64,000 nucleotides of DNA, from assembly GCF_014359565.1 (NCBI RefSeq), contig NZ_JACIZD010000001.1, forward strand, positions 186,001 through 250,000, read 5' to 3'. A program made the position numbers and the translations under genes. Below, piece by piece: positions 1 through 64,000 of the stretch. The notes beneath the pieces were generated by a model that searched no databases, had not been told where the DNA came from, and worked only from the letters and a program-made list of their open reading frames with translations. The stretch comes from Immundisolibacter sp. Its GTDB lineage: Bacteria; Pseudomonadota; Gammaproteobacteria; Immundisolibacterales; Immundisolibacteraceae. Positions within the stretch are counted from its first letter, which is position 1; each line of letters starts with the position of its first letter.

Positions 1-381
1 GACAGCTACAACGCCAATCCCTTGTCGGTGCGCGCGGCCATCGCCGTGCTGGCCGAGCTGCCCGGCGAGCGGCTGCTGGTGCTCGGCGACATGGGCGAAC
101 TGGGTGCCGACGCCGCGGCCCTGCACGCCGAGTGCGGCGCCGCCGCGCGGGCGGCCGGAATCGAGCACCTGATCACGCTGGGACCGCTGTCGGCACACGC
201 GGCGGCGGCATTTGGCGCCGGCGCTGTCGCCTGCCGTGAACTGGCGCAGCTTGTGGACGTCGCCGGCCGCCTGCTGCGAGCGGACGTGACCGTGCTGGTC
301 AAGGGCTCGCGCAGTGCCGGCATGGAACGTGTGGTGCAGGCGCTGGCCGCGCACGGCGCGGACGCGGGCGGGCTGCACTGA
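1..381 (+). CDS. murF: MurF, UDP-MurNAc-tripeptide:D-Ala-D-Ala ligase (3' end only)
   Basis: The C-terminal 126 residues of a Mur ligase; the gene begins left of the window. MurF adds the D-Ala-D-Ala dipeptide to UDP-MurNAc-tripeptide in the cytoplasm, the last soluble peptide step of peptidoglycan synthesis. The visible part opens with DSYNANPLS, matching the conserved MurF D-x-Y-N-A-N-P motif, and continues into the C-terminal Rossmann-like domain ([11 protein letters not shown]). Its TGA shares one base with the ATG of mraY, so the two are translationally coupled. The position directly before mraY is the standard dcw order and supports MurF rather than MurE. Confidence 0.95.
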
Positions 382-1463
382 TGCTGTACCACCTGTTCGA
401 TGCCCTGAGCGATCAAATCAGCGGCTTCAACGCCTTTCGCTACATCACCCTGCGCGCCATCCTGGCGGCCCTGACGGCGCTGGTCATCTCGCTGGCCGCT
501 GGCGGGCCGGTGATCCGCTACCTGACGGCGCTGCGCCTTGGCCAGCAGGTGCGCACGGACGGGCCGCAGTCCCATCTTGGCAAGGCCGGCACGCCCACCA
601 TGGGCGGCGCGCTGATCCTGCTGGCGATCGCCGTCACCACGCTGCTGTGGGCGGACCTGCGCAGCGCCAAGGTGTGGATCGTGTTCGCGGTGGCGCTGGC
701 CACCGGCCTGATCGGCTGGCTGGACGATTACCTCAAGGTCACGCGCCGCAACTCGAAGGGCCTGAAGTCAAGGCACAAATTCCTGGGGCAGCTGGTGGTG
801 GGCATGGCCGCCGCACTGGCCATCTACAGCCTGGTGCGGGTGCCGGCCGAGACCGTGTACATCGTGCCGTTCATCAAGGACGCCACCTTCCATCTGGGCT
901 GGCTGTTCGTGCCGGCGAGCCTGTTGGTGATCGTCGGCTCCAGCAACGCGGTGAACCTCACCGACGGCCTGGACGGGCTGGCCATCCTGCCCACGGTGAT
1001 GGTGGCCGCGGCGCTGGGCGTGTTCGCCTACGTGGCCGGGCATCAGGTGTTCGCCCGCTATCTGGGCCTGCCGTTCGTGCCGGGCGCGGGGGAGCTGGCC
1101 ATCGTCTGTGGCGCCATGGTCGGCGCGGGCCTTGGCTTTTTGTGGTTCAACGCGTACCCGGCGCAGGTCTTCATGGGCGACGTCGGCGCCCTGGCGCTGG
1201 GCGCCACGTTGGGCACGGTGGCGGTGCTGATCCGCCAGGAACTGGTGCTGTTCATCATGGGCGGCGTGTTCGTGATGGAAACCGTGTCGGTGATGCTGCA
1301 GGTGGCCTCGTTCAAGCTCACCGGCAAGCGCATCTTTGCCATGGCGCCGCTGCACCACCACTTCGAGCTCAAGGGCTGGCCGGAACCGCGCGTGATCGTG
1401 CGCTTCTGGATCATCACCTTCATCCTGGTGCTGGTGGGTCTGGCCAGCCTGAAGATTCGCTGA
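381..1463 (+). CDS. mraY: MraY, phospho-MurNAc-pentapeptide translocase
   Basis: Integral membrane enzyme that transfers phospho-MurNAc-pentapeptide from UDP to undecaprenyl phosphate, giving lipid I. The 360-residue length equals that of the E. coli enzyme. Multiple hydrophobic segments alternate with conserved cytoplasmic loops: LDDYLK (about residues 114-119, catalytic Asp pair), [12 protein letters not shown] (189-200) and the histidine cluster PLHHHFE near residue 323. The ATG overlaps the murF stop by one base. It is inside the dcw operon with murD following after 4 bases. Confidence 0.98.
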
Positions 1464-1467
1464 CGGC

Positions 1468-2856
1468 ATGCACGCAGTGGCCTCACAACTGAAAAAACGC
1501 GTCCTGGTGGTCGGGGCCGGTGCCACGGGCCTGTCCTGCGTGCGCCACCTGTTGGCGCAGGGCTGCGAGGTACGGGTGCTCGACACGCGCCAGATTCCGC
1601 CCGGCCTGGCCGACTTGCGCCAGCTTGTGCCGGTCAGTGACATCTATCTGGGCGACTGGCCGGCGGCGGCGTTTGCCGGCGTGGACCAGATCGTCGTCAG
1701 CCCCGGCATCGGACTGGACAGCCCGGCGCTGGTCGATGCCGCCGCGCGCGGCCTGCCGCTGCTGGGCGACATTGAGCTGTTCGCCCGTGCCGTCAGGCGG
1801 CCGGTGCTGGCCATTACCGGCTCGAACGGCAAATCCACCGTCACCACCCTGGTCGGGCAGATGCTGAGCGGTGCCGGACGCTCGGTGGCGATGGGCGGCA
1901 ACCTGGGCACGCCGGCACTGGACCTGCTGGCCGAACCGACGCCGGATGCCTATGTGCTCGAGCTTTCGTCGTTCCAGCTGGAACGCACGGCGAGCCTGCG
2001 CCCGGCTGCCGCCTGCGTGCTGAACCTCAGTCCCGACCACATCGATCGCCACGGCAGCTTCGCCGCTTATGCCGCCGCCAAGGCGCGGGTACTGAACGGC
2101 GCCGCGGTGGCGGTGCTCAGCCGCGACGATGCGGGCGTCGCCGCACTGGCCGGCGGGCTCGGCGCTACCCAGCGGGTGGTCTGGTTCGGGCTCGGCGCGC
2201 CGACCGGCGCGAGCGATTTTGGTCTTCTCGAACACGACGGCGCGCCGTGGCTGGCGCGCGGCGACGAGGCGCTCCTGCCGGCGACGGCGCTGCGCCTGCC
2301 CGGCCGTCACAACATCGCCAATGCGCTGGCCGCGCTGGCACTGGTCGACGCGCTGGGCGTGCCGCTCGCGCAGGCGCTGCCGGCGCTTCGCGAATTTCCC
2401 GGCCTGCCGCATCGCACGCAGTGGGTCGCCGAGCATGGCAGCGTGGCCTGGTACGACGATTCCAAGGGCACCAACGTCGGCGCCACGCTGGCCGCCATCG
2501 AGGGTCTGGCGCCGACCCGGCCCACTGGCCGGCTGGTGCTGATCCTGGGCGGACAGGGCAAGGGCCAGGATTTCGCGCCGCTGCGCGGGGCGCTGGCCGC
2601 GCATGGCCGGGCGGCGGTGCTGATCGGCGAGGATGCCGCGTCGATCGCCGACGCCCTGGGCGACGCCGTGCCGATCCAGCGCGCCGCCGACATGGATGCC
2701 GCGGTGGCGGCCGCCGCCGCGCTGGCCAAGCCGGGCGATGGCGTGCTGCTGTCGCCGGCCTGCGCCAGTTTGGACATGTTCAGCGGCTACGCCGCCCGGG
2801 GCGAGGCCTTCGTGCGCGCCGTGCGGGCGCTCGCCGGGGTGATCACCGATGGGTAG
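1468..2856 (+). CDS. murD: MurD, UDP-MurNAc-L-Ala:D-Glu ligase
   Basis: Cytoplasmic ATP-dependent ligase adding D-glutamate to UDP-MurNAc-L-alanine. It has an N-terminal Rossmann domain (VVGAGATG, about residues 14-21), the Mur ligase P-loop GSNGKST (118-124), and the C-terminal signature YDDSKGTNVGAT. Length 462 is normal (E. coli 438). The start at 1468 lies four bases after mraY. A later start is possible, because the glycine-rich motif begins only about 14 residues in. The 3' end overlaps ftsW by 8 bases. Confidence 0.97.
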   Translation: MHAVASQLKKRVLVVGAGATGLSCVRHLLAQGCEVRVLDTRQIPPGLADLRQLVPVSDIYLGDWPAAAFAGVDQIVVSPGIGLDSPALVDAAARGLPLLGDIELFARAVRRPVLAITGSNGKSTVTTLVGQMLSGAGRSVAMGGNLGTPALDLLAEPTPDAYVLELSSFQLERTASLRPAAACVLNLSPDHIDRHGSFAAYAAAKARVLNGAAVAVLSRDDAGVAALAGGLGATQRVVWFGLGAPTGASDFGLLEHDGAPWLARGDEALLPATALRLPGRHNIANALAALALVDALGVPLAQALPALREFPGLPHRTQWVAEHGSVAWYDDSKGTNVGATLAAIEGLAPTRPTGRLVLILGGQGKGQDFAPLRGALAAHGRAAVLIGEDAASIADALGDAVPIQRAADMDAAVAAAAALAKPGDGVLLSPACASLDMFSGYAARGEAFVRAVRALAGVITDG

Positions 2857-4057
2857 CATCGACACTGCTGCCCGCGCACCGGTCCCGGCCGCCGCCGGCC
2901 TGCGCGGTCCGGCCGAGTGGGATTTCGCGCTGCTGGGCGTGGCCGCCCTGCTGGCGGCGCTGGGGCTGATCGCCGTGTATTCGGCTTCGATCACGGTCGC
3001 CGCCCGCAGCGTCGGCGACAGCGAGTACTACCTGCAGCGGCAGGCGATGTATCTGGCCCTGGGTGTGCTGGGTGGGTATTTCTTCACCCAGACGCGGCTG
3101 GTGTTGTGGCATCGCCTGGCCGGTTTTGCGGTGCTGGGCGCCACCGTGCTGCTGGTGCTGGTACTGCTGCCGGGCCTGGGCATCGAGGTCAACGGCGCCG
3201 CCCGCTGGCTGGGCGGCGGTGGTCTGCGCGTGCAACCGTCGGAACTGGCCAAGCTCGCCTTTCTGATGTTCGCCGCCGCCCGTCTGTCGGAGGCCGACAC
3301 GCCCGAGTTGCTGCGCGAGCGCATGCTGGTGATCCTGGTCAGTCTTGGCATCATCGGTGCGTTGCTGCTGGCGGAGCCGGATTTCGGCAGTTTCGTGGTG
3401 CTGGCGGCGGCCACCGGCGGTTTGCTGTTCCTGTATGGCGTGCGCTGGCTGTATTTCATCGGCCTGGGCGCGACCGGCCTGGCGGCGCTGGCGGCGCTGG
3501 CGGTCGCCTCGCCCTACCGCCTGGCGCGGCTGACCAATTTCCTGCACCCCTGGGACGACCCATTCGGCGCCGGCTTTCAGCTCACGCAGGCGCTGATCGC
3601 CTTCGGGCGCGGCGGCTGGTTCGGCGTGGGTCTTGGCAACAGCGTGCAGAAGCTGTTCTACCTGCCGGAGGCGCACACCGATTTCCTGCTCGCCGTGCTG
3701 GCGGAGGAACTGGGCCTGTTCGCGGTGCTGGGCGTGATCGGCCTGTTCGGCTTTCTGGTGATACGGGCGTTCACCATCGCCCGCCGCGCGGCCGCCAACG
3801 GCGACGGTTTCGCCGCGCTGCTGGGCTACGGCCTGGGCCTGACGATCGGCTTTCAGGCCTTCGTGAACCTGGGCGTGAACATGGGTGTGCTGCCGACCAA
3901 GGGCCTGACGCTGCCGCTGATGAGCTACGGCGGCACCAGCCTGGTGGTCAGCTGCCTGCAGATCGCGCTGCTGCTGCGCATCGACCACGAGCAGCGGATG
4001 CGCCGTGGTGTCAACGGCGCGCCGGCCATGACGGCGCAGCGCCGGGGGCGGCACTGA
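2849..4057 (+). CDS. ftsW: FtsW, SEDS-family septal peptidoglycan polymerase
   Basis: Polytopic membrane protein of the SEDS family (402 residues), the glycan polymerase of the divisome, working with FtsI. About ten hydrophobic segments are visible, plus the family features GNSVQKLFYLPEAHTDFL and the C-terminal GLTLPLMSYGGTS. Lying between murD and murG distinguishes it from RodA, which normally sits with mrdA. The ATG overlaps the end of murD by 8 bases, and the TGA shares one base with the murG ATG. Confidence 0.96.
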   Translation: MGSIDTAARAPVPAAAGLRGPAEWDFALLGVAALLAALGLIAVYSASITVAARSVGDSEYYLQRQAMYLALGVLGGYFFTQTRLVLWHRLAGFAVLGATVLLVLVLLPGLGIEVNGAARWLGGGGLRVQPSELAKLAFLMFAAARLSEADTPELLRERMLVILVSLGIIGALLLAEPDFGSFVVLAAATGGLLFLYGVRWLYFIGLGATGLAALAALAVASPYRLARLTNFLHPWDDPFGAGFQLTQALIAFGRGGWFGVGLGNSVQKLFYLPEAHTDFLLAVLAEELGLFAVLGVIGLFGFLVIRAFTIARRAAANGDGFAALLGYGLGLTIGFQAFVNLGVNMGVLPTKGLTLPLMSYGGTSLVVSCLQIALLLRIDHEQRMRRGVNGAPAMTAQRRGRH

Positions 4058-5127
4058 TGCAGGTGCTGATCATGGCCGGCGGCACCGGCGGGCATGTGAT
4101 GCCGGCGCTGGCGGTGGCCCGCGAGCTGCGCGTGCAGGGTCACGACGTGCGCTGGCTGGGAACCGCGACGGGGCTCGAGGCGCGCGCCGTGCCGGCGGCC
4201 GGCATCGAGCTGTTCACGCTGCCGGTGGCCGGCCTGCGCGGCACCGGCGCGCGGCGCTACCTGTCGGCACCGGCGGGCCTGCTGCGGGCGCTGGCGCAGG
4301 CCATCGGGCTGCTGCGCCGGCTGCGCCCGGATGCGGTGCTGGGCCTGGGTGGGTACGCCTCCGGACCCGGTGGCGTGGCGGCCTTCTTGCTGCGCAGGCC
4401 GCTGGTGATCCACGAGCAGAACGCCCGCCCGGGCCTCACCAACCGCCTGCTGGCGCGTCTGGCGCAGCGCGTCCTGGCCGGCTTTCCGGGTGTGCGCCTG
4501 GCCGGACGGGCGGCCGAATTCACCGGCAACCCGGTGCGCGGCGAGTTGCTCGACCTGCCGCCGCCCGGGGAGCGCCTGAGCGCTGCGCCGCGCCTGCTGG
4601 TGCTCGGCGGCAGCCAGGGCGCGCAGGCCATCAATGCGGTCGTGCCGCAGGCGCTGGAGCTGCTCAAGCAAAGCGGCGTGCCGCTGCCGCAGGTGCGCCA
4701 CCAGGCCGGACGGCAGCACGCCCAAGCGGTGACGGCCGATTACCGCGCGCGCGGCGTGACGGCCACGGTCGATGGCTTCATCGACGACATGGCGGCCGCC
4801 TACGGCGCGGCGGATCTGGCCATCTGCCGGGCTGGCGCGCTGACCGTGGCCGAGCTGTGCGCGGTCGGCCTGGGCGCGTTGCTGATCCCCTTCCCGCACG
4901 CGGCCGACGATCACCAGACCGCCAATGCCCGCTACCTGGCAGGCGCCGACGCCGCCGTGCTGCTGCCGCAGGCGGACCTGACGCCGCTGCGCCTGGCCGA
5001 GCTGCTCGGATCGCTGCTGGCCGATCCGGCGCGGCGCCTGGCGATGGCCGAGGCGGCGCGCCGCCTGGCGCGGCCCGACGCCGCGCGCCGCGTGGCGGCG
5101 GCCTGCCTGGAGGCCGCCCATGCGTGA
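4057..5127 (+). CDS. murG: MurG, UDP-GlcNAc transferase making lipid II
   Basis: Peripheral inner-membrane GT-B glycosyltransferase that adds GlcNAc to lipid I. The protein (356 residues) starts with [19 protein letters not shown], containing the diagnostic G-x-G-G-H donor/acceptor loop. It continues with [22 protein letters not shown] and the UDP-GlcNAc-binding [11 protein letters not shown] region. The chosen ATG shares a base with the ftsW stop. The same frame stays open far upstream inside ftsW, but that upstream part is only a shadow of ftsW. It overlaps murC by 8 bases. Confidence 0.97.
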
Positions 5128-6517
5128 TCGGGTGCGGCACATCCATCTGGTCGGCATCGGTGGCTCGGGCATGAGCGGCATCGCCGAGGTGCTGCTGAAC
5201 CAGGGCTACCGGGTCTCCGGTTCGGACCTTGGCCTGAGCGCCGCGGCCGAGCGCTTGCAGGCGCTCGGTGCGCAGGTGCAGCGCGGTCACGCGGCCAGTA
5301 ACATCGACGGCGCCGACGTGGTGGTGGTGTCGACCGCCGTGCCACCAGACAACGTCGAGATCACCGCCGCCCGCGCCCGCGGCGTGCCGGTGGTGCCGCG
5401 CGCCACCATGCTGGCCGAGCTGATGCGCCTGAAGGACGGCATCGCCATCGCCGGCACCCACGGCAAGACCACCACCACCAGCCTGGTGGCGCACCTGCTG
5501 GCGCAGGGTGGGCTGGATCCGACCTTCATCATCGGCGGCCGGGTCAATGCGCTCGGCTCCGGGGCGCGCGTGGGCGCCGGCCGCTACCTGGTGGTCGAGG
5601 CCGACGAATCGGACGCGTCCTTTTTGCACCTGAACCCGATCCTGGCGGTGGTCACCAACATCGACCAGGACCACATGGACACCTACGGCGGCGACCCGGC
5701 GCGCCTGCGCCAGGCCTTCGTGGAGTTCCTGCAGCGCCTGCCCTTCTATGGCCTGGCCGTGCTGTGCCAGGACGATGCGGGGCTGATGGCGCTGCGCCCA
5801 CAAATCGGCCGATCGGTAGTGACTTACGGCCTGAGGCCGGATGCCGACCTGCATGCCGACGCGGTCACCCAGGATGGTCTGCGCATGCACTTCACGGCCC
5901 GCGCCGCGGGTCGCGCGCCGCTGGCGGTGACGCTGAACCTGCCCGGCCTGCACAACGTGCAAAACGCCCTGGCGGCGATCGCCATTGCCCGCGAGGTGGG
6001 CGTGGACGATGCCGCCATCGCACGGGGACTGGCGAGCTTCGAGGGCATCGGCCGGCGCCTGCAGCACCTTGCCGACGGCGCGCTGGACGGCAAGCACCTC
6101 ACCCTGATCGACGACTACGGCCACCACCCGCGCGAGCTGCAGGCGACGCTGGACGCCGTGCGCGGCGCCTATCCCGGCCGGCGCCTGCTGACCGTGTTCC
6201 AGCCGCACCGCTACACCCGCACGCGCGATCTGCTGGACGATTTTGCCGCCGTGCTGTCGGCCGGCACCGACGCGCTGCTGCTGTGTGAGGTCTACGCCGC
6301 CGGCGAGGCGCCGATCGCCGGTGCCGATGGCCGCGCCCTGGCGCGTGCCATCCGCGGCCGCGGGCGCATCGAGCCGGTGTTCGTGGAGCACTTGGCCGAC
6401 CTGCCGCACAGCCTGGCGGCGGTGCTGCAGGACGGCGATGTGGTGCTCACGCTGGGCGCCGGCAGCATCGGTCAGGCCGCGGCGGCGCTCGCCAGCCGCA
6501 TCGCGGGGGCCGCATGA
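5120..6517 (+). CDS. murC: MurC, UDP-MurNAc:L-Ala ligase
   Basis: Cytoplasmic ATP-dependent ligase that attaches L-alanine to UDP-MurNAc, the first peptide-forming step. The 465-residue protein has the N-terminal [11 protein letters not shown] dinucleotide-type fold (about residues 12-22), the P-loop GTHGKTTTT (112-120), EADESDASF, and the C-terminal DDYGHHPRE motif of MurC. Start and stop overlap murG (8 bases) and murB (4 bases, ATGA), indicating coupled translation in the dcw operon. Confidence 0.97.
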
Positions 6518-7407
6518 ACGCCGCCGCTCACGCCGACCGGCCGGCCGTGCGTCGCCACGAGCCGATGGCCCGGCACACCAGCTGGCGCGTCGGCGGGCCG
6601 GCCGACATTTATTGCGAGCCGCAGAACCTGCCCGAATTGCAGGCATTCCTGGCCGAGCTGCCGGCCGATGTGCCGCTGCTGTGGATCGGCCTTGGCAGCA
6701 ATCTGCTGGTACGCGACGGCGGCTTTCGCGGCGCGGTGGTGTGCCTGGGCAAGGGCTTTGCGCAGATCGAAACGCTGCCCGATGGCGGACTGCGGGCCGG
6801 CGCCGGCCTGCCCTGCGCCAGGCTTGCCCAGCATTGCGGGCGCGCGGGCCTGGCCGGCGGCGAGTTCCTGGCCGGCATTCCCGGCACGGTCGGCGGGGCG
6901 CTGGCCATGAATGCCGGCGCTCACGGCGGCGAGACCTGGCAGCGCGTCGCTGCCGTGCAGACCATCGACCGCGCCGGCACGCTGCACCGGCGCCTGCCGG
7001 ACGCCTACCGCATCGCCTACCGCAGCGTCAGCGGCCCGCCGGGCGAGGGTTTCGTGGCGGCCGAATTCGCCTTCGAGGCCGCGCCCGTCGAACGCGTGCA
7101 GGCGGCCATCCACGCCCTGCTGCGCCGCCGCGCCGCGACCCAGCCCCTGCGACTGGCCAATGCCGGATCGGTATTCCGCAACCCGCCGGGCGATTTCGCC
7201 GCCCGGCTGATCGAGGCGGCGGGCCTGAAGGGCCTGACCTGCGGCCGGGCGCAGGTGTCCGAGCTGCACGCCAATTTCATCGTCAACCTTGGCGGCGCCC
7301 GCGCGGCCGACATCGAATCCCTGATCGACACCGTGCAGGCGCGGGTCGAGGCCGCCAGCGGCGTGCGTCTGGAGCCGGAAGTGCGGCGCGTCGGAGAGGC
7401 CAGCTGA
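6514..7407 (+). CDS. murB: MurB, UDP-enolpyruvyl-GlcNAc reductase
   Basis: FAD- and NADPH-dependent cytoplasmic enzyme reducing enolpyruvyl-UDP-GlcNAc to UDP-MurNAc. The FAD-binding segments [12 protein letters not shown] (about 20-31) and [10 protein letters not shown] (61-70) are clear. NAGSVFRNP near residue 220 carries the catalytic serine, and LEPEVRRVG at the C-terminus carries the catalytic glutamate. At 297 residues, with the catalytic serine in an SVFRNP context, it looks like the short type II form rather than the longer E. coli type I form. It overlaps murC by 4 bases and ddl by 1. Confidence 0.96.
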
Positions 7408-8378
7408 TGCGCGCGCCACAGAATTACGGACGGGTGGCGGTGCTCTACGGCGGCCGTTCGGCCGAGCGCGAGGTGTCGCTCAAGAGCGGCGCGGCGGCCC
7501 TGGCCGCACTGCGGCAGGCCGGCGTGGATGCGGTCGGTATCGACGCTGCCGCGCCGGATCTGCTGGCGCAGCTGACCGCTGGCGGATTTGCGCGCGCCTT
7601 CATCGCGCTGCACGGGCGCGGCGGCGAGGACGGCACCCTGCAGGGCGCGCTCGACTGGCTGGGCCTGCCCTACACCGGCTCCGGCGTGCTCGGCTCGGCA
7701 CTGGCCATGGACAAGCAACGCGCCAAGCAGGTGTGGCAGGGCTGCGGCTTGCCGACTGCGCCGTATGCCCTGGCCGGACCGGACAGCGATTGGGACGCGC
7801 TGGCGGCGCGCCTGGGCTTGCCGCTGATGGTGAAGCCCTCCCGTGAGGGCTCGAGCATCGGCATGAGCAAGGTCGAGCGCGCCGCCGACCTGCCAGCGGC
7901 CGTGGCAGCGGCGATGGCCCACGATCCGCGGGTGCTGATCGAACGGTTCATCGGCGGCGGCGAGTACACCGTCGGCATCGTCGGCAACCGCGTGCTGCCG
8001 GCCATCAAGCTCGAAACGGATCGCGCCTTCTACGACTACGAAGCCAAGTACCTGCGCGACGACACCCGCTATCTGTGCCCGTGCGGGCTGCCGGTGGCGC
8101 AGGAACGCGCCCTGCAGCAGCTGGCGCTGGACGCGTTCGCGGCGCTGGACTGTTTCGGCTGGGGCCGGGTCGACCTGCTGCTGGACGACAGCGGCGCGCC
8201 GTACCTGATGGAGGCCAACACCGTGCCGGGCCTGACCGACCACTCGCTGGTGCCGATGGCGGCGCGCGCGGTGGGAATGGATTTCGGCCAGCTGATGCTG
8301 GCGATCCTGGACACCAGCCTGCACCAGCCGCAGGCCGCGCCGCGGCTGTTGGTGGCCGGGGAACAGGCCGATGTTTAG
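7407..8378 (+). CDS. ddlB: D-alanine:D-alanine ligase (DdlB type)
   Basis: ATP-grasp ligase producing the D-Ala-D-Ala dipeptide used by MurF. The 323-residue protein shows [13 protein letters not shown] near the N-terminus, [16 protein letters not shown], the ATP-binding [16 protein letters not shown], and the C-terminal [15 protein letters not shown] with metal-binding residues. The chosen ATG shares a base with the murB stop. Location between murB and ftsQ is the canonical dcw position of ddlB. The 3' end overlaps ftsQ by 8 bases. Confidence 0.97.
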
Positions 8379-9252
8379 GGCACCGCCTCCGCCGCGCCCG
8401 CTGTACCAGTCCATCGGTGCGGCCTCGCTGCCGCGTCAGGGCGCCCGGCCGCAGCGGCGCGGCGCCCGCCTGCGCCCGCCAACGCTGCGCGAACAGGCGA
8501 CGGTGTGGCTGGCAACCGCGCGCCAGATCGGGCACTGGGCGTGGCGGTTGGGTCTTGCCGCATTGCTGCTGGCGGCCATGGTCGGCGGCGCCCGGGGCCT
8601 GGCGTGGATCACCGACCCGGCGCGCTTTCCGCTGACCACGGTGGAGATCACCGGCGACCTGGATCACGTCGACCGGGCGGCGCTGCAAGGGCGTCTGCTG
8701 CCGGCCGCCGCGGGCGGCTTCTTCAGCGTGGACGTGGCGGCCGTGGCCGAGGCCGCGCGGCACGAGCCGTGGGTCAAGCGCGCCCTGGTGCGCCGCGTGT
8801 GGCCGGACAAACTGGTGGTGCAGATCGTCGGCCACCGGGCCATCGCCCGCTGGGGCGACGGCGGCCTGCTCAGCGACAGCGGCGAGGTGTTTGCGGTCGC
8901 CGGACCGCTGCCGGAGGCCTTGCCCCTGCTCAGCGGCCCCGCCGGTGCGCGGCCGCAGCGGGTGTTTGCCGACTACCAGCGCTTCAGCCGCCTGCTGGAG
9001 GGCCTGCCACCGGTGCGCGAGGTGCGTCAGGAGGCCCGTGGCGCCTGGCACATCGGGCTTGCCAACGGCATGACCATCACCGCCGGCCGCAAGGACGTGG
9101 CCGGCCGCCTGAAGCGCTTCGCGGCCGTCTACCGCAGCCGCCTGGCGGGCGTTGCGCCGCCGCTCGAAAGCGTGGACTTGCGCTACAGCGACGGCTTTGC
9201 GGTGCGCTTCAAACCGCCTTCCGAACCCGACCGCAAGGTCATGGATTTATGA
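8371..9252 (+). CDS. ftsQ: FtsQ, divisome assembly protein
   Basis: Bitopic inner-membrane protein linking early and late division proteins through FtsB/FtsL. The 293-residue product has a basic, proline-rich cytoplasmic tail (about 1-55), one hydrophobic segment (about 57-72), and a periplasmic POTRA domain starting near residue 88 ([13 protein letters not shown]), followed by the FtsQ beta domain. There is a 4-base overlap with ftsA (ATGA). Sequence conservation in this family is low, but position and topology are decisive. Confidence 0.94.
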
Positions 9253-10484
9253 GCAAGAAACAGGACAAGCGGCTGATTGCCGGCATGGACATCGGCACCT
9301 CCAAGATCGTCACCCTGGTCGGCGAGGTGACGCCCGAGGGCGAGCTTGAAATCATCGGCCTTGGCACGCACCCCTCGCGCGGGCTCAAGAAAGGCGTGGT
9401 GGTGAACATCGAATCGACGGTCGCTTCCATGCAGCGGGCGGTCGAGGAAGCCGAGCTGATGGCCGGCTGCCAGATTCATTCGGTCTATGCCGGCATCGCC
9501 GGCAGCCACATCCGCAGCATCAACTCGAACGGCATCGTTGCCATCCGCGACCGCGAAGTCACGCAGGCCGACGTCGACCGGGTGCTGGACGCCGCCAAGG
9601 CGGTGGCCATCCCGATGGACCAGCGCATCGTGCACGTGCTGCCGCAGGAGTTCGTGATCGACGAGCAGGAGGGCATCCGCCAGCCGGTGGGCATGTCCGG
9701 CGTGCGCCTGGAGGCGCGCGTGCACATCGTCACCGCCGCCGTCAGCGCCATGCAGAACATCGTCAAGTGCGTGCGCCGCTGCGGCCTGGAAGTGGACGAG
9801 CTGGTGCTCGAGCAGGTCGCCTCCAGCCATTCGGTGCTCACCGACGACGAGATGGAACTGGGCGTGTGCCTGGTCGACATCGGCGGCGGCACCACCGACA
9901 TCGCGGTGTTCATCGGCGGCTCGATCGCACACACGGCGGTGATCCCGATCGCCGGCGATCAGGTCACCAACGACATCGCCGTGGCGCTGCGCACGCCGAC
10001 CCAGTTCGCCGAGGAAATCAAGGTCAAGTACGCCTGCGCGCTGCGCCAGCTGGCCGGCGCCGACGACACCATCGAGGTGCCCAGCGTCGGCGACCGGGCG
10101 CCGCGGCGCCTGTCCCGGCAAACGCTGGCCGAGGTGGTCGAGCCGCGCTACGAGGAGCTGCTGCGCCTGGTGCAGGCCGAGCTGCGGCGCAGCGGCTTTC
10201 AGGATCTGATCGCCGCCGGCGTGGTGCTGACCGGCGGCAGTTCCAAGATGGAAGGCGTGGTCGACCTGGCAGAGGAAATCTTTCACACGCCGGTGCGGCT
10301 GGGTCTGCCGCACCGGGTCAGCGGGCTGGTGGACGTGGTGCGCAACCCGATCCACGCCACCGGCGTCGGACTGCTGCTGTACGCGCTCGAACAGCGCGCC
10401 ACGCAGGAGCCGTCGCGGCGCAGCTTGAGCAGTTTCAACGGCATTTGGGCGAAGGTCAAAACCTGGTTTCAGGGGGGCGTATGA
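9249..10484 (+). CDS. ftsA: FtsA, actin-like membrane anchor of the Z ring
   Basis: Actin-fold ATPase that tethers FtsZ to the membrane and recruits late division proteins. The 411-residue protein contains the phosphate-1 motif [15 protein letters not shown], the phosphate-2 motif [12 protein letters not shown], and [12 protein letters not shown]. The C-terminal [12 protein letters not shown] is the amphipathic membrane-targeting helix. The start overlaps the ftsQ stop. An ATG overlapping the ftsA stop (10481) is in frame with ftsZ; see the ftsZ entry. Confidence 0.98.
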
Positions 10485-10600
10485 CGATTCTGGGCGACAG
10501 AGGCAAGGGCAAAGGCAGGGGCGAGGCACGCGACACGATTCTTGGCCGGGGACCGGGCGGTTCTCGCGGTAAGCTACTGGACACCGGGGGCAGCACGAAC

Positions 10601-11758
10601 ATGTTTGAACTTATGGAACCAACCGAACAGAACGCCGTCATCAAGGTCATCGGCGTCGGTGGCGGCGGCGGCAACGCCATCGAACACATGCTGGCGCAGC
10701 AGATCGATGGCGTGGATTTCATCGTCGCCAACACCGACGCGCAGGTGCTGGGGCGCACGTCTGCACGGACCGTGCTGCAGCTGGGCACCGGCCTGACCAA
10801 GGGCCTTGGCGCCGGCGCCAACCCGGCTATCGGCGCGCAGGCGGCGATGGAAGACAAGGAACGCATCGCCGACGCGCTCGACGGCGCCGACATGGTGTTC
10901 ATCACCGCCGGCATGGGTGGCGGCACCGGCACCGGCGCGGCGCCGATCATCGCGCAGATCGCGCGTGAGCTGGGCATCCTGACGGTGGCGGTGGTGACCA
11001 AACCGTTCGGCTTCGAGGGCCGCAAGCGCCTCGACATCGCCAACGAGGGCATCGCGGCGCTGGGCAAGCACGTCGACTCGCTGATCATCATCCCGAACGA
11101 CAAGCTGATCACCGAACTGGACCGCAACTTCCGCCTGACCGAGGCCTTCAAGGCCGCCAATCAGGTGCTGCAGGGCGCCGTGCAGGGCATTGCCGAGCTG
11201 ATCACCCGGCCGGGCCTGATCAACGTCGACTTCGCCGACGTGCGCACCGTGATGTCCGAGATGGGCATGGCCATGATGGGCTCGTCCAGCGCCAGCGGCG
11301 ATGGCCGGGCGCGCATCGCCGCCGAAGCGGCCATCAGCAGTCCGCTGCTGGAGGACATCAACCTGTCCGGTGCGCGCGGCATCCTGGTCAACATCACCGC
11401 CGGCCTGGACATGTCGATCGGCGAGTTCGAGGAAGTCGGCAACGTGGTGCGGGAACTGGCCTCGGCCGACGCCTGCGTGGTGATCGGCACCGTGATCGAT
11501 CCGGACCTGAACGACGAGATGCGCGTCACGGTGGTCGCCACCGGCCTTGATCGCAAGCCCGCGCGCACCACCCAGGAGCGCCCGGTGGAGCGCCCGATGG
11601 AGGTGGTGCGTGCCGCCACCGGCACCGACCCGTACAAGCGCTACGAACAGCCGACCGTGATTCGCCAGGAACGCAAGCGCGATCCGGTGCAGGCGTTTCG
11701 CGACAGCGACATGGAGTATCTGGAAATCCCGGCCTTCCTGCGCCGACAGGCCGACTGA
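10601..11758 (+). CDS. ftsZ: FtsZ, tubulin-like cell division GTPase
   Basis: Cytoplasmic GTPase that polymerises into the Z ring. The 385-residue form from this ATG starts [21 protein letters not shown] and has the tubulin signature GGGTGTG (about 106-112), the T7 region and the C-terminal peptide [14 protein letters not shown] that binds FtsA and ZipA. The frame is open upstream to an ATG at 10481 overlapping the ftsA stop and preceded by a G-run. Using that start would add 40 Gly/Arg/Lys-rich residues. The 10601 start fits the family alignment better. The gap to ftsA is 116 bases. Confidence 0.97.
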
Positions 11759-11787
11759 CCGTGCAGCCGGGCGGTCGGCCAGCAATG

Positions 11788-11793
11788 TAGACT
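11788..11793 (+). promoter_or_regulatory. Candidate -10 element upstream of lpxC
   Basis: TAGACT lies in the 92-base ftsZ-lpxC gap, 57 bases before the GTG. It matches the TAGA(C/A)T -10 form found before several other genes in this window. No convincing -35 is seen. It would allow lpxC to be expressed apart from the dcw operon. Confidence 0.4.
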
Positions 11794-11850
11794 GTGTTAC
11801 CGGCGCGTGACAGGCGCCGGTGTCACCCCATTCCCAGGACCGGCGACGAC

Positions 11851-12762
11851 GTGATCAGGCAACGCACCCTCAAGAACAGCATCCGCGCCACCGGCGTTGG
11901 CCTGCATACCGGGGCGAGGGTTCAACTGGCCCTGCATCCGGCGCCGGTCGATAGCGGCATTCGTTTCCGGCGTGTCGATCTGAATCCGCCGGTCATCATT
12001 CCGGCGCGCGCCGACACAGTCGGCGACACCCGCCTGTCGACCACGCTGGAATCCGGCGGGGCGCGGGTTGGCACCGTCGAGCACCTGCTGTCGGCCTTGG
12101 CGGGGCTGGGTATCGATAACGCCCTGATCGATGTCGATGCTCCGGAAGTGCCGATCATGGATGGCTCGGCCGGACCGTTCGTGTTCCTGATCCAGTCGGC
12201 GGGCATCTGCGAGCAGGACGCCCCGAAATCCTTCCTGCGGGTGCTGCGATCCATCGAGGCACTCGACGCTGACCGCTGGGTGCGTCTGGACCCCTACGAG
12301 GGTTTTCGGGTCAGCTTCGAGATCGAGTTCAGCCATCCGGCCTTCGACGCCAAGCCGGCGCAGGCCCTGGTCGATTTTTCGTCGACGGCTTTTCTGCGCG
12401 AGATCAGCCGCGCCCGCACCTTCGGTTTCATGCATGAGATCGAGTCCCTGCGCGCACAGGGACTGGTGCAGGGCGGCAGCATGAAGAACGCCGTGGTGGT
12501 CGACGGGACGCGTATCCTGAACGAGGACGGGCTGCGGTATCGGGACGAATTCGTCAAGCACAAGGTGCTGGACGCGATCGGCGACCTGTACCTGCTCGGC
12601 TGCAGCCTGATCGGTGCCTTCTCCGGCTTCAAATCGGGTCATGCGCTCAACAACCGGCTGCTGCGCCGCCTGCTGGCCGACGCCGGCAACTATGAAATCG
12701 TTACCTTCAACTGCGCGCAGGAGTTACCGATTTCCTACATCGAGGCCGCGGCCGCCGCCTGA
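11851..12762 (+). CDS. lpxC: LpxC, UDP-3-O-acyl-GlcNAc deacetylase
   Basis: Zinc amidase performing the committed step of lipid A synthesis. The protein of 303 residues from a GTG start aligns with LpxC from its first residues ([21 protein letters not shown] region), and AGGA lies 11 bases upstream. The reading frame extends further upstream, but those residues are unlike LpxC. Zinc ligands are visible as H78 (VEHLLSAL), H237 and D241 ([10 protein letters not shown]). It closes the dcw cluster, as in E. coli. Confidence 0.97.
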
Positions 12763-12805
12763 ACTGATGCGGGCGCGGGTTCAGGCGGCCCACAGGCCCG
12801 CTGGC

Positions 12806-13483
12806 CTAGAACCGCCCGGTCTGCCGGGCGCGGGCCAGGTCGGCGTACCAGGCATCCAGCCGTTCGGCGGTGATGCGATACCCGAAGGTCGACCACGGCT
12901 CGCCGTGCAGTTGGGCTCGTCCATCGGCGATCAGGATCGGCACCCGCACCACCCCGTAGGCCTTGGCAAGTCCAAGGTCCATGCCGATTTCGATGTCCCG
13001 CTGGGAATCCTCGAAATCGCGCAGCCAGGCATTCACGTCCAGACCCACGTCGCGCGCACAGCGGGTCAGCACATCCGGATCGGCGACGTTGTCGCAGTCG
13101 CTCAGGTGGGCCTGCTGCGCCCGATCGAAATAATCCCAGTGACCCTGCGGGCCAGCCTGTTTTTCGGCTGCCTTGCAGCCACGTTGCGCCGGCATCGAGT
13201 ACGGGTAATCGAAATCGCGGCTCATCATCAGCTCCGGCCGGATGCGGTGCTCGTGCTCGACCCGCACCGCGTCGCCCCAGTGCTGGAGCACGATTTCGTG
13301 CTTGGCCGCCTTCGGATCCGGAAACAAACGCGTGAACAAGGTGCGGTCTGTACCCAGCGGCCAGGCGCGGTGAATCACCTCCACCTGGGGATGGGCGGAT
13401 ACAAACGCCCGCAGCCGCTCGGATGCGTTGAAACACCAGCATGACAGGACGTCATGAAAGAACTCGAGCCGCATCGAAAGCAT
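12806..13483 (-). CDS. DsbA/FrnE-like thioredoxin-fold protein
   Basis: A 225-residue protein of the DsbA-family thioredoxin fold (FrnE / 2-hydroxychromene isomerase-like). The start was chosen because GGGAGG lies 5 bases before this ATG. The N-terminal strand LEFFHDVLSCWCFNAS matches the D-x-x-C-P-W-C motif of FrnE-like proteins, but with Ser14 in place of the first Cys and Cys15 in place of Pro, giving S-C-W-C. A cis-Pro segment (VRVPILIADG) and C-terminal helices follow. No signal peptide, so it is probably cytoplasmic. Substrate unknown; it could be an oxidoreductase or a glutathione-dependent isomerase. It converges on lpxC. Confidence 0.75.
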   Translation of the reverse strand: MLSMRLEFFHDVLSCWCFNASERLRAFVSAHPQVEVIHRAWPLGTDRTLFTRLFPDPKAAKHEIVLQHWGDAVRVEHEHRIRPELMMSRDFDYPYSMPAQRGCKAAEKQAGPQGHWDYFDRAQQAHLSDCDNVADPDVLTRCARDVGLDVNAWLRDFEDSQRDIEIGMDLGLAKAYGVVRVPILIADGRAQLHGEPWSTFGYRITAERLDAWYADLARARQTGRF

Positions 13484-13577
13484 GGACGCCTCCCTCGGGG
13501 CCGCTGCGTGAACATGCCCGCGATAGTGGGCCCCGTGCCCCCGGCGCACAAGGGCCGAGGCGCGGGTTGCCGTCCGG

Positions 13578-13606
13578 TTGAGGCATTACCCCCGGCCGCA
13601 TACAAT
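13578..13606 (+). promoter_or_regulatory. Sigma70-type promoter of infA
   Basis: TTGAGG (13578-13583), a 17-base spacer and TACAAT (13601-13606) give a good sigma70 promoter. The predicted start is near 13613, leaving a leader of about 25 bases before the infA ATG. Confidence 0.75.
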
Positions 13607-13638
13607 CCGAGGTTTACCGAAAGGCTGTCGAGAACTGA

Positions 13639-13857
13639 ATGGCAAAGGAAGAAGGCATTGAAATGCAGGGGACGGTGGTGGAAACCCTGCCGAACACGAC
13701 CTTTCGTGTGCGACTGGAGAACGGCCACGTCGTCACCGCCCACATCTCCGGAAAAATGCGCAAGCACTACATCCGCATCCTCACCGGTGATCAGGTGACC
13801 GTGTCGCTGACACCCTACGACCTGAGCAAGGGCCGAATCACCTACCGGGCGCGCTGA
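13639..13857 (+). CDS. infA: Translation initiation factor IF-1
   Basis: A 72-residue OB-fold protein that binds the ribosomal A site during initiation. The sequence is nearly canonical: [19 protein letters not shown], the [20 protein letters not shown] segment and the C-terminal [13 protein letters not shown]. Length equals the E. coli protein. It stands alone with its own promoter and converges on clpA, a neighbourhood also seen in other gammaproteobacteria (infA near clpA/clpS). Confidence 0.98.
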
Positions 13858-13947
13858 CCAGCGTCGGGCCGGTCTGTCACCCGCACACGCCGAACGCCTG
13901 CCGCCCAGCCCAGCAAAACGGCCGGCGCGCACCGGCGCCGAACGTCG

Positions 13948-16230
<2,283 letters not shown>

Positions 16231-16231
16231 G

Positions 16232-16552
16232 TCAGGCTACTTCCATATCGCATTGCAGGGGATGTTCGTTCTCGCGTGAGTACTGCACAACCTGTGCCAC
16301 CTTGGTCTCCGCAATCTCGCGTGTATAGACACCGCAGACGCCCTTGCCGCGGGTGTGTACGTGCAGCATCACCTGCGTGGCGCGCTCGCGGTCCAGGCCG
16401 AAGAAGCGCTCCAGCACGTGCACCACAAACTCCATCGGCGTGTAATCGTCATTGAGCAACACCACCTTATACAGCGGTGGCTGGGCCACTTTGGGCTTGG
16501 CTTCGCGGACGTCCAGTGCGCCGTCGTTGCCGCGTCGTTCCCCGTTACTCAT
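16232..16552 (-). CDS. clpS: ClpS, adaptor for ClpA and the N-degron pathway
   Basis: Small adaptor (106 residues) delivering N-end-rule substrates to ClpAP. An unstructured N-terminal extension is followed by the core [25 protein letters not shown], which includes the NDDYTPM substrate pocket, and by [24 protein letters not shown]. The ATG at 16552 was preferred to a TTG two codons upstream. No strong ribosome site is seen for either. It is cotranscribed with clpA. Confidence 0.95.
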
Positions 16553-16703
16553 TCGCAATCACTGCCACGTTTTGCAGCGGATGGCGCCGCTACGCTGGTA
16601 TCGCCCCGGCTGCGCCGCCGGCACGGCGGCACGTTTCGAAAATGGGCTTCGATGCAATGCTGAAGTCGCGCCCGCCCCTTGTCAACACAGCGTTTGGAAG
16701 CCT

Positions 16704-16730
16704 TTGTCAAGCAAAATATGGTGCTAGACT
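16704..16730 (+). promoter_or_regulatory. Extended -10 promoter of argD
   Basis: TTGTCA (16704-16709) lies 15 bases before TAGACT (16725-16730), which carries the extended -10 triplet TGC directly upstream. The short spacer is offset by the TGC extension. Transcription would begin near 16737, just before a terminator-like hairpin. Confidence 0.55.
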
Positions 16731-16745
16731 TTTGGTTTATCAAGG

Positions 16746-16774
16746 CAGCCGCTTCGTCGGCTGTTTTTGCTTTT
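16746..16774 (+). terminator. Intrinsic-terminator-like hairpin in the argD leader
   Basis: CAGCCG (16746-16751), a 6-base loop and CGGCTG (16758-16763), followed by TTTTTGCTTTT. It lies between the argD promoter and the argD ATG at 16787. No upstream gene on this strand needs ending, so it may act as an attenuator of argDF. Confidence 0.55.
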
Positions 16775-16786
16775 CGGGGTAGAGAA

Positions 16787-17974
16787 ATGTCTGGCCAGGA
16801 TGCGGCCCTGATGGCCACCTATGCGCGCCAGCCGGTAGCGTTCGCGCGCGGCGCCGGCGTGTGGTTGTGGGACACCCACGGCGAACGCTATCTGGACGCT
16901 CTGTCCGGCATTGCGGTGTGCGGGCTCGGTCACGCCCATCCGGAAGTGGCGCGGGCCATCGCCGAGCAGGCCGCCACTTTGGTGCATACCTCAAACCTCT
17001 ACCAGGTGCCGCTTCAGGCACGACTGGCCGAGCGCCTGACTGCGCTGGCCGGAATGCAGCAGGCATTCTTCTGCAATTCCGGCGCCGAGGCCAACGAGGC
17101 GGCGATCAAGATCGCCCGCAAATATGGCCACGGGCGCGGCATTGCCGTGCCGACCATCGTGGTGGCCGACGGCAGTTTCCACGGCCGCACCCTGGCCACG
17201 CTCAGCGCCACCGGCAACCGCAAGGTGCAGGCCGGCTTCGAGCCGCTGGTGCAGGGTTTCACGCGGGTGCCGTACGACGACCTGGACGCACTGCGCCGAG
17301 TGGCCGAGCACCAGCGCGAGGTGGTGGCGGTGCTGCTCGAGCCAGTGCAGGGCGAAGGCGGCATCCGTCTACCGTCGGCCGACTATCTGGCCGGCGTGCG
17401 CGCCCTGTGCGATCAGCACGACTGGCTGCTGATGCTGGACGAAATCCAGACCGGCATGGCGCGCAGCGGCCGCTGGTTTGCCTTTCAGCACACCGGCATC
17501 AGGCCGGATGTGATGACGCTGGCCAAGAGCCTGGGCAACGGTGTGCCGATCGGTGCCTGCCTGGCCGGCGGCAAGGCCACCGACGTGCTGCAAGCGGGCA
17601 ATCACGGCAGCACCTTTGGCGGCAACCCGCTGGCCTGCCGGGCGGCGCTGACCACGCTCGAGATCACCGAGCGCGAGGGGCTGGCGCGGCGCGCCGAGCA
17701 GCTGGGGGCGTATTTGCTTCAGGCGCTGCGCCAGCGGCTGGCCGCCTGCCGGGGGGTGGTCGAGGTGCGTGGCCTGGGGCTGCTGATCGGCATCGAGCTG
17801 GACCGGCCGTGCGCCACCCTGGTGCAACGGGCGATTGAAAAACGCCTGCTGATCAACGTCACCGCCGAACGGGTGGTGCGCCTGCTGCCGCCGCTGGTGA
17901 TGAGCGACAACGAGGCCGAGCTGCTGCTGGACACCCTGTGCCCGCTGATCGCCGATTTCTGCGCTGGAGATTGA
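16787..17974 (+). CDS. argD: Acetylornithine / N-succinyl-DAP aminotransferase
   Basis: PLP-dependent class III aminotransferase (395 residues) converting N-acetylglutamate semialdehyde to N-acetylornithine. N-terminal landmarks are [18 protein letters not shown] and [15 protein letters not shown]. The metal-independent PLP pocket shows [23 protein letters not shown] and the Schiff-base lysine in LAKSLGNG. The ATG at 16787 was chosen because upstream residues in the same frame come from the leader hairpin region and do not resemble the family. argF follows after 11 bases, so both are arginine-pathway genes in one unit. ArgD also often serves lysine synthesis. Confidence 0.95.
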
Positions 17975-17985
17975 GAAGCTTCGCC

Positions 17986-18888
17986 ATGGCCGCACGGCAT
18001 TTCCTGACCCTGACCGACCTGACGCCGGCCGAGCTGGCCAGGTTGATGACGCGCGCCGCCGAGCTGAAGGCCGCCCACCGCCGCGGCGAGCGCGCCACGC
18101 CCTACGCCGGCAAGGTGCTGGCCATGCTGTTCGAGAAGTCCTCGACCCGCACCCGGGCCTCGTTCGAGGCCGCCTGGACGCACCTTGGCGGACACACCAT
18201 GTTCCTGTCGCCGCGCGACATCCAGCTCGGTCGCGGCGAGACGGTCGAGGACTCGGCCCGCGTGCTCTCGCGCATGGTGGACGTGCTGGTGGTGCGTACC
18301 TTCAGCCATGAGCGCCTGGAGCTGTTCGCCGCACACTCGGCGGTACCGGTGATCAACGCCCTGACCGACCGTTTCCACCCCTGCCAGCTGCTGGCCGACA
18401 TCCTGACCTGGATCGAACGCCACGGCGACATCCGCGGGCGCACGGCGGCCTTCGTGGGCGATGGCAACAACGTCTGCCATTCGTGGATGGAAGCGGCGCG
18501 GCTGTTTGGCTTTCGCCTGCGCGTGGCAACGCCCGACGGCTACCGGCCAGACCCCGAGCTGCAGGCCCCCTACGCCGACTGCGTGCAGGTGCTGGATGAC
18601 CCGGCCGCCGCCGTGGCCGGTGCCGACGCCGTCATCACCGACGTGTGGGCCAGCATGGGCCAGGAAGACGAGGCCGCCGCGCGCGTACAGGCGTTTTCGG
18701 GTTTCCAGGTGAATGCGGCGTTGATGGCGCAGGCGGCGCCGGGGGCGATCTTCATGCACTGCCTGCCGGCACACCGCGGCGAGGAGGTCAGCGCCGACGT
18801 GATCGACGGCCCGCAAAGCGTGGTCTGGGACGAGGCGGAAAACCGCCTGCACGCGCAAAAGGCGTTGCTGGAACTGCTGCTGGGTTGA
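17986..18888 (+). CDS. argF: Ornithine carbamoyltransferase
   Basis: Cytoplasmic trimeric enzyme making citrulline from ornithine and carbamoyl phosphate. The 300-residue protein contains the carbamoyl-phosphate loop [10 protein letters not shown], the HPCQLLAD motif, [10 protein letters not shown], and the ornithine loop [13 protein letters not shown]. The ATG at 17986 ([12 protein letters not shown]) is the family-consistent start. It lies 11 bases after argD and is followed by a series of hairpins and a convergent moaC. Confidence 0.96.
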
Positions 18889-18957
18889 GGACCCGCTGAA
18901 GTATTCAGCGGGTCCCGCAGCGCAGGGACGCGCTGCTGAGAAATCCTGGAGGGATTT
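18889..18957. terminator. Three tandem hairpins between argF and moaC
   Basis: Starting one base after the argF stop: an 11-bp perfect stem (18889-18899 with 18905-18915, 5-base loop), a 7-bp stem (18917-18923 with 18930-18936) and a 6-bp stem AAATCC/GGATTT (18941-18946 with 18952-18957). The convergent genes suggest a bidirectional end of transcription. There is no long T run after the first stem. Confidence 0.6.
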
Positions 18958-18987
18958 ATTTAGCGCTTCCTTGAGACGCCCGCCGCC

Positions 18988-19479
18988 CTATTCGTCCGCC
19001 GCATCCACCCGGCGCCAGACCCCGGACTTGCCGCCGCGCTTCTCGAGCAGGCCGATGTCGGTCAGGGTCATGCCCCGATCGACCGCCTTGCACATGTCGT
19101 AGATCGTCAGCAGCGCGATCTGCACCGCCGTGAGGGCTTCCATCTCGACGCCCGTCTGCCCGCCGGTGCGTACCCGTGCGCGGCAGACCACTGAGGGCGG
19201 CGCATCCTGCAGCTCGAAGTCGATGCTGACGGCGGTCAGCGGCAGCGGATGGCACAGCGGGATCAGCTCGGCGGTGCGCTTGGCGGCCATGATGCCGGCG
19301 ACGCGGGCAATACCCAGCACGTCGCCTTTCTTGTGATCGCCGGCCCGAATCCGCGCCAGCGTGTCCGCCTGCATCAGGATGCGCCCGCCGGCCACCGCCT
19401 CGCGCTGGGTGACCGGCTTGTCGCCGACGTCGACCATGTGCGCCTCGCCACGCCGATTGAAGTGCGTGAGCTCACTCAT
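18988..19479 (-). CDS. moaC: MoaC, cyclic pyranopterin monophosphate synthase
   Basis: Converts the MoaA product 3',8-cyclo-GTP to cPMP in molybdenum cofactor synthesis. The 163-residue protein starts [21 protein letters not shown] and shows [15 protein letters not shown] and the active-site stretch [23 protein letters not shown]. The start overlaps the stop of moaB by 8 bases, so the order of transcription is moaB then moaC. MoaA is not in the window. Confidence 0.96.
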
Positions 19480-19981
19480 CGGCGAGCAAGCCTGCCAGGC
19501 TGCAGGGGCGCGTGGTGGTGTCCAGCTGCGGGATGACCAGCCGCTGCATGGCCAGCCGGCTGCCGTTTGCCGAACCCGGCAGCAGGAACAGCAGCTTGCC
19601 CGCGGCCAGCCCAGCGCAGGCGCGCGACAGCATGCCGGAGCTGCCGACATCTTCCAGCGACAGCACCTGGAACAGCACTGCGAAGCCAGGAATGTCGTGC
19701 TCGATCAGCGGCGCCGCCGCTTCGGGCATGCAATCGCCGATCCCGGTGCCGCCGTTTGAAATCACCACGTCGGTGGCCGGGTCGGCCAGCCAAGCGCGCA
19801 GGAATTCGCGCATGACCGGGGCGTCGCCGTGGCGGATGGCCGATGCCGCTACGCGGTGGCCGGCCGCGATCAGCTGCGCGCGGATCAGGTCGCCGGTGCT
19901 GTCATCGGCGCCAGTGCGGCGGTTGGAGTAGGTGAGGACCGCCACGCGCAGGCTGCGCGGGGTATCGCTGGCTTTGCTCAT
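19472..19981 (-). CDS. moaB: MoaB/Mog-family molybdopterin protein
   Basis: A 169-residue protein of the MoaB/Mog domain (molybdopterin adenylyltransferase fold). It shows [19 protein letters not shown] near the N-terminus, the nucleotide/molybdopterin-binding [19 protein letters not shown], and [17 protein letters not shown] near the C-terminus. MoaB in E. coli is of unclear function, while Mog adenylylates molybdopterin. The typical TGGTG is SNGGTGIG here. It overlaps moaC and is divergent from moaD across 66 bases. Confidence 0.9.
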
Positions 19982-20013
19982 GACAGGACGAACGCGATCG
20001 GTGAGCGGGTCGC

Positions 20014-20019
20014 TATTAT
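20014..20019 (+). promoter_or_regulatory. Candidate -10 for moaD-moaE
   Basis: TATTAT in the 66-base divergent space between moaB and moaD, 28 bases before the moaD ATG. No clear -35 is seen. Confidence 0.35.
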
Positions 20020-20047
20020 GGTGTGCCCTGCCCCGGACGTTTCGACC

Positions 20048-20281
20048 ATGACCATCCAAGTGCGCTTTTTTGCCAGTCTGCGCGAGGCGCTCGGCCGCGA
20101 TGGCGCCGACATCGCCCTGCCGGCCGGCGCCCGGATTGCGGACGTATGGTGCGCGGTGACGGGCACCCAGGCCTTGCCGGCCGGCATCCTGTGCGCGGTC
20201 AATCACGATTACGCCGCCCCGGATGCGGCGGTGCGCGACGGCGATGAAGTGGCCTTTTTCCCGCCGGTCACCGGAGGCTGA
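20048..20281 (+). CDS. moaD: MoaD, molybdopterin synthase sulfur carrier subunit
   Basis: Ubiquitin-like small subunit (77 residues) of molybdopterin synthase. Its C-terminal Gly-Gly (FFPPVTGG) becomes a thiocarboxylate that donates sulfur to cPMP. The start MTIQVRFFASLREALG is the typical beta-grasp opening. The reading frame runs further upstream, but those residues are in the moaB region and unlike MoaD. moaE begins 1 base after the stop, so the two synthase subunits are made together. Confidence 0.95.
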   Translation: MTIQVRFFASLREALGRDGADIALPAGARIADVWCAVTGTQALPAGILCAVNHDYAAPDAAVRDGDEVAFFPPVTGG

Positions 20282-20282
20282 G

Positions 20283-20723
20283 GTGAGCGTCGAGCTGGTC
20301 GCAGGAGTGTTCGATCCGTGGGCGCGCCTGGCCGCCCGGCAGGCGGCCCGCACCGCCGCAGACAGCGGCGCCTGCGCGGTGTTCGTCGGCACCATGCGCG
20401 ATTTCAACGCCGGCGACAGCGTGCGCGCCATGACGCTCGAACACTACCCGGGTATGACCGAGCGGGCGCTGGCCGGCATCGCCGACGAAGCACGCGCCCG
20501 TTGGTCGGTGAACGAGCTGCTGATCGTGCATCGCGTGGGGCCGATCGAGCCTGGCGATGCCATCGTGCTGACCGCCGCCTGGTCGGCGCACCGCGAGGCG
20601 GCATTCGCCGCCTGTCGCTACCTGATCGAGGAGCTCAAGCACCGGGCGCCATTCTGGAAAAAGGAAGCCCTGGCCGACGGCAGCAGTCGCTGGGTGGCGC
20701 GCAATACCCCGGCCGCGGGCTGA
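20283..20723 (+). CDS. moaE: MoaE, molybdopterin synthase catalytic subunit
   Basis: Large subunit of molybdopterin synthase (146 residues). The GTG start is supported by GGAGG 5 bases upstream and by MoaE-like sequence from there on. Landmarks are GACAVFVGTMRDFN, LEHYPGMTE, LIVHRVGPIEPGD and the catalytic-lysine segment ELKHRAPFWKKEAL. It follows moaD directly and converges on ppa with a 14-base gap. Confidence 0.95.
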   Translation: MSVELVAGVFDPWARLAARQAARTAADSGACAVFVGTMRDFNAGDSVRAMTLEHYPGMTERALAGIADEARARWSVNELLIVHRVGPIEPGDAIVLTAAWSAHREAAFAACRYLIEELKHRAPFWKKEALADGSSRWVARNTPAAG

Positions 20724-20737
20724 CGCGCTCGAGCGAA

Positions 20738-21286
20738 TCAGCTTCGAGCGTCGCCGGGGGCGTTCTGGTAACGCTGCAAGGCCTCGATGATGAGGGCCTT
20801 TGCCGCCGCCGCGTCGTCCCAGCCGTCCAGCTTCACCCACTTGCCTTTCTCCAAGTCCTTGTAGTGCTCGAAGAAATGGCCGATGCGCTCCAGCCAGTGC
20901 GGCGAAACCTGGGCGATGTCGTGAATGTGCGCGTAGCCGGCAAACACCTTGTCGTCGGGCACCGCCAGAATCTTCTCGTCCCCGCCGGCCTCGTCGGTCA
21001 TGCGCAGCACGCCCACCGGCCGGCAGCGGATCACGGAGCCGGGAATCAGCGTCAGCGGCAGGATCACCAGCACGTCGGCCGGATCCCCATCGCCGCACAC
21101 GGTGTGCGGGATGTAGCCGTAGTTGCACGGGTAGCGCATGGGCGTGGACAGGATGCGGTCGACGAAGATCGCACCGGATGTCTTGTCGACCTCGTACTTG
21201 ACCGGCTCGGAATCCTTGGGGATTTCGATGATGACGTTGATGTTGTGCGGCAAATTGCCGCCGGCAGGGACCAGATCCAGGCCCAT
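20738..21286 (-). CDS. ppa: Soluble inorganic pyrophosphatase, family I
   Basis: Cytoplasmic Mg-dependent enzyme hydrolysing PPi to two phosphates. The 182-residue protein starts MGLDLVPAGGNLPHNINVIIE with AAGGAG 6 bases upstream. The active-site segments are EIPKDSEPVKYEVDK, the metal-binding DGDPADVLV, and KKW-like GKWVKLDGWDD. Length is the usual bacterial one. It lies downstream of hppA on the same strand but behind a terminator-like hairpin, so it may be expressed separately. Having both soluble and membrane pyrophosphatases adjacent is noteworthy. Confidence 0.96.
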   Translation of the reverse strand: MGLDLVPAGGNLPHNINVIIEIPKDSEPVKYEVDKTSGAIFVDRILSTPMRYPCNYGYIPHTVCGDGDPADVLVILPLTLIPGSVIRCRPVGVLRMTDEAGGDEKILAVPDDKVFAGYAHIHDIAQVSPHWLERIGHFFEHYKDLEKGKWVKLDGWDDAAAAKALIIEALQRYQNAPGDARS

Positions 21287-21377
21287 TGCGTGCTCCTTGC
21301 AAGTAGCGGGGAAGTGTCGAAGGGATGCAAGGATACTGGCGCGACGGCTACGATGCCGCGTCTGGCTGCCTGAAATG

Positions 21378-21412
21378 AAAACGCCCTCGCCCCCAATGGA
21401 GGGGCCAGGGCG
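21378..21412 (-). terminator. Intrinsic terminator after hppA
   Basis: On the minus strand an interrupted stem (CGCCCT-G-... pairing with AGGGCG and GCCCC with GGGGC, 21382-21412) is followed by TTTTCATTTC. It lies 24 bases after the hppA stop and 92 bases before the ppa start. Confidence 0.7.
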
Positions 21413-21436
21413 CGTCAAGACACCCTGGCTGTTGGC

Positions 21437-23470
<2,034 letters not shown>

Positions 23471-23568
23471 GAAATCTCCCCTTGAAGTTCTGCGGTCAAT
23501 CAGCCGCCCCAAAGCACATCCGACCACACCGAACACGACGTGATCGATCGTACGTTAATGGGCGCGGA

Positions 23569-23574
23569 ATTATA
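23569..23574 (-). promoter_or_regulatory. Perfect -10 (TATAAT) overlapping the pfp stop, before hppA
   Basis: On the minus strand TATAAT overlaps the last bases of pfp, about 98 bases upstream of the hppA ATG. No good -35 is visible. It may give hppA a promoter of its own in addition to read-through from pfp. Confidence 0.4.
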
Positions 23575-24820
23575 GCTTGAAGTCCGTGGCGAGCCGGCGC
23601 ACGACCGGCGCATTGGCAAGCCGCACATACTGGGGCAAGCCGTCGGCGTAGGGCGGATACGCCTCGCCCACGATCAGCGGTGCCAGATAACGACGGCAGG
23701 CATCGGTGATGCCAAATCCGTCGTCGCCGATGAACTCGGCCGGCAGCAGGCGTTCCTGATTGGCGAGCGCCGCCAGCGACGCGCTGGCGATATCCCAGCG
23801 GTAGGGTTGATCGGCCAGGCGTCGGATCACCGGCGCCACCCCACTGTCACCGGCGAGCGCCATTTCAACCGCGGCGCGGCCGATGGCGTAGGCCTGTTCG
23901 ATGTCCACGGCGCTGGCCAGATGGCGGGCCGAGCGCTGCAGATAGTCGGCCACCGCCCAGTGCGTCTTGAAGCCGAGCTGTTGCGTGACCAGCTGCGCCA
24001 CGGCCGGCCCGGCGCCGCCAAGCTGATGATGGCCGAAGGCATCCACGGTGCCGGCCTCGGCCAGAAAATGGCCATCGGCATCCCGCACACCTTCCGAGGC
24101 CACCACGGAGCAGTAGCCATGGCGGGCCACGGTATCCCTGACGCGTGCCAGAAAACGCCCGGCATCGAAGGCGACTTCCGGAAACAGGATCGCCTGCGGC
24201 CCGTCTTCGCCGGCCAGGCCGCCGGCGGCGGCGATCCAGCCGGCGTGACGCCCCATGACCTCGAGCACGAACACCTGCGTCGAGGTGGTCGCCATGGCGG
24301 CCAGATCGCGCGTCGCCTCGCGGATCGACACCGCCACGTATTTGGCAACCGAGCCGAAGCCCGGGCAGCAGTCGGTGACCGGCAGGTCGTTGTCCACTGT
24401 TTTGGGAATGCCGATGACCTTGAGCGGGTAGCCGTGCGCCTGGCTGTAGCGCCACAGCTTGAGTGCCGTATCCATGGAATCGCCGCCGCCGTTGTAGAAG
24501 AAATAGCCGATATCGTGGGCGTCGAAAACCTCCAGCAGGCGCCGGTAATGGCGATCGTCCTGGGCCGGATCGGGCAGCTTGTAGCGGCAGGATCCGAACG
24601 CTCCGCCGGGGGTGTGACGCAGCGCGGCAATGTTCGCCGCCGGCTCCAGGGAGGTGTCGATAAGGTCCTCGGTGAGCGCCCCGACGATGCCGTGGCGGGC
24701 GGCATACAGGGCGCCGATGGCCCCGCTGTGCGCCCGCACCGTCTCCACGACGGCGGCGGCAGTGACGTTGATGGCGGCGGTGACCCCACCGGACTGCGCG
24801 TACAAGGCGTTTTTGCTCAT
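23570..24820 (-). CDS. pfp: Pyrophosphate-dependent 6-phosphofructokinase
   Basis: Reversible PPi-using phosphofructokinase (416 residues) acting in both glycolysis and gluconeogenesis. The start MSKNALYAQSGGVTAAIN is family-typical. The donor-determining residues are those of PPi enzymes: Asp114 in GGGDSMD (ATP enzymes have Gly) and Lys140 in IPKTVDND (ATP enzymes have PGTIDND). MGRHAGWIAA and other substrate residues are present. It is upstream of hppA on the same strand and divergent from adk. In methanotrophs a PPi-PFK gene is known to be cotranscribed with an H+-PPase gene. Confidence 0.96.
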   Translation of the reverse strand: MSKNALYAQSGGVTAAINVTAAAVVETVRAHSGAIGALYAARHGIVGALTEDLIDTSLEPAANIAALRHTPGGAFGSCRYKLPDPAQDDRHYRRLLEVFDAHDIGYFFYNGGGDSMDTALKLWRYSQAHGYPLKVIGIPKTVDNDLPVTDCCPGFGSVAKYVAVSIREATRDLAAMATTSTQVFVLEVMGRHAGWIAAAGGLAGEDGPQAILFPEVAFDAGRFLARVRDTVARHGYCSVVASEGVRDADGHFLAEAGTVDAFGHHQLGGAGPAVAQLVTQQLGFKTHWAVADYLQRSARHLASAVDIEQAYAIGRAAVEMALAGDSGVAPVIRRLADQPYRWDIASASLAALANQERLLPAEFIGDDGFGITDACRRYLAPLIVGEAYPPYADGLPQYVRLANAPVVRRLATDFKL

Positions 24821-24877
24821 CGTTTGATCCTCGGTGCAACGGACATCGTCATTCTGCCCGGCGCCCGTCAAAACGGT

Positions 24878-24906
24878 TTGACGGCATACCGGCGATCGCT
24901 TAGGTT
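24878..24906 (+). promoter_or_regulatory. Sigma70-type promoter of adk
   Basis: TTGACG (24878-24883), a 17-base spacer and TAGGTT (24901-24906), 74 bases before the adk ATG, in the divergent space with pfp. Confidence 0.6.
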
Positions 24907-24980
24907 TGCCGCCGGTCGGGCGGCGATCCGCCCCTGCCCGCTGCCCCCACATCACACCAATCGTCAAGGATTTTCAACAC

Positions 24981-26637
<1,657 letters not shown>

Positions 26638-26638
26638 C

Positions 26639-27451
26639 ATGGACCGCTACGCCGTGTTCGGCCACCCGGTCGGCCACAGCAAATCGCCGCAGATTCACGC
26701 CGCGTTTGCCGCCCAGACCGGGCAGAGCCTCAGCTACGAGGCGATCGATGCGCCGCCCAATGGCTTCGCCGCGGCGCTGCGGGGCTTCGTCGACCAGGGC
26801 GGGCGCGGCTGCAATGTGACGGTGCCGTTCAAGGACGAGGCCTATCGCCTGGCGGACCGCTGCGATGCGCTGGCCCGGCAGGCGCAGGCCGCCAACACGC
26901 TGCGGGTCGAGCCGGGCGGCCGGCTGGCCGGCTTCAACACCGACGGCGTCGGCCTGCTGCGCGACCTGACGCAGAACCTCGGTCTCGCGCTCGCCGGCCA
27001 GCGCGTGCTGCTGGTCGGTGCCGGCGGTGCTGCGGCCGGCATCGTCGGCCCGCTGCTGGCCGCAGGCATTGCCGAACTGGTGATCGTGAACCGCACGCCG
27101 CAGCGGGCCGGCGACCTTGCACGACGCTTCGCCGCCCACGGACCGGTCCGCGCCTCGGCCCTGCAGGCGCCCGGCAGCGGTTTCGATCTGGTCCTGAACG
27201 CCACCGCCGCCGGTCTTGACGGCCGGGCACCCGATTTGCCTGTGGCCGTGTTCAGCCCGGAAACGGTCGCCTACGACCTTGTTTACGGCCCCGCCGCCGG
27301 GCCGTTTCTGGCGCTCGCCCGGCAGGCCGGGGCAGGTGCCTGCCACGACGGCCTCGGTATGCTGGTTGAGCAGGCGGCGGAAGCCTTCTGGCTGTGGCGG
27401 GGTGTGCGCCCCGCCACAGCGCCAGTCATCGCCGCCTTGCGCGGCGTCTGA
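26639..27451 (+). CDS. aroE: Shikimate dehydrogenase
   Basis: NADPH-dependent enzyme of the shikimate pathway (270 residues). Shikimate-site residues are visible in FGHPVGHSKSPQIH and NVTVPFKDEAY (catalytic Lys and later Asp in GFNTDGVG). The Rossmann loop reads GAGGAAAGIV, followed by NRTPQRA, the motif of NADPH preference. It closes the adk-hemB-aroE run, with hpf convergent after 71 bases. Confidence 0.96.
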   Translation: MDRYAVFGHPVGHSKSPQIHAAFAAQTGQSLSYEAIDAPPNGFAAALRGFVDQGGRGCNVTVPFKDEAYRLADRCDALARQAQAANTLRVEPGGRLAGFNTDGVGLLRDLTQNLGLALAGQRVLLVGAGGAAAGIVGPLLAAGIAELVIVNRTPQRAGDLARRFAAHGPVRASALQAPGSGFDLVLNATAAGLDGRAPDLPVAVFSPETVAYDLVYGPAAGPFLALARQAGAGACHDGLGMLVEQAAEAFWLWRGVRPATAPVIAALRGV

Positions 27452-27522
27452 GGAACCTCCCAAACTGGTTTTAGTTGGCCTGGTTGCTCGGCGCACCCGC
27501 CAAAAGCGGTAGACGCCCGCCC

Positions 27523-27870
27523 TCAGCCTTCGGCCACCGCAGCACCGTTGGGGCCGTGGTGATCCTGCGTGCGGTCCATATGCTCGCGCAGCTGCCGCGC
27601 GGCGGCGTCGAAAGCGTCGCGCAGCGCGACATACAGGTCCTCGTTGGGCTCGCGCTTGACCACCAGTTCCGCGCCCGGCACGGTCAGGTCGATGTGCACG
27701 TTGTACAGCACGCCCTTGTGGTGGTGCTTGTGCGGGCATTCGATCACCACCCGGCAGGCCATGATCCGGTCACTGAACTGGTCGAGTTTCTCGGCCTTCT
27801 TGCGCACGGCCGTTTCGATGGCCTCGGTCAGCTCGATATCGCGGGCGGTGATCTGAAGCGGTAAACGCAT
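27523..27870 (-). CDS. hpf: Ribosome hibernation promoting factor, short form
   Basis: A 115-residue protein of the HPF/RaiA family that binds the 30S subunit in slow growth. The start MRLPLQITARDIELTEAIE has AAGGAGAA 5 bases upstream. RVVIECPHKHHHKGVLYNVHIDL and NEDLYVALRDAFDAAARQLREH are family-typical. The C-terminal dimerisation domain of long HPF is absent. In many proteobacteria hpf is next to rpoN and pts genes; here it stands alone between aroE and a NUDIX gene. Confidence 0.93.
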   Translation of the reverse strand: MRLPLQITARDIELTEAIETAVRKKAEKLDQFSDRIMACRVVIECPHKHHHKGVLYNVHIDLTVPGAELVVKREPNEDLYVALRDAFDAAARQLREHMDRTQDHHGPNGAAVAEG

Positions 27871-27989
27871 GGAGTTCTCCTTGGAAATGACTTCGACAGG
27901 GCGGCGCCGCGGTTTCCCCATCCACAAGGCACGCGCCGGTTTTCAATCTACGCCCTGCCCACGACATCGGCAAACGCATCGCCGCCGCG

Positions 27990-28033
27990 TTGACAGGGCA
28001 CCCCGTAGCAGGGGTAAGGTGCCTCTTTTTCTT
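27990..28033 (+). promoter_or_regulatory. Promoter-like TTGACA and terminator-like hairpin upstream of the NUDIX gene
   Basis: TTGACA at 27990-27995 has a possible TAAGGT at 28015-28020 (19-base spacer). The same bases form a hairpin, GGCACC (27997-28002) with GGTGCC (28018-28023), followed by TCTTTTTCTT. Promoter and terminator readings compete; the hairpin plus T run is the stronger. Confidence 0.4.
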
Positions 28034-28044
28034 GCATTCTGGCC

Positions 28045-28713
28045 ATGATCAGCCTCAGTTCACTGTCCCCACCGTCGCTGCGGGAACGGCTGCTCGCCGC
28101 CTTGAGCGGCCCGCTGCCGGGGCGCAGCGGTCAGGCACGCATGGCACCGGCACCCTACCTCGGCAGCATGGATGAGCGCTGGCTGGCCATCCCGCAGGAT
28201 CACCGCGAGGCCGCCGTGCTGCTGCTGCTGTACCCGGGTGCGGGCGGCCACCCGGCGCTGGCGTTGATCCGCCGCCCTGACTATGACGGCCCGCACAGCG
28301 GCCAGGTAGCCCTGCCGGGCGGCCGGCGCGAGGGCGACGAGGCGCTGGCGCACACGGCGCTGCGCGAAACCCAGGAGGAACTGGGCGTCGACCCGGCCGC
28401 GCTGGATCTGCTCGGCGCGCTCTCGCCCCTGTATGTGCGGGCCAGCAACCATCTGGTCTATCCGTTCGTGGCCAGCGCGGCGACGCGGCCTGATTTCGTG
28501 CCCTGCGCGCGCGAGGTGGCGGCCGTCATCGAGACCCCGCTCGAGCGGCTGCTGAACCCACGTTACCGCGGCTTCGAGGTGGTGCGCTTCGAGTCGCTGG
28601 GCCGCGTGCGCGTGCCGTATTTCGCGCTGCCGGGCACGCGCATCTGGGGCGCCACCGGCATGATCCTTGGGGAATTTCTGACCATGCTGGAGCAGACGGA
28701 TGACGCCGCCTGA
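28045..28713 (+). CDS. NUDIX hydrolase, CoA pyrophosphatase-like (NudL)
   Basis: A 222-residue NUDIX protein. The box G-x5-E-x7-R-E-x2-E-E-x-G-V is intact: G93, E99, R107, E108, E111, E112, G114. The preceding DGPHSGQVALPGG resembles the UPF0035 signature of CoA pyrophosphatases, which cleave CoA to phosphopantetheine and 3',5'-ADP. Substrate is inferred from this signature only. The gene overlaps the next one by 14 bases and heads a four-gene operon. Confidence 0.87.
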   Translation: MISLSSLSPPSLRERLLAALSGPLPGRSGQARMAPAPYLGSMDERWLAIPQDHREAAVLLLLYPGAGGHPALALIRRPDYDGPHSGQVALPGGRREGDEALAHTALRETQEELGVDPAALDLLGALSPLYVRASNHLVYPFVASAATRPDFVPCAREVAAVIETPLERLLNPRYRGFEVVRFESLGRVRVPYFALPGTRIWGATGMILGEFLTMLEQTDDAA

Positions 28714-29683
28714 GGTCGCCAGCGCCTGCATCAATGCCTGTCAGGTGGCGGCCGATGCCTGCAGCGGCTGCGGCCGGCGCCTGGACGACATCGCCGCCTG
28801 GTCGGGCGCCGGCAGTGGCGAGCGGATCGGCATCCTCCTGCAGGCCGCGCGCCGGCTGGCCGATGGCGCGCCACGGCCCTGGCCGCGGCGCGTACGCGAC
28901 GGAATCGGCAACGAACTGCTGCTGGCCGGCCCGCCGCAGCGCATCGTCTCGCTGGTGCCCTCGCAGACCGAGTTGCTGTTCGATCTGGGCGCCGGCGAGC
29001 GGGTGGTCGGGGTAACGAAGTTCTGCGTGCGCCCGGATGCGGCGCGCGCGGGCCGACGCCGCGTCGGCGGCACCAAGACTCCCGACATCGCGCGCATCCG
29101 GGCGCTGGCCCCGGACCTGGTGCTGGCCAACCGAGAGGAGAATCGCGCCCAGGACGTGGCCGCCATTGCCACCTTCGCGCCGGTGTACGTGACCGAGGCC
29201 AACAGCGTGGCGCAGGCGCTGGCCATGACCCGCGCGGTGGGCTTTGCACTTGGCGCCGAAGCCGCGGCGGCGCGCCTCGCAGCCGACATCGAAGCGGCTT
29301 TCGGTGAGCTGCCGCGGCTGGACGGCCTGCGCTGCGCGTACCTGATCTGGCGCCGGCCGTGGATGGTTGCCGGTGGCGGCAGCTTCATCGACGATGTGTT
29401 GCGGCGCCTGGGTCTTGCCAACGTGTTCGCGGATCGCCCGCGGTACCCGGAAGTGACGGCCGCGGACCTGGCCGCCGCCGCGCCGGACGTGGTGCTGCTG
29501 TCGTCGGAGCCGTATCCGTTCAAGCCGGCGCATGCGCAGGAACTGGCGGACGTGTTGCCGCAGGCGCGCATGCTGCCGGTCGACGGCGAGATGTTCTGCT
29601 GGCCGGGCAGTCGCCTGCTGGCGGCGGCCGGGTATTTTCGTGAACTGTTGCCGCGCCTTGCCGGCAGTGCAGGGGTGCAATGA
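28700..29683 (+). CDS. DUF1289 / BtuF-like binding-protein fusion
   Basis: A 327-residue protein in one continuous frame. Residues 1-50 carry four cysteines (C10, C14, C21, C24) and RRLDDIAAW, matching the small Cys-rich DUF1289 family. From about residue 80 (RIVSLVPSQTELLFDLGAG) it is a BtuF-type helical-backbone metal/cobalamin receptor domain with VGGTKTPDIARIRALAPDLVL. No signal peptide or lipobox exists, so a periplasmic location is unlikely. The function is unknown: it may bind a corrinoid or metal in the cytoplasm. The start overlaps the NUDIX gene, and gor follows after one base. Confidence 0.8.
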   Translation: MTPPEVASACINACQVAADACSGCGRRLDDIAAWSGAGSGERIGILLQAARRLADGAPRPWPRRVRDGIGNELLLAGPPQRIVSLVPSQTELLFDLGAGERVVGVTKFCVRPDAARAGRRRVGGTKTPDIARIRALAPDLVLANREENRAQDVAAIATFAPVYVTEANSVAQALAMTRAVGFALGAEAAAARLAADIEAAFGELPRLDGLRCAYLIWRRPWMVAGGGSFIDDVLRRLGLANVFADRPRYPEVTAADLAAAAPDVVLLSSEPYPFKPAHAQELADVLPQARMLPVDGEMFCWPGSRLLAAAGYFRELLPRLAGSAGVQ

Positions 29684-29684
29684 C

Positions 29685-31034
29685 ATGGTGAGCGAAAGCT
29701 TCGACTATCTGGTGATCGGTGGCGGCAGCGGCGGCATCGCCTCCGCACGGCGGGCCGCGCAGTACAGCGCACGTGTGGCGGTGGTGGAAGCGGCCCGCCT
29801 GGGCGGCACCTGCGTCAACGTCGGCTGCGTGCCCAAGAAGGTCATGTGGAACGCCGCCGGCATTGCCGAGACGCTGCACCTGGCGGCCGACTACGGATTT
29901 GCGGTGGACGGCTTGCGCCTGGACTGGCCGCGGCTGGTGCAGGCCCGTAACGCCTACGTGGCGCGGCTCAACGGCATCTACAAGGACCTGCTCGACGGCT
30001 CCAAGGTCACGCTGCTGCGCGGCCACGCCCGCTTTGCCGGCCCGGACGCCGTCACCGTGGACGACTCCACCTACAGCGCCCGGCACATCCTGATCGCCGC
30101 CGGCGGCCGGCCGATGGTGCCGGACCTGCCAGGCGCCGGGCTTGGCATCGACAGTGACGGCTTTTTCGCGCTCACCGAGCAGCCGCGTCGGGTGGTGGTG
30201 ATCGGCGCCGGCTACATCGCCGTGGAACTGGCCAGCGTGCTGCGGGCGCTGGGCAGCGAGGTGGCGCTCGCCATCCGCGGCCAGACGGTGCTGCGCAGCT
30301 TCGACACGCTGGTCCAGGAAGCCGTCACCGGACACCTGGAAGCCGCCGACGTCGCCGTGCAGCGGGGTTTCGTGCCGGCCGGCATCGAACGCCGCGATGA
30401 TGGGCTGGCCGTGCTGGCGGCCGACGGACGGTCGCTGGCCGGCTACGACTGCGTGCTGTGGGCAGTCGGCCGTGCGCCGTGCAGCGACGCGCTGGCCCTG
30501 GAACGCACCGGCGTGCAGGTGGACGCGGACGGCCACATCCCGGTCGATGCCTTCCAGGACACCAACGTGCCCGGCATCCACGCCGTGGGCGACATCACCG
30601 GCCGGGCACCGCTGACGCCGGTGGCCATCGCCGCCGGGCGGCGGCTGGCCGATCGCCTGTTCGGCGGCCAGGCCGAGCGCCGGCTCGATTACGACAACAT
30701 CCCGTCGGTGGTGTTCGGCCACCCGCCGGTCGGCAGTGTTGGGCTGACGGAAGCCCAGGCCCGCGCCGCGCACGGCGATGCGGTGCGCATCTATACCACG
30801 CGCTTCACCGACATGTACTACGCGCTGGGCAGCCACCGGCCGCAGACGGTCGCCAAGCTGGTGTGCGTGGGTTCCGACGAGCGGGTGGTCGGCGTGCACG
30901 TGGTCGGGCGCGGTGCGGACGAGATGACGCAGGGCTTTGCCGTCGCAGTCAAGATGGGTGCTCGCAAGCGCGATCTGGACGACACCGTGGCCATTCACCC
31001 GACCGCCAGCGAAGAGCTGGTCCTGATGAGGTAA
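29685..31034 (+). CDS. gor: Glutathione-disulfide reductase
   Basis: NADPH-dependent flavoprotein (449 residues) keeping glutathione reduced in the cytoplasm. FAD motif GGGSGGIASARRAA and the redox-active disulfide GGTCVNVGCVPKK are near the N-terminus. GAGYIAVELA with arginines in AIRGQTVLRSFD indicates NADPH. The C-terminal AIHPTASEELV with the catalytic His-Glu pair is that of GR. The ATG at 29685 and the GTG immediately after are equally usable. The glutathione-synthesis genes gshA and gshB are at 46.4-48.7 kb. Confidence 0.95.
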   Translation: MVSESFDYLVIGGGSGGIASARRAAQYSARVAVVEAARLGGTCVNVGCVPKKVMWNAAGIAETLHLAADYGFAVDGLRLDWPRLVQARNAYVARLNGIYKDLLDGSKVTLLRGHARFAGPDAVTVDDSTYSARHILIAAGGRPMVPDLPGAGLGIDSDGFFALTEQPRRVVVIGAGYIAVELASVLRALGSEVALAIRGQTVLRSFDTLVQEAVTGHLEAADVAVQRGFVPAGIERRDDGLAVLAADGRSLAGYDCVLWAVGRAPCSDALALERTGVQVDADGHIPVDAFQDTNVPGIHAVGDITGRAPLTPVAIAAGRRLADRLFGGQAERRLDYDNIPSVVFGHPPVGSVGLTEAQARAAHGDAVRIYTTRFTDMYYALGSHRPQTVAKLVCVGSDERVVGVHVVGRGADEMTQGFAVAVKMGARKRDLDDTVAIHPTASEELVLMR

Positions 31035-31036
31035 GC

Positions 31037-31567
31037 ATGAACCTGCGCAGTTTCGGCGGACATACGCCGCGCCTTGGCGCGCGCGCCTGGGTGGACCCGG
31101 CGGCACTGGCGATCGGCAACGTGGAGCTGGACGACGACGTGTCCGTGTGGCCGTTTTCGGTCCTGCGCGGGGACGTGAACCGCATCCGCATCGGCGCGCG
31201 CACCAACATTCAGGACGGCTCGGTGCTGCACGTGAACCAGCCGACGCCGGGCAAGCCGGCCGGCGATCCGCTGACCGTCGGCGCCGATGTGACCATCGGC
31301 CACAAGGTGATTCTGCACGGCTGCACCATCGAGGACCGCTGCCTGGTCGGCATGGGCTCGCTGGTGATGGACGGCGCGCTGCTGCGCAGCGGCGTGCTGC
31401 TGGCGGCAGGCTCCCTGGTGTCGCCCGGCAAGGAGCTGTACGGCGGCTGGCTGTGGGCCGGCCGGCCAGCCAAGCCGGTGCGCGAGCTGCGGCCCGAGGA
31501 GCTGGAGTTTTTTGTCCACTCGGCGGCGCACTACGCCGAGCTCAAGGACGCCTATCGGGCTGGCTGA
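31037..31567 (+). CDS. Gamma-carbonic anhydrase family protein (YrdA-like)
   Basis: A 176-residue left-handed beta-helix (hexapeptide repeat) protein. It shows GDVNRIRIGARTNIQDGSVLHV with the first metal-ligand His, and IGHKVILHGC with the two others. The overall length and the C-terminal amphipathic helix match YrdA/CaiE-type proteins. Carbonic anhydrase activity has been shown for only some members, so this is a family call. It is the last gene of the NUDIX-BtuF-gor run. Confidence 0.88.
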   Translation: MNLRSFGGHTPRLGARAWVDPAALAIGNVELDDDVSVWPFSVLRGDVNRIRIGARTNIQDGSVLHVNQPTPGKPAGDPLTVGADVTIGHKVILHGCTIEDRCLVGMGSLVMDGALLRSGVLLAAGSLVSPGKELYGGWLWAGRPAKPVRELRPEELEFFVHSAAHYAELKDAYRAG

Positions 31568-31580
31568 CGCGCGGTTTCGG

Positions 31581-31748
31581 CGGGAGCGGCCTCAGCGGCG
31601 AATCCTGAAGCTGCGTGTGGGAGGCCCGCCCTCGGGCCGAATGCACGATTCCGGAATTCGCGGCGAGGGCGCGGCTCCCACAAGGGCGCGTGTACCAACC
31701 CCAATAAGTCGCCGGCACGTGCGCGGGGCCGTGGAATCTCTCCCACAA
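31581..31748. repeat. Dispersed two-unit inverted repeat, copy A
   Basis: Two units in inverted orientation, TGTGGGAG (31616) facing CTCCCACA (ending 31682), enclose GCCCTCGGGCCGAA and TTCGCGGCGAGGGC. A degenerate single unit lies just before it (31581-31605). A tail of about 65 bases (to 31748) is shared with copy C. It fills most of the 210-base space between yrdA-like and phoU, which converge. Confidence 0.8.
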
Positions 31749-31777
31749 CCGGCCTGCCGACTGTCGTCGGTGGCGGT

Positions 31778-32521
31778 TCAGGCCGTCGGTGGCTGCTCTG
31801 ACACGGTGCCCTGCACCTGGCGCTCGCGCTCCTCGATGCTGACGTGGCGCACGTCCTTGCCCTGCACCAGGTAGATCACGTACTCGGCGATGTTCTTGGA
31901 GTGATCGCCGATGCGTTCCAGGGCGCGTGCCGCCCAGATCAGGTTCAGTGCCCAGGTGATGGTGCGCGGGTCTTCCATCATGTAGGTCATGAGTTGGCGC
32001 AGGATGGCCTCGTATTCCTTGTCGACCGCCAGATCCTCGCGCTCGACTTCCAGCGCCGCGGCCACGTCCATGCGGGCGAAGGCGTCCAGCGCCTTGTTCA
32101 GCAGCCGGCGCGCCAGATCGCCCATGTGACGCATGGTCGGCCGCGAGCGACCGGGCTCGACATTGGCCAGTTCCAGCACCGTGCGCGCCACCCGCTCGGC
32201 CTGATCGCCGATGCGCTCCAGGTCGGTCACGGTCTTGATGACGGCAAAGATCAGCCGCAGGTCACCCGCGGCCGGCTGGCGGCGCGCCAGAATGCGGCTG
32301 CATTCCTCGTCCAGGTTCAGTTCGAGCGCGTTCACCTGCAGGTCGCCGCCGACCACCGAGGCGGCCAGCTGCGTGTCGCCCTCTTCCAGCGCGGTGATGG
32401 CGTCGGCGATCTGCCGCTCGACCACGCCGCCCATGTGCAGCACGTGGCTGCGCAGGTTCTCCAGGTCCTGGTTGTACTGCTGCGAGATGTGGTGGCCGAT
32501 GTCGTCCTTGCCCAGTGTCAT
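31778..32521 (-). CDS. phoU: PhoU, phosphate signalling regulator
   Basis: Cytoplasmic helical protein (247 residues) that links the Pst transporter to PhoR and represses the Pho regulon when phosphate is plentiful. Two PhoU repeats are seen, each with the metal-binding E-R-I-G-D-x-x motif (DLERIGDQAERVA and ALERIGDHSKNIAEY). It is the last gene of the pst operon, 15 bases after pstB. Confidence 0.96.
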   Translation of the reverse strand: MTLGKDDIGHHISQQYNQDLENLRSHVLHMGGVVERQIADAITALEEGDTQLAASVVGGDLQVNALELNLDEECSRILARRQPAAGDLRLIFAVIKTVTDLERIGDQAERVARTVLELANVEPGRSRPTMRHMGDLARRLLNKALDAFARMDVAAALEVEREDLAVDKEYEAILRQLMTYMMEDPRTITWALNLIWAARALERIGDHSKNIAEYVIYLVQGKDVRHVSIEERERQVQGTVSEQPPTA

Positions 32522-32536
32522 GGCAGTGTCCCCGCG

Positions 32537-33349
32537 TCAGCCGTAACGGCCGGTGATGTAGTCTTCCGTCCGCTTTGACTTCGGATTGGTGAAGATCAGG
32601 TTGGTGTCGCCGAACTCCACCAGCTCGCCCAGATACATGAAGGCCGTGTAGTCTGACACGCGCGCCGCCTGCTGCATGTTATGCGTCACGATCAGGATCG
32701 TGACCTTGTCCTTGAGGCGGTGGATCAGCTCCTCGATGTTGGCCGTGGCGATCGGGTCCAGCGCCGAGGTCGGCTCGTCGAACAGCATCAGTTCCGGCTC
32801 GGTGGCCAGCGCGCGGGCAATGCACAGGCGCTGCTGCTGGCCGCCGGACAGGTTGAAGGCCATGTCGTCCAGCCGGTCGCTGACCTCTTCCCACAGCGAG
32901 GCATCGCGCAGGGCCATTTCCACTTTTTCTGCCATGACGCGCTGGCTGCGCTCGCCCCGCACGCGCAGGCCATAGGCCACGTTCTCGAAAATGGATTTGG
33001 GGAACGGATTGGGCTTCTGGAACACCATGCCGATGCGCATGCGCACCTCGATCGGGTCCACCGACCGGTCCAGGACGTTGACCCCATCCGGCTGGAACAC
33101 GATCTGCCCGCGGTAGCGGCTGCCGTCGTACAGGTCGTGCATGCGGTTGAAGCAGCGCAGGAAAGTCGACTTGCCGCAGCCGGAGGGGCCGATCAGGGCC
33201 GTCACGCGGTTGGCGGCCACCGGCATGCTGACGCGCTTGAGCGCCTGCAGTTCGCCGTAGAAGAAATCCAGTTCGCGCGCCTCGGCTTTCAACGGCGGCA
33301 TCGCTGTGTCCGTCGCCTGCTTGGCGGTCATGCCGGCCGACATATCCAT
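32537..33349 (-). CDS. pstB: PstB, phosphate ABC transporter ATPase
   Basis: ATP-binding subunit (270 residues) of the high-affinity phosphate importer. Walker [10 protein letters not shown], the signature LSGGQQQRL and Walker [14 protein letters not shown] are present. The start at 33349 (MDMSAGM) was preferred because AGGG lies about 8 bases upstream. An earlier ATG at 33367, overlapping the pstA stop, has no ribosome site. A longer frame upstream is only a shadow of pstA. Confidence 0.95.
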
Positions 33350-33360
33350 GCCGTTTTCCC

Positions 33361-34281
33361 TCACCATTTGATTCGTTTGCGGTAGCGCACGCGCAGCCAG
33401 ATGGCGGCGGCGTTCATCACGAGCGTCATCACCACCAGTATCACGCCGGCGGCGGCGGCGTTTTCCTGGAACGCCGCCTGCGGGCGCGACAGCCAGTTGA
33501 ACATCTGTATCGGCATCACCGTGAACGGCGAGCGCAGCCATTCGAAGGACAGGAACGGGAACTCGCCGCTCACGGGCGCCGGCGGCAGGAAGGCGATGAA
33601 GGTGAGGGCGCCGATGGTGATGACCGGTGCCGTCTCGCCGATGGCCCGCGCCAGGCCGATGATCACGCCGGTCAGGATACCGCCCGTCGAGTACGGCACC
33701 ACGTGGTCGCGCACCGTCTGCCAGCGCGTGGCACCCAGCGCGTAGGCACCCTCGCGGATGATGCCCGGGATGGCGCGAATCGCCTCGCGGGTCGACACGA
33801 TGATCACCGGCAGGATCAGCAGCGCCAGCGTCAAGCCGGCCGACAGGATGCTCTGCCCGAAACCGAGCCCGTACACGAACAGGCTAAGCGCCAGCAGGCC
33901 GTAGACGATCGACGGCACGCCGGCCAGATTGGTGACATTGACCTCGATGATCTCGGTCACCCAGTTGCGCCCGGCGTACTCCTCCAGATACACGCCGGCG
34001 GCGATACCCAGCGGAATCGCCGCCAGGGCCGTGACCAGCATGACCAGGCTGGAGCCCACAATCGCGCTCAGAATGCCGGCCTGCTCTGCCCGTCGCGATG
34101 GAAAGTGGCTGAAGAACTGCCAGTTCAGCCGGCCAGCACCGTCCTGGATCAATCCGACCAGCAGCAGCGCCAGCGTCAGCACGCCGACCATCATGCACAG
34201 CAGGCCGGCAATGACGAACACCTTGTCCCATTGCTTGCCGCGCGCCACCAGGCGGCGCACGGCCTGCGCGTCGTATGCCAT
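33361..34281 (-). CDS. pstA: PstA, phosphate ABC transporter permease
   Basis: Inner-membrane permease (306 residues) with about six hydrophobic segments. The permease signature [21 protein letters not shown] and [12 protein letters not shown] are typical. The ATG shares one base with the pstC stop, and the start [11 protein letters not shown] follows the family. Partner of PstC in the transmembrane channel. Confidence 0.95.
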
Positions 34282-35207
34282 CAGTAGGCCTCCCGGAAAC
34301 GCTTGCGCACCACGTGCCCGAGCACGTTGAAGAACAGGGTCAGCAGCACCAGCACCAGGCCGACGGCGAAGATGCTCTGGTATTCGAGGCTGCCATGTGG
34401 CAGGTCGCCCAGCGCCACCTGCACGATGAAGGCCGTGATGGTGGCACCCGACTCGCGCGGGTCGAAGGTGAAATTCGGCTGCTGGCCGGCGGCGACTGCC
34501 ACCACCATGGTTTCGCCCACCGCCCGCGAAATGCCCAGGATATAGGCCGCCACCACGCCGGAAGTCGCCGCCGGCATCACCACCTTCAGCGCGGTCTGCA
34601 GACGCGTGGCGCCCATAGCGTAGGAACCCTCGCGCATGTGCATGGGCACCGCGCGCATGGCGTCCTCGGCCACCGAACTGACGTAGGGGATGATCATGAT
34701 GCCCATCACCAGACCCGGCCCCAGCATGTTGAAACCAGGCAGGTCGGGCATGAACCACTGCAGGGCCGGTGTCACCATCAGCAGCGCGAAGTAGCCGAAT
34801 ACCACGGTGGGAATGCCGGCCAGCAGTTCCAGTACCGGCTTGACCGTTTCGCGCACGCGGTGACTGGCAAATTCACTCAGATAAATCGCCGTCACGGTCC
34901 CGATCGGCACCGCCAGCAGCAGCGCCACGCCGGTGGTGGTCAGCGTACCCGCCAGCAGTGGCGCAACGCCAAAGTGCTTGTCGGTGAACATGATGGTCCA
35001 CTGCGTGTCGGTCAGGAAATCCTTCAGCGGCACATGCTGGAAGAAGGCCTGCGACTCGTAGAGCAGGATGCCGACGATGGCTACCGTCACCGCCACTGCC
35101 GAGAATGCTGCCAGGAACAGGACCGACTCGATTATCCGTTCGCCCCAATGACGCAGTGCATTGTGGGCGAAACGGCCGGAACGGCTGTTGGTGGGCGCGG
35201 TGTTCAC
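34281..35207 (-). CDS. pstC: PstC, phosphate ABC transporter permease
   Basis: Inner-membrane permease (308 residues). A long N-terminal hydrophobic segment (about 24-50) and a periplasmic loop are followed by the permease core, with EGSYAMGATRLQTALKVVMP and GISRAVGETM. Order pstS-pstC-pstA-pstB-phoU matches the E. coli operon. A 161-base space with a strong hairpin separates it from pstS. Confidence 0.95.
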   Translation of the reverse strand: MNTAPTNSRSGRFAHNALRHWGERIIESVLFLAAFSAVAVTVAIVGILLYESQAFFQHVPLKDFLTDTQWTIMFTDKHFGVAPLLAGTLTTTGVALLLAVPIGTVTAIYLSEFASHRVRETVKPVLELLAGIPTVVFGYFALLMVTPALQWFMPDLPGFNMLGPGLVMGIMIIPYVSSVAEDAMRAVPMHMREGSYAMGATRLQTALKVVMPAATSGVVAAYILGISRAVGETMVVAVAAGQQPNFTFDPRESGATITAFIVQVALGDLPHGSLEYQSIFAVGLVLVLLTLFFNVLGHVVRKRFREAY

Positions 35208-35317
35208 ACTGGCTGACCGGAGAAGATATGACGGATTTTCGGGGTGGCGAACTTTAACTCAAGCACCTGCGGCTAACCCGTCTGCGCCGGCGGCTCGATC
35301 TTGCCACCGGAAACAGT

Positions 35318-35351
35318 GCGGGCGGGAGGCGCATGGATGCCCCCCGCCCGC
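35318..35351 (-). terminator. 9-bp hairpin between pstS and pstC
   Basis: GCGGGCGGG pairs with CCCGCCCGC (35318-35326 with 35343-35351) just after the pstS stop. There is no T run. Such a structure can protect the pstS message or reduce read-through into pstCAB, keeping the binding protein in excess. Confidence 0.6.
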
Positions 35352-35368
35352 CGCCGGCAGTGCTCAGC

Positions 35369-36385
35369 TCAGAGCTTGCCTTCGCGCTTGAGCAGGTCTT
35401 CCACCTTCAGGCCGACCTCGGACGCACCGCCGAAGCCGGTACCCAGCTTGCCGCTGCGGAAGTTCTCCAGCGCCAGCTCATACGCCGCCGCCGGCAGGTC
35501 GACATAACCGACTTCCTTGGCCAGTTCGGCGGCGTTCTTGAGGTAAAACTCGACGAACTCACGCACTTCCGGCCGCGCCTTTGACTTTTCCTTCACGTAG
35601 ATGAAGATCGGCCGGGACAGCGGCACATAGGCGCCGTTATTGACCGTTTCCAGCGACGGGACAACTGCCGGGGCACTGGCATTGGCCTTGATCGGCACCG
35701 CCTTGAGCTTGTCCTTGTTCTCTTCATAGTAGGCAAGCCCGAAGTAGCCCAGCGCGCCCTTGTCGCGGGACACGAACTGCACGATCACGTTGTCGTCCTC
35801 GGAGGCCTGGTAGTCGCCACGGGACGACTTGGCCTTGGCCATGACCGCTTCGGTGAAGTAGTCGAAGGTGCCGGAGTCGGCGCCCGGACCGGCCAGCTTG
35901 AGCGGCACGTCTGGGAAGCTGTCGCGAATCTGCTTCCAGCTGGTGACCTTGCCCTGGGCGGCCGGCTCCCACATTTTCTTCAGTTCTTCCACCGTCAGGT
36001 AGTCGACGAAATCGTTGTTCTTGCTGACCACAACCGTGAGCGCGTCATAGGCCACCGGCAACTCGTAGTACTTCACGCCGGCCTGGGCGCACAGAATCAT
36101 CTCCTCCTTGAGAATCGGCCGCGAGGCATCCGAGATGTCGGTCTCGCCGCGGCAGAAGCGCTTGAAGCCGCCACCGGTGCCGGAAATGCCGACCGTCACC
36201 TTGGTGCCGCCGGACGCCTTCTGGAATTCTTCTGCTACCGCCTCGGTGATCGGATACACGGTGCTGGAACCGTCGATTTCGATCAGCCCGGCGGCATGCG
36301 CAGCGCCGGCCGACCAGCCACCCAGCGCGGCCAGCAGGCCGGCGGCGCGCAGGGTCGCCTTCACGGAATCAGGAAAATATTTCAT
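35369..36385 (-). CDS. pstS: PstS, periplasmic phosphate-binding protein
   Basis: High-affinity phosphate receptor of the Pst importer (338 residues). A Sec signal peptide ends near AHA (residue 31). The phosphate-site segments are [39 protein letters not shown] and [14 protein letters not shown]. The ATG has AAGGAG upstream. The two-lobed PBP-like fold is of the SphX/PstS-2 kind rather than the E. coli kind, judged by the [13 protein letters not shown] motif. First gene of pstSCAB-phoU. Confidence 0.95.
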
Positions 36386-36421
36386 CGTGCGTACTCCTTG
36401 AGTTGAGCATCGGAAAATGCG

Positions 36422-36446
36422 GCGGCCTCCCAGCATGGGCGGCCGC
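36422..36446 (-). terminator. Hairpin between the porin gene and pstS
   Basis: On the minus strand GCGGCC and CCCA pair with TGGG and GGCCGC across a 3-base loop, followed by CGCATTTTCC. It lies in the 87-base gap before pstS and may act as a partial terminator separating porin and pst expression levels. Confidence 0.5.
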
Positions 36447-36472
36447 CATTACCGGCGCGTGACGAACGGCGA

Positions 36473-37744
36473 TCAGAACTTGGCCTCTACGTCCACCTGC
36501 AGGGTGTTGACGCTGGCGTCGTCGGTGAAGCGGCTGGCGACGTCGGACTCGGCCATGAAATAGGTGGTGCCAATCGAGAAATTCTTGCCCAGGTCGTATT
36601 TGAGCTTGAGCTTGTGGCCACGCGAGCCGACGTAGCCGGCGGCGAAGTCCGAATCGGTGAACGCCCCGACCACGCCGTTGCGCTGCACGTCGCGGTAGTT
36701 GTAGTCGACGCCGACGTCGAACAGGCGCGTCATCACACCGACCAGCCAGGCCTGGTCCTGATCTTCGTCGATGCCGCGGGCCGCGCCGTTCTTCACGTAC
36801 TGGCCATACACCGACAGCGGCAGCGGCAGGCCGATCACGTCCAACTGCCCGAAGGCCTCGTACAGGCGGAACTCGTCGGTGGTGTTGCCGTTCACGCGCA
36901 GCGCGGTGCTGTCTTCATCGTTGTCGTAGGCATAGACGCTGCCGCCAAGGGTGACCTTGAAGCTGTCACCCGGGAAAAGGCGCGTGCCGACCTGGCCGGC
37001 GTACAGGCGCAGGTCGTGCTCGAACTGCACGCCCTCGCCGTCGATGTTGTCCTGCAGCACGTAGTAGCCGGCGCTGCCAAACACCTCCGTGCCGCCGAAC
37101 AGGCGCTTGTAGGTGACGGCGCCACCCTCGGGGTTGATGTCGCCGTCCCAGATGACGTCGCCCATGCTCACCCACGGCTGCTTCATCTTGCCGCCCAACA
37201 CCTTCAGGCCCGGCACCTGCAGCGGGTGATAGTCGATGTAGGCCAGATCCAGCCACAGATCCTTCTTGTTGAAGTAATCGTTCATATCCTGGTTGGTGGA
37301 GCGGGCGTCCTTGCCGCCGCCGGAGGCGATCTGGATGCCGGCCTCGACCTCGGGATTGACCTGCGTGAAGGCGCCGAGGCGGGCGCGGATGCGCTGGCGG
37401 TCCCTGTCACGGCCGTTGTCGGGCTCGTCCTCGATGTGGATGTTCTCGTAGCGCACGCGCACGTCGCCCTTGAGCTGGGTGTTCATGGCCCAGGCGAGCT
37501 TCTGCTGCAGCGCGGTCATCTCTTCCGACTTGACCTGCTTGCTGGCGGTGCGCTCGGCGGCTTTCGTCTCGCGCGCCAGATCGGCGGACAGTTCGGCGTG
37601 CTGGGCTGCGGTGATCGAGCCGTTGGCCAGCAGCATGTCGAGCAGCTTGGCATCGACCGCCGCATGGGCCGGGACGACGGCGGCGAGCAACAGGCCGCCG
37701 CACAGGCGTGCGGTGCGGGCAGTGGCAAGACGCGTGTGACGCAT
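36473..37744 (-). CDS. Outer-membrane porin of the putative-porin (Porin_5-like) type
   Basis: Beta-barrel protein (423 residues) with a Sec signal peptide cleaved after AHA (about residue 28). An N-terminal helical stretch (about 29-80) probably forms a periplasmic coiled coil. From residue 80 alternating beta strands are seen: RVRYENIHIEDEPDNGRDRDR, RARLGAFTQVNPEVEAGIQ. The protein ends in Phe, the BAM recognition residue. GGGAGA lies 8 bases before the ATG. Its site between phoR and pstS and a Pho-box-like element upstream suggest phosphate-regulated uptake. OprP-like selectivity is inferred from context only. Confidence 0.85.
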   Translation of the reverse strand: MRHTRLATARTARLCGGLLLAAVVPAHAAVDAKLLDMLLANGSITAAQHAELSADLARETKAAERTASKQVKSEEMTALQQKLAWAMNTQLKGDVRVRYENIHIEDEPDNGRDRDRQRIRARLGAFTQVNPEVEAGIQIASGGGKDARSTNQDMNDYFNKKDLWLDLAYIDYHPLQVPGLKVLGGKMKQPWVSMGDVIWDGDINPEGGAVTYKRLFGGTEVFGSAGYYVLQDNIDGEGVQFEHDLRLYAGQVGTRLFPGDSFKVTLGGSVYAYDNDEDSTALRVNGNTTDEFRLYEAFGQLDVIGLPLPLSVYGQYVKNGAARGIDEDQDQAWLVGVMTRLFDVGVDYNYRDVQRNGVVGAFTDSDFAAGYVGSRGHKLKLKYDLGKNFSIGTTYFMAESDVASRFTDDASVNTLQVDVEAKF

Positions 37745-37861
37745 GTTCGAAATCTCCCTGTGCGAGGCGGGCGGCGCACTCGCCACCCTGCGGAAGCCGG
37801 CCCGTCAGGGGTCCGGCCGAGACGACCGGCACGCTGCCGGCTCGAGAAGCCGCGCAAGTGT

Positions 37862-37884
37862 CACAGTGATCTATGACAAACAAG

Positions 37885-37890
<6 letters not shown>
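37862..37890 (-). promoter_or_regulatory. Pho-box-like operator before the porin gene
   Basis: On the minus strand CTGTAAC-ttgt-TTGTCAT-agat-CACTGTG repeats with the 11-base period of PhoB sites (consensus CTGTCAT with 4-base spacers). It overlaps the phoR stop codon and lies about 118 bases upstream of the porin ATG. Confidence 0.7.
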
Positions 37891-39213
<1,323 letters not shown>

Positions 39214-39217
39214 CGGC

Positions 39218-39907
39218 TCAGTCTTTGGCGGACAGCCGGTAGCCGGCTCCGCGCACGGTCTGGATCAGCCGGTCCTTGCCGGCCGGCAACAGTGCCTCGC
39301 GCAGGCGCCGTACGTGCACGTCCACGGTGCGTTCCTCGATATACACATTGCGACCCCACACCTGGTCGATGAGCTGGCCGCGACTGTATACCCGGTCCGG
39401 GTGGCCCATCAGGAACTGCAGCAGGCGAAACTCGGTCGGGCCGACTTTCAGTTCACCGTCACCGTGCAGCACGCGGTGACCCACCGGGTCCAGCCGCAGT
39501 CCGTCCACGGCCAGCTCCTCGCCGGCCGCATGCGGTGCGGCGCGGCGCAGCACGGCCTTGATGCGCGCGGCCAGTTCGCGCGGCGAGAAGGGTTTGGTGA
39601 TGTAGTCGTCGGCCCCGGCATCCAGGCCGGTGACCACGTCGGCTTCCTGCGTGCGGGCAGTCAGCATGATGACCGGGATGTCTCGGGTAGCGGCGTCGCG
39701 CTTGAGCTCGCGCGCGAACTCGATGCCGCTCTGGCCGGGCAGCATCCAGTCCAGCACCACCAGGTCGGGATTGCTGTCCGCGACTAGGGCACGGGCGCGG
39801 CGCACGTCGCCGGCCACATCGCAGCGGTAGCCGCTGTCGGCCAGCGCGAAGGTGAGCATCTCGCAGATGGCCGGCTCGTCTTCGACGATGAGGATGCGTA
39901 TAGGCAT
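39218..39907 (-). CDS. phoB: PhoB, phosphate-regulon response regulator
   Basis: OmpR-family transcription factor (229 residues). The receiver domain shows acidic residues at the N-terminus (VEDEPA), phospho-acceptor Asp53 in VLDWMLPG and Lys105 in ITKPFSPRE. The C-terminal winged helix ends with the recognition segment EERTVDVHVRRLREAL and VRGAGYRLS. First gene of phoB-phoR, with a weak Pho-box-like site upstream suggesting autoregulation. Confidence 0.96.
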   Translation of the reverse strand: MPIRILIVEDEPAICEMLTFALADSGYRCDVAGDVRRARALVADSNPDLVVLDWMLPGQSGIEFARELKRDAATRDIPVIMLTARTQEADVVTGLDAGADDYITKPFSPRELAARIKAVLRRAAPHAAGEELAVDGLRLDPVGHRVLHGDGELKVGPTEFRLLQFLMGHPDRVYSRGQLIDQVWGRNVYIEERTVDVHVRRLREALLPAGKDRLIQTVRGAGYRLSAKD

Positions 39908-39952
39908 GGATGCCCGCCTGGTCTATCGAGGCGCGTATTGGGCGATAGCATT

Positions 39953-39981
39953 GTTTCAGTTCGGCGACAGGCCGTAACAAT
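39953..39981 (-). promoter_or_regulatory. Weak Pho-box-like repeat before phoB
   Basis: On the minus strand ATTGTTA-cggc-CTGTCGC-cgaa-CTGAAAC has the 11-base spacing of PhoB sites, but each unit departs from CTGTCAT by two or more bases. It is 46 bases upstream of the phoB ATG. Confidence 0.35.
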
Positions 39982-40665
39982 TCAGCCCAGGTGCCGGCGC
40001 AGGAAATCCAGGCTGCGCTGCCAGGCCAGACTGGCCGCCGCCGCGTCGTAGCTGGCGCGCTGGTCGCAGTTGAAGCCGTGATCGGCCGGGTACACGTGCA
40101 CTTCCGTTTCCTTCAGTCCGGCGATGGCGGCGCGCAGCTTGTCGACGTCCGTCATGGGTATGAAATGGTCTTTCTCGCCGAAGTGAAACTGGATCGGGCA
40201 GCGGATGTTGCCGGCCTCGTCCAGGAAGTTGGCGATGCCGCCGCCGTAGTAGGCCACCGCCGCGTCCGGCTGCAGGTTGGCCGCGCTGCGGTAGGCCAGC
40301 AGGCCGCCCATGCAGAAGCCCAGCACCGCCACCTTGCCGCCGTGGGCGCGACAATCGGCGATGCAGGCATCGATGTCGGCCAGCGCCTTGGTGTGGTCGA
40401 GCGCCTGCATCAGCTCGAAGCCGCGACCGAAGTCGGCCTGCTCGTAGCCCAGCTGCACGCCCGGCTCACTGCGGTGGAACAGATCCGGCGCCAGGGCGTT
40501 GAAGCCGGCCGCTGCAAGGCGGTCGCACACCGAACGGATGTGACTGTTGACCCCAAAAATCTCCTGGATGACGACCACGCTGCCGGCCGGCTTGCCGGAG
40601 GCGGTGGCCAGGTAAGCCGAAAACTGGCCGTCGCTGGTTTTGAGGGTGACATCTTTGCCGGGCAT
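39982..40665 (-). CDS. Dienelactone hydrolase family protein
   Basis: Alpha/beta hydrolase (227 residues) resembling carboxymethylenebutenolidase. The catalytic cysteine is in GFCMGG, the interacting glutamate in IQEIFGV, and the aspartate and histidine in FHFGEKDHFIP and DHGFNC. AGGAG lies 6-8 bases before the ATG. No other aromatic-degradation genes are nearby, so the physiological substrate is unknown; many such proteins are general hydrolases. It is upstream of phoB on the same strand, but a separate unit. Confidence 0.9.
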   Translation of the reverse strand: MPGKDVTLKTSDGQFSAYLATASGKPAGSVVVIQEIFGVNSHIRSVCDRLAAAGFNALAPDLFHRSEPGVQLGYEQADFGRGFELMQALDHTKALADIDACIADCRAHGGKVAVLGFCMGGLLAYRSAANLQPDAAVAYYGGGIANFLDEAGNIRCPIQFHFGEKDHFIPMTDVDKLRAAIAGLKETEVHVYPADHGFNCDQRASYDAAAASLAWQRSLDFLRRHLG

Positions 40666-40720
40666 GGGGCTGCTCCTGTGATGTAAAGGTTGATTCGCCG
40701 GGCGGGCCGCGGCGAGCGGC

Positions 40721-41626
40721 TCAGGCGCCGGCGGTGTAAAGGTCCGGATAGACCGCTGCGGCATCGAACACCGGTCCGTCCACACAGACCCGCGCCATGG
40801 CCGGTCCATCGGGCGTCGCCAGTTCGACCACGCAACCTGCGCAGCCGCCCACGCCGCAGGCCATATGCTCTTCCAGGCACAGCTGCGCCGGCAACCCATA
40901 GCGGGCGGCCACCGCCGCGGCGGCGCGCAGCATGGGCGTCGGGCCGCAGGCGGCGATCTGGGTTTGCGCCAGCACATCCGCGCCAAGGGTCGCCAGATAG
41001 GCGTCGGCCAGTTCCGTGACGTGGCCCTCGTAGCAACCGGGAAAGCCCTGCCCGGATGCCAGGCGGCTGGGAATGCCCCAGTCCTCGGCCAGCGGCAGGG
41101 CGGCGATGATGCCCCGCGGCATGCCGTCCACCAGCATGGCCGACGGGCGCGGCTGGAACGGAAACGCCACTTCGGAGCCCAGCAGCAGCAGCGGCTGCCA
41201 GGGCACCGGATTGGGTGAGCGCAAGGTCTGCGCCAGGAACAGCATCGGCGGCATGCCGACGCCACCGCCGATGGCGAGCACCCGCGGCCGCGTCGGATCG
41301 GGGCGAAACGGCCTGCCGATCGGCCCCAGCACGCTGATCGCCTCGCCGCGCTGGCGCGTCGCCAGCTGCCGGGTGCCGACGCCGACCGCCTTGTACAGCA
41401 GCTCGATCTGCCCGCTGTGCACCGTGGCACGCAGAATCGACAGCGGCCGGCGCATCGGCAGGTCCGGCCCGCAGCGCAGGTGCACGAACTGCCCCGGCCG
41501 GGCGCGCGCGGCGATGCCCGGCGCCGTCAGGCGCAGCAGGTAATGGCCGCCCGGCAGCGCCTCGTTGGCGTCGACGATGGCGTCCTGCAGCAGGATGCTG
41601 CCCGGCGCGCCGGCCTCACCGGCCAT
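40721..41626 (-). CDS. pyrK: PyrK-like dihydroorotate dehydrogenase electron-transfer subunit
   Basis: FAD/[2Fe-2S] flavoprotein (301 residues) of the PyrK family. The FAD motif RRPLSI (about 59-64), NAD-binding GGGVGMPPM and the ferredoxin-like cluster CLEEHMACGVGGCAGC with a later CVDGPVF are all present. Known PyrK works with a class 1B dihydroorotate dehydrogenase (PyrDB), which is not in the window. The gene overlaps pyrX by 11 bases, so it belongs to the pyrimidine operon. Confidence 0.85.
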   Translation of the reverse strand: MAGEAGAPGSILLQDAIVDANEALPGGHYLLRLTAPGIAARARPGQFVHLRCGPDLPMRRPLSILRATVHSGQIELLYKAVGVGTRQLATRQRGEAISVLGPIGRPFRPDPTRPRVLAIGGGVGMPPMLFLAQTLRSPNPVPWQPLLLLGSEVAFPFQPRPSAMLVDGMPRGIIAALPLAEDWGIPSRLASGQGFPGCYEGHVTELADAYLATLGADVLAQTQIAACGPTPMLRAAAAVAARYGLPAQLCLEEHMACGVGGCAGCVVELATPDGPAMARVCVDGPVFDAAAVYPDLYTAGA

Positions 41627-42902
41627 CGGCGGGCTCCTGCAAGCGATAGACGGCCTGCCCGCCCAGCAGCGTCAGCAGCACCCGGCCGCGCAGCGTCCGT
41701 CCCCACACCGGCGTGCACTGCGCGCCGCTGTGCCAGGTGCTGGCATCCACCGTCCAGGCGCGACCCGGGTCCACCACGCACAGGTCGGCCAGGGCCCCAA
41801 CCGCCAGGCGCCCGCCGTCGCCCAGCACCGCCGCCGGGCCGCTTGTGACGGCCGCCAGGGCCCGCGGCAGGGGCAGCCCGCCGCCCTGCACCAGGTCCAG
41901 GATCAGCGGCAGCAAGGCCTCGAAGCCGGCCACGCCGGCGGCGCAACGGGCGAACGGCTGGCGCTTGGCCTCGCCATCGTACGGCCGGTGGTCGGAGCAG
42001 ACGGCATCCAGCGTGCCGTCGGCCAGCGCCTCGCGCAGCGCCGCCCGGTCGCCGGCCTCACGCAGCGGCGGGCGCAGGTGAAAGGCCGGGTCGTAGGCGC
42101 CGATGTCCAGGTCCGTGTAGTGCAGGTTCCAGATCGGCGTGTCGGCCGTCACCGGCAGGCCGGCGCCCTTGGCGGCGCGCAACAACGCCACGCCGGCCGC
42201 GCTCGACAGGCCGTGCAGGTGGATGCGCGTGTCGCAAGTGGTGGCCAGCGCCAGGGCCAGCGACAGCGCCGCCACCTCGGCGGCAACCGGAATGCCGGTC
42301 AGGCCAAGCTGCGCGCTGACCGCGCCCTCGTGCATGCAGCCGCCGGCGGCAAGCTGCGCGTCCTCGGCATCGACCACCACCGTCAGATCGTGCCCGCGCG
42401 CATATTCGAAAGCCCGGCGCAGCACGCGCGCGCCGATGGGCTGGCCACCCTGGCCGACCAGCCGGCAGCCGGCGCGCCGCAGCAGGCCAAGCTCGGCCAG
42501 TTGCTCGCCGCAAAGGCCCGCCGTCAGCGCGCCGATCGGCGCCAGGCGCAGCAGGCCGAGCGCCCGCGCGCCGTCGCGCAGGCGGCCGATGACGGCCGGG
42601 CTGTCCAGGCCCGCATCCACGCGCGGCGCAACGGCAAGCTGGGTGATGCCGCCGGCCGCCGCGGCCAGCAGCTCGCCGCGTGACAGCGCATCCGGGCTGC
42701 CGACCTGGCCGGACAGGTCCACCAGCCCGGGCAGCACCCAATGTCCGGCGACGTCGATGATCTGCCCGCGCGCGCTGTCCGGCGCCGCGCCAAGGCCGAT
42801 GATGCGCCCGCCCTCGATGTGCACGTCCAGCTGCGCGTCGGTGCCGCTGGCCGGGTTGATGACCCGCCCGCCGCGCAAGGTCAGGCGCGTGGTCTCAGGC
42901 AT
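41616..42902 (-). CDS. pyrX: PyrX (PyrC'), inactive dihydroorotase homologue
   Basis: A 428-residue dihydroorotase-like protein (amidohydrolase fold). The metal-binding H-x-H at the end of the first strand, normally D-x-H-x-H, is replaced: [16 protein letters not shown] has no histidines. Several other ligand positions are also altered. In Pseudomonas such non-catalytic PyrC' is known to be required as a structural partner of aspartate transcarbamoylase. The 8-base overlap with pyrB fits that role. A true dihydroorotase must be encoded elsewhere. Confidence 0.9.
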
Positions 42903-43890
42903 CGGTGTCCGCTCCCCGGCCGGCGGTCTGCGCCAGCACCGCCATGCGGATGGCGATGCCGTTGGTGACCTGCGGCAGGATCAGCGAGCGCCCGCCGTCG
43001 GCCACCGCGGAGGCGATCTCGACGCCGCGGTTGATCGGGCCGGGGTGCATCACCAGTGCGTCGGGTTTGGCCACCGTGAGCGCCGTTTCGGTGAGTCCGT
43101 ACAGCTCGAAATACTCGCGATCGGACGGCACGAAGCCGCCGGCCATGCGCTCGCGCTGCAGGCGCAGCATCATCACCACGTCGACGTCGGCCAGGCCCTC
43201 GCGCGGGTCGTGACAGACCCGCGCCCCCAGTTGCGCCAGGCGCTGCGGCACCAGCGTGGCCGGGCCGACCAGGCGGATGTCGCTGACGCCCAGCAGGTGC
43301 AAACCGGCCAGCTGCGAGCGGGCCACGCGCGAGTGCAGCACGTCGCCGACGATGGCCACCTTCAGGCCGGCCAGGCTGCCGCGGCGTTGGCGGATCGTGT
43401 ACAGGTCCAGCAGCGCCTGCGTCGGGTGCGCATGGCAGCCGTCGCCGGCATTGACCACCGCCACCTGCGGCGCCACGTTACGGGCGATCAGGTGCGCCGC
43501 GCCGCTGTCGGCGTGGCGCACCACGAAGGCGTCGGTCTGCATGGCCTGCAGGTTGGCGATGGTGTCGAGCAGGCTCTCGCCCTTGGAGGTGGACGAGGCC
43601 GGCACGTCCAGCGTCACCACGTCGGCCGACAGCCGCTTGGCGGCGATCTCGAAGGTGGTGCGGGTACGGGTCGAGGCCTCGAAGAACAGCAGCACCACGG
43701 TCTTGCCGCGCAGCAGCGGCACGTTCTTGACGCTGCGCGCGCCAACCTCGACCAGCGAGTCGGCCAGCGTGAACAGCTCCTCCAGCGTCTCGCGGCGCAG
43801 GCCCTCCAGCGTCAGCAGATGGCGCAGGCGGCCCTGCGCGTCGTACTGGATGGCGCCCAGTCGCTGCGCCAGGCCGGACAACTCGCTCAC
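42895..43890 (-). CDS. pyrB: Aspartate carbamoyltransferase catalytic subunit
   Basis: First committed step of pyrimidine synthesis (331 residues). Carbamoyl-phosphate loop [13 protein letters not shown], the 80s loop [24 protein letters not shown] and aspartate-binding [11 protein letters not shown] are seen. An N-terminal extension of about 20 residues relative to E. coli PyrB is typical of the class that pairs with PyrX and carries its own nucleotide regulation. No pyrI is present. Confidence 0.97.
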
Positions 43891-44387
43891 GCCGCCTCCA
43901 GGTCGAGGTGCAGCGGGTCGGGCCCGCTCAGGCGCAGCCGCTGGCCGGGGGGCACGTCCAGTCGCAGGCCGACCGCATCGGCGCAGACCGGCAGCTCGCG
44001 CCCGCCGCGGTCGACCAGCACCGCCAGGCGCACGCAGGCCGGGCGGCCGAAGTCGAACAGCTCGCGCAGCGCCGCCTGCACGGTGCGCCCGGTGTGCAGC
44101 ACATCGTCGACCAGCAGGATGTGCCGGCCGTCGACGCTGGGCGGCAGGTTAGACGGGCGGACCTGGCCCTTGAGGCCACCCAGGCGCAGGTCGTCGCGGT
44201 AAAAGCCGGCGTCCAGGCTGGCCAGCGGGGCGCTCACGCCAAGGCGCTCATGCAGCCAGCGCGCCAACCACACGCCGCCGGTCTCGATGCCGACCAGCAG
44301 CGGATCGGGCAGCGCCAGCGCCGCGCAGGCGTCGGCCAGCTGCTCCAGGCTCGCGGCCAGTTGCGCGTCGCTAATGCTGCTCGGCAA
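43887..44387 (-). CDS. pyrR: PyrR, pyrimidine regulatory protein / uracil phosphoribosyltransferase
   Basis: Phosphoribosyltransferase-fold protein (166 residues) that in Bacillus is an RNA-binding attenuator. The PRPP loop is [17 protein letters not shown], with [14 protein letters not shown] near the N-terminus and DAGFYRDDL. There is no ATG in the expected place. A TTG at 44387 preceded by GGAG with a 7-base spacer is the best start, overlapping ruvX by 17 bases; an ATT 4 codons later is the alternative. Regulation may be transcriptional, as in some proteobacteria. Confidence 0.9.
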
Positions 44388-44784
44388 GCCAGGTCTCCAC
44401 GATGATGGCGGCGGCCATGGCGTCGCGTTCGCGGCGCACCGCCTCGTGCCGCCGGCCGTCGGCCAGCAGGCGCGCCTCGGCCTCGTGCGAGGAAAGGCGC
44501 TCGTCGACCAGCGCCACCGGGGTGCCAGTGCGTTCGCCAAGCGCGGCCGCGAACTGTCGCGCGGCCAGGCTGACCGGCGTGTCCGTGCCGTCGGCCGCCA
44601 GCGGCAGACCGACCACCAGTTGCGTCGGTCGCCACTGGGCGAGCAGGGCATCGACATCGGCCCAGCCGGCGGCCTGCGGATTGGGCAGCGTGGCCAGCGG
44701 CGTGGCCGTGCCGGTCAGCGCCTGGCCGGTGGCCACGCCGATGCGCTTGTGGCCGTAGTCGAAGCCGAGCACCAGGCCGCTCAC
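44371..44784 (-). CDS. ruvX: RuvX/YqgF, RNase H-fold pre-16S rRNA nuclease
   Basis: A 137-residue RNase H-like protein implicated in 16S rRNA 5' maturation. Catalytic residues are in LGFDYGHKRIGVA (first Asp), VDERLSSHEAE (Glu) and the C-terminal [15 protein letters not shown] (Asp). The ATG overlaps the yqgE stop by 4 bases, and yqgE-ruvX-pyrR is a familiar gammaproteobacterial order. Confidence 0.95.
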   Translation of the reverse strand: MSGLVLGFDYGHKRIGVATGQALTGTATPLATLPNPQAAGWADVDALLAQWRPTQLVVGLPLAADGTDTPVSLAARQFAAALGERTGTPVALVDERLSSHEAEARLLADGRRHEAVRRERDAMAAAIIVETWLAEQH

Positions 44785-45344
44785 GCGTGTCCGGCGCGGT
44801 TGGGCAGCAAGGCGATGTCGACGCCGATCGAGGCCGCCGCGGCCCGCCAGCGCTGGTCGGCGGGCAAGTCGAACAGAATTCCGGCGCTTGCGGGAGCCGT
44901 CAGCCAGGCATTGTCGGCCAGTTCCTGTTCGAGCTGCCCGGCGCCCCAGCCGGCGTAGCCCAGGCAGACCAGGAAATCGTCCGGGCCGACGCCGCGGGCG
45001 ATGCTCGCCAGCAGGTCCATGGAGCCGGTCAGGCCGATCTGGTCGGTCACCGGCAGGGTGGAGTCCCAGCGCCCGAGCGGGCGGTGCAGGATCAGGCAGG
45101 CGTTTTGCTGCACCGGGCCGCCGCCGTACACCGGCTGGCCGGCGATGGCATCGGTGGCCGGTTTCAGGCCAACCTGCTCCAGCAGGTCGCCGAGCGTGAT
45201 CTCCAGCGGCCGGTTCACGATGAGGCCCAGCGCGCCGTGCTCGCCGTGTTCACAGACATAGCTCACCGTCTGACGAAAATTGTCGTCCGCCAGCGCCGGC
45301 ATGGCGATCAGCAGGTGGTGGCTCAGATCGAGGGTTTCGGCCAT
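44781..45344 (-). CDS. yqgE: YqgE/AlgH family protein
   Basis: A 187-residue UPF0301 protein. LSHHLLIAMPALADDNFRQTVSYVCEHGEHGALGLIVNRP and VYGGGPVQ are the family signatures. The biochemical role is unknown; AlgH affects alginate in Pseudomonas. No ribosome site precedes the ATG, and a -10 element ends only 6 bases before it, so the message is probably leaderless. First gene of the ruvX-pyrR-pyrB-pyrX-pyrK run. Confidence 0.93.
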   Translation of the reverse strand: MAETLDLSHHLLIAMPALADDNFRQTVSYVCEHGEHGALGLIVNRPLEITLGDLLEQVGLKPATDAIAGQPVYGGGPVQQNACLILHRPLGRWDSTLPVTDQIGLTGSMDLLASIARGVGPDDFLVCLGYAGWGAGQLEQELADNAWLTAPASAGILFDLPADQRWRAAAASIGVDIALLPNRAGHA

Positions 45345-45350
45345 GGCCGC

Positions 45351-45359
45351 ATTCTAGCA
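45351..45359 (-). promoter_or_regulatory. Extended -10 (TGC TAGAAT) at the yqgE start
   Basis: TGCTAGAAT on the minus strand. Six bases separate it from the ATG, so the predicted first transcribed base is at or next to the A of the start codon. Confidence 0.6.
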
Positions 45360-45509
45360 GTGGGGCCGGCTAGGCCTGATTGAAAAGGCAGAATCGGTGG
45401 TGCCTGTCGCGCCGCTTCGCTGCGCGATGCTTTGTCATGTACACCCCATCGCCTGTCCACAGCGCCATGCAGCGCCCCACACCACCACCGGGTCCGGTTG
45501 CACCCGCGA

Positions 45510-46394
45510 TCACTCGCCCGCCAGGGCACGCCCATCCAGAAATTGCCAGGTGCGGGTGATGACCAGTATGTCCGCCTCGGCGCGGATGTCCGGCGGAAAG
45601 GGCGCATACGGCGCCGCCCAGCGCACGATGTCCTGCGCCGCCCGATCGAGGACCGGGTGCCCGGAACTGCGGCGCAGGGTGGCGTCGACCAGACTGCCGT
45701 CGGGACTGATGCGCACGGCCAGGACGAGGCTGCCGGACAGGCCCTCGCGGCGCGCCTCGGCCGGGTAGTTGAGCTTGCCGACCGCCTCCACCTTGCGCCG
45801 CCAGGCCTCCATGTAGGCGGCGTATTTGTATTCACGCGTGCGGGCGGTGATGAACTTCTCGCGCGGAATCTTGGCGTAGGCGCGCTGCTGGCTGTCCAAC
45901 CGGGCCTCCAGCTGCGCGTAGCGACGGGCGCCGCTGAGGAGTTCATCGGCGCTCGGTGGCTGCGCCACCGGTCCCGGCTGCGGCGCGGTCGGCACCCGCG
46001 CGGGCTTCGGTGTGGTGCTCGTCAGCAGCTGGCGCTGGACCGGCGCCGGCGCTGCCACGGCCGGCTTCGGTTTCGGCGATGGCGCAACCGCTGCCGGTGC
46101 CGGCCGGCCGGGGGCAACGCTGGTCGGCAGGCGCGGCTTGGACTGGTTGCCGCCGCCGTCCTGACTGGCCTCGGCCAGGTAGTCGGCGGACCTGGGGGGC
46201 TTGGCGGCCGGCGGGCGCTGCACCAGGGTGATTTCCAGCCGCGGCGCGGCGGCCGGGGCCGGCGGCCGGGGCGGCGTGATGTGCAGTCCGATCGCCAGCG
46301 CAAGATGCACCGCCAGCGCGTACAACACGGTCAGCGCCAGCCGGCTGCTGGCCGGCGTCGCTGGCGCCGGCGGCAGGACGGGCGCGTAGCTCAT
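45510..46394 (-). CDS. TonB-like energy-transducing protein
   Basis: A 294-residue protein with one hydrophobic segment (about 19-38), a Pro/Ala-rich periplasmic spacer (about 40-160) and a C-terminal TonB domain (about 205-294, GLSGSLVLAVRISPDGSLVDATL). TonB transmits proton-motive force to outer-membrane receptors. No exbB/exbD genes are near. It directly follows gshB (13-base gap), an arrangement seen in other gammaproteobacteria. It could be a TonB-family protein of other use. Confidence 0.87.
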   Translation of the reverse strand: MSYAPVLPPAPATPASSRLALTVLYALAVHLALAIGLHITPPRPPAPAAAPRLEITLVQRPPAAKPPRSADYLAEASQDGGGNQSKPRLPTSVAPGRPAPAAVAPSPKPKPAVAAPAPVQRQLLTSTTPKPARVPTAPQPGPVAQPPSADELLSGARRYAQLEARLDSQQRAYAKIPREKFITARTREYKYAAYMEAWRRKVEAVGKLNYPAEARREGLSGSLVLAVRISPDGSLVDATLRRSSGHPVLDRAAQDIVRWAAPYAPFPPDIRAEADILVITRTWQFLDGRALAGE

Positions 46395-46407
46395 GCAACG
46401 GCGGCGG

Positions 46408-47370
46408 TCAGCGCCCGGCCAGGCGGCTCTCGATGGCGTCGAACACCTGACCGGCGATGTTCAGGCCGTAGATGGCATCCAGCTCCCGCGCGCAGGTGGG
46501 GCTGGTGACGTTGATCTCGGTCAGATACTCGCCGATCACGTCCAGGCCCACGAACAGCAGGCCCTTCTCGCGCAGCGTCGGCCCGACCTGGGCGGCGATC
46601 CAGCGGTCGCGCTCGGTCAGCTCGCGGCCCTCGCCGCGACCCCCGGCCGCCAGGTTGCCGCGCGTCTCGCCGGCCGCCGGGATGCGCGCCAGGGCGTGCG
46701 ATACCGGCTCGCCGTCCACCATCAGGATGCGCTTGTCGCCGTGCACGATGTCCGGGATGTAGCGCTGGGCCATGATCGGCCGGGCCTGGTAGCGGGTCAG
46801 GGTCTCGATGACGACGCCCAGGTTCGGGTCGCCCTCGCGCAGGCGAAACACGGACGCGCCGCCCATCATGTCGAGTGGCTTGAGGATCACGTCGCCGTGC
46901 TCGTCCAGGAAGGCCCGGATGTGCCGCTCCGAGCTGGTGACCAGCGTCGGCGGCGTGCACTGGCCGAACCAGGCCGTGTAGAGCTTTTCGTTGACCTCGC
47001 GCAGCGCCTGCGGGCGGTTGACCACCAGCACGCCGGCATGCTCGGCGCGTTCGAGCAGATACGTGGTGTACAGGTATTCCTGGTCCACCGGCGGGTCCTT
47101 GCGCATCAGGATCACGTCCAGCTCCGCCAGCGGGCCGTACACCTCGCCGCGAAAGGCGAACCAGTGCTTCGGATCGTCGAACACCTCGACCAGCTTGCGG
47201 TTGGCCAGCACCTGCCCGTCGCGCATCAGCAGGTCCGACTGCTCCATGTAGTGGATTTCGCAGCCACGCCGCTGGGCCTCCAGCATCAGCGCCAGGGTGG
47301 TGTCCTTCTTGGGCTTGATGTGGTCGATGGGGTCCATGATGACCCCGACCCGGTACTTGAACTCAGCCAT
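46408..47370 (-). CDS. gshB: Glutathione synthetase
   Basis: ATP-grasp ligase (320 residues) adding glycine to gamma-glutamylcysteine. Start MAEFKYRVGVIMDPIDHIKPKKD is canonical. ATP- and glutathione-binding parts DVILKPLDMMGGASVF, YIPDIVHGDKRILMVDGEPV and GLDVIGEYLTEINVTSPT are seen. The start overlaps gshA by 8 bases. Confidence 0.97.
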   Translation of the reverse strand: MAEFKYRVGVIMDPIDHIKPKKDTTLALMLEAQRRGCEIHYMEQSDLLMRDGQVLANRKLVEVFDDPKHWFAFRGEVYGPLAELDVILMRKDPPVDQEYLYTTYLLERAEHAGVLVVNRPQALREVNEKLYTAWFGQCTPPTLVTSSERHIRAFLDEHGDVILKPLDMMGGASVFRLREGDPNLGVVIETLTRYQARPIMAQRYIPDIVHGDKRILMVDGEPVSHALARIPAAGETRGNLAAGGRGEGRELTERDRWIAAQVGPTLREKGLLFVGLDVIGEYLTEINVTSPTCARELDAIYGLNIAGQVFDAIESRLAGR

Positions 47371-48664
47371 GGGCGGCCATCTCCCGCGCCGCCGCCACCA
47401 GCGCCAGGCGCGCCACCACGCCGTAGGCATAGAAGCGGTTGGGCGCGGCGTCCGGCGCCTGGCCGCAGTCCGGCGTGTTGCAGGGTTCGACGAAGGCCAG
47501 CGGCTCGAAGTGCATGCCGGGTGCGTTCAGGTTCTCGTCCGCGCCGCGCCCGGTGTGCACCCGGTAGAAGCCGCCGACCACGTGCTGGTCGATCATGTAC
47601 ACCACCGGCTCGGCCACGGCCGGCGGATCGCCCACGGTCTCGAAGGTATAAACACCCTCCTGCATGATGACCTGGCGCACCGCCTGGCCCTCCTTGCTGG
47701 CCGCCATGCGCTTGCGCTCCTTGCGGTTCAGGTCGCGCACGTCGTCCACGCTGCGGGCGGTCATCACGCCCATGCCGTAGCTGCCGGCGTCGGCCTTGAT
47801 GATGACGAACGGTTCGCGGTCGATGCCGTACTCGTCGTATTTCTTGCGGATCGAGGTCAGCAGCACGTCCAGGTTGCCGGCCAGGCAGTCCTCACCGGTG
47901 CCGGCCATGAAGTCGACCTCGCCGCACTGGCGAAAGTACGGGTCGATGAACCACGGATCCAGGTCGATGCGGGCGCCGAACTCGCGCGCCACGTCGTGGT
48001 AGTGACGGAAATGCTCGGACTTGCGCCGCTGCGTCCAGCCCAGCGCCATCGGCGGCACCACCGGCTGGCTGATGCCTTCCAGGATGGCCGGCCGGCCGCC
48101 GGAAAGATCGTTGTTCAGCAGCACGAAACAGGGATTGAAGCCGGCCACGCCGACCCGGTCGTCACGGCGCTCGATCGGCTCCAGGCGCAGGCGGGCGCCC
48201 GACGGCAGGCTCACGGTCTGCGGTTCGGCGAGGTCCGGCAGCAGCGAACCGATGCGCACCTCGTAGCCGGCGCTCTCCAGGATGCGCCGCAGCACGACGA
48301 CGTTTTCCAGATAGAACAGGTTCCGGGTGTGGCTTTCCGGCACCAGCAGCACACCACAGGAGCGCGGGCAGACGCGCTCGATGGCGGTCTGCATGGCCTG
48401 CACGCACAGCGGCAGGAAGCGCTCGCCAAGATTGTTGAAGCCGGCGGGGAACAGGTTGGTGTCCACCGGCGCCAGCTTGAAGCCGGCGTTGCGCAGGTCC
48501 ACCGAGCAGTAGATCGGCGCCGGCGTGGCGCGAAACTGCTCGCGAAACCAGCCTTCGATGGACACCTGTGCCTGCAGCAGTTGCGTCTCCAGGCGCAGCA
48601 GCGGCCCGGTCAGGGCGGTGGTCAGGTGCGGCACCGTCGACAGTATGGGCAAGGGCTCGGTCAT
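47363..48664 (-). CDS. gshA: Glutamate-cysteine ligase, proteobacterial type 3
   Basis: First step of glutathione synthesis (433 residues). The protein is unlike E. coli GshA; it resembles the family described from Acidithiobacillus and relatives. Landmarks are STVPHLTTAL near the N-terminus, APVDTNLFPAGFNN, FVIIKADAGSYGMGVM and a C-terminal RVHTGRGADENLNAPG. The operon position before gshB supports it. A REP-like repeat lies upstream. Confidence 0.92.
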   Translation of the reverse strand: MTEPLPILSTVPHLTTALTGPLLRLETQLLQAQVSIEGWFREQFRATPAPIYCSVDLRNAGFKLAPVDTNLFPAGFNNLGERFLPLCVQAMQTAIERVCPRSCGVLLVPESHTRNLFYLENVVVLRRILESAGYEVRIGSLLPDLAEPQTVSLPSGARLRLEPIERRDDRVGVAGFNPCFVLLNNDLSGGRPAILEGISQPVVPPMALGWTQRRKSEHFRHYHDVAREFGARIDLDPWFIDPYFRQCGEVDFMAGTGEDCLAGNLDVLLTSIRKKYDEYGIDREPFVIIKADAGSYGMGVMTARSVDDVRDLNRKERKRMAASKEGQAVRQVIMQEGVYTFETVGDPPAVAEPVVYMIDQHVVGGFYRVHTGRGADENLNAPGMHFEPLAFVEPCNTPDCGQAPDAAPNRFYAYGVVARLALVAAAREMAAHG

Positions 48665-48738
48665 GGCGTGACTTCAGATCGCATAGCGGCCCGGTATTGA
48701 AGCACAGGCCGTGCGTCAGCCTCGCGGCCGAGGCGGGC

Positions 48739-48802
48739 GTGGGAGCGGCTCCCTCGCCGCGAACATCCGGCCGCTCGTTCGGCCCGAAGGCTGGCCTCCC
48801 AC
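48739..48802. repeat. Dispersed two-unit inverted repeat, copy B
   Basis: GTGGGAGCGGC (48739) with CCCTCGCCGCGAA faces TTCGGCCCGAAGG and GGCCTCCCAC (ending 48802). It is a 64-base imperfect palindrome in the 152-base gap between gshA and kup. Confidence 0.8.
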
Positions 48803-48816
48803 GATCGCCTGCCGGA

Positions 48817-50745
48817 TCAGGCGCGGTCCGCGTCGCGCGCCCGCACCGGCACCGCGGCTTCCACCCACAGGCCGATTTCCACCGCCTGGCGCGGCGGGAT
48901 GCGGTAGAAATCGGTGGCGCGCAAGGCGTTGCGGAACATGAACACATACAGCCGCTCGCGCAGGCGGTCGAACCAGGGCATGTCGGGCGGCACGATCAGC
49001 GTCTCGCGGCCGATGAAATACGTCACTTCGGTCGGGTCCACCGGCAGGCCGTGGGCCGAGGCCGCCTCCATCGCGCGGGGCAAATCCGGGCTCTCGGCAA
49101 AGCCGTAGCGCACGAACAGCCTGTAGAAACCCTGCTCCAGCGGTTCCACGGCGAGGCGCTCGTCGGGCGGCACCCGCGGCGTGTCACGGTTCTCCACCGT
49201 CAGCAGGATCACCCGCTCGTGCAGCGCATGGGCATGGCGCAGGTGGTGCTGCAGAGCCGGCGGCACGCCCAGCTTGGGCGCGGTCATGAACACCGCCGTG
49301 CCCGGCACGCGGGCCACCCGCTCGCGCGCCAGGTACGAGAACAGCGTCGGCAGCGGCAGGGTCTCGGTGCGCAGCATGCCGATCAGGTTGCTGCGGCCCC
49401 AGGTCCAGGTGCTCATCATGCCGTACAGCACGGCGGCGGCCGCCAGCACCATCCAGCCGCCGGCCGGCACGCGCAGCATGTTGGCGCTGAAGAACGACAC
49501 GTCCACGATCAGGAACAGACCGGTCCACAGCGCCGCAAACAACAGCGGCAGACGCCAGCGCCAGCGCATGGCCAGGAACAGCATGCCGGTGGTGATGATC
49601 ATGGTGGTGCTGATGGCAACGCCGTAGGCATTGGCCAGCGCCGCCGAGGAACCGGCCGCCAGCACCACCGCCAGCGTAATCAGCATCAGCAGGGTGTTCA
49701 GCGCCGGCACATAGATCTGCCCGCCGGTCTCGGCCGAGGTCTGAACGACCTGTACGCGCGGGATGACGCCCATCTGGATCGCCTGGCGCGTCAGCGAGAA
49801 GGCGCCCGAGATCACCGCCTGCGAGGCGATCACCGTCGCCACCGTCGCCAGCGCGATCAGCGGGTACAGCGCCCAGTCCGGCGCCAGCTCGAAGAAGGGC
49901 TGCTTGACCGGCTCGGGCGAGCTCAGGATCAGCGCGCCCTGCCCGAAGTAGCACAGCAGCAGCGCCGGGAACACCAGCGCGAACCAGGCGTACTGGATCG
50001 GCCGGCGGCCGAAATGACCAAGGTCCGCGTACAGCGCCTCGGCGCCGGTCACCACCAGGAACACCGAGCCCAGGATGCGCACCGCAGCCCAGCCCTCGTG
50101 GTACAGGAAAGCCGCGCCGTAGGCCGGGTTGATCGCCGCCAGCACGCCCGGGTGGCGCACGATCTGCACCGTGCCGAGCACCGCCATGACCACGAACCAC
50201 ACGGCCGTGATCGGCCCGAACCACACCCCGATGCGCGCCGTGCCGCCGCGCTGGATGCGAAACAGCGCCAGCAGGATGCCGACCGTGATCGGCAGCACCA
50301 GCGGTGCCAGCTGCGGCGCCGCGACTTCCAGGCCCTCGATGGCGCTGAGCACCGAAATGGCCGGCGTCAGCACGCCATCGCACAGCACCAGCGCCGCCCC
50401 TAGCACGGCCATTTTCTGCAACAGCGGCCCCAGCCGGGCGCCGCCACGCTGTCGCTGCGGCCGCAGCAGCGCCAGCAGCGCCAGGATGCCGCCCTCGCCG
50501 CGGTTGTCGGCGCGCAGGACGACCATCTGGTATTCGATCGAGATCAGGATGGTCAGGGTCCAGAAGATCAACGACAGCACGCCCAGCACGTTGTCGTGCG
50601 TGGGCTCCACGCCATGCGCCAGGCACTCGCGCAGGGCGTAGATCGGGCTGGTGCCGATATCGCCATAGACCACGCCCAGCGCGCCCAGGCCGAGCAGGCC
50701 CAGGCGGCGCAGCCGCGGCTGCCCGGAAACCACCGGCGGGCTCAC
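48817..50745 (-). CDS. kup: Kup-type potassium uptake permease
   Basis: Low-affinity K+/H+ symporter family protein (642 residues) with about twelve hydrophobic segments and a C-terminal cytoplasmic domain. The signature VVYGDIGTSPIYALRE is present near the N-terminus, followed by LRADNRGEGGILALLALL. The GTG start at 50745 gives the usual length; AGGG lies 9 bases upstream. It follows msrA with a 43-base gap. Confidence 0.95.
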   Translation of the reverse strand: MSPPVVSGQPRLRRLGLLGLGALGVVYGDIGTSPIYALRECLAHGVEPTHDNVLGVLSLIFWTLTILISIEYQMVVLRADNRGEGGILALLALLRPQRQRGGARLGPLLQKMAVLGAALVLCDGVLTPAISVLSAIEGLEVAAPQLAPLVLPITVGILLALFRIQRGGTARIGVWFGPITAVWFVVMAVLGTVQIVRHPGVLAAINPAYGAAFLYHEGWAAVRILGSVFLVVTGAEALYADLGHFGRRPIQYAWFALVFPALLLCYFGQGALILSSPEPVKQPFFELAPDWALYPLIALATVATVIASQAVISGAFSLTRQAIQMGVIPRVQVVQTSAETGGQIYVPALNTLLMLITLAVVLAAGSSAALANAYGVAISTTMIITTGMLFLAMRWRWRLPLLFAALWTGLFLIVDVSFFSANMLRVPAGGWMVLAAAAVLYGMMSTWTWGRSNLIGMLRTETLPLPTLFSYLARERVARVPGTAVFMTAPKLGVPPALQHHLRHAHALHERVILLTVENRDTPRVPPDERLAVEPLEQGFYRLFVRYGFAESPDLPRAMEAASAHGLPVDPTEVTYFIGRETLIVPPDMPWFDRLRERLYVFMFRNALRATDFYRIPPRQAVEIGLWVEAAVPVRARDADRA

Positions 50746-50788
50746 GCTGTCAGCCCTGCCGAAGGCGTTGCCGGGTGCCAGGCGATCA

Positions 50789-51421
<633 letters not shown>

Positions 51422-51488
51422 GAATACCCCCGCAGGCAGCGTGGTTGCGACGCAAAAGTATAGGCGTGCGCCCGGAACCGGCCGGAAT

Positions 51489-52817
51489 TCAGCCCAATTG
51501 GGGCACGGCGTACAGGTCGTGCTCGTCGGCGTCTTCGACCTCGACCAGCAGCACGTCGCCGACCGCCACGCCCTCGGCGTCGGTCAGATGGACCACGCCG
51601 TCGATTTCCGGCGCATCGGCGTAACTGCGGGCGATCACACCCTCGTCGCCGACCTCGTCCACCAGCACCTCGATGGTGCGACCGATCTTGTCCTGCAGGC
51701 GCCGGGCGCTGATCGCCGCCTGTTTTTCCATGAAGCGCGCCAGGCGCTCGCGCTTGATTTCTTCCGGCACGGCGCCGGGCAGGGCATTGGCCGCGGCACC
51801 GGTCACCGGCGAGTAGGCAAAGCAGCCGACGCGGTCCAGTTGCGCCTGGTCCAGGAACTCCAGCAGGGCCGCGAAATCGGCCTCGGTCTCGCCCGGAAAG
51901 CCGACGATGAAGGTGCTGCGGATGGCCAGGTCCGGGCAGATATCGCGCCAGGCGCCGATACGTTCGAGCGTGTTTTCCACGTGTGCCGGGCGGCGCATGG
52001 CCTTCAGGATGTGCGGGCTGGCATGCTGCAGCGGCACGTCCAGGTACGGCAGCAGCAGGCCGTCGGCCATCAGCGGGATCAGCGCGTCGACATGCGGGTA
52101 GGGGTACACGTAATGCAGGCGCACCCACACGCCCAGCTCGCCCAGCGCGCGGGACAGCGTCAGCAGGTCGGTGCGCAGCGGCCGACCGCCGTGAAAGCCG
52201 GTGCGGTATTTGATGTCCACGCCGTAGGCGCTGGTGTCCTGCGAGATCACCAGCAGCTCGCGCACGCCGGCGTCGACCAGCGCCTCGGCCTCGGTGAGCA
52301 CCTCGCCAATCGGCCGGCTGACCAGGTCGCCGCGCAGGGACGGGATGATGCAGAAACTGCAGCGGTGGTTGCAGCCCTCGGAAATCTTCAGATACGCGTA
52401 GTGCGGCGGCGTCAGGCGCAGGCCCTGCGGCGGCAGCAGGTCGACATAGGGATCGTGTTCGCGCGCAGGCGGCGGCGGCAGGTGCTTTTGTACTGCGGCG
52501 ACCACCTCGGCGTAGGCGTGCGGACCGGTGACCGCCAGCACCTGCGGATGGCGCTCGAGGATGGCGCTGGCGTCGGCGCCCAGGCAGCCGGTGACGATGA
52601 CCTTGCCGTTTTCGGCCAGCGCCTCGCCGATGGCGTCGAGCGACTCCTGCCGGGCCTCGTCGATGAAACCGCAGGTGTTGACCACCACCAGATCCGCGCC
52701 GGCGTAGCTGTCCGACAGCGCATAGCCGCCGCCGCGCAGCTCGGTCAGGATGCGTTCGGAGTCCACCAGCGCCTTGGGGCAGCCCAGGCTGACAAAACCG
52801 ATCTTGGGGGGGCTCAT
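51489..52817 (-). CDS. rimO: RimO, ribosomal protein S12 methylthiotransferase
   Basis: Radical-SAM enzyme (442 residues) methylthiolating Asp88 of S12. The N-terminal UPF0004 domain has the cysteines of [21 protein letters not shown] and VTGCLG for one cluster. The radical-SAM cluster CNHRCSFC is near residue 149. The C-terminal TRAM domain follows. FIDEARQES is RimO-specific and separates it from MiaB. A -10 (TAGAAT) lies upstream. Confidence 0.96.
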
Positions 52818-52848
52818 GCGGCGGGGACGGGAAACGCGAGGGGCGACG

Positions 52849-52854
52849 ATTCTA
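52849..52854 (-). promoter_or_regulatory. Candidate -10 (TAGAAT) before rimO
   Basis: TATAGAAT on the minus strand, 31 bases upstream of the rimO ATG. No good -35 is visible. Confidence 0.45.
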
Positions 52855-52936
52855 TATCAGCGCCCGTCGGGGCACCGGCTGGCACCTGGCGACCCGCCGC
52901 ACCGGCCGGGCAGAAGCATGTCGTCGCGCGGCGCCT

Positions 52937-54103
52937 TCATGCCAACAGGCGGCCGAGCCGGTCGATGGCCTCGCCGAGGCGCTCGCGGGAGGTGGTGTAG
53001 GCAAAGCGCAGGTGCGTGCGCGCCGTGTGCGGACCGAAGTCCAGGCCCGGCGTGGCGGCCACGCCGCCCTGGTCCAGCAGGCGCAGGCACAAGGCGGAGC
53101 TGTCATCCGCAAAGCGCCCGCAGCCGGCATAGATGTAGAACGCGCCCTGAGGCGTCACCGGAATGTCGAAACCGAAGCCGCGCAGCGCCGGCAGCAGCAG
53201 GTCGCGGCGGGCCCGGAACTCGTCCCGCCGCTGGTCGAGCAGCGCCAGCGTGGCCGGCTCGAAGGCGGCCAGCGCCGCGTGCTGGGCCGGCGTCGGCGGC
53301 GCGATGAACAGGTTCTGCGCCAGTTTTTCGACCGGCCGCACCAGCGCCTCCGGCACCACCGCCCAGCCCAGGCGCCAGCCGGTCATGCCGAAGTACTTCG
53401 AGAAGCTGTTCACGACGATGGCGTCGGCGTCGCAGGCCAGCGCCGTGGTGGTGTCGGCGTCGTAGATCAGGCCGTGGTAGATCTCGTCGGCGATCAGCGC
53501 CACGCGGCGCTGGCGCAGCAGCGCCGCAATGCGGGCGAGTTCTTCACGGTCGATGACGGCGCCGGTCGGGTTGGCCGGCGAGGCCAGCAGAACGGCCCGC
53601 GTGCGCGGGGTGAGCGCGGCCTCGATCTGCGCCGCGGTCGGCTGCCAGCCGGTGTCCGGGCCGACCGGCAGCTCCACCGGCACGCCACCGGCCAAGCGCG
53701 CGAAGTGCCGGTTGCAGGGGTAGCCGGGGTCGGTCAGCAGCACCTCGTCGCCGGGGCCGATCAGCGCCCACAGCGCCAGTTGCAGCGCGCCCGAGGCGCC
53801 GACCGTGACCACCACCTGCCGCGGCTCGACCGCCACGCCGTGGCGCGTGCGGTAAAAATCGGCAATCGCCTCGCGCAGCGCCGGCAGGCCCAGCGCCAGC
53901 GTGTAATGAGTGTGGCCGTCCCGCAGCGCGCGGATGCCGGCCTCGACGATCGGCTCGACAGTCGCGAAGTCCGGCTCGCCGACTTCCATGTGCACGATGT
54001 CGCGCCCGGCCGCGGCGGCGGCCTGGGCGTGGCCCATCACTTCCATGACGTGAAACGGCGCGATGTCCGCGATGCGGGTGGCGGGGCGAAAACGGTCGGT
54101 CAT
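52937..54103 (-). CDS. PLP-dependent aminotransferase, class I/II
   Basis: A 388-residue fold-type I aminotransferase. PLP residues appear in VTVGASGALQLALWAL, SPANPTGAV, IADEIYHGLIYD and the Schiff-base lysine in NSFSKYFGMTGWRLGW. C-terminal LRFAYTTSRERLGEA has the substrate arginine. It belongs to the aspartate/alanine aminotransferase group. Substrate cannot be assigned. Divergent from the RnfB-like gene across 65 bases. Confidence 0.88.
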   Translation of the reverse strand: MTDRFRPATRIADIAPFHVMEVMGHAQAAAAAGRDIVHMEVGEPDFATVEPIVEAGIRALRDGHTHYTLALGLPALREAIADFYRTRHGVAVEPRQVVVTVGASGALQLALWALIGPGDEVLLTDPGYPCNRHFARLAGGVPVELPVGPDTGWQPTAAQIEAALTPRTRAVLLASPANPTGAVIDREELARIAALLRQRRVALIADEIYHGLIYDADTTTALACDADAIVVNSFSKYFGMTGWRLGWAVVPEALVRPVEKLAQNLFIAPPTPAQHAALAAFEPATLALLDQRRDEFRARRDLLLPALRGFGFDIPVTPQGAFYIYAGCGRFADDSSALCLRLLDQGGVAATPGLDFGPHTARTHLRFAYTTSRERLGEAIDRLGRLLA

Positions 54104-54137
54104 CACGTGATGCGGCGGGCAGCGAACGCGGGCCGGC

Positions 54138-54146
54138 AGTCTAGCA
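54138..54146 (-). promoter_or_regulatory. Extended -10 (TGC TAGACT) of the aminotransferase gene
   Basis: TGCTAGACT on the minus strand, predicting a leader of about 28 bases. It is identical to the elements before argD and lptF. Confidence 0.55.
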
Positions 54147-54154
54147 GCGGGCGC

Positions 54155-54160
54155 TAAAAT
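54155..54160 (+). promoter_or_regulatory. Candidate -10 (TAAAAT) at the RnfB-like gene start
   Basis: TAAAAT ends 8 bases before the ATG, so transcription would begin at or within 1-2 bases of the start codon. No ribosome site is present between. Confidence 0.45.
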
Positions 54161-54168
54161 GCCGCGCC

Positions 54169-54753
54169 ATGAGCTCGCTTGCCGACACCATCGACGCCCT
54201 GCTGCCGCAGACCCAGTGCGGGCGCTGCGGTTACGAGGCCTGCCGGCCGTATGCGCAGGCGCTGGCGGCCGGCGAGTGCGACCTGAACCGCTGCCCGCCG
54301 GGTGGCGAGCCAACCATCGCCGCGCTGGCGACGCTGCTCGGCCGTCCGGCGCAGGCGCTGGACCCGGCCTGCGGGCCGGCACCGCCGCCGCAGCGGGCGT
54401 GGATCGATCCGGCAGCCTGCATCGGCTGCACCAAGTGCATCCAGGCCTGCCCCGTGGACGCCATCGTCGGCGCCAGCAAGCGTCTGCACGGCGTGATCGG
54501 GCAGGAGTGCAACGGCTGCGGCCTGTGCGTGGCGCCGTGTCCGGTCGACTGCATTCATCTGTTGCCGCAGCCGGCCGAAAGCAGCCAACAACGGGCCGCG
54601 CTGGCGGCCACCAACCGGCGCCGTCACGACGCGCGCCGGCGGCGCCTCGCCGCCAAGGCCGCCGCTGCGCCGCCGGCGCCAAGCGGTCCCTCGCCTGAGG
54701 TCCAGACTGCCCTGGCGCGGGCGCGCGCATTGCTGGCTGCCCGCGGCGCATGA
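54169..54753 (+). CDS. RnfB/RsxB-like iron-sulfur protein without a membrane anchor
   Basis: A 194-residue ferredoxin-like protein. The N-terminus carries the RnfB Fe-S domain ([13 protein letters not shown] with further cysteines at ECDLNRC). Two 4Fe-4S motifs follow, [12 protein letters not shown] and [12 protein letters not shown]. The hydrophobic N-terminal anchor of true RnfB is missing, and no other rnf genes are near. A basic Ala-rich tail ends the protein. It overlaps nth by 4 bases, so a link to the 4Fe-4S enzyme Nth is plausible but unproved. Confidence 0.88.
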
Positions 54754-55415
54754 ACGCCCAAAAACGCAGGCAGATCTATGAACGCCTGCAAGCGGCCCTG
54801 CCGGCGCCGACCACCGAGCTGCACTACCGCTCGCCCTTCGAGCTGCTGATCGCGGTGATCCTGTCGGCGCAGGCCACCGACAGGAGCGTCAACCAGGCCA
54901 CGGCGACGCTGTTTGCCGCCGCCAACACGCCGCAGGCCATGCTCGCGCTGGGGGTGGAGGGCGTCACGGCGCACGTGCGGCGCATCGGCCTTTTCAACAG
55001 CAAGGCGCAGAACATCATCAAGACCTGCCGGATCCTGGTCGAGCAGCACGGCGGCCAGGTGCCGCGCGACCGGGCGGCGCTCGAGGCGCTGCCCGGCGTT
55101 GGCCGCAAGACCGCCAACGTGGTGCTGAACACGGCCTTTGGCGAGCCGACCATCGCCGTCGACACACACATCTTTCGCGTCGCCAACCGCACCGGTCTGG
55201 CGCCGGGCAAGACCGTTCGCCAGGTCGAGGACCGCCTGCTGAAGGTCACGCCGCCGCAGTTCCGCCGCAACGCCCACCACTGGCTGATCCTGCACGGTCG
55301 CTACACCTGCACCGCGCGCCGGCCGCGCTGCGGGCAGTGCCTGATCGCCGACCTGTGCGAGTGGCCGGACAAGGCCGCGGCGGTGGCGGCGGCCGGCACC
55401 GCGCAGGCCGCCTGA
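54750..55415 (+). CDS. nth: Endonuclease III
   Basis: DNA glycosylase/AP lyase (221 residues) removing oxidised pyrimidines. The helix-hairpin-helix [16 protein letters not shown] includes the catalytic Lys, and [11 protein letters not shown] the catalytic Asp. The C-terminal 4Fe-4S motif is C-x6-C-x2-C-x5-C ([17 protein letters not shown]). It lies between the RnfB-like gene and a DUF1841 gene with overlaps at both ends. Confidence 0.97.
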
Positions 55416-55834
55416 TGTTCGGCCAGGACCGCGACAGCCTGCGCCGGGCCTACACCGAAGCCTGGCAGCGCCATCGGGACGGCCTGCCGCTGGACGCGCA
55501 GCAGCAGCGCATCGCCGATGTGGTGGCGCTGCACCCGGAATATCAGGCCTTCGTGCTGACGCCGGACGCGCTCGCGCAGGACTTCGACGGCAGCGACGGG
55601 CGCACCAACCCGTTTCTGCACATGGGCCTGCACATCGCCATCCATGAACAGCTCGCCACCGGCCTGCCACCGGAAGCGGCGCAGGCGCACCAGCGTCTGG
55701 CCCGGCGCCTGGGCGACGCCCACGCCGCCGAGCACCGGCTGATCGACTGCCTGGCGCAGACCCTGTGGCAGGCGCAGCGCGACGGCCGCGCACCGGACAT
55801 GGACGCCTACCGCGAGGCGCTGCGGCGGCTGTAG
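55415..55834 (+). CDS. DUF1841 family protein
   Basis: A 139-residue protein with [21 protein letters not shown] at the N-terminus and NPFLHMGLHIAIHEQLATGLP in the centre, matching the DUF1841 family of beta/gammaproteobacteria. Predicted soluble and helical. Function is not known. Its ATG shares a base with the nth stop, so it is co-translated with a repair gene. Confidence 0.85.
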   Translation: MFGQDRDSLRRAYTEAWQRHRDGLPLDAQQQRIADVVALHPEYQAFVLTPDALAQDFDGSDGRTNPFLHMGLHIAIHEQLATGLPPEAAQAHQRLARRLGDAHAAEHRLIDCLAQTLWQAQRDGRAPDMDAYREALRRL

Positions 55835-56165
55835 AAAACGGCCCCGCGGCCGGACTTCATCTTGATCCTGGCTCAAGGCGCCCCGATCTGCCCTGCTAAA
55901 CTGCCCGCCAGTTCCGGCCCTGCGGCCGTGCCTGCGCAAACCGCCGATGAACTCATGCCCTCATTGGCCGGGCACCTGCCGCGGGAACGCCATGCAGGCG
56001 CGCCGGTCTTCGCCGAGCCGGCCGTGGCTGAAGATTCGCGGCGGGGCGCCGCTCCCACAAGGACGCCGCTTCCACAAGGGGCCTCACCGACCCCGATCAG
56101 TCGCCAGTGCGTGCACAGAACGACAGAATCTCCCCATCCGCGCCCACGCCAATGGACCACCCGGG
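55835..56165. other. 331-base intergenic region with a promoter-like site and a repeat
   Basis: The longest stretch without a gene. It holds a TGC TAAACT extended -10 like element at 55894-55902 on the plus strand, then repeat copy C (56030-56136), then the desaturase ATG. The desaturase frame is open from 55947 through the repeat, but the upstream residues look like translated repeat rather than protein. Confidence 0.6.
56030..56136. repeat. Dispersed inverted repeat, copy C (with long tail)
   Basis: GAAGATTCGCGGCGGGGCGC followed by CGCTCCCACAAGG, the minus-orientation unit. A second degenerate unit (CGCTTCCACAAGG) follows, and a tail resembling that of copy A (ACCCCGATCAGTCGCC versus ACCCCAATAAGTCGCC). 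It lies in the probable 5' leader of the desaturase gene. Confidence 0.75.
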
Positions 56166-57260
56166 ATGAATGCACCCTCGCCCAACACCACCCCCGACCG
56201 CTTCGAGCTCGAGCAAATGCGCCGCCTGGTGGCGGACCTGTTCGCCTACCGACCGGCGCTGTACTGGGTCGATTTCATCCTCAGCGCCGGCCTGGGCTAC
56301 GCGCTGGCGCTGGCGTACCTGACCGGCAGCGGGCCGGCGTGGGCCCAGGCGCTGGCCTTCGTCGGTGCCGGCGTGCTGCTGTTCCGGGCCGGCACCTTCA
56401 TGCACGAGATCGTGCACATGAACGGCCAGGTCATGCCCGGCTTCCGGCTGGCCTGGAATCTGTTCTACGGCATCCCGCTGCTGATGCCGTCGCTGATGTA
56501 CCGGAACCACCTGGATCACCACAACGTCAACCGCTTCGGCACGCCGCAGGACGGCGAGTACCTGCCGCTGGGCAGCGCGCCCACCGGCGAGACCATCAAG
56601 TACCTGCTCCAGGTGCCGATCCTGCCGCTGCTGGCGGTGCTGCGCTTCCTGGTGGTGACGCCGCTGTCCTACCTGCATCCGGGCCTGCGACGCTGGGTGA
56701 TGCGCCGCGCCTCGTCCTACGGCTCCAATCCCTACTATCAGCGCCAGGTTCCGCCCGACGAGCCGCTCGCGCTGTGGGCGCTGCAGGAGTGGGCCTGCTT
56801 TGCCTGGCTGGCATTCCTGACCGGCCTGTTCGTGACCGGCGTGCTGCCTTGGGCGCTGCTGGGCAAGGTCTATTTGCTGATGACCTTCGCCATCGGCCTT
56901 AACTGGGTGCGCAATCTGGCCGCTCACAAGTACGTCAACACCGGCGCGCGCATGAGCCTGCAGGGCCAGCTCGAGGACTCGATCAACATCACCGGTCAGA
57001 CCTGGCTGACGGCGCTGCTGTTTCCGATCGGCCTGCGCTACCACGCACTGCATCACCTGTTCCCGGCCATGCCGTATCACTCGATGGGCGAGGCGCACCG
57101 GCGGCTGATGGCGCAGTTGCCGCCCGATGCAGCCTACCGGAAGACCGACTATCCCAACTTTTTCGCCGCCGTTTCGCAGCTGTGGCACGGCGCCCGGCAA
57201 AGCGCCGGCAACGGCGCGCTGATGCAGACCTGGCGCCAGCACGGCGCGCCCGGTGGCTGA
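56166..57260 (+). CDS. Membrane fatty acid desaturase
   Basis: A 364-residue di-iron membrane protein. The three histidine boxes are HEIVH (80-84), HLDHH (115-119) and HALHH (near 293-297). At least four hydrophobic segments surround them. A truncated fatty-acyl desaturase fold without a fused electron-transfer domain. The ATG at 56166 was chosen because similarity begins shortly after; there is only a weak GGG ribosome site. It overlaps the diacylglycerol kinase gene by 8 bases, so it is likely to act on membrane lipid acyl chains. Confidence 0.87.
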   Translation: MNAPSPNTTPDRFELEQMRRLVADLFAYRPALYWVDFILSAGLGYALALAYLTGSGPAWAQALAFVGAGVLLFRAGTFMHEIVHMNGQVMPGFRLAWNLFYGIPLLMPSLMYRNHLDHHNVNRFGTPQDGEYLPLGSAPTGETIKYLLQVPILPLLAVLRFLVVTPLSYLHPGLRRWVMRRASSYGSNPYYQRQVPPDEPLALWALQEWACFAWLAFLTGLFVTGVLPWALLGKVYLLMTFAIGLNWVRNLAAHKYVNTGARMSLQGQLEDSINITGQTWLTALLFPIGLRYHALHHLFPAMPYHSMGEAHRRLMAQLPPDAAYRKTDYPNFFAAVSQLWHGARQSAGNGALMQTWRQHGAPGG

Positions 57261-58206
57261 ACAGGCAAGCGTCGGCGTCATCAGCAATCCGGCCAGCCGG
57301 CATAACGCCCGCGGCGGCCTGGCGGCGATCGAGGCGGTGCTCGCCGGCCAGCCGGCGATTCCCCACCGGCAGGCCCGAACGCCGCAGCAGATCGAGGCCG
57401 CGCTCGCGCAACTGGCCGCCGCCGGCACGAGCTGCGTGGTGCTCAGCGGCGGCGACGGCACCGTGCAGGCGGCGCTGACCGCCCTGTCGCTGCGCTCGCC
57501 GTTCGCCTCGCCACCGAGGCTGCTGGTGCTGGCCAGCGGCACCACCAACATGAGCGCCTACGACCTGGGCAGCCACGGTCGTCCGGAGCGGCTGCTGCGC
57601 CGTCTGCTGACGGGCCGGCTCGCCCTCACGCGCCGGCGCGTGCTGTGCGTGCGGGAGGCCGACGGCACCACCCGCTGCGGATTTTTCTTCACTGCCGGCG
57701 GCCTGCCGCAGGCGGTACGGGATTGCCGCGCGTTTCGCGAAACCAGCGCCCTGCCGGGCATGCGCGGCGCGCTGGGCACGGCCACCTGGATCGGCGGGCG
57801 ACTGCTGCGCCTGCTGGCCGGCCGCGAACCTTTCGAAGCCTTGGCGCTCAGCTATCAGCCGGACGCCGAACCGGTCCGCCGCTGCGAGGCGCTGCTGCTG
57901 CTGGCAAGCACGCATCAGCGCCTCGCCCTCGGGCTGAGGCCGTGGTGGGGCGCCGGCAGCGGCCCGATCAGGACCACGTTGATCAGCCGGCCAGCGCGGC
58001 GCCTGGCGCGGGCGCTGCCGGGACTGCTGCGCGGGCGCCCGCCGGCCTTTGCGAATGCCGCCGCCGGCTACCAAAGCCATGCAGTCAGCACCTTGCATCT
58101 GACGCCGACCGGCGGCTACGCGCTCGACGGCGAGGATTACTTTCCACCCGCCGGCAGTGAGCTGGCGATCAGCGCCGGCCCCGAGTTCGAGTTCCTGCAG
58201 CCATGA
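57253..58206 (+). CDS. Diacylglycerol/sphingosine kinase family lipid kinase
   Basis: A 317-residue protein of the DagK/YegS catalytic family. It has GVISNPASRHNARGG near the N-terminus, the nucleotide loop GGDGTV (66-71), and LASGTTNMSAYDLG. It would phosphorylate diacylglycerol (or another lipid alcohol) with ATP to give phosphatidate. GTG start overlapping the desaturase by 8 bases. It overlaps the next gene by 4 bases. Confidence 0.85.
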   Translation: MAEQASVGVISNPASRHNARGGLAAIEAVLAGQPAIPHRQARTPQQIEAALAQLAAAGTSCVVLSGGDGTVQAALTALSLRSPFASPPRLLVLASGTTNMSAYDLGSHGRPERLLRRLLTGRLALTRRRVLCVREADGTTRCGFFFTAGGLPQAVRDCRAFRETSALPGMRGALGTATWIGGRLLRLLAGREPFEALALSYQPDAEPVRRCEALLLLASTHQRLALGLRPWWGAGSGPIRTTLISRPARRLARALPGLLRGRPPAFANAAAGYQSHAVSTLHLTPTGGYALDGEDYFPPAGSELAISAGPEFEFLQP

Positions 58207-59141
58207 GCGGCCCTGCCGGCGAGGCCCTGCGTGAGGCCATCGACCGCCTGATCGACGCGCCTGCCCCGCCGGGTGCCCAGGCCCTGGCGCAGGCGCTGCG
58301 CGCGCGCCACGGCGCCAGCGTGGCGGCGGTGCTGTTCTACGGCTCGAACTTTCGCCGCGCGGACGACCGCGAGGGCCTGCTGGACCTGTACCTGCTGGTC
58401 GACGACTGCCGCACGGCGCTCGGCAGCAGCCTGTCCGCGCTGGCCTGCCGGCTGCTGCCGCCCAACGTCTATTACCTGGAACTGCCGGTCGATGGCCGCA
58501 CCGTGCGCTGCAAGTACGCGCTGCTGGAGCTGGCCGTGTTCGGCCGCTACATGACCGCCCGGCAAAGCTATTTCTGGGGCCGCTTCGGCCAGGCCAGCGG
58601 CCTGCTGTACGCACGTGACGCAGCAGCCCGCCAGCAGGTGATGCGGGCACTCGCGCAGGCCGTGCTGACCCTGCTCGGCAGTGCGCTGCCGCTGCTGCCG
58701 AATGAAGTCGACGAAGCCGCCTGGTGGCAGACGGCGCTCGCCGCCTGCTACGGCGCGGAGCTGCGCCCGGAGCGGCCAGGGGCGGTCGAGGGACTGGTGC
58801 GCGATCTGGCGCCCTGGCGTGAACGACTCACGCCGCTGGCCGCCGCCTGCCTGGACGGCGTGCAGCGGCAGGACGGGCACTACCGCATAACGCTGGCGCC
58901 CGGCCGGCGCTGCCTCGGGCGCCTGGGCTGGACAGTCCGCCGCCTGCTCGGCAAGACGCTGAACGTGGCGCGCCTGGTCAAGGCCGCGTTCACCTTCGCC
59001 GGCGGCGCCGACTACCTGCTGTGGAAGGTCGAGCGCCACTCCGGCGTGCGCATCGAGCCAACGCCCTTGCTGCGCCGCCACCCGCTGCTGGGCATCTGGG
59101 GCGTGGCCTGGCGGCTGTGGCGACGGGGTGGCTTCAGATAG
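58203..59141 (+). CDS. Tam41-like nucleotidyltransferase (candidate CDP-DAG synthase)
   Basis: A 312-residue protein that I do not recognise as a standard bacterial family. Motif order resembles the mitochondrial CDP-diacylglycerol synthase Tam41/Mmp37: YGSNFR (46-51), a D-x5-D-D acidic strand (DLYLLVDD, 61-68), NVYYLE (88-93), KYALLEL (104-110) and YFWGRFGQ (123-130), then helices. Y-G-S plus acidic pair is also the nucleotidyltransferase core. No membrane segment, so it would act at the membrane surface. Context (lipid kinase upstream, CDP-alcohol phosphotransferase nearby) supports making CDP-DAG from phosphatidate. This is inference. Confidence 0.6.
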   Translation: MSGPAGEALREAIDRLIDAPAPPGAQALAQALRARHGASVAAVLFYGSNFRRADDREGLLDLYLLVDDCRTALGSSLSALACRLLPPNVYYLELPVDGRTVRCKYALLELAVFGRYMTARQSYFWGRFGQASGLLYARDAAARQQVMRALAQAVLTLLGSALPLLPNEVDEAAWWQTALAACYGAELRPERPGAVEGLVRDLAPWRERLTPLAAACLDGVQRQDGHYRITLAPGRRCLGRLGWTVRRLLGKTLNVARLVKAAFTFAGGADYLLWKVERHSGVRIEPTPLLRRHPLLGIWGVAWRLWRRGGFR

Positions 59142-59180
59142 CGCCGGGCGACCTGCGCGCGGGCGCAGTCATCCGGTCCG

Positions 59181-59248
59181 GAAGATTCGCGGCGAGGGCG
59201 CCGCTCCCACCGCAGGTGTAGAAGGCCCGCCCTCGGACCGAAGATCGT
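59181..59248. repeat. Dispersed two-unit inverted repeat, copy D
   Basis: A minus-oriented unit (GAAGATTCGCGGCGAGGGCG ending CTCCCAC, 59181-59210) is followed by a plus-oriented unit (TGTAGAAGGCCCGCCCTCGG, from 59217) with their outer ends facing opposite to copies A and B. It fills the 137-base gap between the convergent Tam41-like and CDP-alcohol genes. Confidence 0.8.
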
Positions 59249-59278
59249 CGACGCAAGCCCCGGCCGAACACGGACACC

Positions 59279-60436
59279 TCAGCTGGCAAACCAGCGCACG
59301 GCGCGGCTGCCGGTGGGGATTTCACGCCCGACCTGCTCCAGCCACGACACCAGCGGGCCGCGTTGCCGTGCAACGATCCCCTGAGCGACCCGCACCCACA
59401 GCAGCAGTGTCGACAGCACCGTCCAGCCGGCCACCAGCCACAGGCCCAGCGCCGGCTGGCCGACCAGGGCGCACAGCGTCAGCATCAGCAGGTTCGGATT
59501 GCGCCGGGCGGTGATCAGGCGGTTGTAGGAGTCAAACGGCCGCCACACGAACAGCGAGAACCTGGCGCAGAAGCCCTGGAAGCCGCCCTCGGCCAGGCGC
59601 CCGCCGATGTAAGCTGCCACGATCACCCAGATCAGCGTCTGCGTCGGCACGCTGCCCTCGGGCAGGCCCAGCGCCCAGGCGGCGTACCAGAACGGCGGAT
59701 GGATCAGGTCGATACCGTGGTCCAGGATGTCGCCAAAACGGGTGGACTTGACCGTCACCCGCGCCAGCTTGCCGTCGACCGTGTCCAGAAAGGTCATCAG
59801 CCAGGCGCACACCAGGCCCGGCAGCCACCAGCCGCCCCAGAAGGCAAGGCCGGCGGCAACGGTCAGCGCCAGGCCGGTCAGCGTCACCTGATTGGGCGTG
59901 ATGCCGCGCCGGGCACAAAAACCGGTCGCCGCCCGCGCCGGCGCCGGCCACCACCACTTGGTGATGAAATCGGTGACGCCCTTGTAGGCGGTGCCGAACA
60001 GGCGCCGCTCCAGGTCGGTCTGCTCGGCGGGCGTAACGTGCAGCACGTAGGGCGTCGAAACCTTGCGCAGCTTCTTCTGATAGGCGGTGGTCAACGTAGT
60101 GGGGAGCTCGACCACATAGCCGTCGGGCGGCTGCTGTCCGGTCAGCACGGCCTGCGCACGCGTCGCACCGCCCACCGGTGCGTGCAGCGCCACCAGCGGG
60201 CCGTCATCGCTCGCGCGCAGCGCCACGCCGGGCGCATCGACCAGCGCCGCGATTACCCGCTCGTCGAACAGATAATCAGCGCGCAGGCACAGCACGCTGC
60301 GCTGCTGCGGCGGCGCGGCCCCGTCATCCAGCACCTCGATGCCGAGCTTGCCCAGCACGCGCCGCAGGCGTTCGCGCCCGCCAAGGCCCCACAGACGAAC
60401 CGGCGCTTCGCCGGCAAGATACGCGACCGGTTTCAC
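59279..60436 (-). CDS. CDP-alcohol phosphotransferase with a degenerate N-terminal domain
   Basis: A 385-residue membrane protein. The CDP-OH-P motif D-x2-D-G-x2-A-R-x8-G-x3-D-x3-D is complete (D218, D221, G222, A225, R226, G235, D239, D243). Several hydrophobic segments follow. Residues 1-150 form a soluble domain reminiscent of the nucleotidyltransferase half of bifunctional inositol-phosphate transferases, but without the usual G-x-G-T-R motif. The enzyme would make a phospholipid from CDP-DAG and an alcohol or from a CDP-alcohol. Substrate unknown. It is convergent to the Tam41-like operon and divergent from the metallophosphoesterase gene. Confidence 0.8.
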   Translation of the reverse strand: MKPVAYLAGEAPVRLWGLGGRERLRRVLGKLGIEVLDDGAAPPQQRSVLCLRADYLFDERVIAALVDAPGVALRASDDGPLVALHAPVGGATRAQAVLTGQQPPDGYVVELPTTLTTAYQKKLRKVSTPYVLHVTPAEQTDLERRLFGTAYKGVTDFITKWWWPAPARAATGFCARRGITPNQVTLTGLALTVAAGLAFWGGWWLPGLVCAWLMTFLDTVDGKLARVTVKSTRFGDILDHGIDLIHPPFWYAAWALGLPEGSVPTQTLIWVIVAAYIGGRLAEGGFQGFCARFSLFVWRPFDSYNRLITARRNPNLLMLTLCALVGQPALGLWLVAGWTVLSTLLLWVRVAQGIVARQRGPLVSWLEQVGREIPTGSRAVRWFAS

Positions 60437-60537
60437 TTTTCAGACCCACTCATCGGCTGGCAAAAAAGCGTGCAATCGTATATCAAGCCTGCGCCGCCAT
60501 CCGCGCGCCGCGCCCGCCTTCAGGCCACCCTGCTTTC

Positions 60538-61476
60538 GTGTCCAGCATCAAACCGAACGAGCCGAACCCCGCCAACGCCCCGCCGAGCGAATGGGCGCTG
60601 GCGCATTTGTCGGACCTGCACCTGACCGATCCGCTGGCAGACGCGGACGCGCCGCTGGCGATCAAGCAGCGCCTGGGTCGCGCCTCCTGGCGTCGCCGCC
60701 GCAGCCACGTCCATCAGCCGGCGCTGCTGGCCGCCCTGGCGGCAGACCTGCACGCCCAGGCACCGCGCCAGATCGCCATCAGCGGCGATCTGGTGCAGAT
60801 CGGGCTGCGGCGCGAGTTCGAGCAGGCCGCCGACTGGCTGGCCGGCTTTGCGCCGCCGGCGCGCCTGCTGCTGGTGCCGGGCAACCACGAGGCCTACGTG
60901 GCCAACACCTGGCAGGCCGGCCGCGAATGCTGGCGCCCCTACCTGCCGGGCCCAGCCGACGGCGAACCGTGGCTGCAGCGTCGCGACTGGCTGCTGCTGA
61001 TCGGCCTGTCGAGCGCCGTGCCGAGCTGGCCTGGCCTGGCCACCGGCACGCTCGGCGGGGCGCAGATCGCCGCCCTGGACGCGGCGCTGCAAGCGGGCGC
61101 CGACGAAGGGCTGTTTCGGGTCATCGTCGTCCACCATCCACCGGCGGCCGGCGTGGTCGGCTGGCGCAAGCGCCTGACCGATCATCGCCAGTTCGCGCAG
61201 GTCATCGCGCGCCGCGGCGCCGGGGTGATCCTGCACGGCCACGCCCACCGGGCGACGCTGTCACACCTGCCCGGTCCGACCGGCCCGGTGGCGGTGGTCG
61301 GCGCGCCGTCGGCTTCGGCACTCGACCAACGCCCCGACCGCATGGCCGGCTACAACCTGCTGCGCATCCGGCCAGCCGCGCACGCCTGGCAGCTGCGCCT
61401 GAGCCGGCGCGTCTTCAGGCCGCAGACGCGGGACTTCGACTGGCAGGAACACCACGACCTGACCAGCCACGGCTGA
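60538..61476 (+). CDS. Calcineurin-like metallophosphoesterase
   Basis: A 312-residue di-metal phosphoesterase. Metal ligands: D-x-H (SDLHL, 26-28), GD (ISGDLVQIG), GNHE (VPGNHEAY), H in VVHHPP and GHAH (LHGHAH). The start is a GTG at 60538, since no ATG precedes the domain; it is uncertain. No signal peptide. The role may be dephosphorylation of a lipid or nucleotide intermediate, as suggested by divergence from the CDP-alcohol gene; otherwise unknown. Confidence 0.8.
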   Translation: MSSIKPNEPNPANAPPSEWALAHLSDLHLTDPLADADAPLAIKQRLGRASWRRRRSHVHQPALLAALAADLHAQAPRQIAISGDLVQIGLRREFEQAADWLAGFAPPARLLLVPGNHEAYVANTWQAGRECWRPYLPGPADGEPWLQRRDWLLLIGLSSAVPSWPGLATGTLGGAQIAALDAALQAGADEGLFRVIVVHHPPAAGVVGWRKRLTDHRQFAQVIARRGAGVILHGHAHRATLSHLPGPTGPVAVVGAPSASALDQRPDRMAGYNLLRIRPAAHAWQLRLSRRVFRPQTRDFDWQEHHDLTSHG

Positions 61477-61532
61477 GACGGCCGCCTGCGCCGTGACAGG
61501 GCCGCCGCAACCGGCGCCTTGTCGTGCAAGCG

Positions 61533-61566
61533 CGATGATCGCCCGGCACAGCCGGGCTCCTACACG
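61533..61566. repeat. REP-like hairpin of a second family
   Basis: GCCCGGC-aca-GCCGGGC (61541-61557) flanked by GATGATC on one side and TCCTACA on the other, like the GTAGGAGC-type REP sequences of Pseudomonas relatives. It lies between convergent genes and may help end transcription. Confidence 0.65.
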
Positions 61567-61585
61567 CGAATGCCGCAGCGCTTCC

Positions 61586-62647
61586 CTATCGCAAGCGACG
61601 CAACAGGCGCCCGGCAAACAGCAGGATCAGCGTCGGCAGGGCCAGCGCCGTCAGCGGCGCCGGCAGGTGCAGCAGCAGACCCAGGTAACCGAGCGTCTGG
61701 GTGACGAAATACAGCCCGATGCCGGCCACCGTGCCGGCCAGCACGCGGCGACTGAGCGTGCTCGAGCGGTTGCTGCCCAGCACCAGCGGGATGGCCACCA
61801 GCATCATGGCCAGCGTCACCAGCGGTTGTGCCAGCTGCTGCCACAGGCGCAGCTCTTCCTGCGGCACCTGCTCGTTACGGGCCCGCAGATCGCGCACGTA
61901 GAAATACAGGTCGATCGGCGACAGGGCTTGCGGCGGCACCACCAGCACGCCCAGCTGCTGGGCATCCAGGAACGAGTCCCAGTCCAGCTGCGCCAGCTGC
62001 TGCGCGCGCGCCGGCGGCGGCTCGAACTGCTTGACCACCACGTCCTGGAGCCGCCACACGCGGTCCTGCTCCAGACTCGCGCGCTCGGCATGCAGATAGC
62101 GCCGCAGACGCCCGGCGTCATCAAAGTCATACACCGTCACATCGGACGGGGTGCGCCCGCGCAGCATGCGCCCGACGTTCAGGAAACTGCGCCCGTCGCG
62201 CGACCAGAAGCCGCCGCGAAAATCCACCGACACATCCTCGGCCAGCGCCGCGGCGCGCATGCGCTCGGCGCGCATCTCCAGTGCCGGCGCCACGAATTGG
62301 GCCATCAGCAGCATCAGCATCAACAGCGTCAGGCCGGGCGCCAGCACCATGCCGATCAGCCGCCGCAGCGGCAGGCCGGCGGCGCGCATGGCCAGGATCT
62401 CGTTGCCGTCCGCGAGCAGGCCCAGCGGCACCAGCGTGCCCAGCAGGGCGATCACCGGCGTGGCATCCAGCAGCCGGCGCGGCAACATCATCAGCACGTA
62501 CAGGAATGCGTCGACCAACGTGTAGGCGCCCTCGACGTCGTCGAGCTGCTGGATCAGCTCGATGAAACTGAACAGCGCCACGAACACCAGCGCCACCAGC
62601 AGGTAGCCCTGCGCCATGGCGCGGGCGATGTAACGGGCGAGAATCAT
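61586..62647 (-). CDS. lptG: LptG, LPS export permease
   Basis: Inner-membrane permease (353 residues) of the LptB2FG complex that extracts LPS for transport. Six hydrophobic segments in two groups of three (about 11-115 and 270-350) flank a periplasmic beta-jellyroll domain. Start MILARYIARAM overlaps the lptF stop by 4 bases. It resembles lptG more than lptF by sequence and order. Confidence 0.94.
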   Translation of the reverse strand: MILARYIARAMAQGYLLVALVFVALFSFIELIQQLDDVEGAYTLVDAFLYVLMMLPRRLLDATPVIALLGTLVPLGLLADGNEILAMRAAGLPLRRLIGMVLAPGLTLLMLMLLMAQFVAPALEMRAERMRAAALAEDVSVDFRGGFWSRDGRSFLNVGRMLRGRTPSDVTVYDFDDAGRLRRYLHAERASLEQDRVWRLQDVVVKQFEPPPARAQQLAQLDWDSFLDAQQLGVLVVPPQALSPIDLYFYVRDLRARNEQVPQEELRLWQQLAQPLVTLAMMLVAIPLVLGSNRSSTLSRRVLAGTVAGIGLYFVTQTLGYLGLLLHLPAPLTALALPTLILLFAGRLLRRLR

Positions 62648-63720
62648 CGGTGGCGGCGACGCCGCCACTGTGGCAGCACGATCAGCACGGCCAGCACCAC
62701 GCAGCCGAGCAGGGGAACGAGCAACACCCCGGGCCAGGGCGCCAGCTCGCCGTTCTCCACCGCATCCATCACCACCGCCAGCAGGTTGTAGTACACGATG
62801 CAGCCGAGCAGGCCGACCGTCAGCTTGCTGGAGCGGCTGCGCCGCGGCGGCATGCGGCTGATCGGCACGCCCAGCAGGCCCAGCAGGACGGTGGAGAACG
62901 GCGCGGCGATGCGCCACTGCAGCTCGGCCGTGTCCTTCGGATCCGCGGACGCCGCCAGCTCGCCGTTCGCGGTGGCCTTGCGGCGCTTGCGCACGATGGC
63001 CTGCTCCTCGTCCAGGCGCAGCGCCAGCGTGCGGTAGCTGATGATCATGTCGCTGCCCAGGCTGTCGCCCGTGCCCGGATCGAGCTGGTAGTAGCGGCCG
63101 TCGAGGAATTCCACGACCTGCCGCCCGTCGGAGTCGGTGAGCTGGCGTGCCCGCTGGGCGAACACCACCCCATCGGCCTGGCCGCCGCTGTCGGCGTGGG
63201 TGAACACCTGCAGCCGCTCGTCACCGTCGGCCGCTTCGCTGAACATCACCAGACCGCCGGTGAAGTCGGCATAGAACCGGCCCGGCGGCAGGCGCGTCAG
63301 GTCGAAGCGGCGCTCGGCGCTGGCCTCCAGCCGGTAGACGTTCTGATACAGCTGCGGGCGCACCACCAGCGATGCGACTGCCACTACCGCCGCCACCGGC
63401 AGCGCCAGCCACAGCACGGCCTGGAACAACCAGCGTTCGCCGATGCCGCAGGCTGCCAGGGCGGTGGTCTCCTGATCGCGCTGCAGGCGCCCCAGGCCGA
63501 GCGCCACCGACAGCATCAGCGCCATCGGCACGATGGCGTCCAGGCTGATGAACAGCTTCAGCCCGATCAACACCGCCGCCAGGCTGCCGGGCAGTGCGCC
63601 GCTGGCCGCCTCGCCCAGAAAGCGCGCCGAGCTGTAACCGGTAAAAACCAGCAGCAGGCTGCCGCACACCACCGCAAACGGGCTCGCCAGCTCGCGCAGC
63701 AGGTAGCGTCTGAGGATCAT
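62644..63720 (-). CDS. lptF: LptF, LPS export permease
   Basis: The partner permease of LptG (358 residues), with the same topology. The start MILRRYLLRELASPF is canonical, and RLQRDQETTALAACG is the LptF conserved loop that contacts LptB. Four-base overlap with lptG. A TGC TAGACT promoter lies about 47 bases upstream. Confidence 0.95.
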   Translation of the reverse strand: MILRRYLLRELASPFAVVCGSLLLVFTGYSSARFLGEAASGALPGSLAAVLIGLKLFISLDAIVPMALMLSVALGLGRLQRDQETTALAACGIGERWLFQAVLWLALPVAAVVAVASLVVRPQLYQNVYRLEASAERRFDLTRLPPGRFYADFTGGLVMFSEAADGDERLQVFTHADSGGQADGVVFAQRARQLTDSDGRQVVEFLDGRYYQLDPGTGDSLGSDMIISYRTLALRLDEEQAIVRKRRKATANGELAASADPKDTAELQWRIAAPFSTVLLGLLGVPISRMPPRRSRSSKLTVGLLGCIVYYNLLAVVMDAVENGELAPWPGVLLVPLLGCVVLAVLIVLPQWRRRRHR

Positions 63721-63766
63721 GGCAAACGGTAAGGGCGTGGCCGGGACTGGATGTATCGGGGGCCGG

Positions 63767-63775
63767 CAGTCTAGC
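63767..63775 (-). promoter_or_regulatory. Extended -10 (TGC TAGACT) of lptF-lptG
   Basis: TGCTAGACT on the minus strand, predicting a leader of about 40 bases. The surrounding GCCGGCAGTCTAGCAG is also found before the aminotransferase gene. Confidence 0.55.
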
Positions 63776-63869
63776 AGGCCGCATCAGCTCATTCGCCAGA
63801 CCGCCACCACCGGCGGGCAGCCAGTCGCCCTGACCCGCCGCTACGCCAGCCGGACCGCGAACGCCGCTG

Positions 63870-63878
63870 TGCTAGGCT
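63870..63878 (+). promoter_or_regulatory. Extended -10 for the next rightward gene
   Basis: TGCTAGGCT followed by about 120 bases of leader, GGAG at 63977-63980 and ATG at 63995. In many gammaproteobacteria pepA is divergent from lptF, so this may be the start of pepA. Only six bases of the gene are visible. Confidence 0.35.
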
Positions 63879-64000
63879 TTGCGGCCGGCGCAGGCCTGCC
63901 TGTCCCGGCATGCCGACCGCCCTGCTGGGCGTCCTGCCCCTTTCCCGGTCGTCGCCTGGCGGCCATCTCGTTTCGCGGAGTTCCGATCCAACCCATGCAG

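Follow-up and report, generated by a model that had tools for sequence, protein, structure and literature searches.

RESULTS

A rearranged Caulobacter-type phosphosphingolipid cluster in Immundisolibacter

The window analysed here, a 64,000-nucleotide stretch of an Immundisolibacter genome, almost certainly contains the left half of a Caulobacter-type phosphosphingolipid cluster (ceramide phosphoglycerate type) in rearranged form. Clusters of this known type produce phosphate-bearing sphingolipids of the outer membrane. The pathway was described recently, and the locus is an ordinary example of it that shows the end less well understood. Immundisolibacter is known for the breakdown of polycyclic aromatic hydrocarbons, and we show genes of a ceramide phosphoglycerate-type pathway in this gammaproteobacterial genus. 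Taken as a whole, the locus is probably best explained as a cluster for phosphosphingolipid synthesis and export that includes a CDP-ceramide step carried out by a Tam41-like protein; gene content, gene order, predicted fold and co-occurrence are what is shown here.

As originally predicted, three overlapping genes lie on the plus strand. An FA_desaturase-family membrane protein (56166–57260; PF00487, 7e-28; His boxes HEIVH, HLDHH and HALHH) overlaps by 8 nt a CpgB-type lipid kinase, a predicted ceramide kinase (57253–58206; PF00781/DAGK_cat, 2.6e-12; GGDGT), which in turn overlaps by 4 nt (ATGA) a Tam41-fold nucleotidyltransferase of 312 amino acids (58203–59141), assigned as a CpgC homologue by structure model, profile and gene place. 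A CpgA-type CDP-alcohol phosphotransferase (59279–60436, minus strand; PF01066/CDP-OH_P_transf, 1e-9) converges on them, and a motif search of its product recovered the complete active-site motif claimed for it, D-x2-D-G-x2-A-R-x8-G-x3-D-x3-D. The gene after it, already taken for a metallophosphoesterase, encodes a calcineurin-like phosphoesterase of the CC_1158 type (60538–61476, plus strand; PF00149/Metallophos, 2.1e-10; GNHE and GHAH), which ends at 61476 and for which the GTG at 60538 is a guessed start. Two minus-strand genes follow, encoding an LptG-type permease (61586–62704; TIGR04408, 321.8 bits with a cut-off of 240; PF03739) and an LptF-type permease (62644–63720; TIGR04407, 277.4 bits with a cut-off of 230; PF03739).

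The model of the CpgA-type protein (pLDDT 89.6) finds its best PDB match in AF2299, which it follows from end to end, N-terminal domain included; AF2299 and the PIP synthases are the nearest known CDP-alcohol phosphotransferases. The lipid kinase has the DAGK_cat domain and GGDGT, is only about 28–31% identical to the copies in loci L128 and L129 and, searched alone, had no match in the PDB. The desaturase gene also directly precedes cpgB in seven Wenzhouxiangella-type loci (L016, L017, L018, L024, L036, L045 and L051), and its product may be a desaturase or hydroxylase acting on ceramide.

The ceramide genes begin right after the window (about C1:250000–257730; locus L085, at whose base 1001 the window ends). 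They run in the order CpgD-like nucleotidyltransferase, CC_1153-like protein, ceramide synthase, HIT protein, acyl-AMP ligase, CerR-like protein, ACP and serine palmitoyltransferase, so that spt, cerS, cerR, acpR and aasR all lie within 9 kb beyond the window. The serine palmitoyltransferase scores 604 bits with NF047599 (cut-off 500), the fatty acyl-AMP ligase scores 801 bits (curated cut-off 600), and the GNAT ceramide synthase is 64% identical to the copy in locus L009; the functions of cerR and acpR were assigned by family and gene place. A long open reading frame (L085 8195–11029) overlaps and then runs past the serine palmitoyltransferase gene; by eye it seems to fuse a glycosyltransferase-like part with a mitochondrial-fission-ELM1-like part, and relatives carry comparable genes (cluster 4).

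Correspondence with the Caulobacter genes and conservation in relatives

The Caulobacter cluster CC_1165–CC_1152 comprises the ceramide genes CC_1165–CC_1162 (spt being CC_1162) and CC_1154, the headgroup genes CC_1161 (cpgC), CC_1160 (cpgB), CC_1159 (cpgA), CC_1158, CC_1153 and CC_1152 (cpgD), and also CC_1157 and LptF2/LptG2 (CC_1156 and CC_1155) (PMC11324152, PMC12275187). All 14 have counterparts here within about 16 kb, among them cpgA–D, spt, cerS, cerR, acpR, aasR and lptF2/G2. The comparison passes through locus L128 (genome G297), which carries aasR, cerR, acpR, spt, cpgC, cpgB, cpgA, a CC_1158-like gene, HIT, two Lpt permease genes (identified by eye), cerS, a CC_1153-like gene and cpgD in the published CC_1165–CC_1152 order, each gene matching the window cluster. 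In L128, the Tam41-like gene occupies the cpgC place, the kinase gene the cpgB place, the CDP-alcohol phosphotransferase gene the cpgA place and the phosphoesterase gene that of CC_1158; in L129, the Tam41-like and kinase genes likewise stand at the CC_1161/CpgC and CC_1160/CpgB places. The six headgroup counterparts (cpgA, cpgB, cpgC, cpgD, CC_1153 and CC_1158) are all present, matched via L128 rather than against named Caulobacter sequences, and the Tam41-like protein is likened to CpgC (CCNA_01219/CC_1161) by its partner genes and its place in the gene order, via L128 and L129, rather than by alignment. The CpgA-, CpgD-, serine palmitoyltransferase- and ceramide synthase-type proteins are 45–56% identical to those of L128, and the CpgC-type protein 39%. 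In contrast to Caulobacter, order and strands are rearranged here, a desaturase gene precedes cpgB, and no second LptFG pair was found in the genome.

At least 80 relatives of the Tam41-like protein were found, in many Proteobacteria as well as in other phyla; the closest is encoded on an Immundisolibacter contig (L001; 75% identity). Dozens of loci in genomes of Alpha-, Gamma- and Deltaproteobacteria type hold the same genes as a cluster, with the recurrent order phosphoesterase (minus), CDP-alcohol phosphotransferase (plus), kinase (plus) and Tam41-like protein (plus); the phosphoesterase gene adjoins cpgA, and in 66 of the 80 loci the gene directly before that of the Tam41-like protein encodes the lipid kinase. 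Many of these loci add serine palmitoyltransferase, ACP, CerR-like protein, acyl-AMP ligase and GNAT ceramide synthase. Conservation of the gene set in related genomes, a check that the original prediction had named, is therefore largely borne out, although the genes lie further apart in some genomes (family f54, Sphingomonadaceae-like). The prediction had also set the CDP-alcohol phosphotransferase gene outside the operon of its neighbours; it does lie on the opposite strand, yet it belongs to the same set and stands in line as cpgA-cpgB-cpgC in relatives. In the Wenzhouxiangella-type loci L016, L017 and L018, an ABC transporter-like gene and conserved unnamed genes lie 3' of cpgC, and no Lpt genes were found near cpgC.

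Predicted Tam41 fold of the CpgC-type protein

The product of 58203–59141 found no family or relative when searched against Pfam, NCBIfam and, as a single sequence, PDB sequences; the Pfam Tam41 model PF09139 had no match in the Immundisolibacter genome, nor did it match in the control genomes, which makes its silence here uninformative. A profile of its relatives matched mitochondrial Tam41 (6ig2) among PDB sequences with an E-value of 3e-6. The AlphaFold2 model, built from 72 aligned relatives, has a pLDDT of 92.2 and a pTM of 0.90. Its top five Foldseek matches are Tam41 chains (E about 5e-9 to 1e-8), followed by aminoglycoside nucleotidyltransferases, and VIA-align gives a Z score of 17.6 to 7ecd, the Firmicutes Tam41 with CTP-Mg (rmsd 3.1 over 223 residues), 17.6 to 6ig4 and 17.2 to 6ig2, dropping to 7.8 for the next family. 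The protein is thus predicted to share its fold with Tam41/TAMM41 and Firmicutes Tam41 (6ig2, 6ig4 and 7ecd) along some 220 residues that extend past the NTase core; the match does not reach into the C-terminal part, past about residue 262. A viral structure library returned weak general nucleotidyltransferases at most. The structure prediction that had been proposed as a check accordingly upholds the resemblance to Tam41, whose chains are the only strong structural relatives.

The motifs from which that resemblance was first read are present in the order given, namely YGS (46–48), D61 with D67 and D68, NVYYLE (88–93), KYALLEL (104–110) and YFWGRFGQ (123–130). No variation is seen among the 72 relatives at D61, NVYYLE, K104, W125, R127 and Q130, and hardly any at YGS. 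The acidic D-x5-DD strand holds in its letters and in the invariant D61, but conservation does not extend to D67 and D68. No relative has an acid at position 63, and another invariant acid, E93, lies on a neighbouring strand. Of the three acidic residues of the NTase site, Tam41 retains a single one (PMC11646218). With D61 as its sole conserved acid at the DxD site, the present family would fit that pattern, although E93 is a further invariant acid close by. The window protein shares with Tam41 the YGS, one acid, VYY, KY, RF..P, SY..[DE].R and E-x-P motifs at 15–18% identity. By comparison, the Tam41 alignment shows no clear equivalent of the family-specific invariant residues N88, E93, W125 and Q130, so that substrate and chemistry may differ; E93, aligned to no acid in Tam41, may help to bind metal as a second ligand or may contact the substrate. 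The window protein also differs from Tam41 in being tied to sphingolipid genes.

Co-occurrence with ceramide synthesis genes

We counted the genes in 397 Pseudomonadota genomes, with serine palmitoyltransferase scored at E ≤ 1e-70. The Tam41-like gene was found in 30 genomes (23 genera), ceramide synthase in 48 and serine palmitoyltransferase in 39. Ceramide synthase was present in all 30 genomes with the Tam41-like gene and serine palmitoyltransferase in 29 of them, as compared with 18 and 10 of the other 367 (Fisher p about 6e-33 and 2e-34, respectively, kinship being ignored). One or the other lies within 15 kb of the Tam41-like gene in 20 of the 30 genomes. CdsA is present in all 30, as well as in the Immundisolibacter genome itself. 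Tracking ceramide synthesis with CdsA always present, the gene shows no sign of replacing CdsA.

DISCUSSION

In Caulobacter, the conversion of ceramide-1-phosphate to ceramide phosphoglycerate (CPG) is the open step of the pathway (PMC12275187, PMC13228409). Ceramide kinase activity has been proven for CpgB (PMC10331486); CpgC is needed for this step by a mechanism called unidentified in 2025 (PMC12275187) and 2026 (PMC13228409); and CpgA is needed for the second glycerate rather than the first, neither CpgA nor CpgD being required for CPG (PMC11324152, PMC12275187). By analogy with this genetics and biochemistry, ceramide would be made by the acyl-AMP ligase, ACP, serine palmitoyltransferase, CerR and ceramide synthase encoded just beyond the window, and the product of 57253–58206, originally read as a diacylglycerol kinase, probably acts as a ceramide kinase of the CpgB type, yielding ceramide-1-phosphate. 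The Tam41-like protein encoded at 58203 would next use CTP to load CMP onto ceramide-1-phosphate, with CDP-ceramide and pyrophosphate as products, and a headgroup (glycerate or a relative) would later displace CMP. A second headgroup unit could be added by the CpgA-type phosphotransferase with CDP-glycerate from the CpgD-type enzyme as donor, and the LptF/LptG-type permeases may help the lipid outward. The Tam41-like protein is probably CpgC, and judging from the fold, which is what suggests use of CTP and a CDP-ceramide product, we lean slightly towards its being a CTP:ceramide-1-phosphate cytidylyltransferase. Whether CpgC proteins in general are Tam41 family members specialised for sphingolipids and make CDP-ceramide, with headgroups attached through CDP-lipid chemistry as in glycerophospholipids, appears evenly balanced.

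The original prediction had proposed a glycerophospholipid route from diacylglycerol through phosphatidate to CDP-DAG, complete without CdsA. The kinase, the CTP-using enzyme and the CDP-alcohol phosphotransferase do form a conserved set, but the lipid on which they act is most likely ceramide, not diacylglycerol. A CDP-DAG synthase replacing or backing up CdsA would suit the Tam41 fold, as the characterised Tam41 enzymes, including a bacterial one, make CDP-DAG (PMC11646218), and would suit the adjoining lipid kinase gene. Such a role is nevertheless improbable, given that CdsA accompanies the gene in all 30 genomes sampled with it, that the gene follows ceramide synthase and serine palmitoyltransferase, often at close range, and that Caulobacter mutants of the corresponding gene lose ceramide phosphoglycerate (PMC11324152). 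The claim of a full phospholipid route without CdsA is therefore wrong or at least unsupported, the gene tracking ceramide genes that begin outside the window, and CdsA replacement was rejected as the main reading.

That CpgC has a Tam41 fold and yet performs another transfer, placing phosphoglycerate or glycerate directly onto ceramide-1-phosphate or activating the headgroup instead of the lipid, seems unlikely, though less so than a CDP-DAG synthase. Direct glycerate attachment is an earlier proposal (cited in PMC11324152), CPG formation requires CpgC and neither CpgA nor CpgD, and the family's invariant residues absent from Tam41 would fit a different chemistry; against this, Tam41 relatives of known function move CMP to a lipid phosphate, and direct condensation is energetically unfavourable (PMC11324152). 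A CDP-ceramide route also needs a finishing phosphotransferase; since CpgA is dispensable for CPG in Caulobacter and no other finishing enzyme is known, CpgC may act otherwise. Three other CDP-alcohol phosphotransferase genes are present in the Immundisolibacter genome, one of which might supply the finishing enzyme. The opposite strand of the phosphotransferase and LptFG genes and an order unlike that of Caulobacter could suggest unrelated neighbours brought together by chance, a reading so improbable in view of the recurrence of the gene set across dozens of loci that it was rejected.

The cluster type and the idea of NDP-activated ceramide are already known: CC_1161 carries an InterPro CDP-DAG synthase domain, and such activation was floated in 2024 (PMC11324152). 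In the literature searched, we found no report of CDP-ceramide and no paper on Tam41 together with proteobacteria and ceramide. With a confident Tam41 fold, conserved residues and co-occurrence with ceramide genes, the CpgC step is reducible to one simple assay, CTP plus ceramide-1-phosphate. If CDP-ceramide formation is true, bacterial sphingolipid headgroups would be attached via an activated intermediate, in parallel to glycerophospholipids.

In a separate observation on lipopolysaccharide genes, LpxC had no match in 20 of the 30 genomes with CpgC and in 9 of 10 with serine palmitoyltransferase only, and was present in all 15 other gammaproteobacteria sampled. One gammaproteobacterial genome (G102; single contig, 100% complete; L121) has the CpgC cluster and no LpxC match, and possibly belongs to an LPS-free gammaproteobacterium dependent on phosphosphingolipids. 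In the Immundisolibacter genome, lpxC is present at about 11860–12675 of the window (G000:C1:197860–198675). Its only LptF/LptG pair (61586–63720) sits inside the sphingolipid cluster, and this single pair may work in the export of LPS as well as of sphingolipids, or may simply be the LPS pair.

Follow-up and report, generated by a model that had tools for sequence, protein, structure and literature searches.

The protein encoded at positions 58203-59141 of the window (the whole 64,000-nucleotide stretch of Immundisolibacter DNA that was analysed) is best explained as a Tam41-type CTP:ceramide-1-phosphate cytidylyltransferase that would make CDP-ceramide, a reading to which we give a probability of about 0.7. 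The reading is built on the fold of the protein, its conserved residues, its neighbourhood and gene order, and its co-occurrence with serine palmitoyltransferase. From these we infer CTP as the nucleotide, ceramide-1-phosphate as the acceptor, CDP-ceramide as the product, and a further enzyme that would use CDP-ceramide. The Tam41 fold itself is close to certain, and it is very probable that the protein belongs to a phosphosphingolipid pathway.

The reading frame lies on the forward strand, starts with ATG and contains 312 codons, the length given in the first-pass annotation. It represents a genuine gene, and its family is widespread. It overlaps the last 4 bases of the lipid kinase reading frame upstream, and the kinase frame is in turn overlapped by 8 bases by that of a fatty acid desaturase. 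Because of these overlaps, the desaturase, the kinase and the nucleotidyltransferase (NTase) probably form one operon (Table 1). No solved structure is related to the window kinase at E 0.01. The desaturase may modify the acyl chain of ceramide, as has been reported for a DesA-family protein in Caulobacter (PMC11324152).

Table 1. Features of the NTase gene and its neighbours in the window, with the observations on which each assignment is based
Feature	Position	Strand	Basis
Fatty acid desaturase family protein	55947..57260 (true start may lie further in)	+	PF00487 E 1.2e-27; relative in only 4/101 loci
Lipid kinase (DAGK_cat, GGDG motif), CpgB-position gene	57253..58206	+	PF00781 E 2.6e-12; relative beside the NTase in 88/101 loci
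Tam41-fold nucleotidyltransferase, CpgC-position gene	58203..59141	+	Reading frame, profile, fold, gene order, conservation
YGS loop, Y46-G47-S48	58338..58346	+	Y in 120/122, G in 121/122, S in 118/122 relatives
D61, the one invariant acid in the NTase core	58383..58385	+	121/122, one gap; aligns with an SpTam41 aspartate
CDP-alcohol phosphotransferase, CpgA-position gene	59279..60436	-	PF01066 E 1e-9; relative in 54/101 loci
Calcineurin-like phosphoesterase, CC_1158-position gene	60178..61476 (true start probably further in)	+	PF00149 E 5.9e-10; 46/101 loci
LptG-type permease	61586..62917 (match from residue 92)	-	TIGR04408 321 bits, cut-off 240
LptF-type permease	62644..63720	-	TIGR04407 277 bits, cut-off 230

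On its own, the window protein matches no Pfam or NCBIfam family, and PF09139 does not match it at E 1. A single-sequence search of the PDB returned one row, a decarboxylase at E 0.23, which was taken as chance. The family profile, run against PDB sequences, ranks two Schizosaccharomyces pombe Tam41 (SpTam41) chains first at E 1e-5, with the next non-Tam41 chain at 0.029. A second search, with an alignment built largely from different loci, found SpTam41 at E 2e-5, followed by a small nucleotidyltransferase at E 0.0056. Single family members also match PF09139 (9/39 and 19/55, some under the curated cut-off), and among the 55 members scanned singly no other Pfam family was matched at E 0.01.

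An AlphaFold2 model of the window protein, built with the family alignment (pLDDT 93.9, pTM 0.91), consists of an alpha/beta NTase core and, after it, mainly helices, and shows an NTase domain and a helical/winged domain in the Tam41 arrangement. The first five chains returned by Foldseek are Tam41, and VIA-align gives Z scores of 19.3 for 7ecd (over 228 residues), 17.5 for 6ig4, and 17.3 for 6ig2. The next fold, that of the aminoglycoside nucleotidyltransferases, has a similar core and scores Z 7.8; readings as an aminoglycoside nucleotidyltransferase, a polymerase-beta-like protein or a toxin-antitoxin protein all reach Z 7.8 at most, far under Tam41, and were set aside. The sharing of this core with the aminoglycoside enzymes could be taken to mean that the protein is non-catalytic or an unrelated nucleotidyltransferase, for example a protein- or antibiotic-modifying one, found in the cluster by chance. 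This is very improbable, since the Tam41 scores are far higher, the active-site residues are near-invariant across 122 sequences, and the coupling to a lipid kinase is near-universal (88/101 loci). The nucleotidyltransferase-like core suspected in the first-pass annotation is therefore borne out by the Tam41 profile match, the PF09139 matches of single members, and the fold (Z 17 to 19 vs 7.8), and its description of the remainder as helical is roughly right. The comparison with Tam41 and PF09139 that it proposed places the family as a distant Tam41 relative on the same three grounds.

Used as a genome query, PF09139 finds 1/200 genomes of the phylum, none over the cut-off, and 0/14 controls, Caulobacter vibrioides included, which puts the family outside what the curated Tam41 model covers. 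As the window protein has no PF09139 match and some members stay below the cut-off, we call it a distant relative and do not file it under PF09139. It resembles Tam41/TAMM41 and the Firmicutes homologue 7ecd in its fold, its YGS loop, its single invariant acid, the equivalents of K104, R127, Y183, and R188, and its basic C-terminal part. It differs from Tam41 in being 13 to 18% identical, in the missing PF09139 match, and in having sphingolipid genes as neighbours.

Conservation was counted in an alignment of 122 distinct relatives, which also takes in those earlier loci that differ in their last 150 residues. The truncated L003 was left out before the 43-row alignment, and L003, L011, L017, L037, and L042 were left out before alignment A1; alignments A2 (10 rows) and A3 (55 rows) are smaller hand-picked subsets. 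The columns conserved at 95% or more include the YGS loop, D61, Y63, P87, K104, W125, R127, F128, Q130, and P131, and further on Y183, E186, R188, E190, R257, K260, T264, Y271, K275, R278, and H279, and the same picture is obtained in the 39-row and 55-row alignments. YGS together with an acidic set of D61, D67, and D68 had been described as conserved-looking, with an alignment of homologues as the check; in that alignment the loop and D61 hold (118-121/122), but D67 is aspartate in 83/122 and glutamate in 15/122, and D68 is aspartate in 48/122. Members of the NTase superfamily usually carry an acid two residues after the first one. In this family that position is Y63, a tyrosine in 116/122, which fits the report that, of the three NTase acids, Tam41 retains only one (PMC11646218). 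Judged on YGS, D61, and Y63, the family thus has the YGS loop and only the first NTase acid, as described for Tam41 in the same source. In the profile alignment, YGS, D61, K104, R127, F128, P131, Y183, and R188 are identical in SpTam41, and E186 stands opposite an aspartate. The conserved C-terminal residues of the family fall past the end of this alignment, which sets it apart from SpTam41.

The highest 19-residue hydropathy of the window protein is 1.5, too low for a membrane-spanning segment. Residues 230-312 form a strongly basic stretch with a net charge of +14. These two properties fit a peripheral attachment like that of Tam41, which is described as attaching through a basic C-terminal helix (PMC7018664), and on its sequence the protein is probably soluble and membrane-associating, which makes the earlier description of it as soluble plausible.

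The link to sphingolipids comes from gene order. In two loci of one bacterial family, L127 and L128, called Caulobacter-like from gene order only, the genes are arranged as CpgD> (L127 only) <CofC <CerS <LptG <LptF <MPE CDPPT> KIN> NT> <SPT <CerR <AAL. The Caulobacter crescentus cluster CC_1152 to CC_1165 is reported with the same order of functions as L127 (PMC11324152), and the NTase of both loci sits in the slot of CpgC (CC_1161/CCNA_01219), within a phosphosphingolipid cluster and next to the ceramide kinase gene, the CDP-alcohol phosphotransferase, and serine palmitoyltransferase. On the basis of gene order, we treat the window family as the probable equivalent of CpgC. The earlier label "unrecognised" holds for the databases searched, but the family sits where Caulobacter has a gene that has been studied before. 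The window differs from the Caulobacter order in that the kinase and the NTase are followed by the CDP-alcohol phosphotransferase on the other strand, and in that the ceramide genes lie ~7 to 14 kb downstream.

In the published pathway, CpgB (CC_1160) is a measured ceramide kinase (PMC10331486), and CpgC is described as required for ceramide phosphoglycerate "through a yet unidentified mechanism" (PMC12275187). Among the Caulobacter cluster genes tested, only CpgB and CpgC are reported as needed for ceramide phosphoglycerate (PMC11324152), and a preprint of 2026 still describes the first attachment of a head group to ceramide-1-phosphate as unidentified (PMC13228409). The 2024 study also noted an InterPro domain in CC_1161 suggesting a CDP-diacylglycerol (CDP-DAG) synthase and proposed that the protein might make a nucleoside-diphosphate-activated ceramide (PMC11324152). 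CpgD (CC_1152/CCNA_01210), the phosphoglycerate cytidylyltransferase of the same pathway, is reported to act on small phosphoglycerates (PMC12275187). A reading frame of the CpgD cluster group follows in the window's genome, and CpgD-like proteins are of the sugar-nucleotidyltransferase type (PF00483/PF12804), a family different from that of the window NTase.

Past the window end, the genome continues with CpgD-like, CofC-like, CerS-like, acyl-AMP ligase, CerR-like, and serine palmitoyltransferase reading frames. This downstream ceramide cluster spans ~249.7 to 257.7 kb in genome coordinates (the window coordinate is the genome position minus 186000). Its serine palmitoyltransferase, ~12 kb from the NTase on the same contig (G000:C1), scores 604 bits vs a cut-off of 500. 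The only LptF/LptG pair of the window's genome by PF03739 (2 matches) also sits inside the sphingolipid cluster, at G000:C1:247595-249708; two Caulobacter-like genomes have 5 PF03739 matches each vs the 2 found here. This lone pair may export both lipopolysaccharide (LPS) and the sphingolipid, or LPS may be absent.

Neighbourhoods were compared in 101 loci, made up of the best 80 of at least 486 relatives found in a scan of named genome contigs (L047-L126), 20 regions chosen from matched genomes, and a 16-kb excerpt of the window. Some of these loci are close relatives, and L051 and the G668 match are probably the same place twice. A kinase relative lies near the NTase in 88/101 loci; in 87 it is upstream and in the same orientation, and in 69 it is within 50 bases. 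As many of the best 80 loci are cut by contig ends, this and the other neighbour counts are lower bounds: at least 70 and 71 loci for the LptF and LptG groups, at least 54 for the CDP-alcohol phosphotransferase, and at least 46 for the phosphoesterase. A CerS-like protein, named by place and size without a family match, occurs in at least 52/101, a CofC-like nucleotidyltransferase in at least 47/101, serine palmitoyltransferase in at least 35/101, and a CpgD-like protein in at least 34/101. Acyl-AMP ligase and fatty acid hydroxylase are found in at least 30/101 each and a CerR-like protein in at least 29/101, and 40/56 loci of ~20 kb have at least one of four ceramide-gene groups. Of the 13 loci that lack a kinase match, 10 were inspected, and L059 has the GGDG motif in a longer reading frame. 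In L101, L103, L109, L110, L120, and L125, which have no kinase match, the CDP-alcohol phosphotransferase lies immediately upstream of the NTase.

Across 398 genomes of the phylum, serine palmitoyltransferase is over its curated cut-off in 36 and the NTase gene is present in 27; the two counts have the same genome number and were taken as the same draw. Both genes occur in 26 genomes, the NTase only in 1, serine palmitoyltransferase only in 10, and neither in 361 (Fisher p 1.6e-31, without correction for relatedness). In the exception, G698, a reading frame of the serine palmitoyltransferase group adjoins the NTase (L135). Among 22 genomes picked for an NTase locus without a nearby serine palmitoyltransferase, 19 carry one that passes the cut-off. 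Of the control genomes, both Escherichia coli and Caulobacter vibrioides score above the cut-off of the serine palmitoyltransferase model NF047599. The co-occurrence indicates that the family tracks sphingolipid synthesis and that ceramide itself can be made without it, as one would expect of a head-group enzyme.

Based on these observations, the kinase would convert ceramide to ceramide-1-phosphate. The NTase would bind CTP and Mg2+ in a pocket formed by the YGS loop, D61, K104, R127, and Y183-x-x-E186-x-R188, and would move CMP from CTP to ceramide-1-phosphate; the products would be CDP-ceramide and pyrophosphate. Next, a CDP-alcohol phosphotransferase would swap CMP for a glycerate-type head group, which CpgD and CpgA would extend. 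Finally, the phosphoesterase would trim the lipid and the LptF/LptG-type permeases would export it.

The weak point of this scheme is the CMP-exchange step: the CDP-alcohol phosphotransferase of the Caulobacter cluster is reported as needed for the second, and not the first, phosphoglycerate (PMC11324152). PF01066 matches number 4 in the window's genome and 2 each in the Caulobacter-like genomes G704 and G850, and 6/101 loci (L054, L056, L069, L080, L091, L130) have two CDP-alcohol phosphotransferase reading frames. A second CDP-alcohol phosphotransferase is thus possible, and the second copy in those six loci is a candidate for the head-group transferase. In 17 loci with a kinase-NTase pair and few other cluster genes, no extra conserved transferase stood out among the clusters listed. 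In an alternative that we consider unlikely, the NTase itself would both form and consume the activated lipid, or would link ceramide-1-phosphate to glycerate through a different nucleotide-dependent reaction, with no free CDP-ceramide. CpgC might do both steps, as CpgB and CpgC are reported as the only genes needed among those tested, and the invariant C-terminal residues (R257, K260, T264, Y271, K275, R278, and H279) would be in keeping with an additional activity. However, Tam41 enzymes are described as releasing the CDP-lipid (PMC7018664), and the other CDP-alcohol phosphotransferases counted above could do the second step.

Other observations also count against CDP-ceramide synthesis. CC_1161 is reported with a CDP-DAG-synthase InterPro domain, yet PF09139 finds none of the 14 controls, among them Caulobacter vibrioides, and the NTase members of the Caulobacter-like loci are likewise without a PF09139 match. 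The NTase is missing from 10/36 serine palmitoyltransferase genomes, and 47/101 loci have no CDP-alcohol phosphotransferase nearby.

The lipid acceptor could also be a different one. The closest solved relative, Tam41, uses phosphatidic acid (PMC7018664) and the kinase matches DAGK_cat, so the NTase could be a second CDP-DAG synthase, paired with a neighbouring diacylglycerol kinase and recycling diacylglycerol to CDP-DAG much as Tam41 makes it from phosphatidic acid; a relaxed specificity for both lipids is possible as well. This is improbable, though slightly less so than the two-step alternative. The window's genome already has a CdsA-type synthase elsewhere (CTP_transf_1 E 4.8e-56), 26/27 NTase genomes carry serine palmitoyltransferase, the cluster includes ceramide genes, and the kinase in the matching Caulobacter position is reported to phosphorylate ceramide (PMC10331486). 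CdsA-type CDP-DAG synthases (PF01148) would share the kind of product, a CDP-lipid, with the window NTase, but they are integral membrane proteins described as unrelated in sequence and structure (PMC7018664). Somewhat less firmly than for the window protein, we favour the view that the family as a whole is a dedicated CDP-ceramide synthase, a Tam41-fold branch that is the sphingolipid counterpart of the CDP-DAG route. Phrase searches of 5.39 million papers did not find CDP-ceramide.

The NTase gene is present in a single copy in the window's genome, and was found in 3/8 genomes of the order, 19/369 of the class and 27/398 of the phylum. By title, the best 80 of the at least 486 relatives come from Immundisolibacter (75% identity), Nitrospirota, Desulfobacteraceae, other deltaproteobacterial lineages, Halieaceae, and Rhodospirillaceae, and include a few metagenome-assembled genomes labelled Marinimicrobia, Rokubacteria, and Planctomycetota, labels that can be wrong. 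Relatives also occur on 17/72,556 plasmid records, where the features are named hypothetical protein and some of the matches reach into an adjacent glycosyltransferase feature. These records are NZ_CP065408.1, NZ_CP073662.1, NZ_CP097491.1, NZ_CP098495.1, and 13 Roseomonas records, with Diaphorobacter, Pseudomonas, Qipengyuania, and Roseomonas as hosts. Their presence on plasmids suggests that the pathway may move between strains.

Anionic sphingolipids are reported to support the survival of Caulobacter without LPS (PMC12275187, PMC10331486), and the genes for them have been reported as required for the bacterium to be sensitive to polymyxin, to resist detergent, and to be virulent in an insect model (PMC11324152). 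The idea of a nucleotide-activated ceramide for CpgC has been in print since 2024 (PMC11324152); what is new here is the Tam41 fold, together with the residues that are invariant, the coupling seen in the genomes, and how widely the family occurs. With the family assigned to the Tam41 type, its invariant residues named and its homologues known from many lineages, the open head-group step becomes a matter for a short enzyme assay. If the assignment is true, bacteria would build anionic sphingophospholipids via CTP-activated ceramide, with a branch of a fold, that of Tam41, which is known elsewhere from mitochondrial cardiolipin synthesis, and the chemistry that feeds cardiolipin synthesis in mitochondria would have a counterpart in bacterial sphingolipids.
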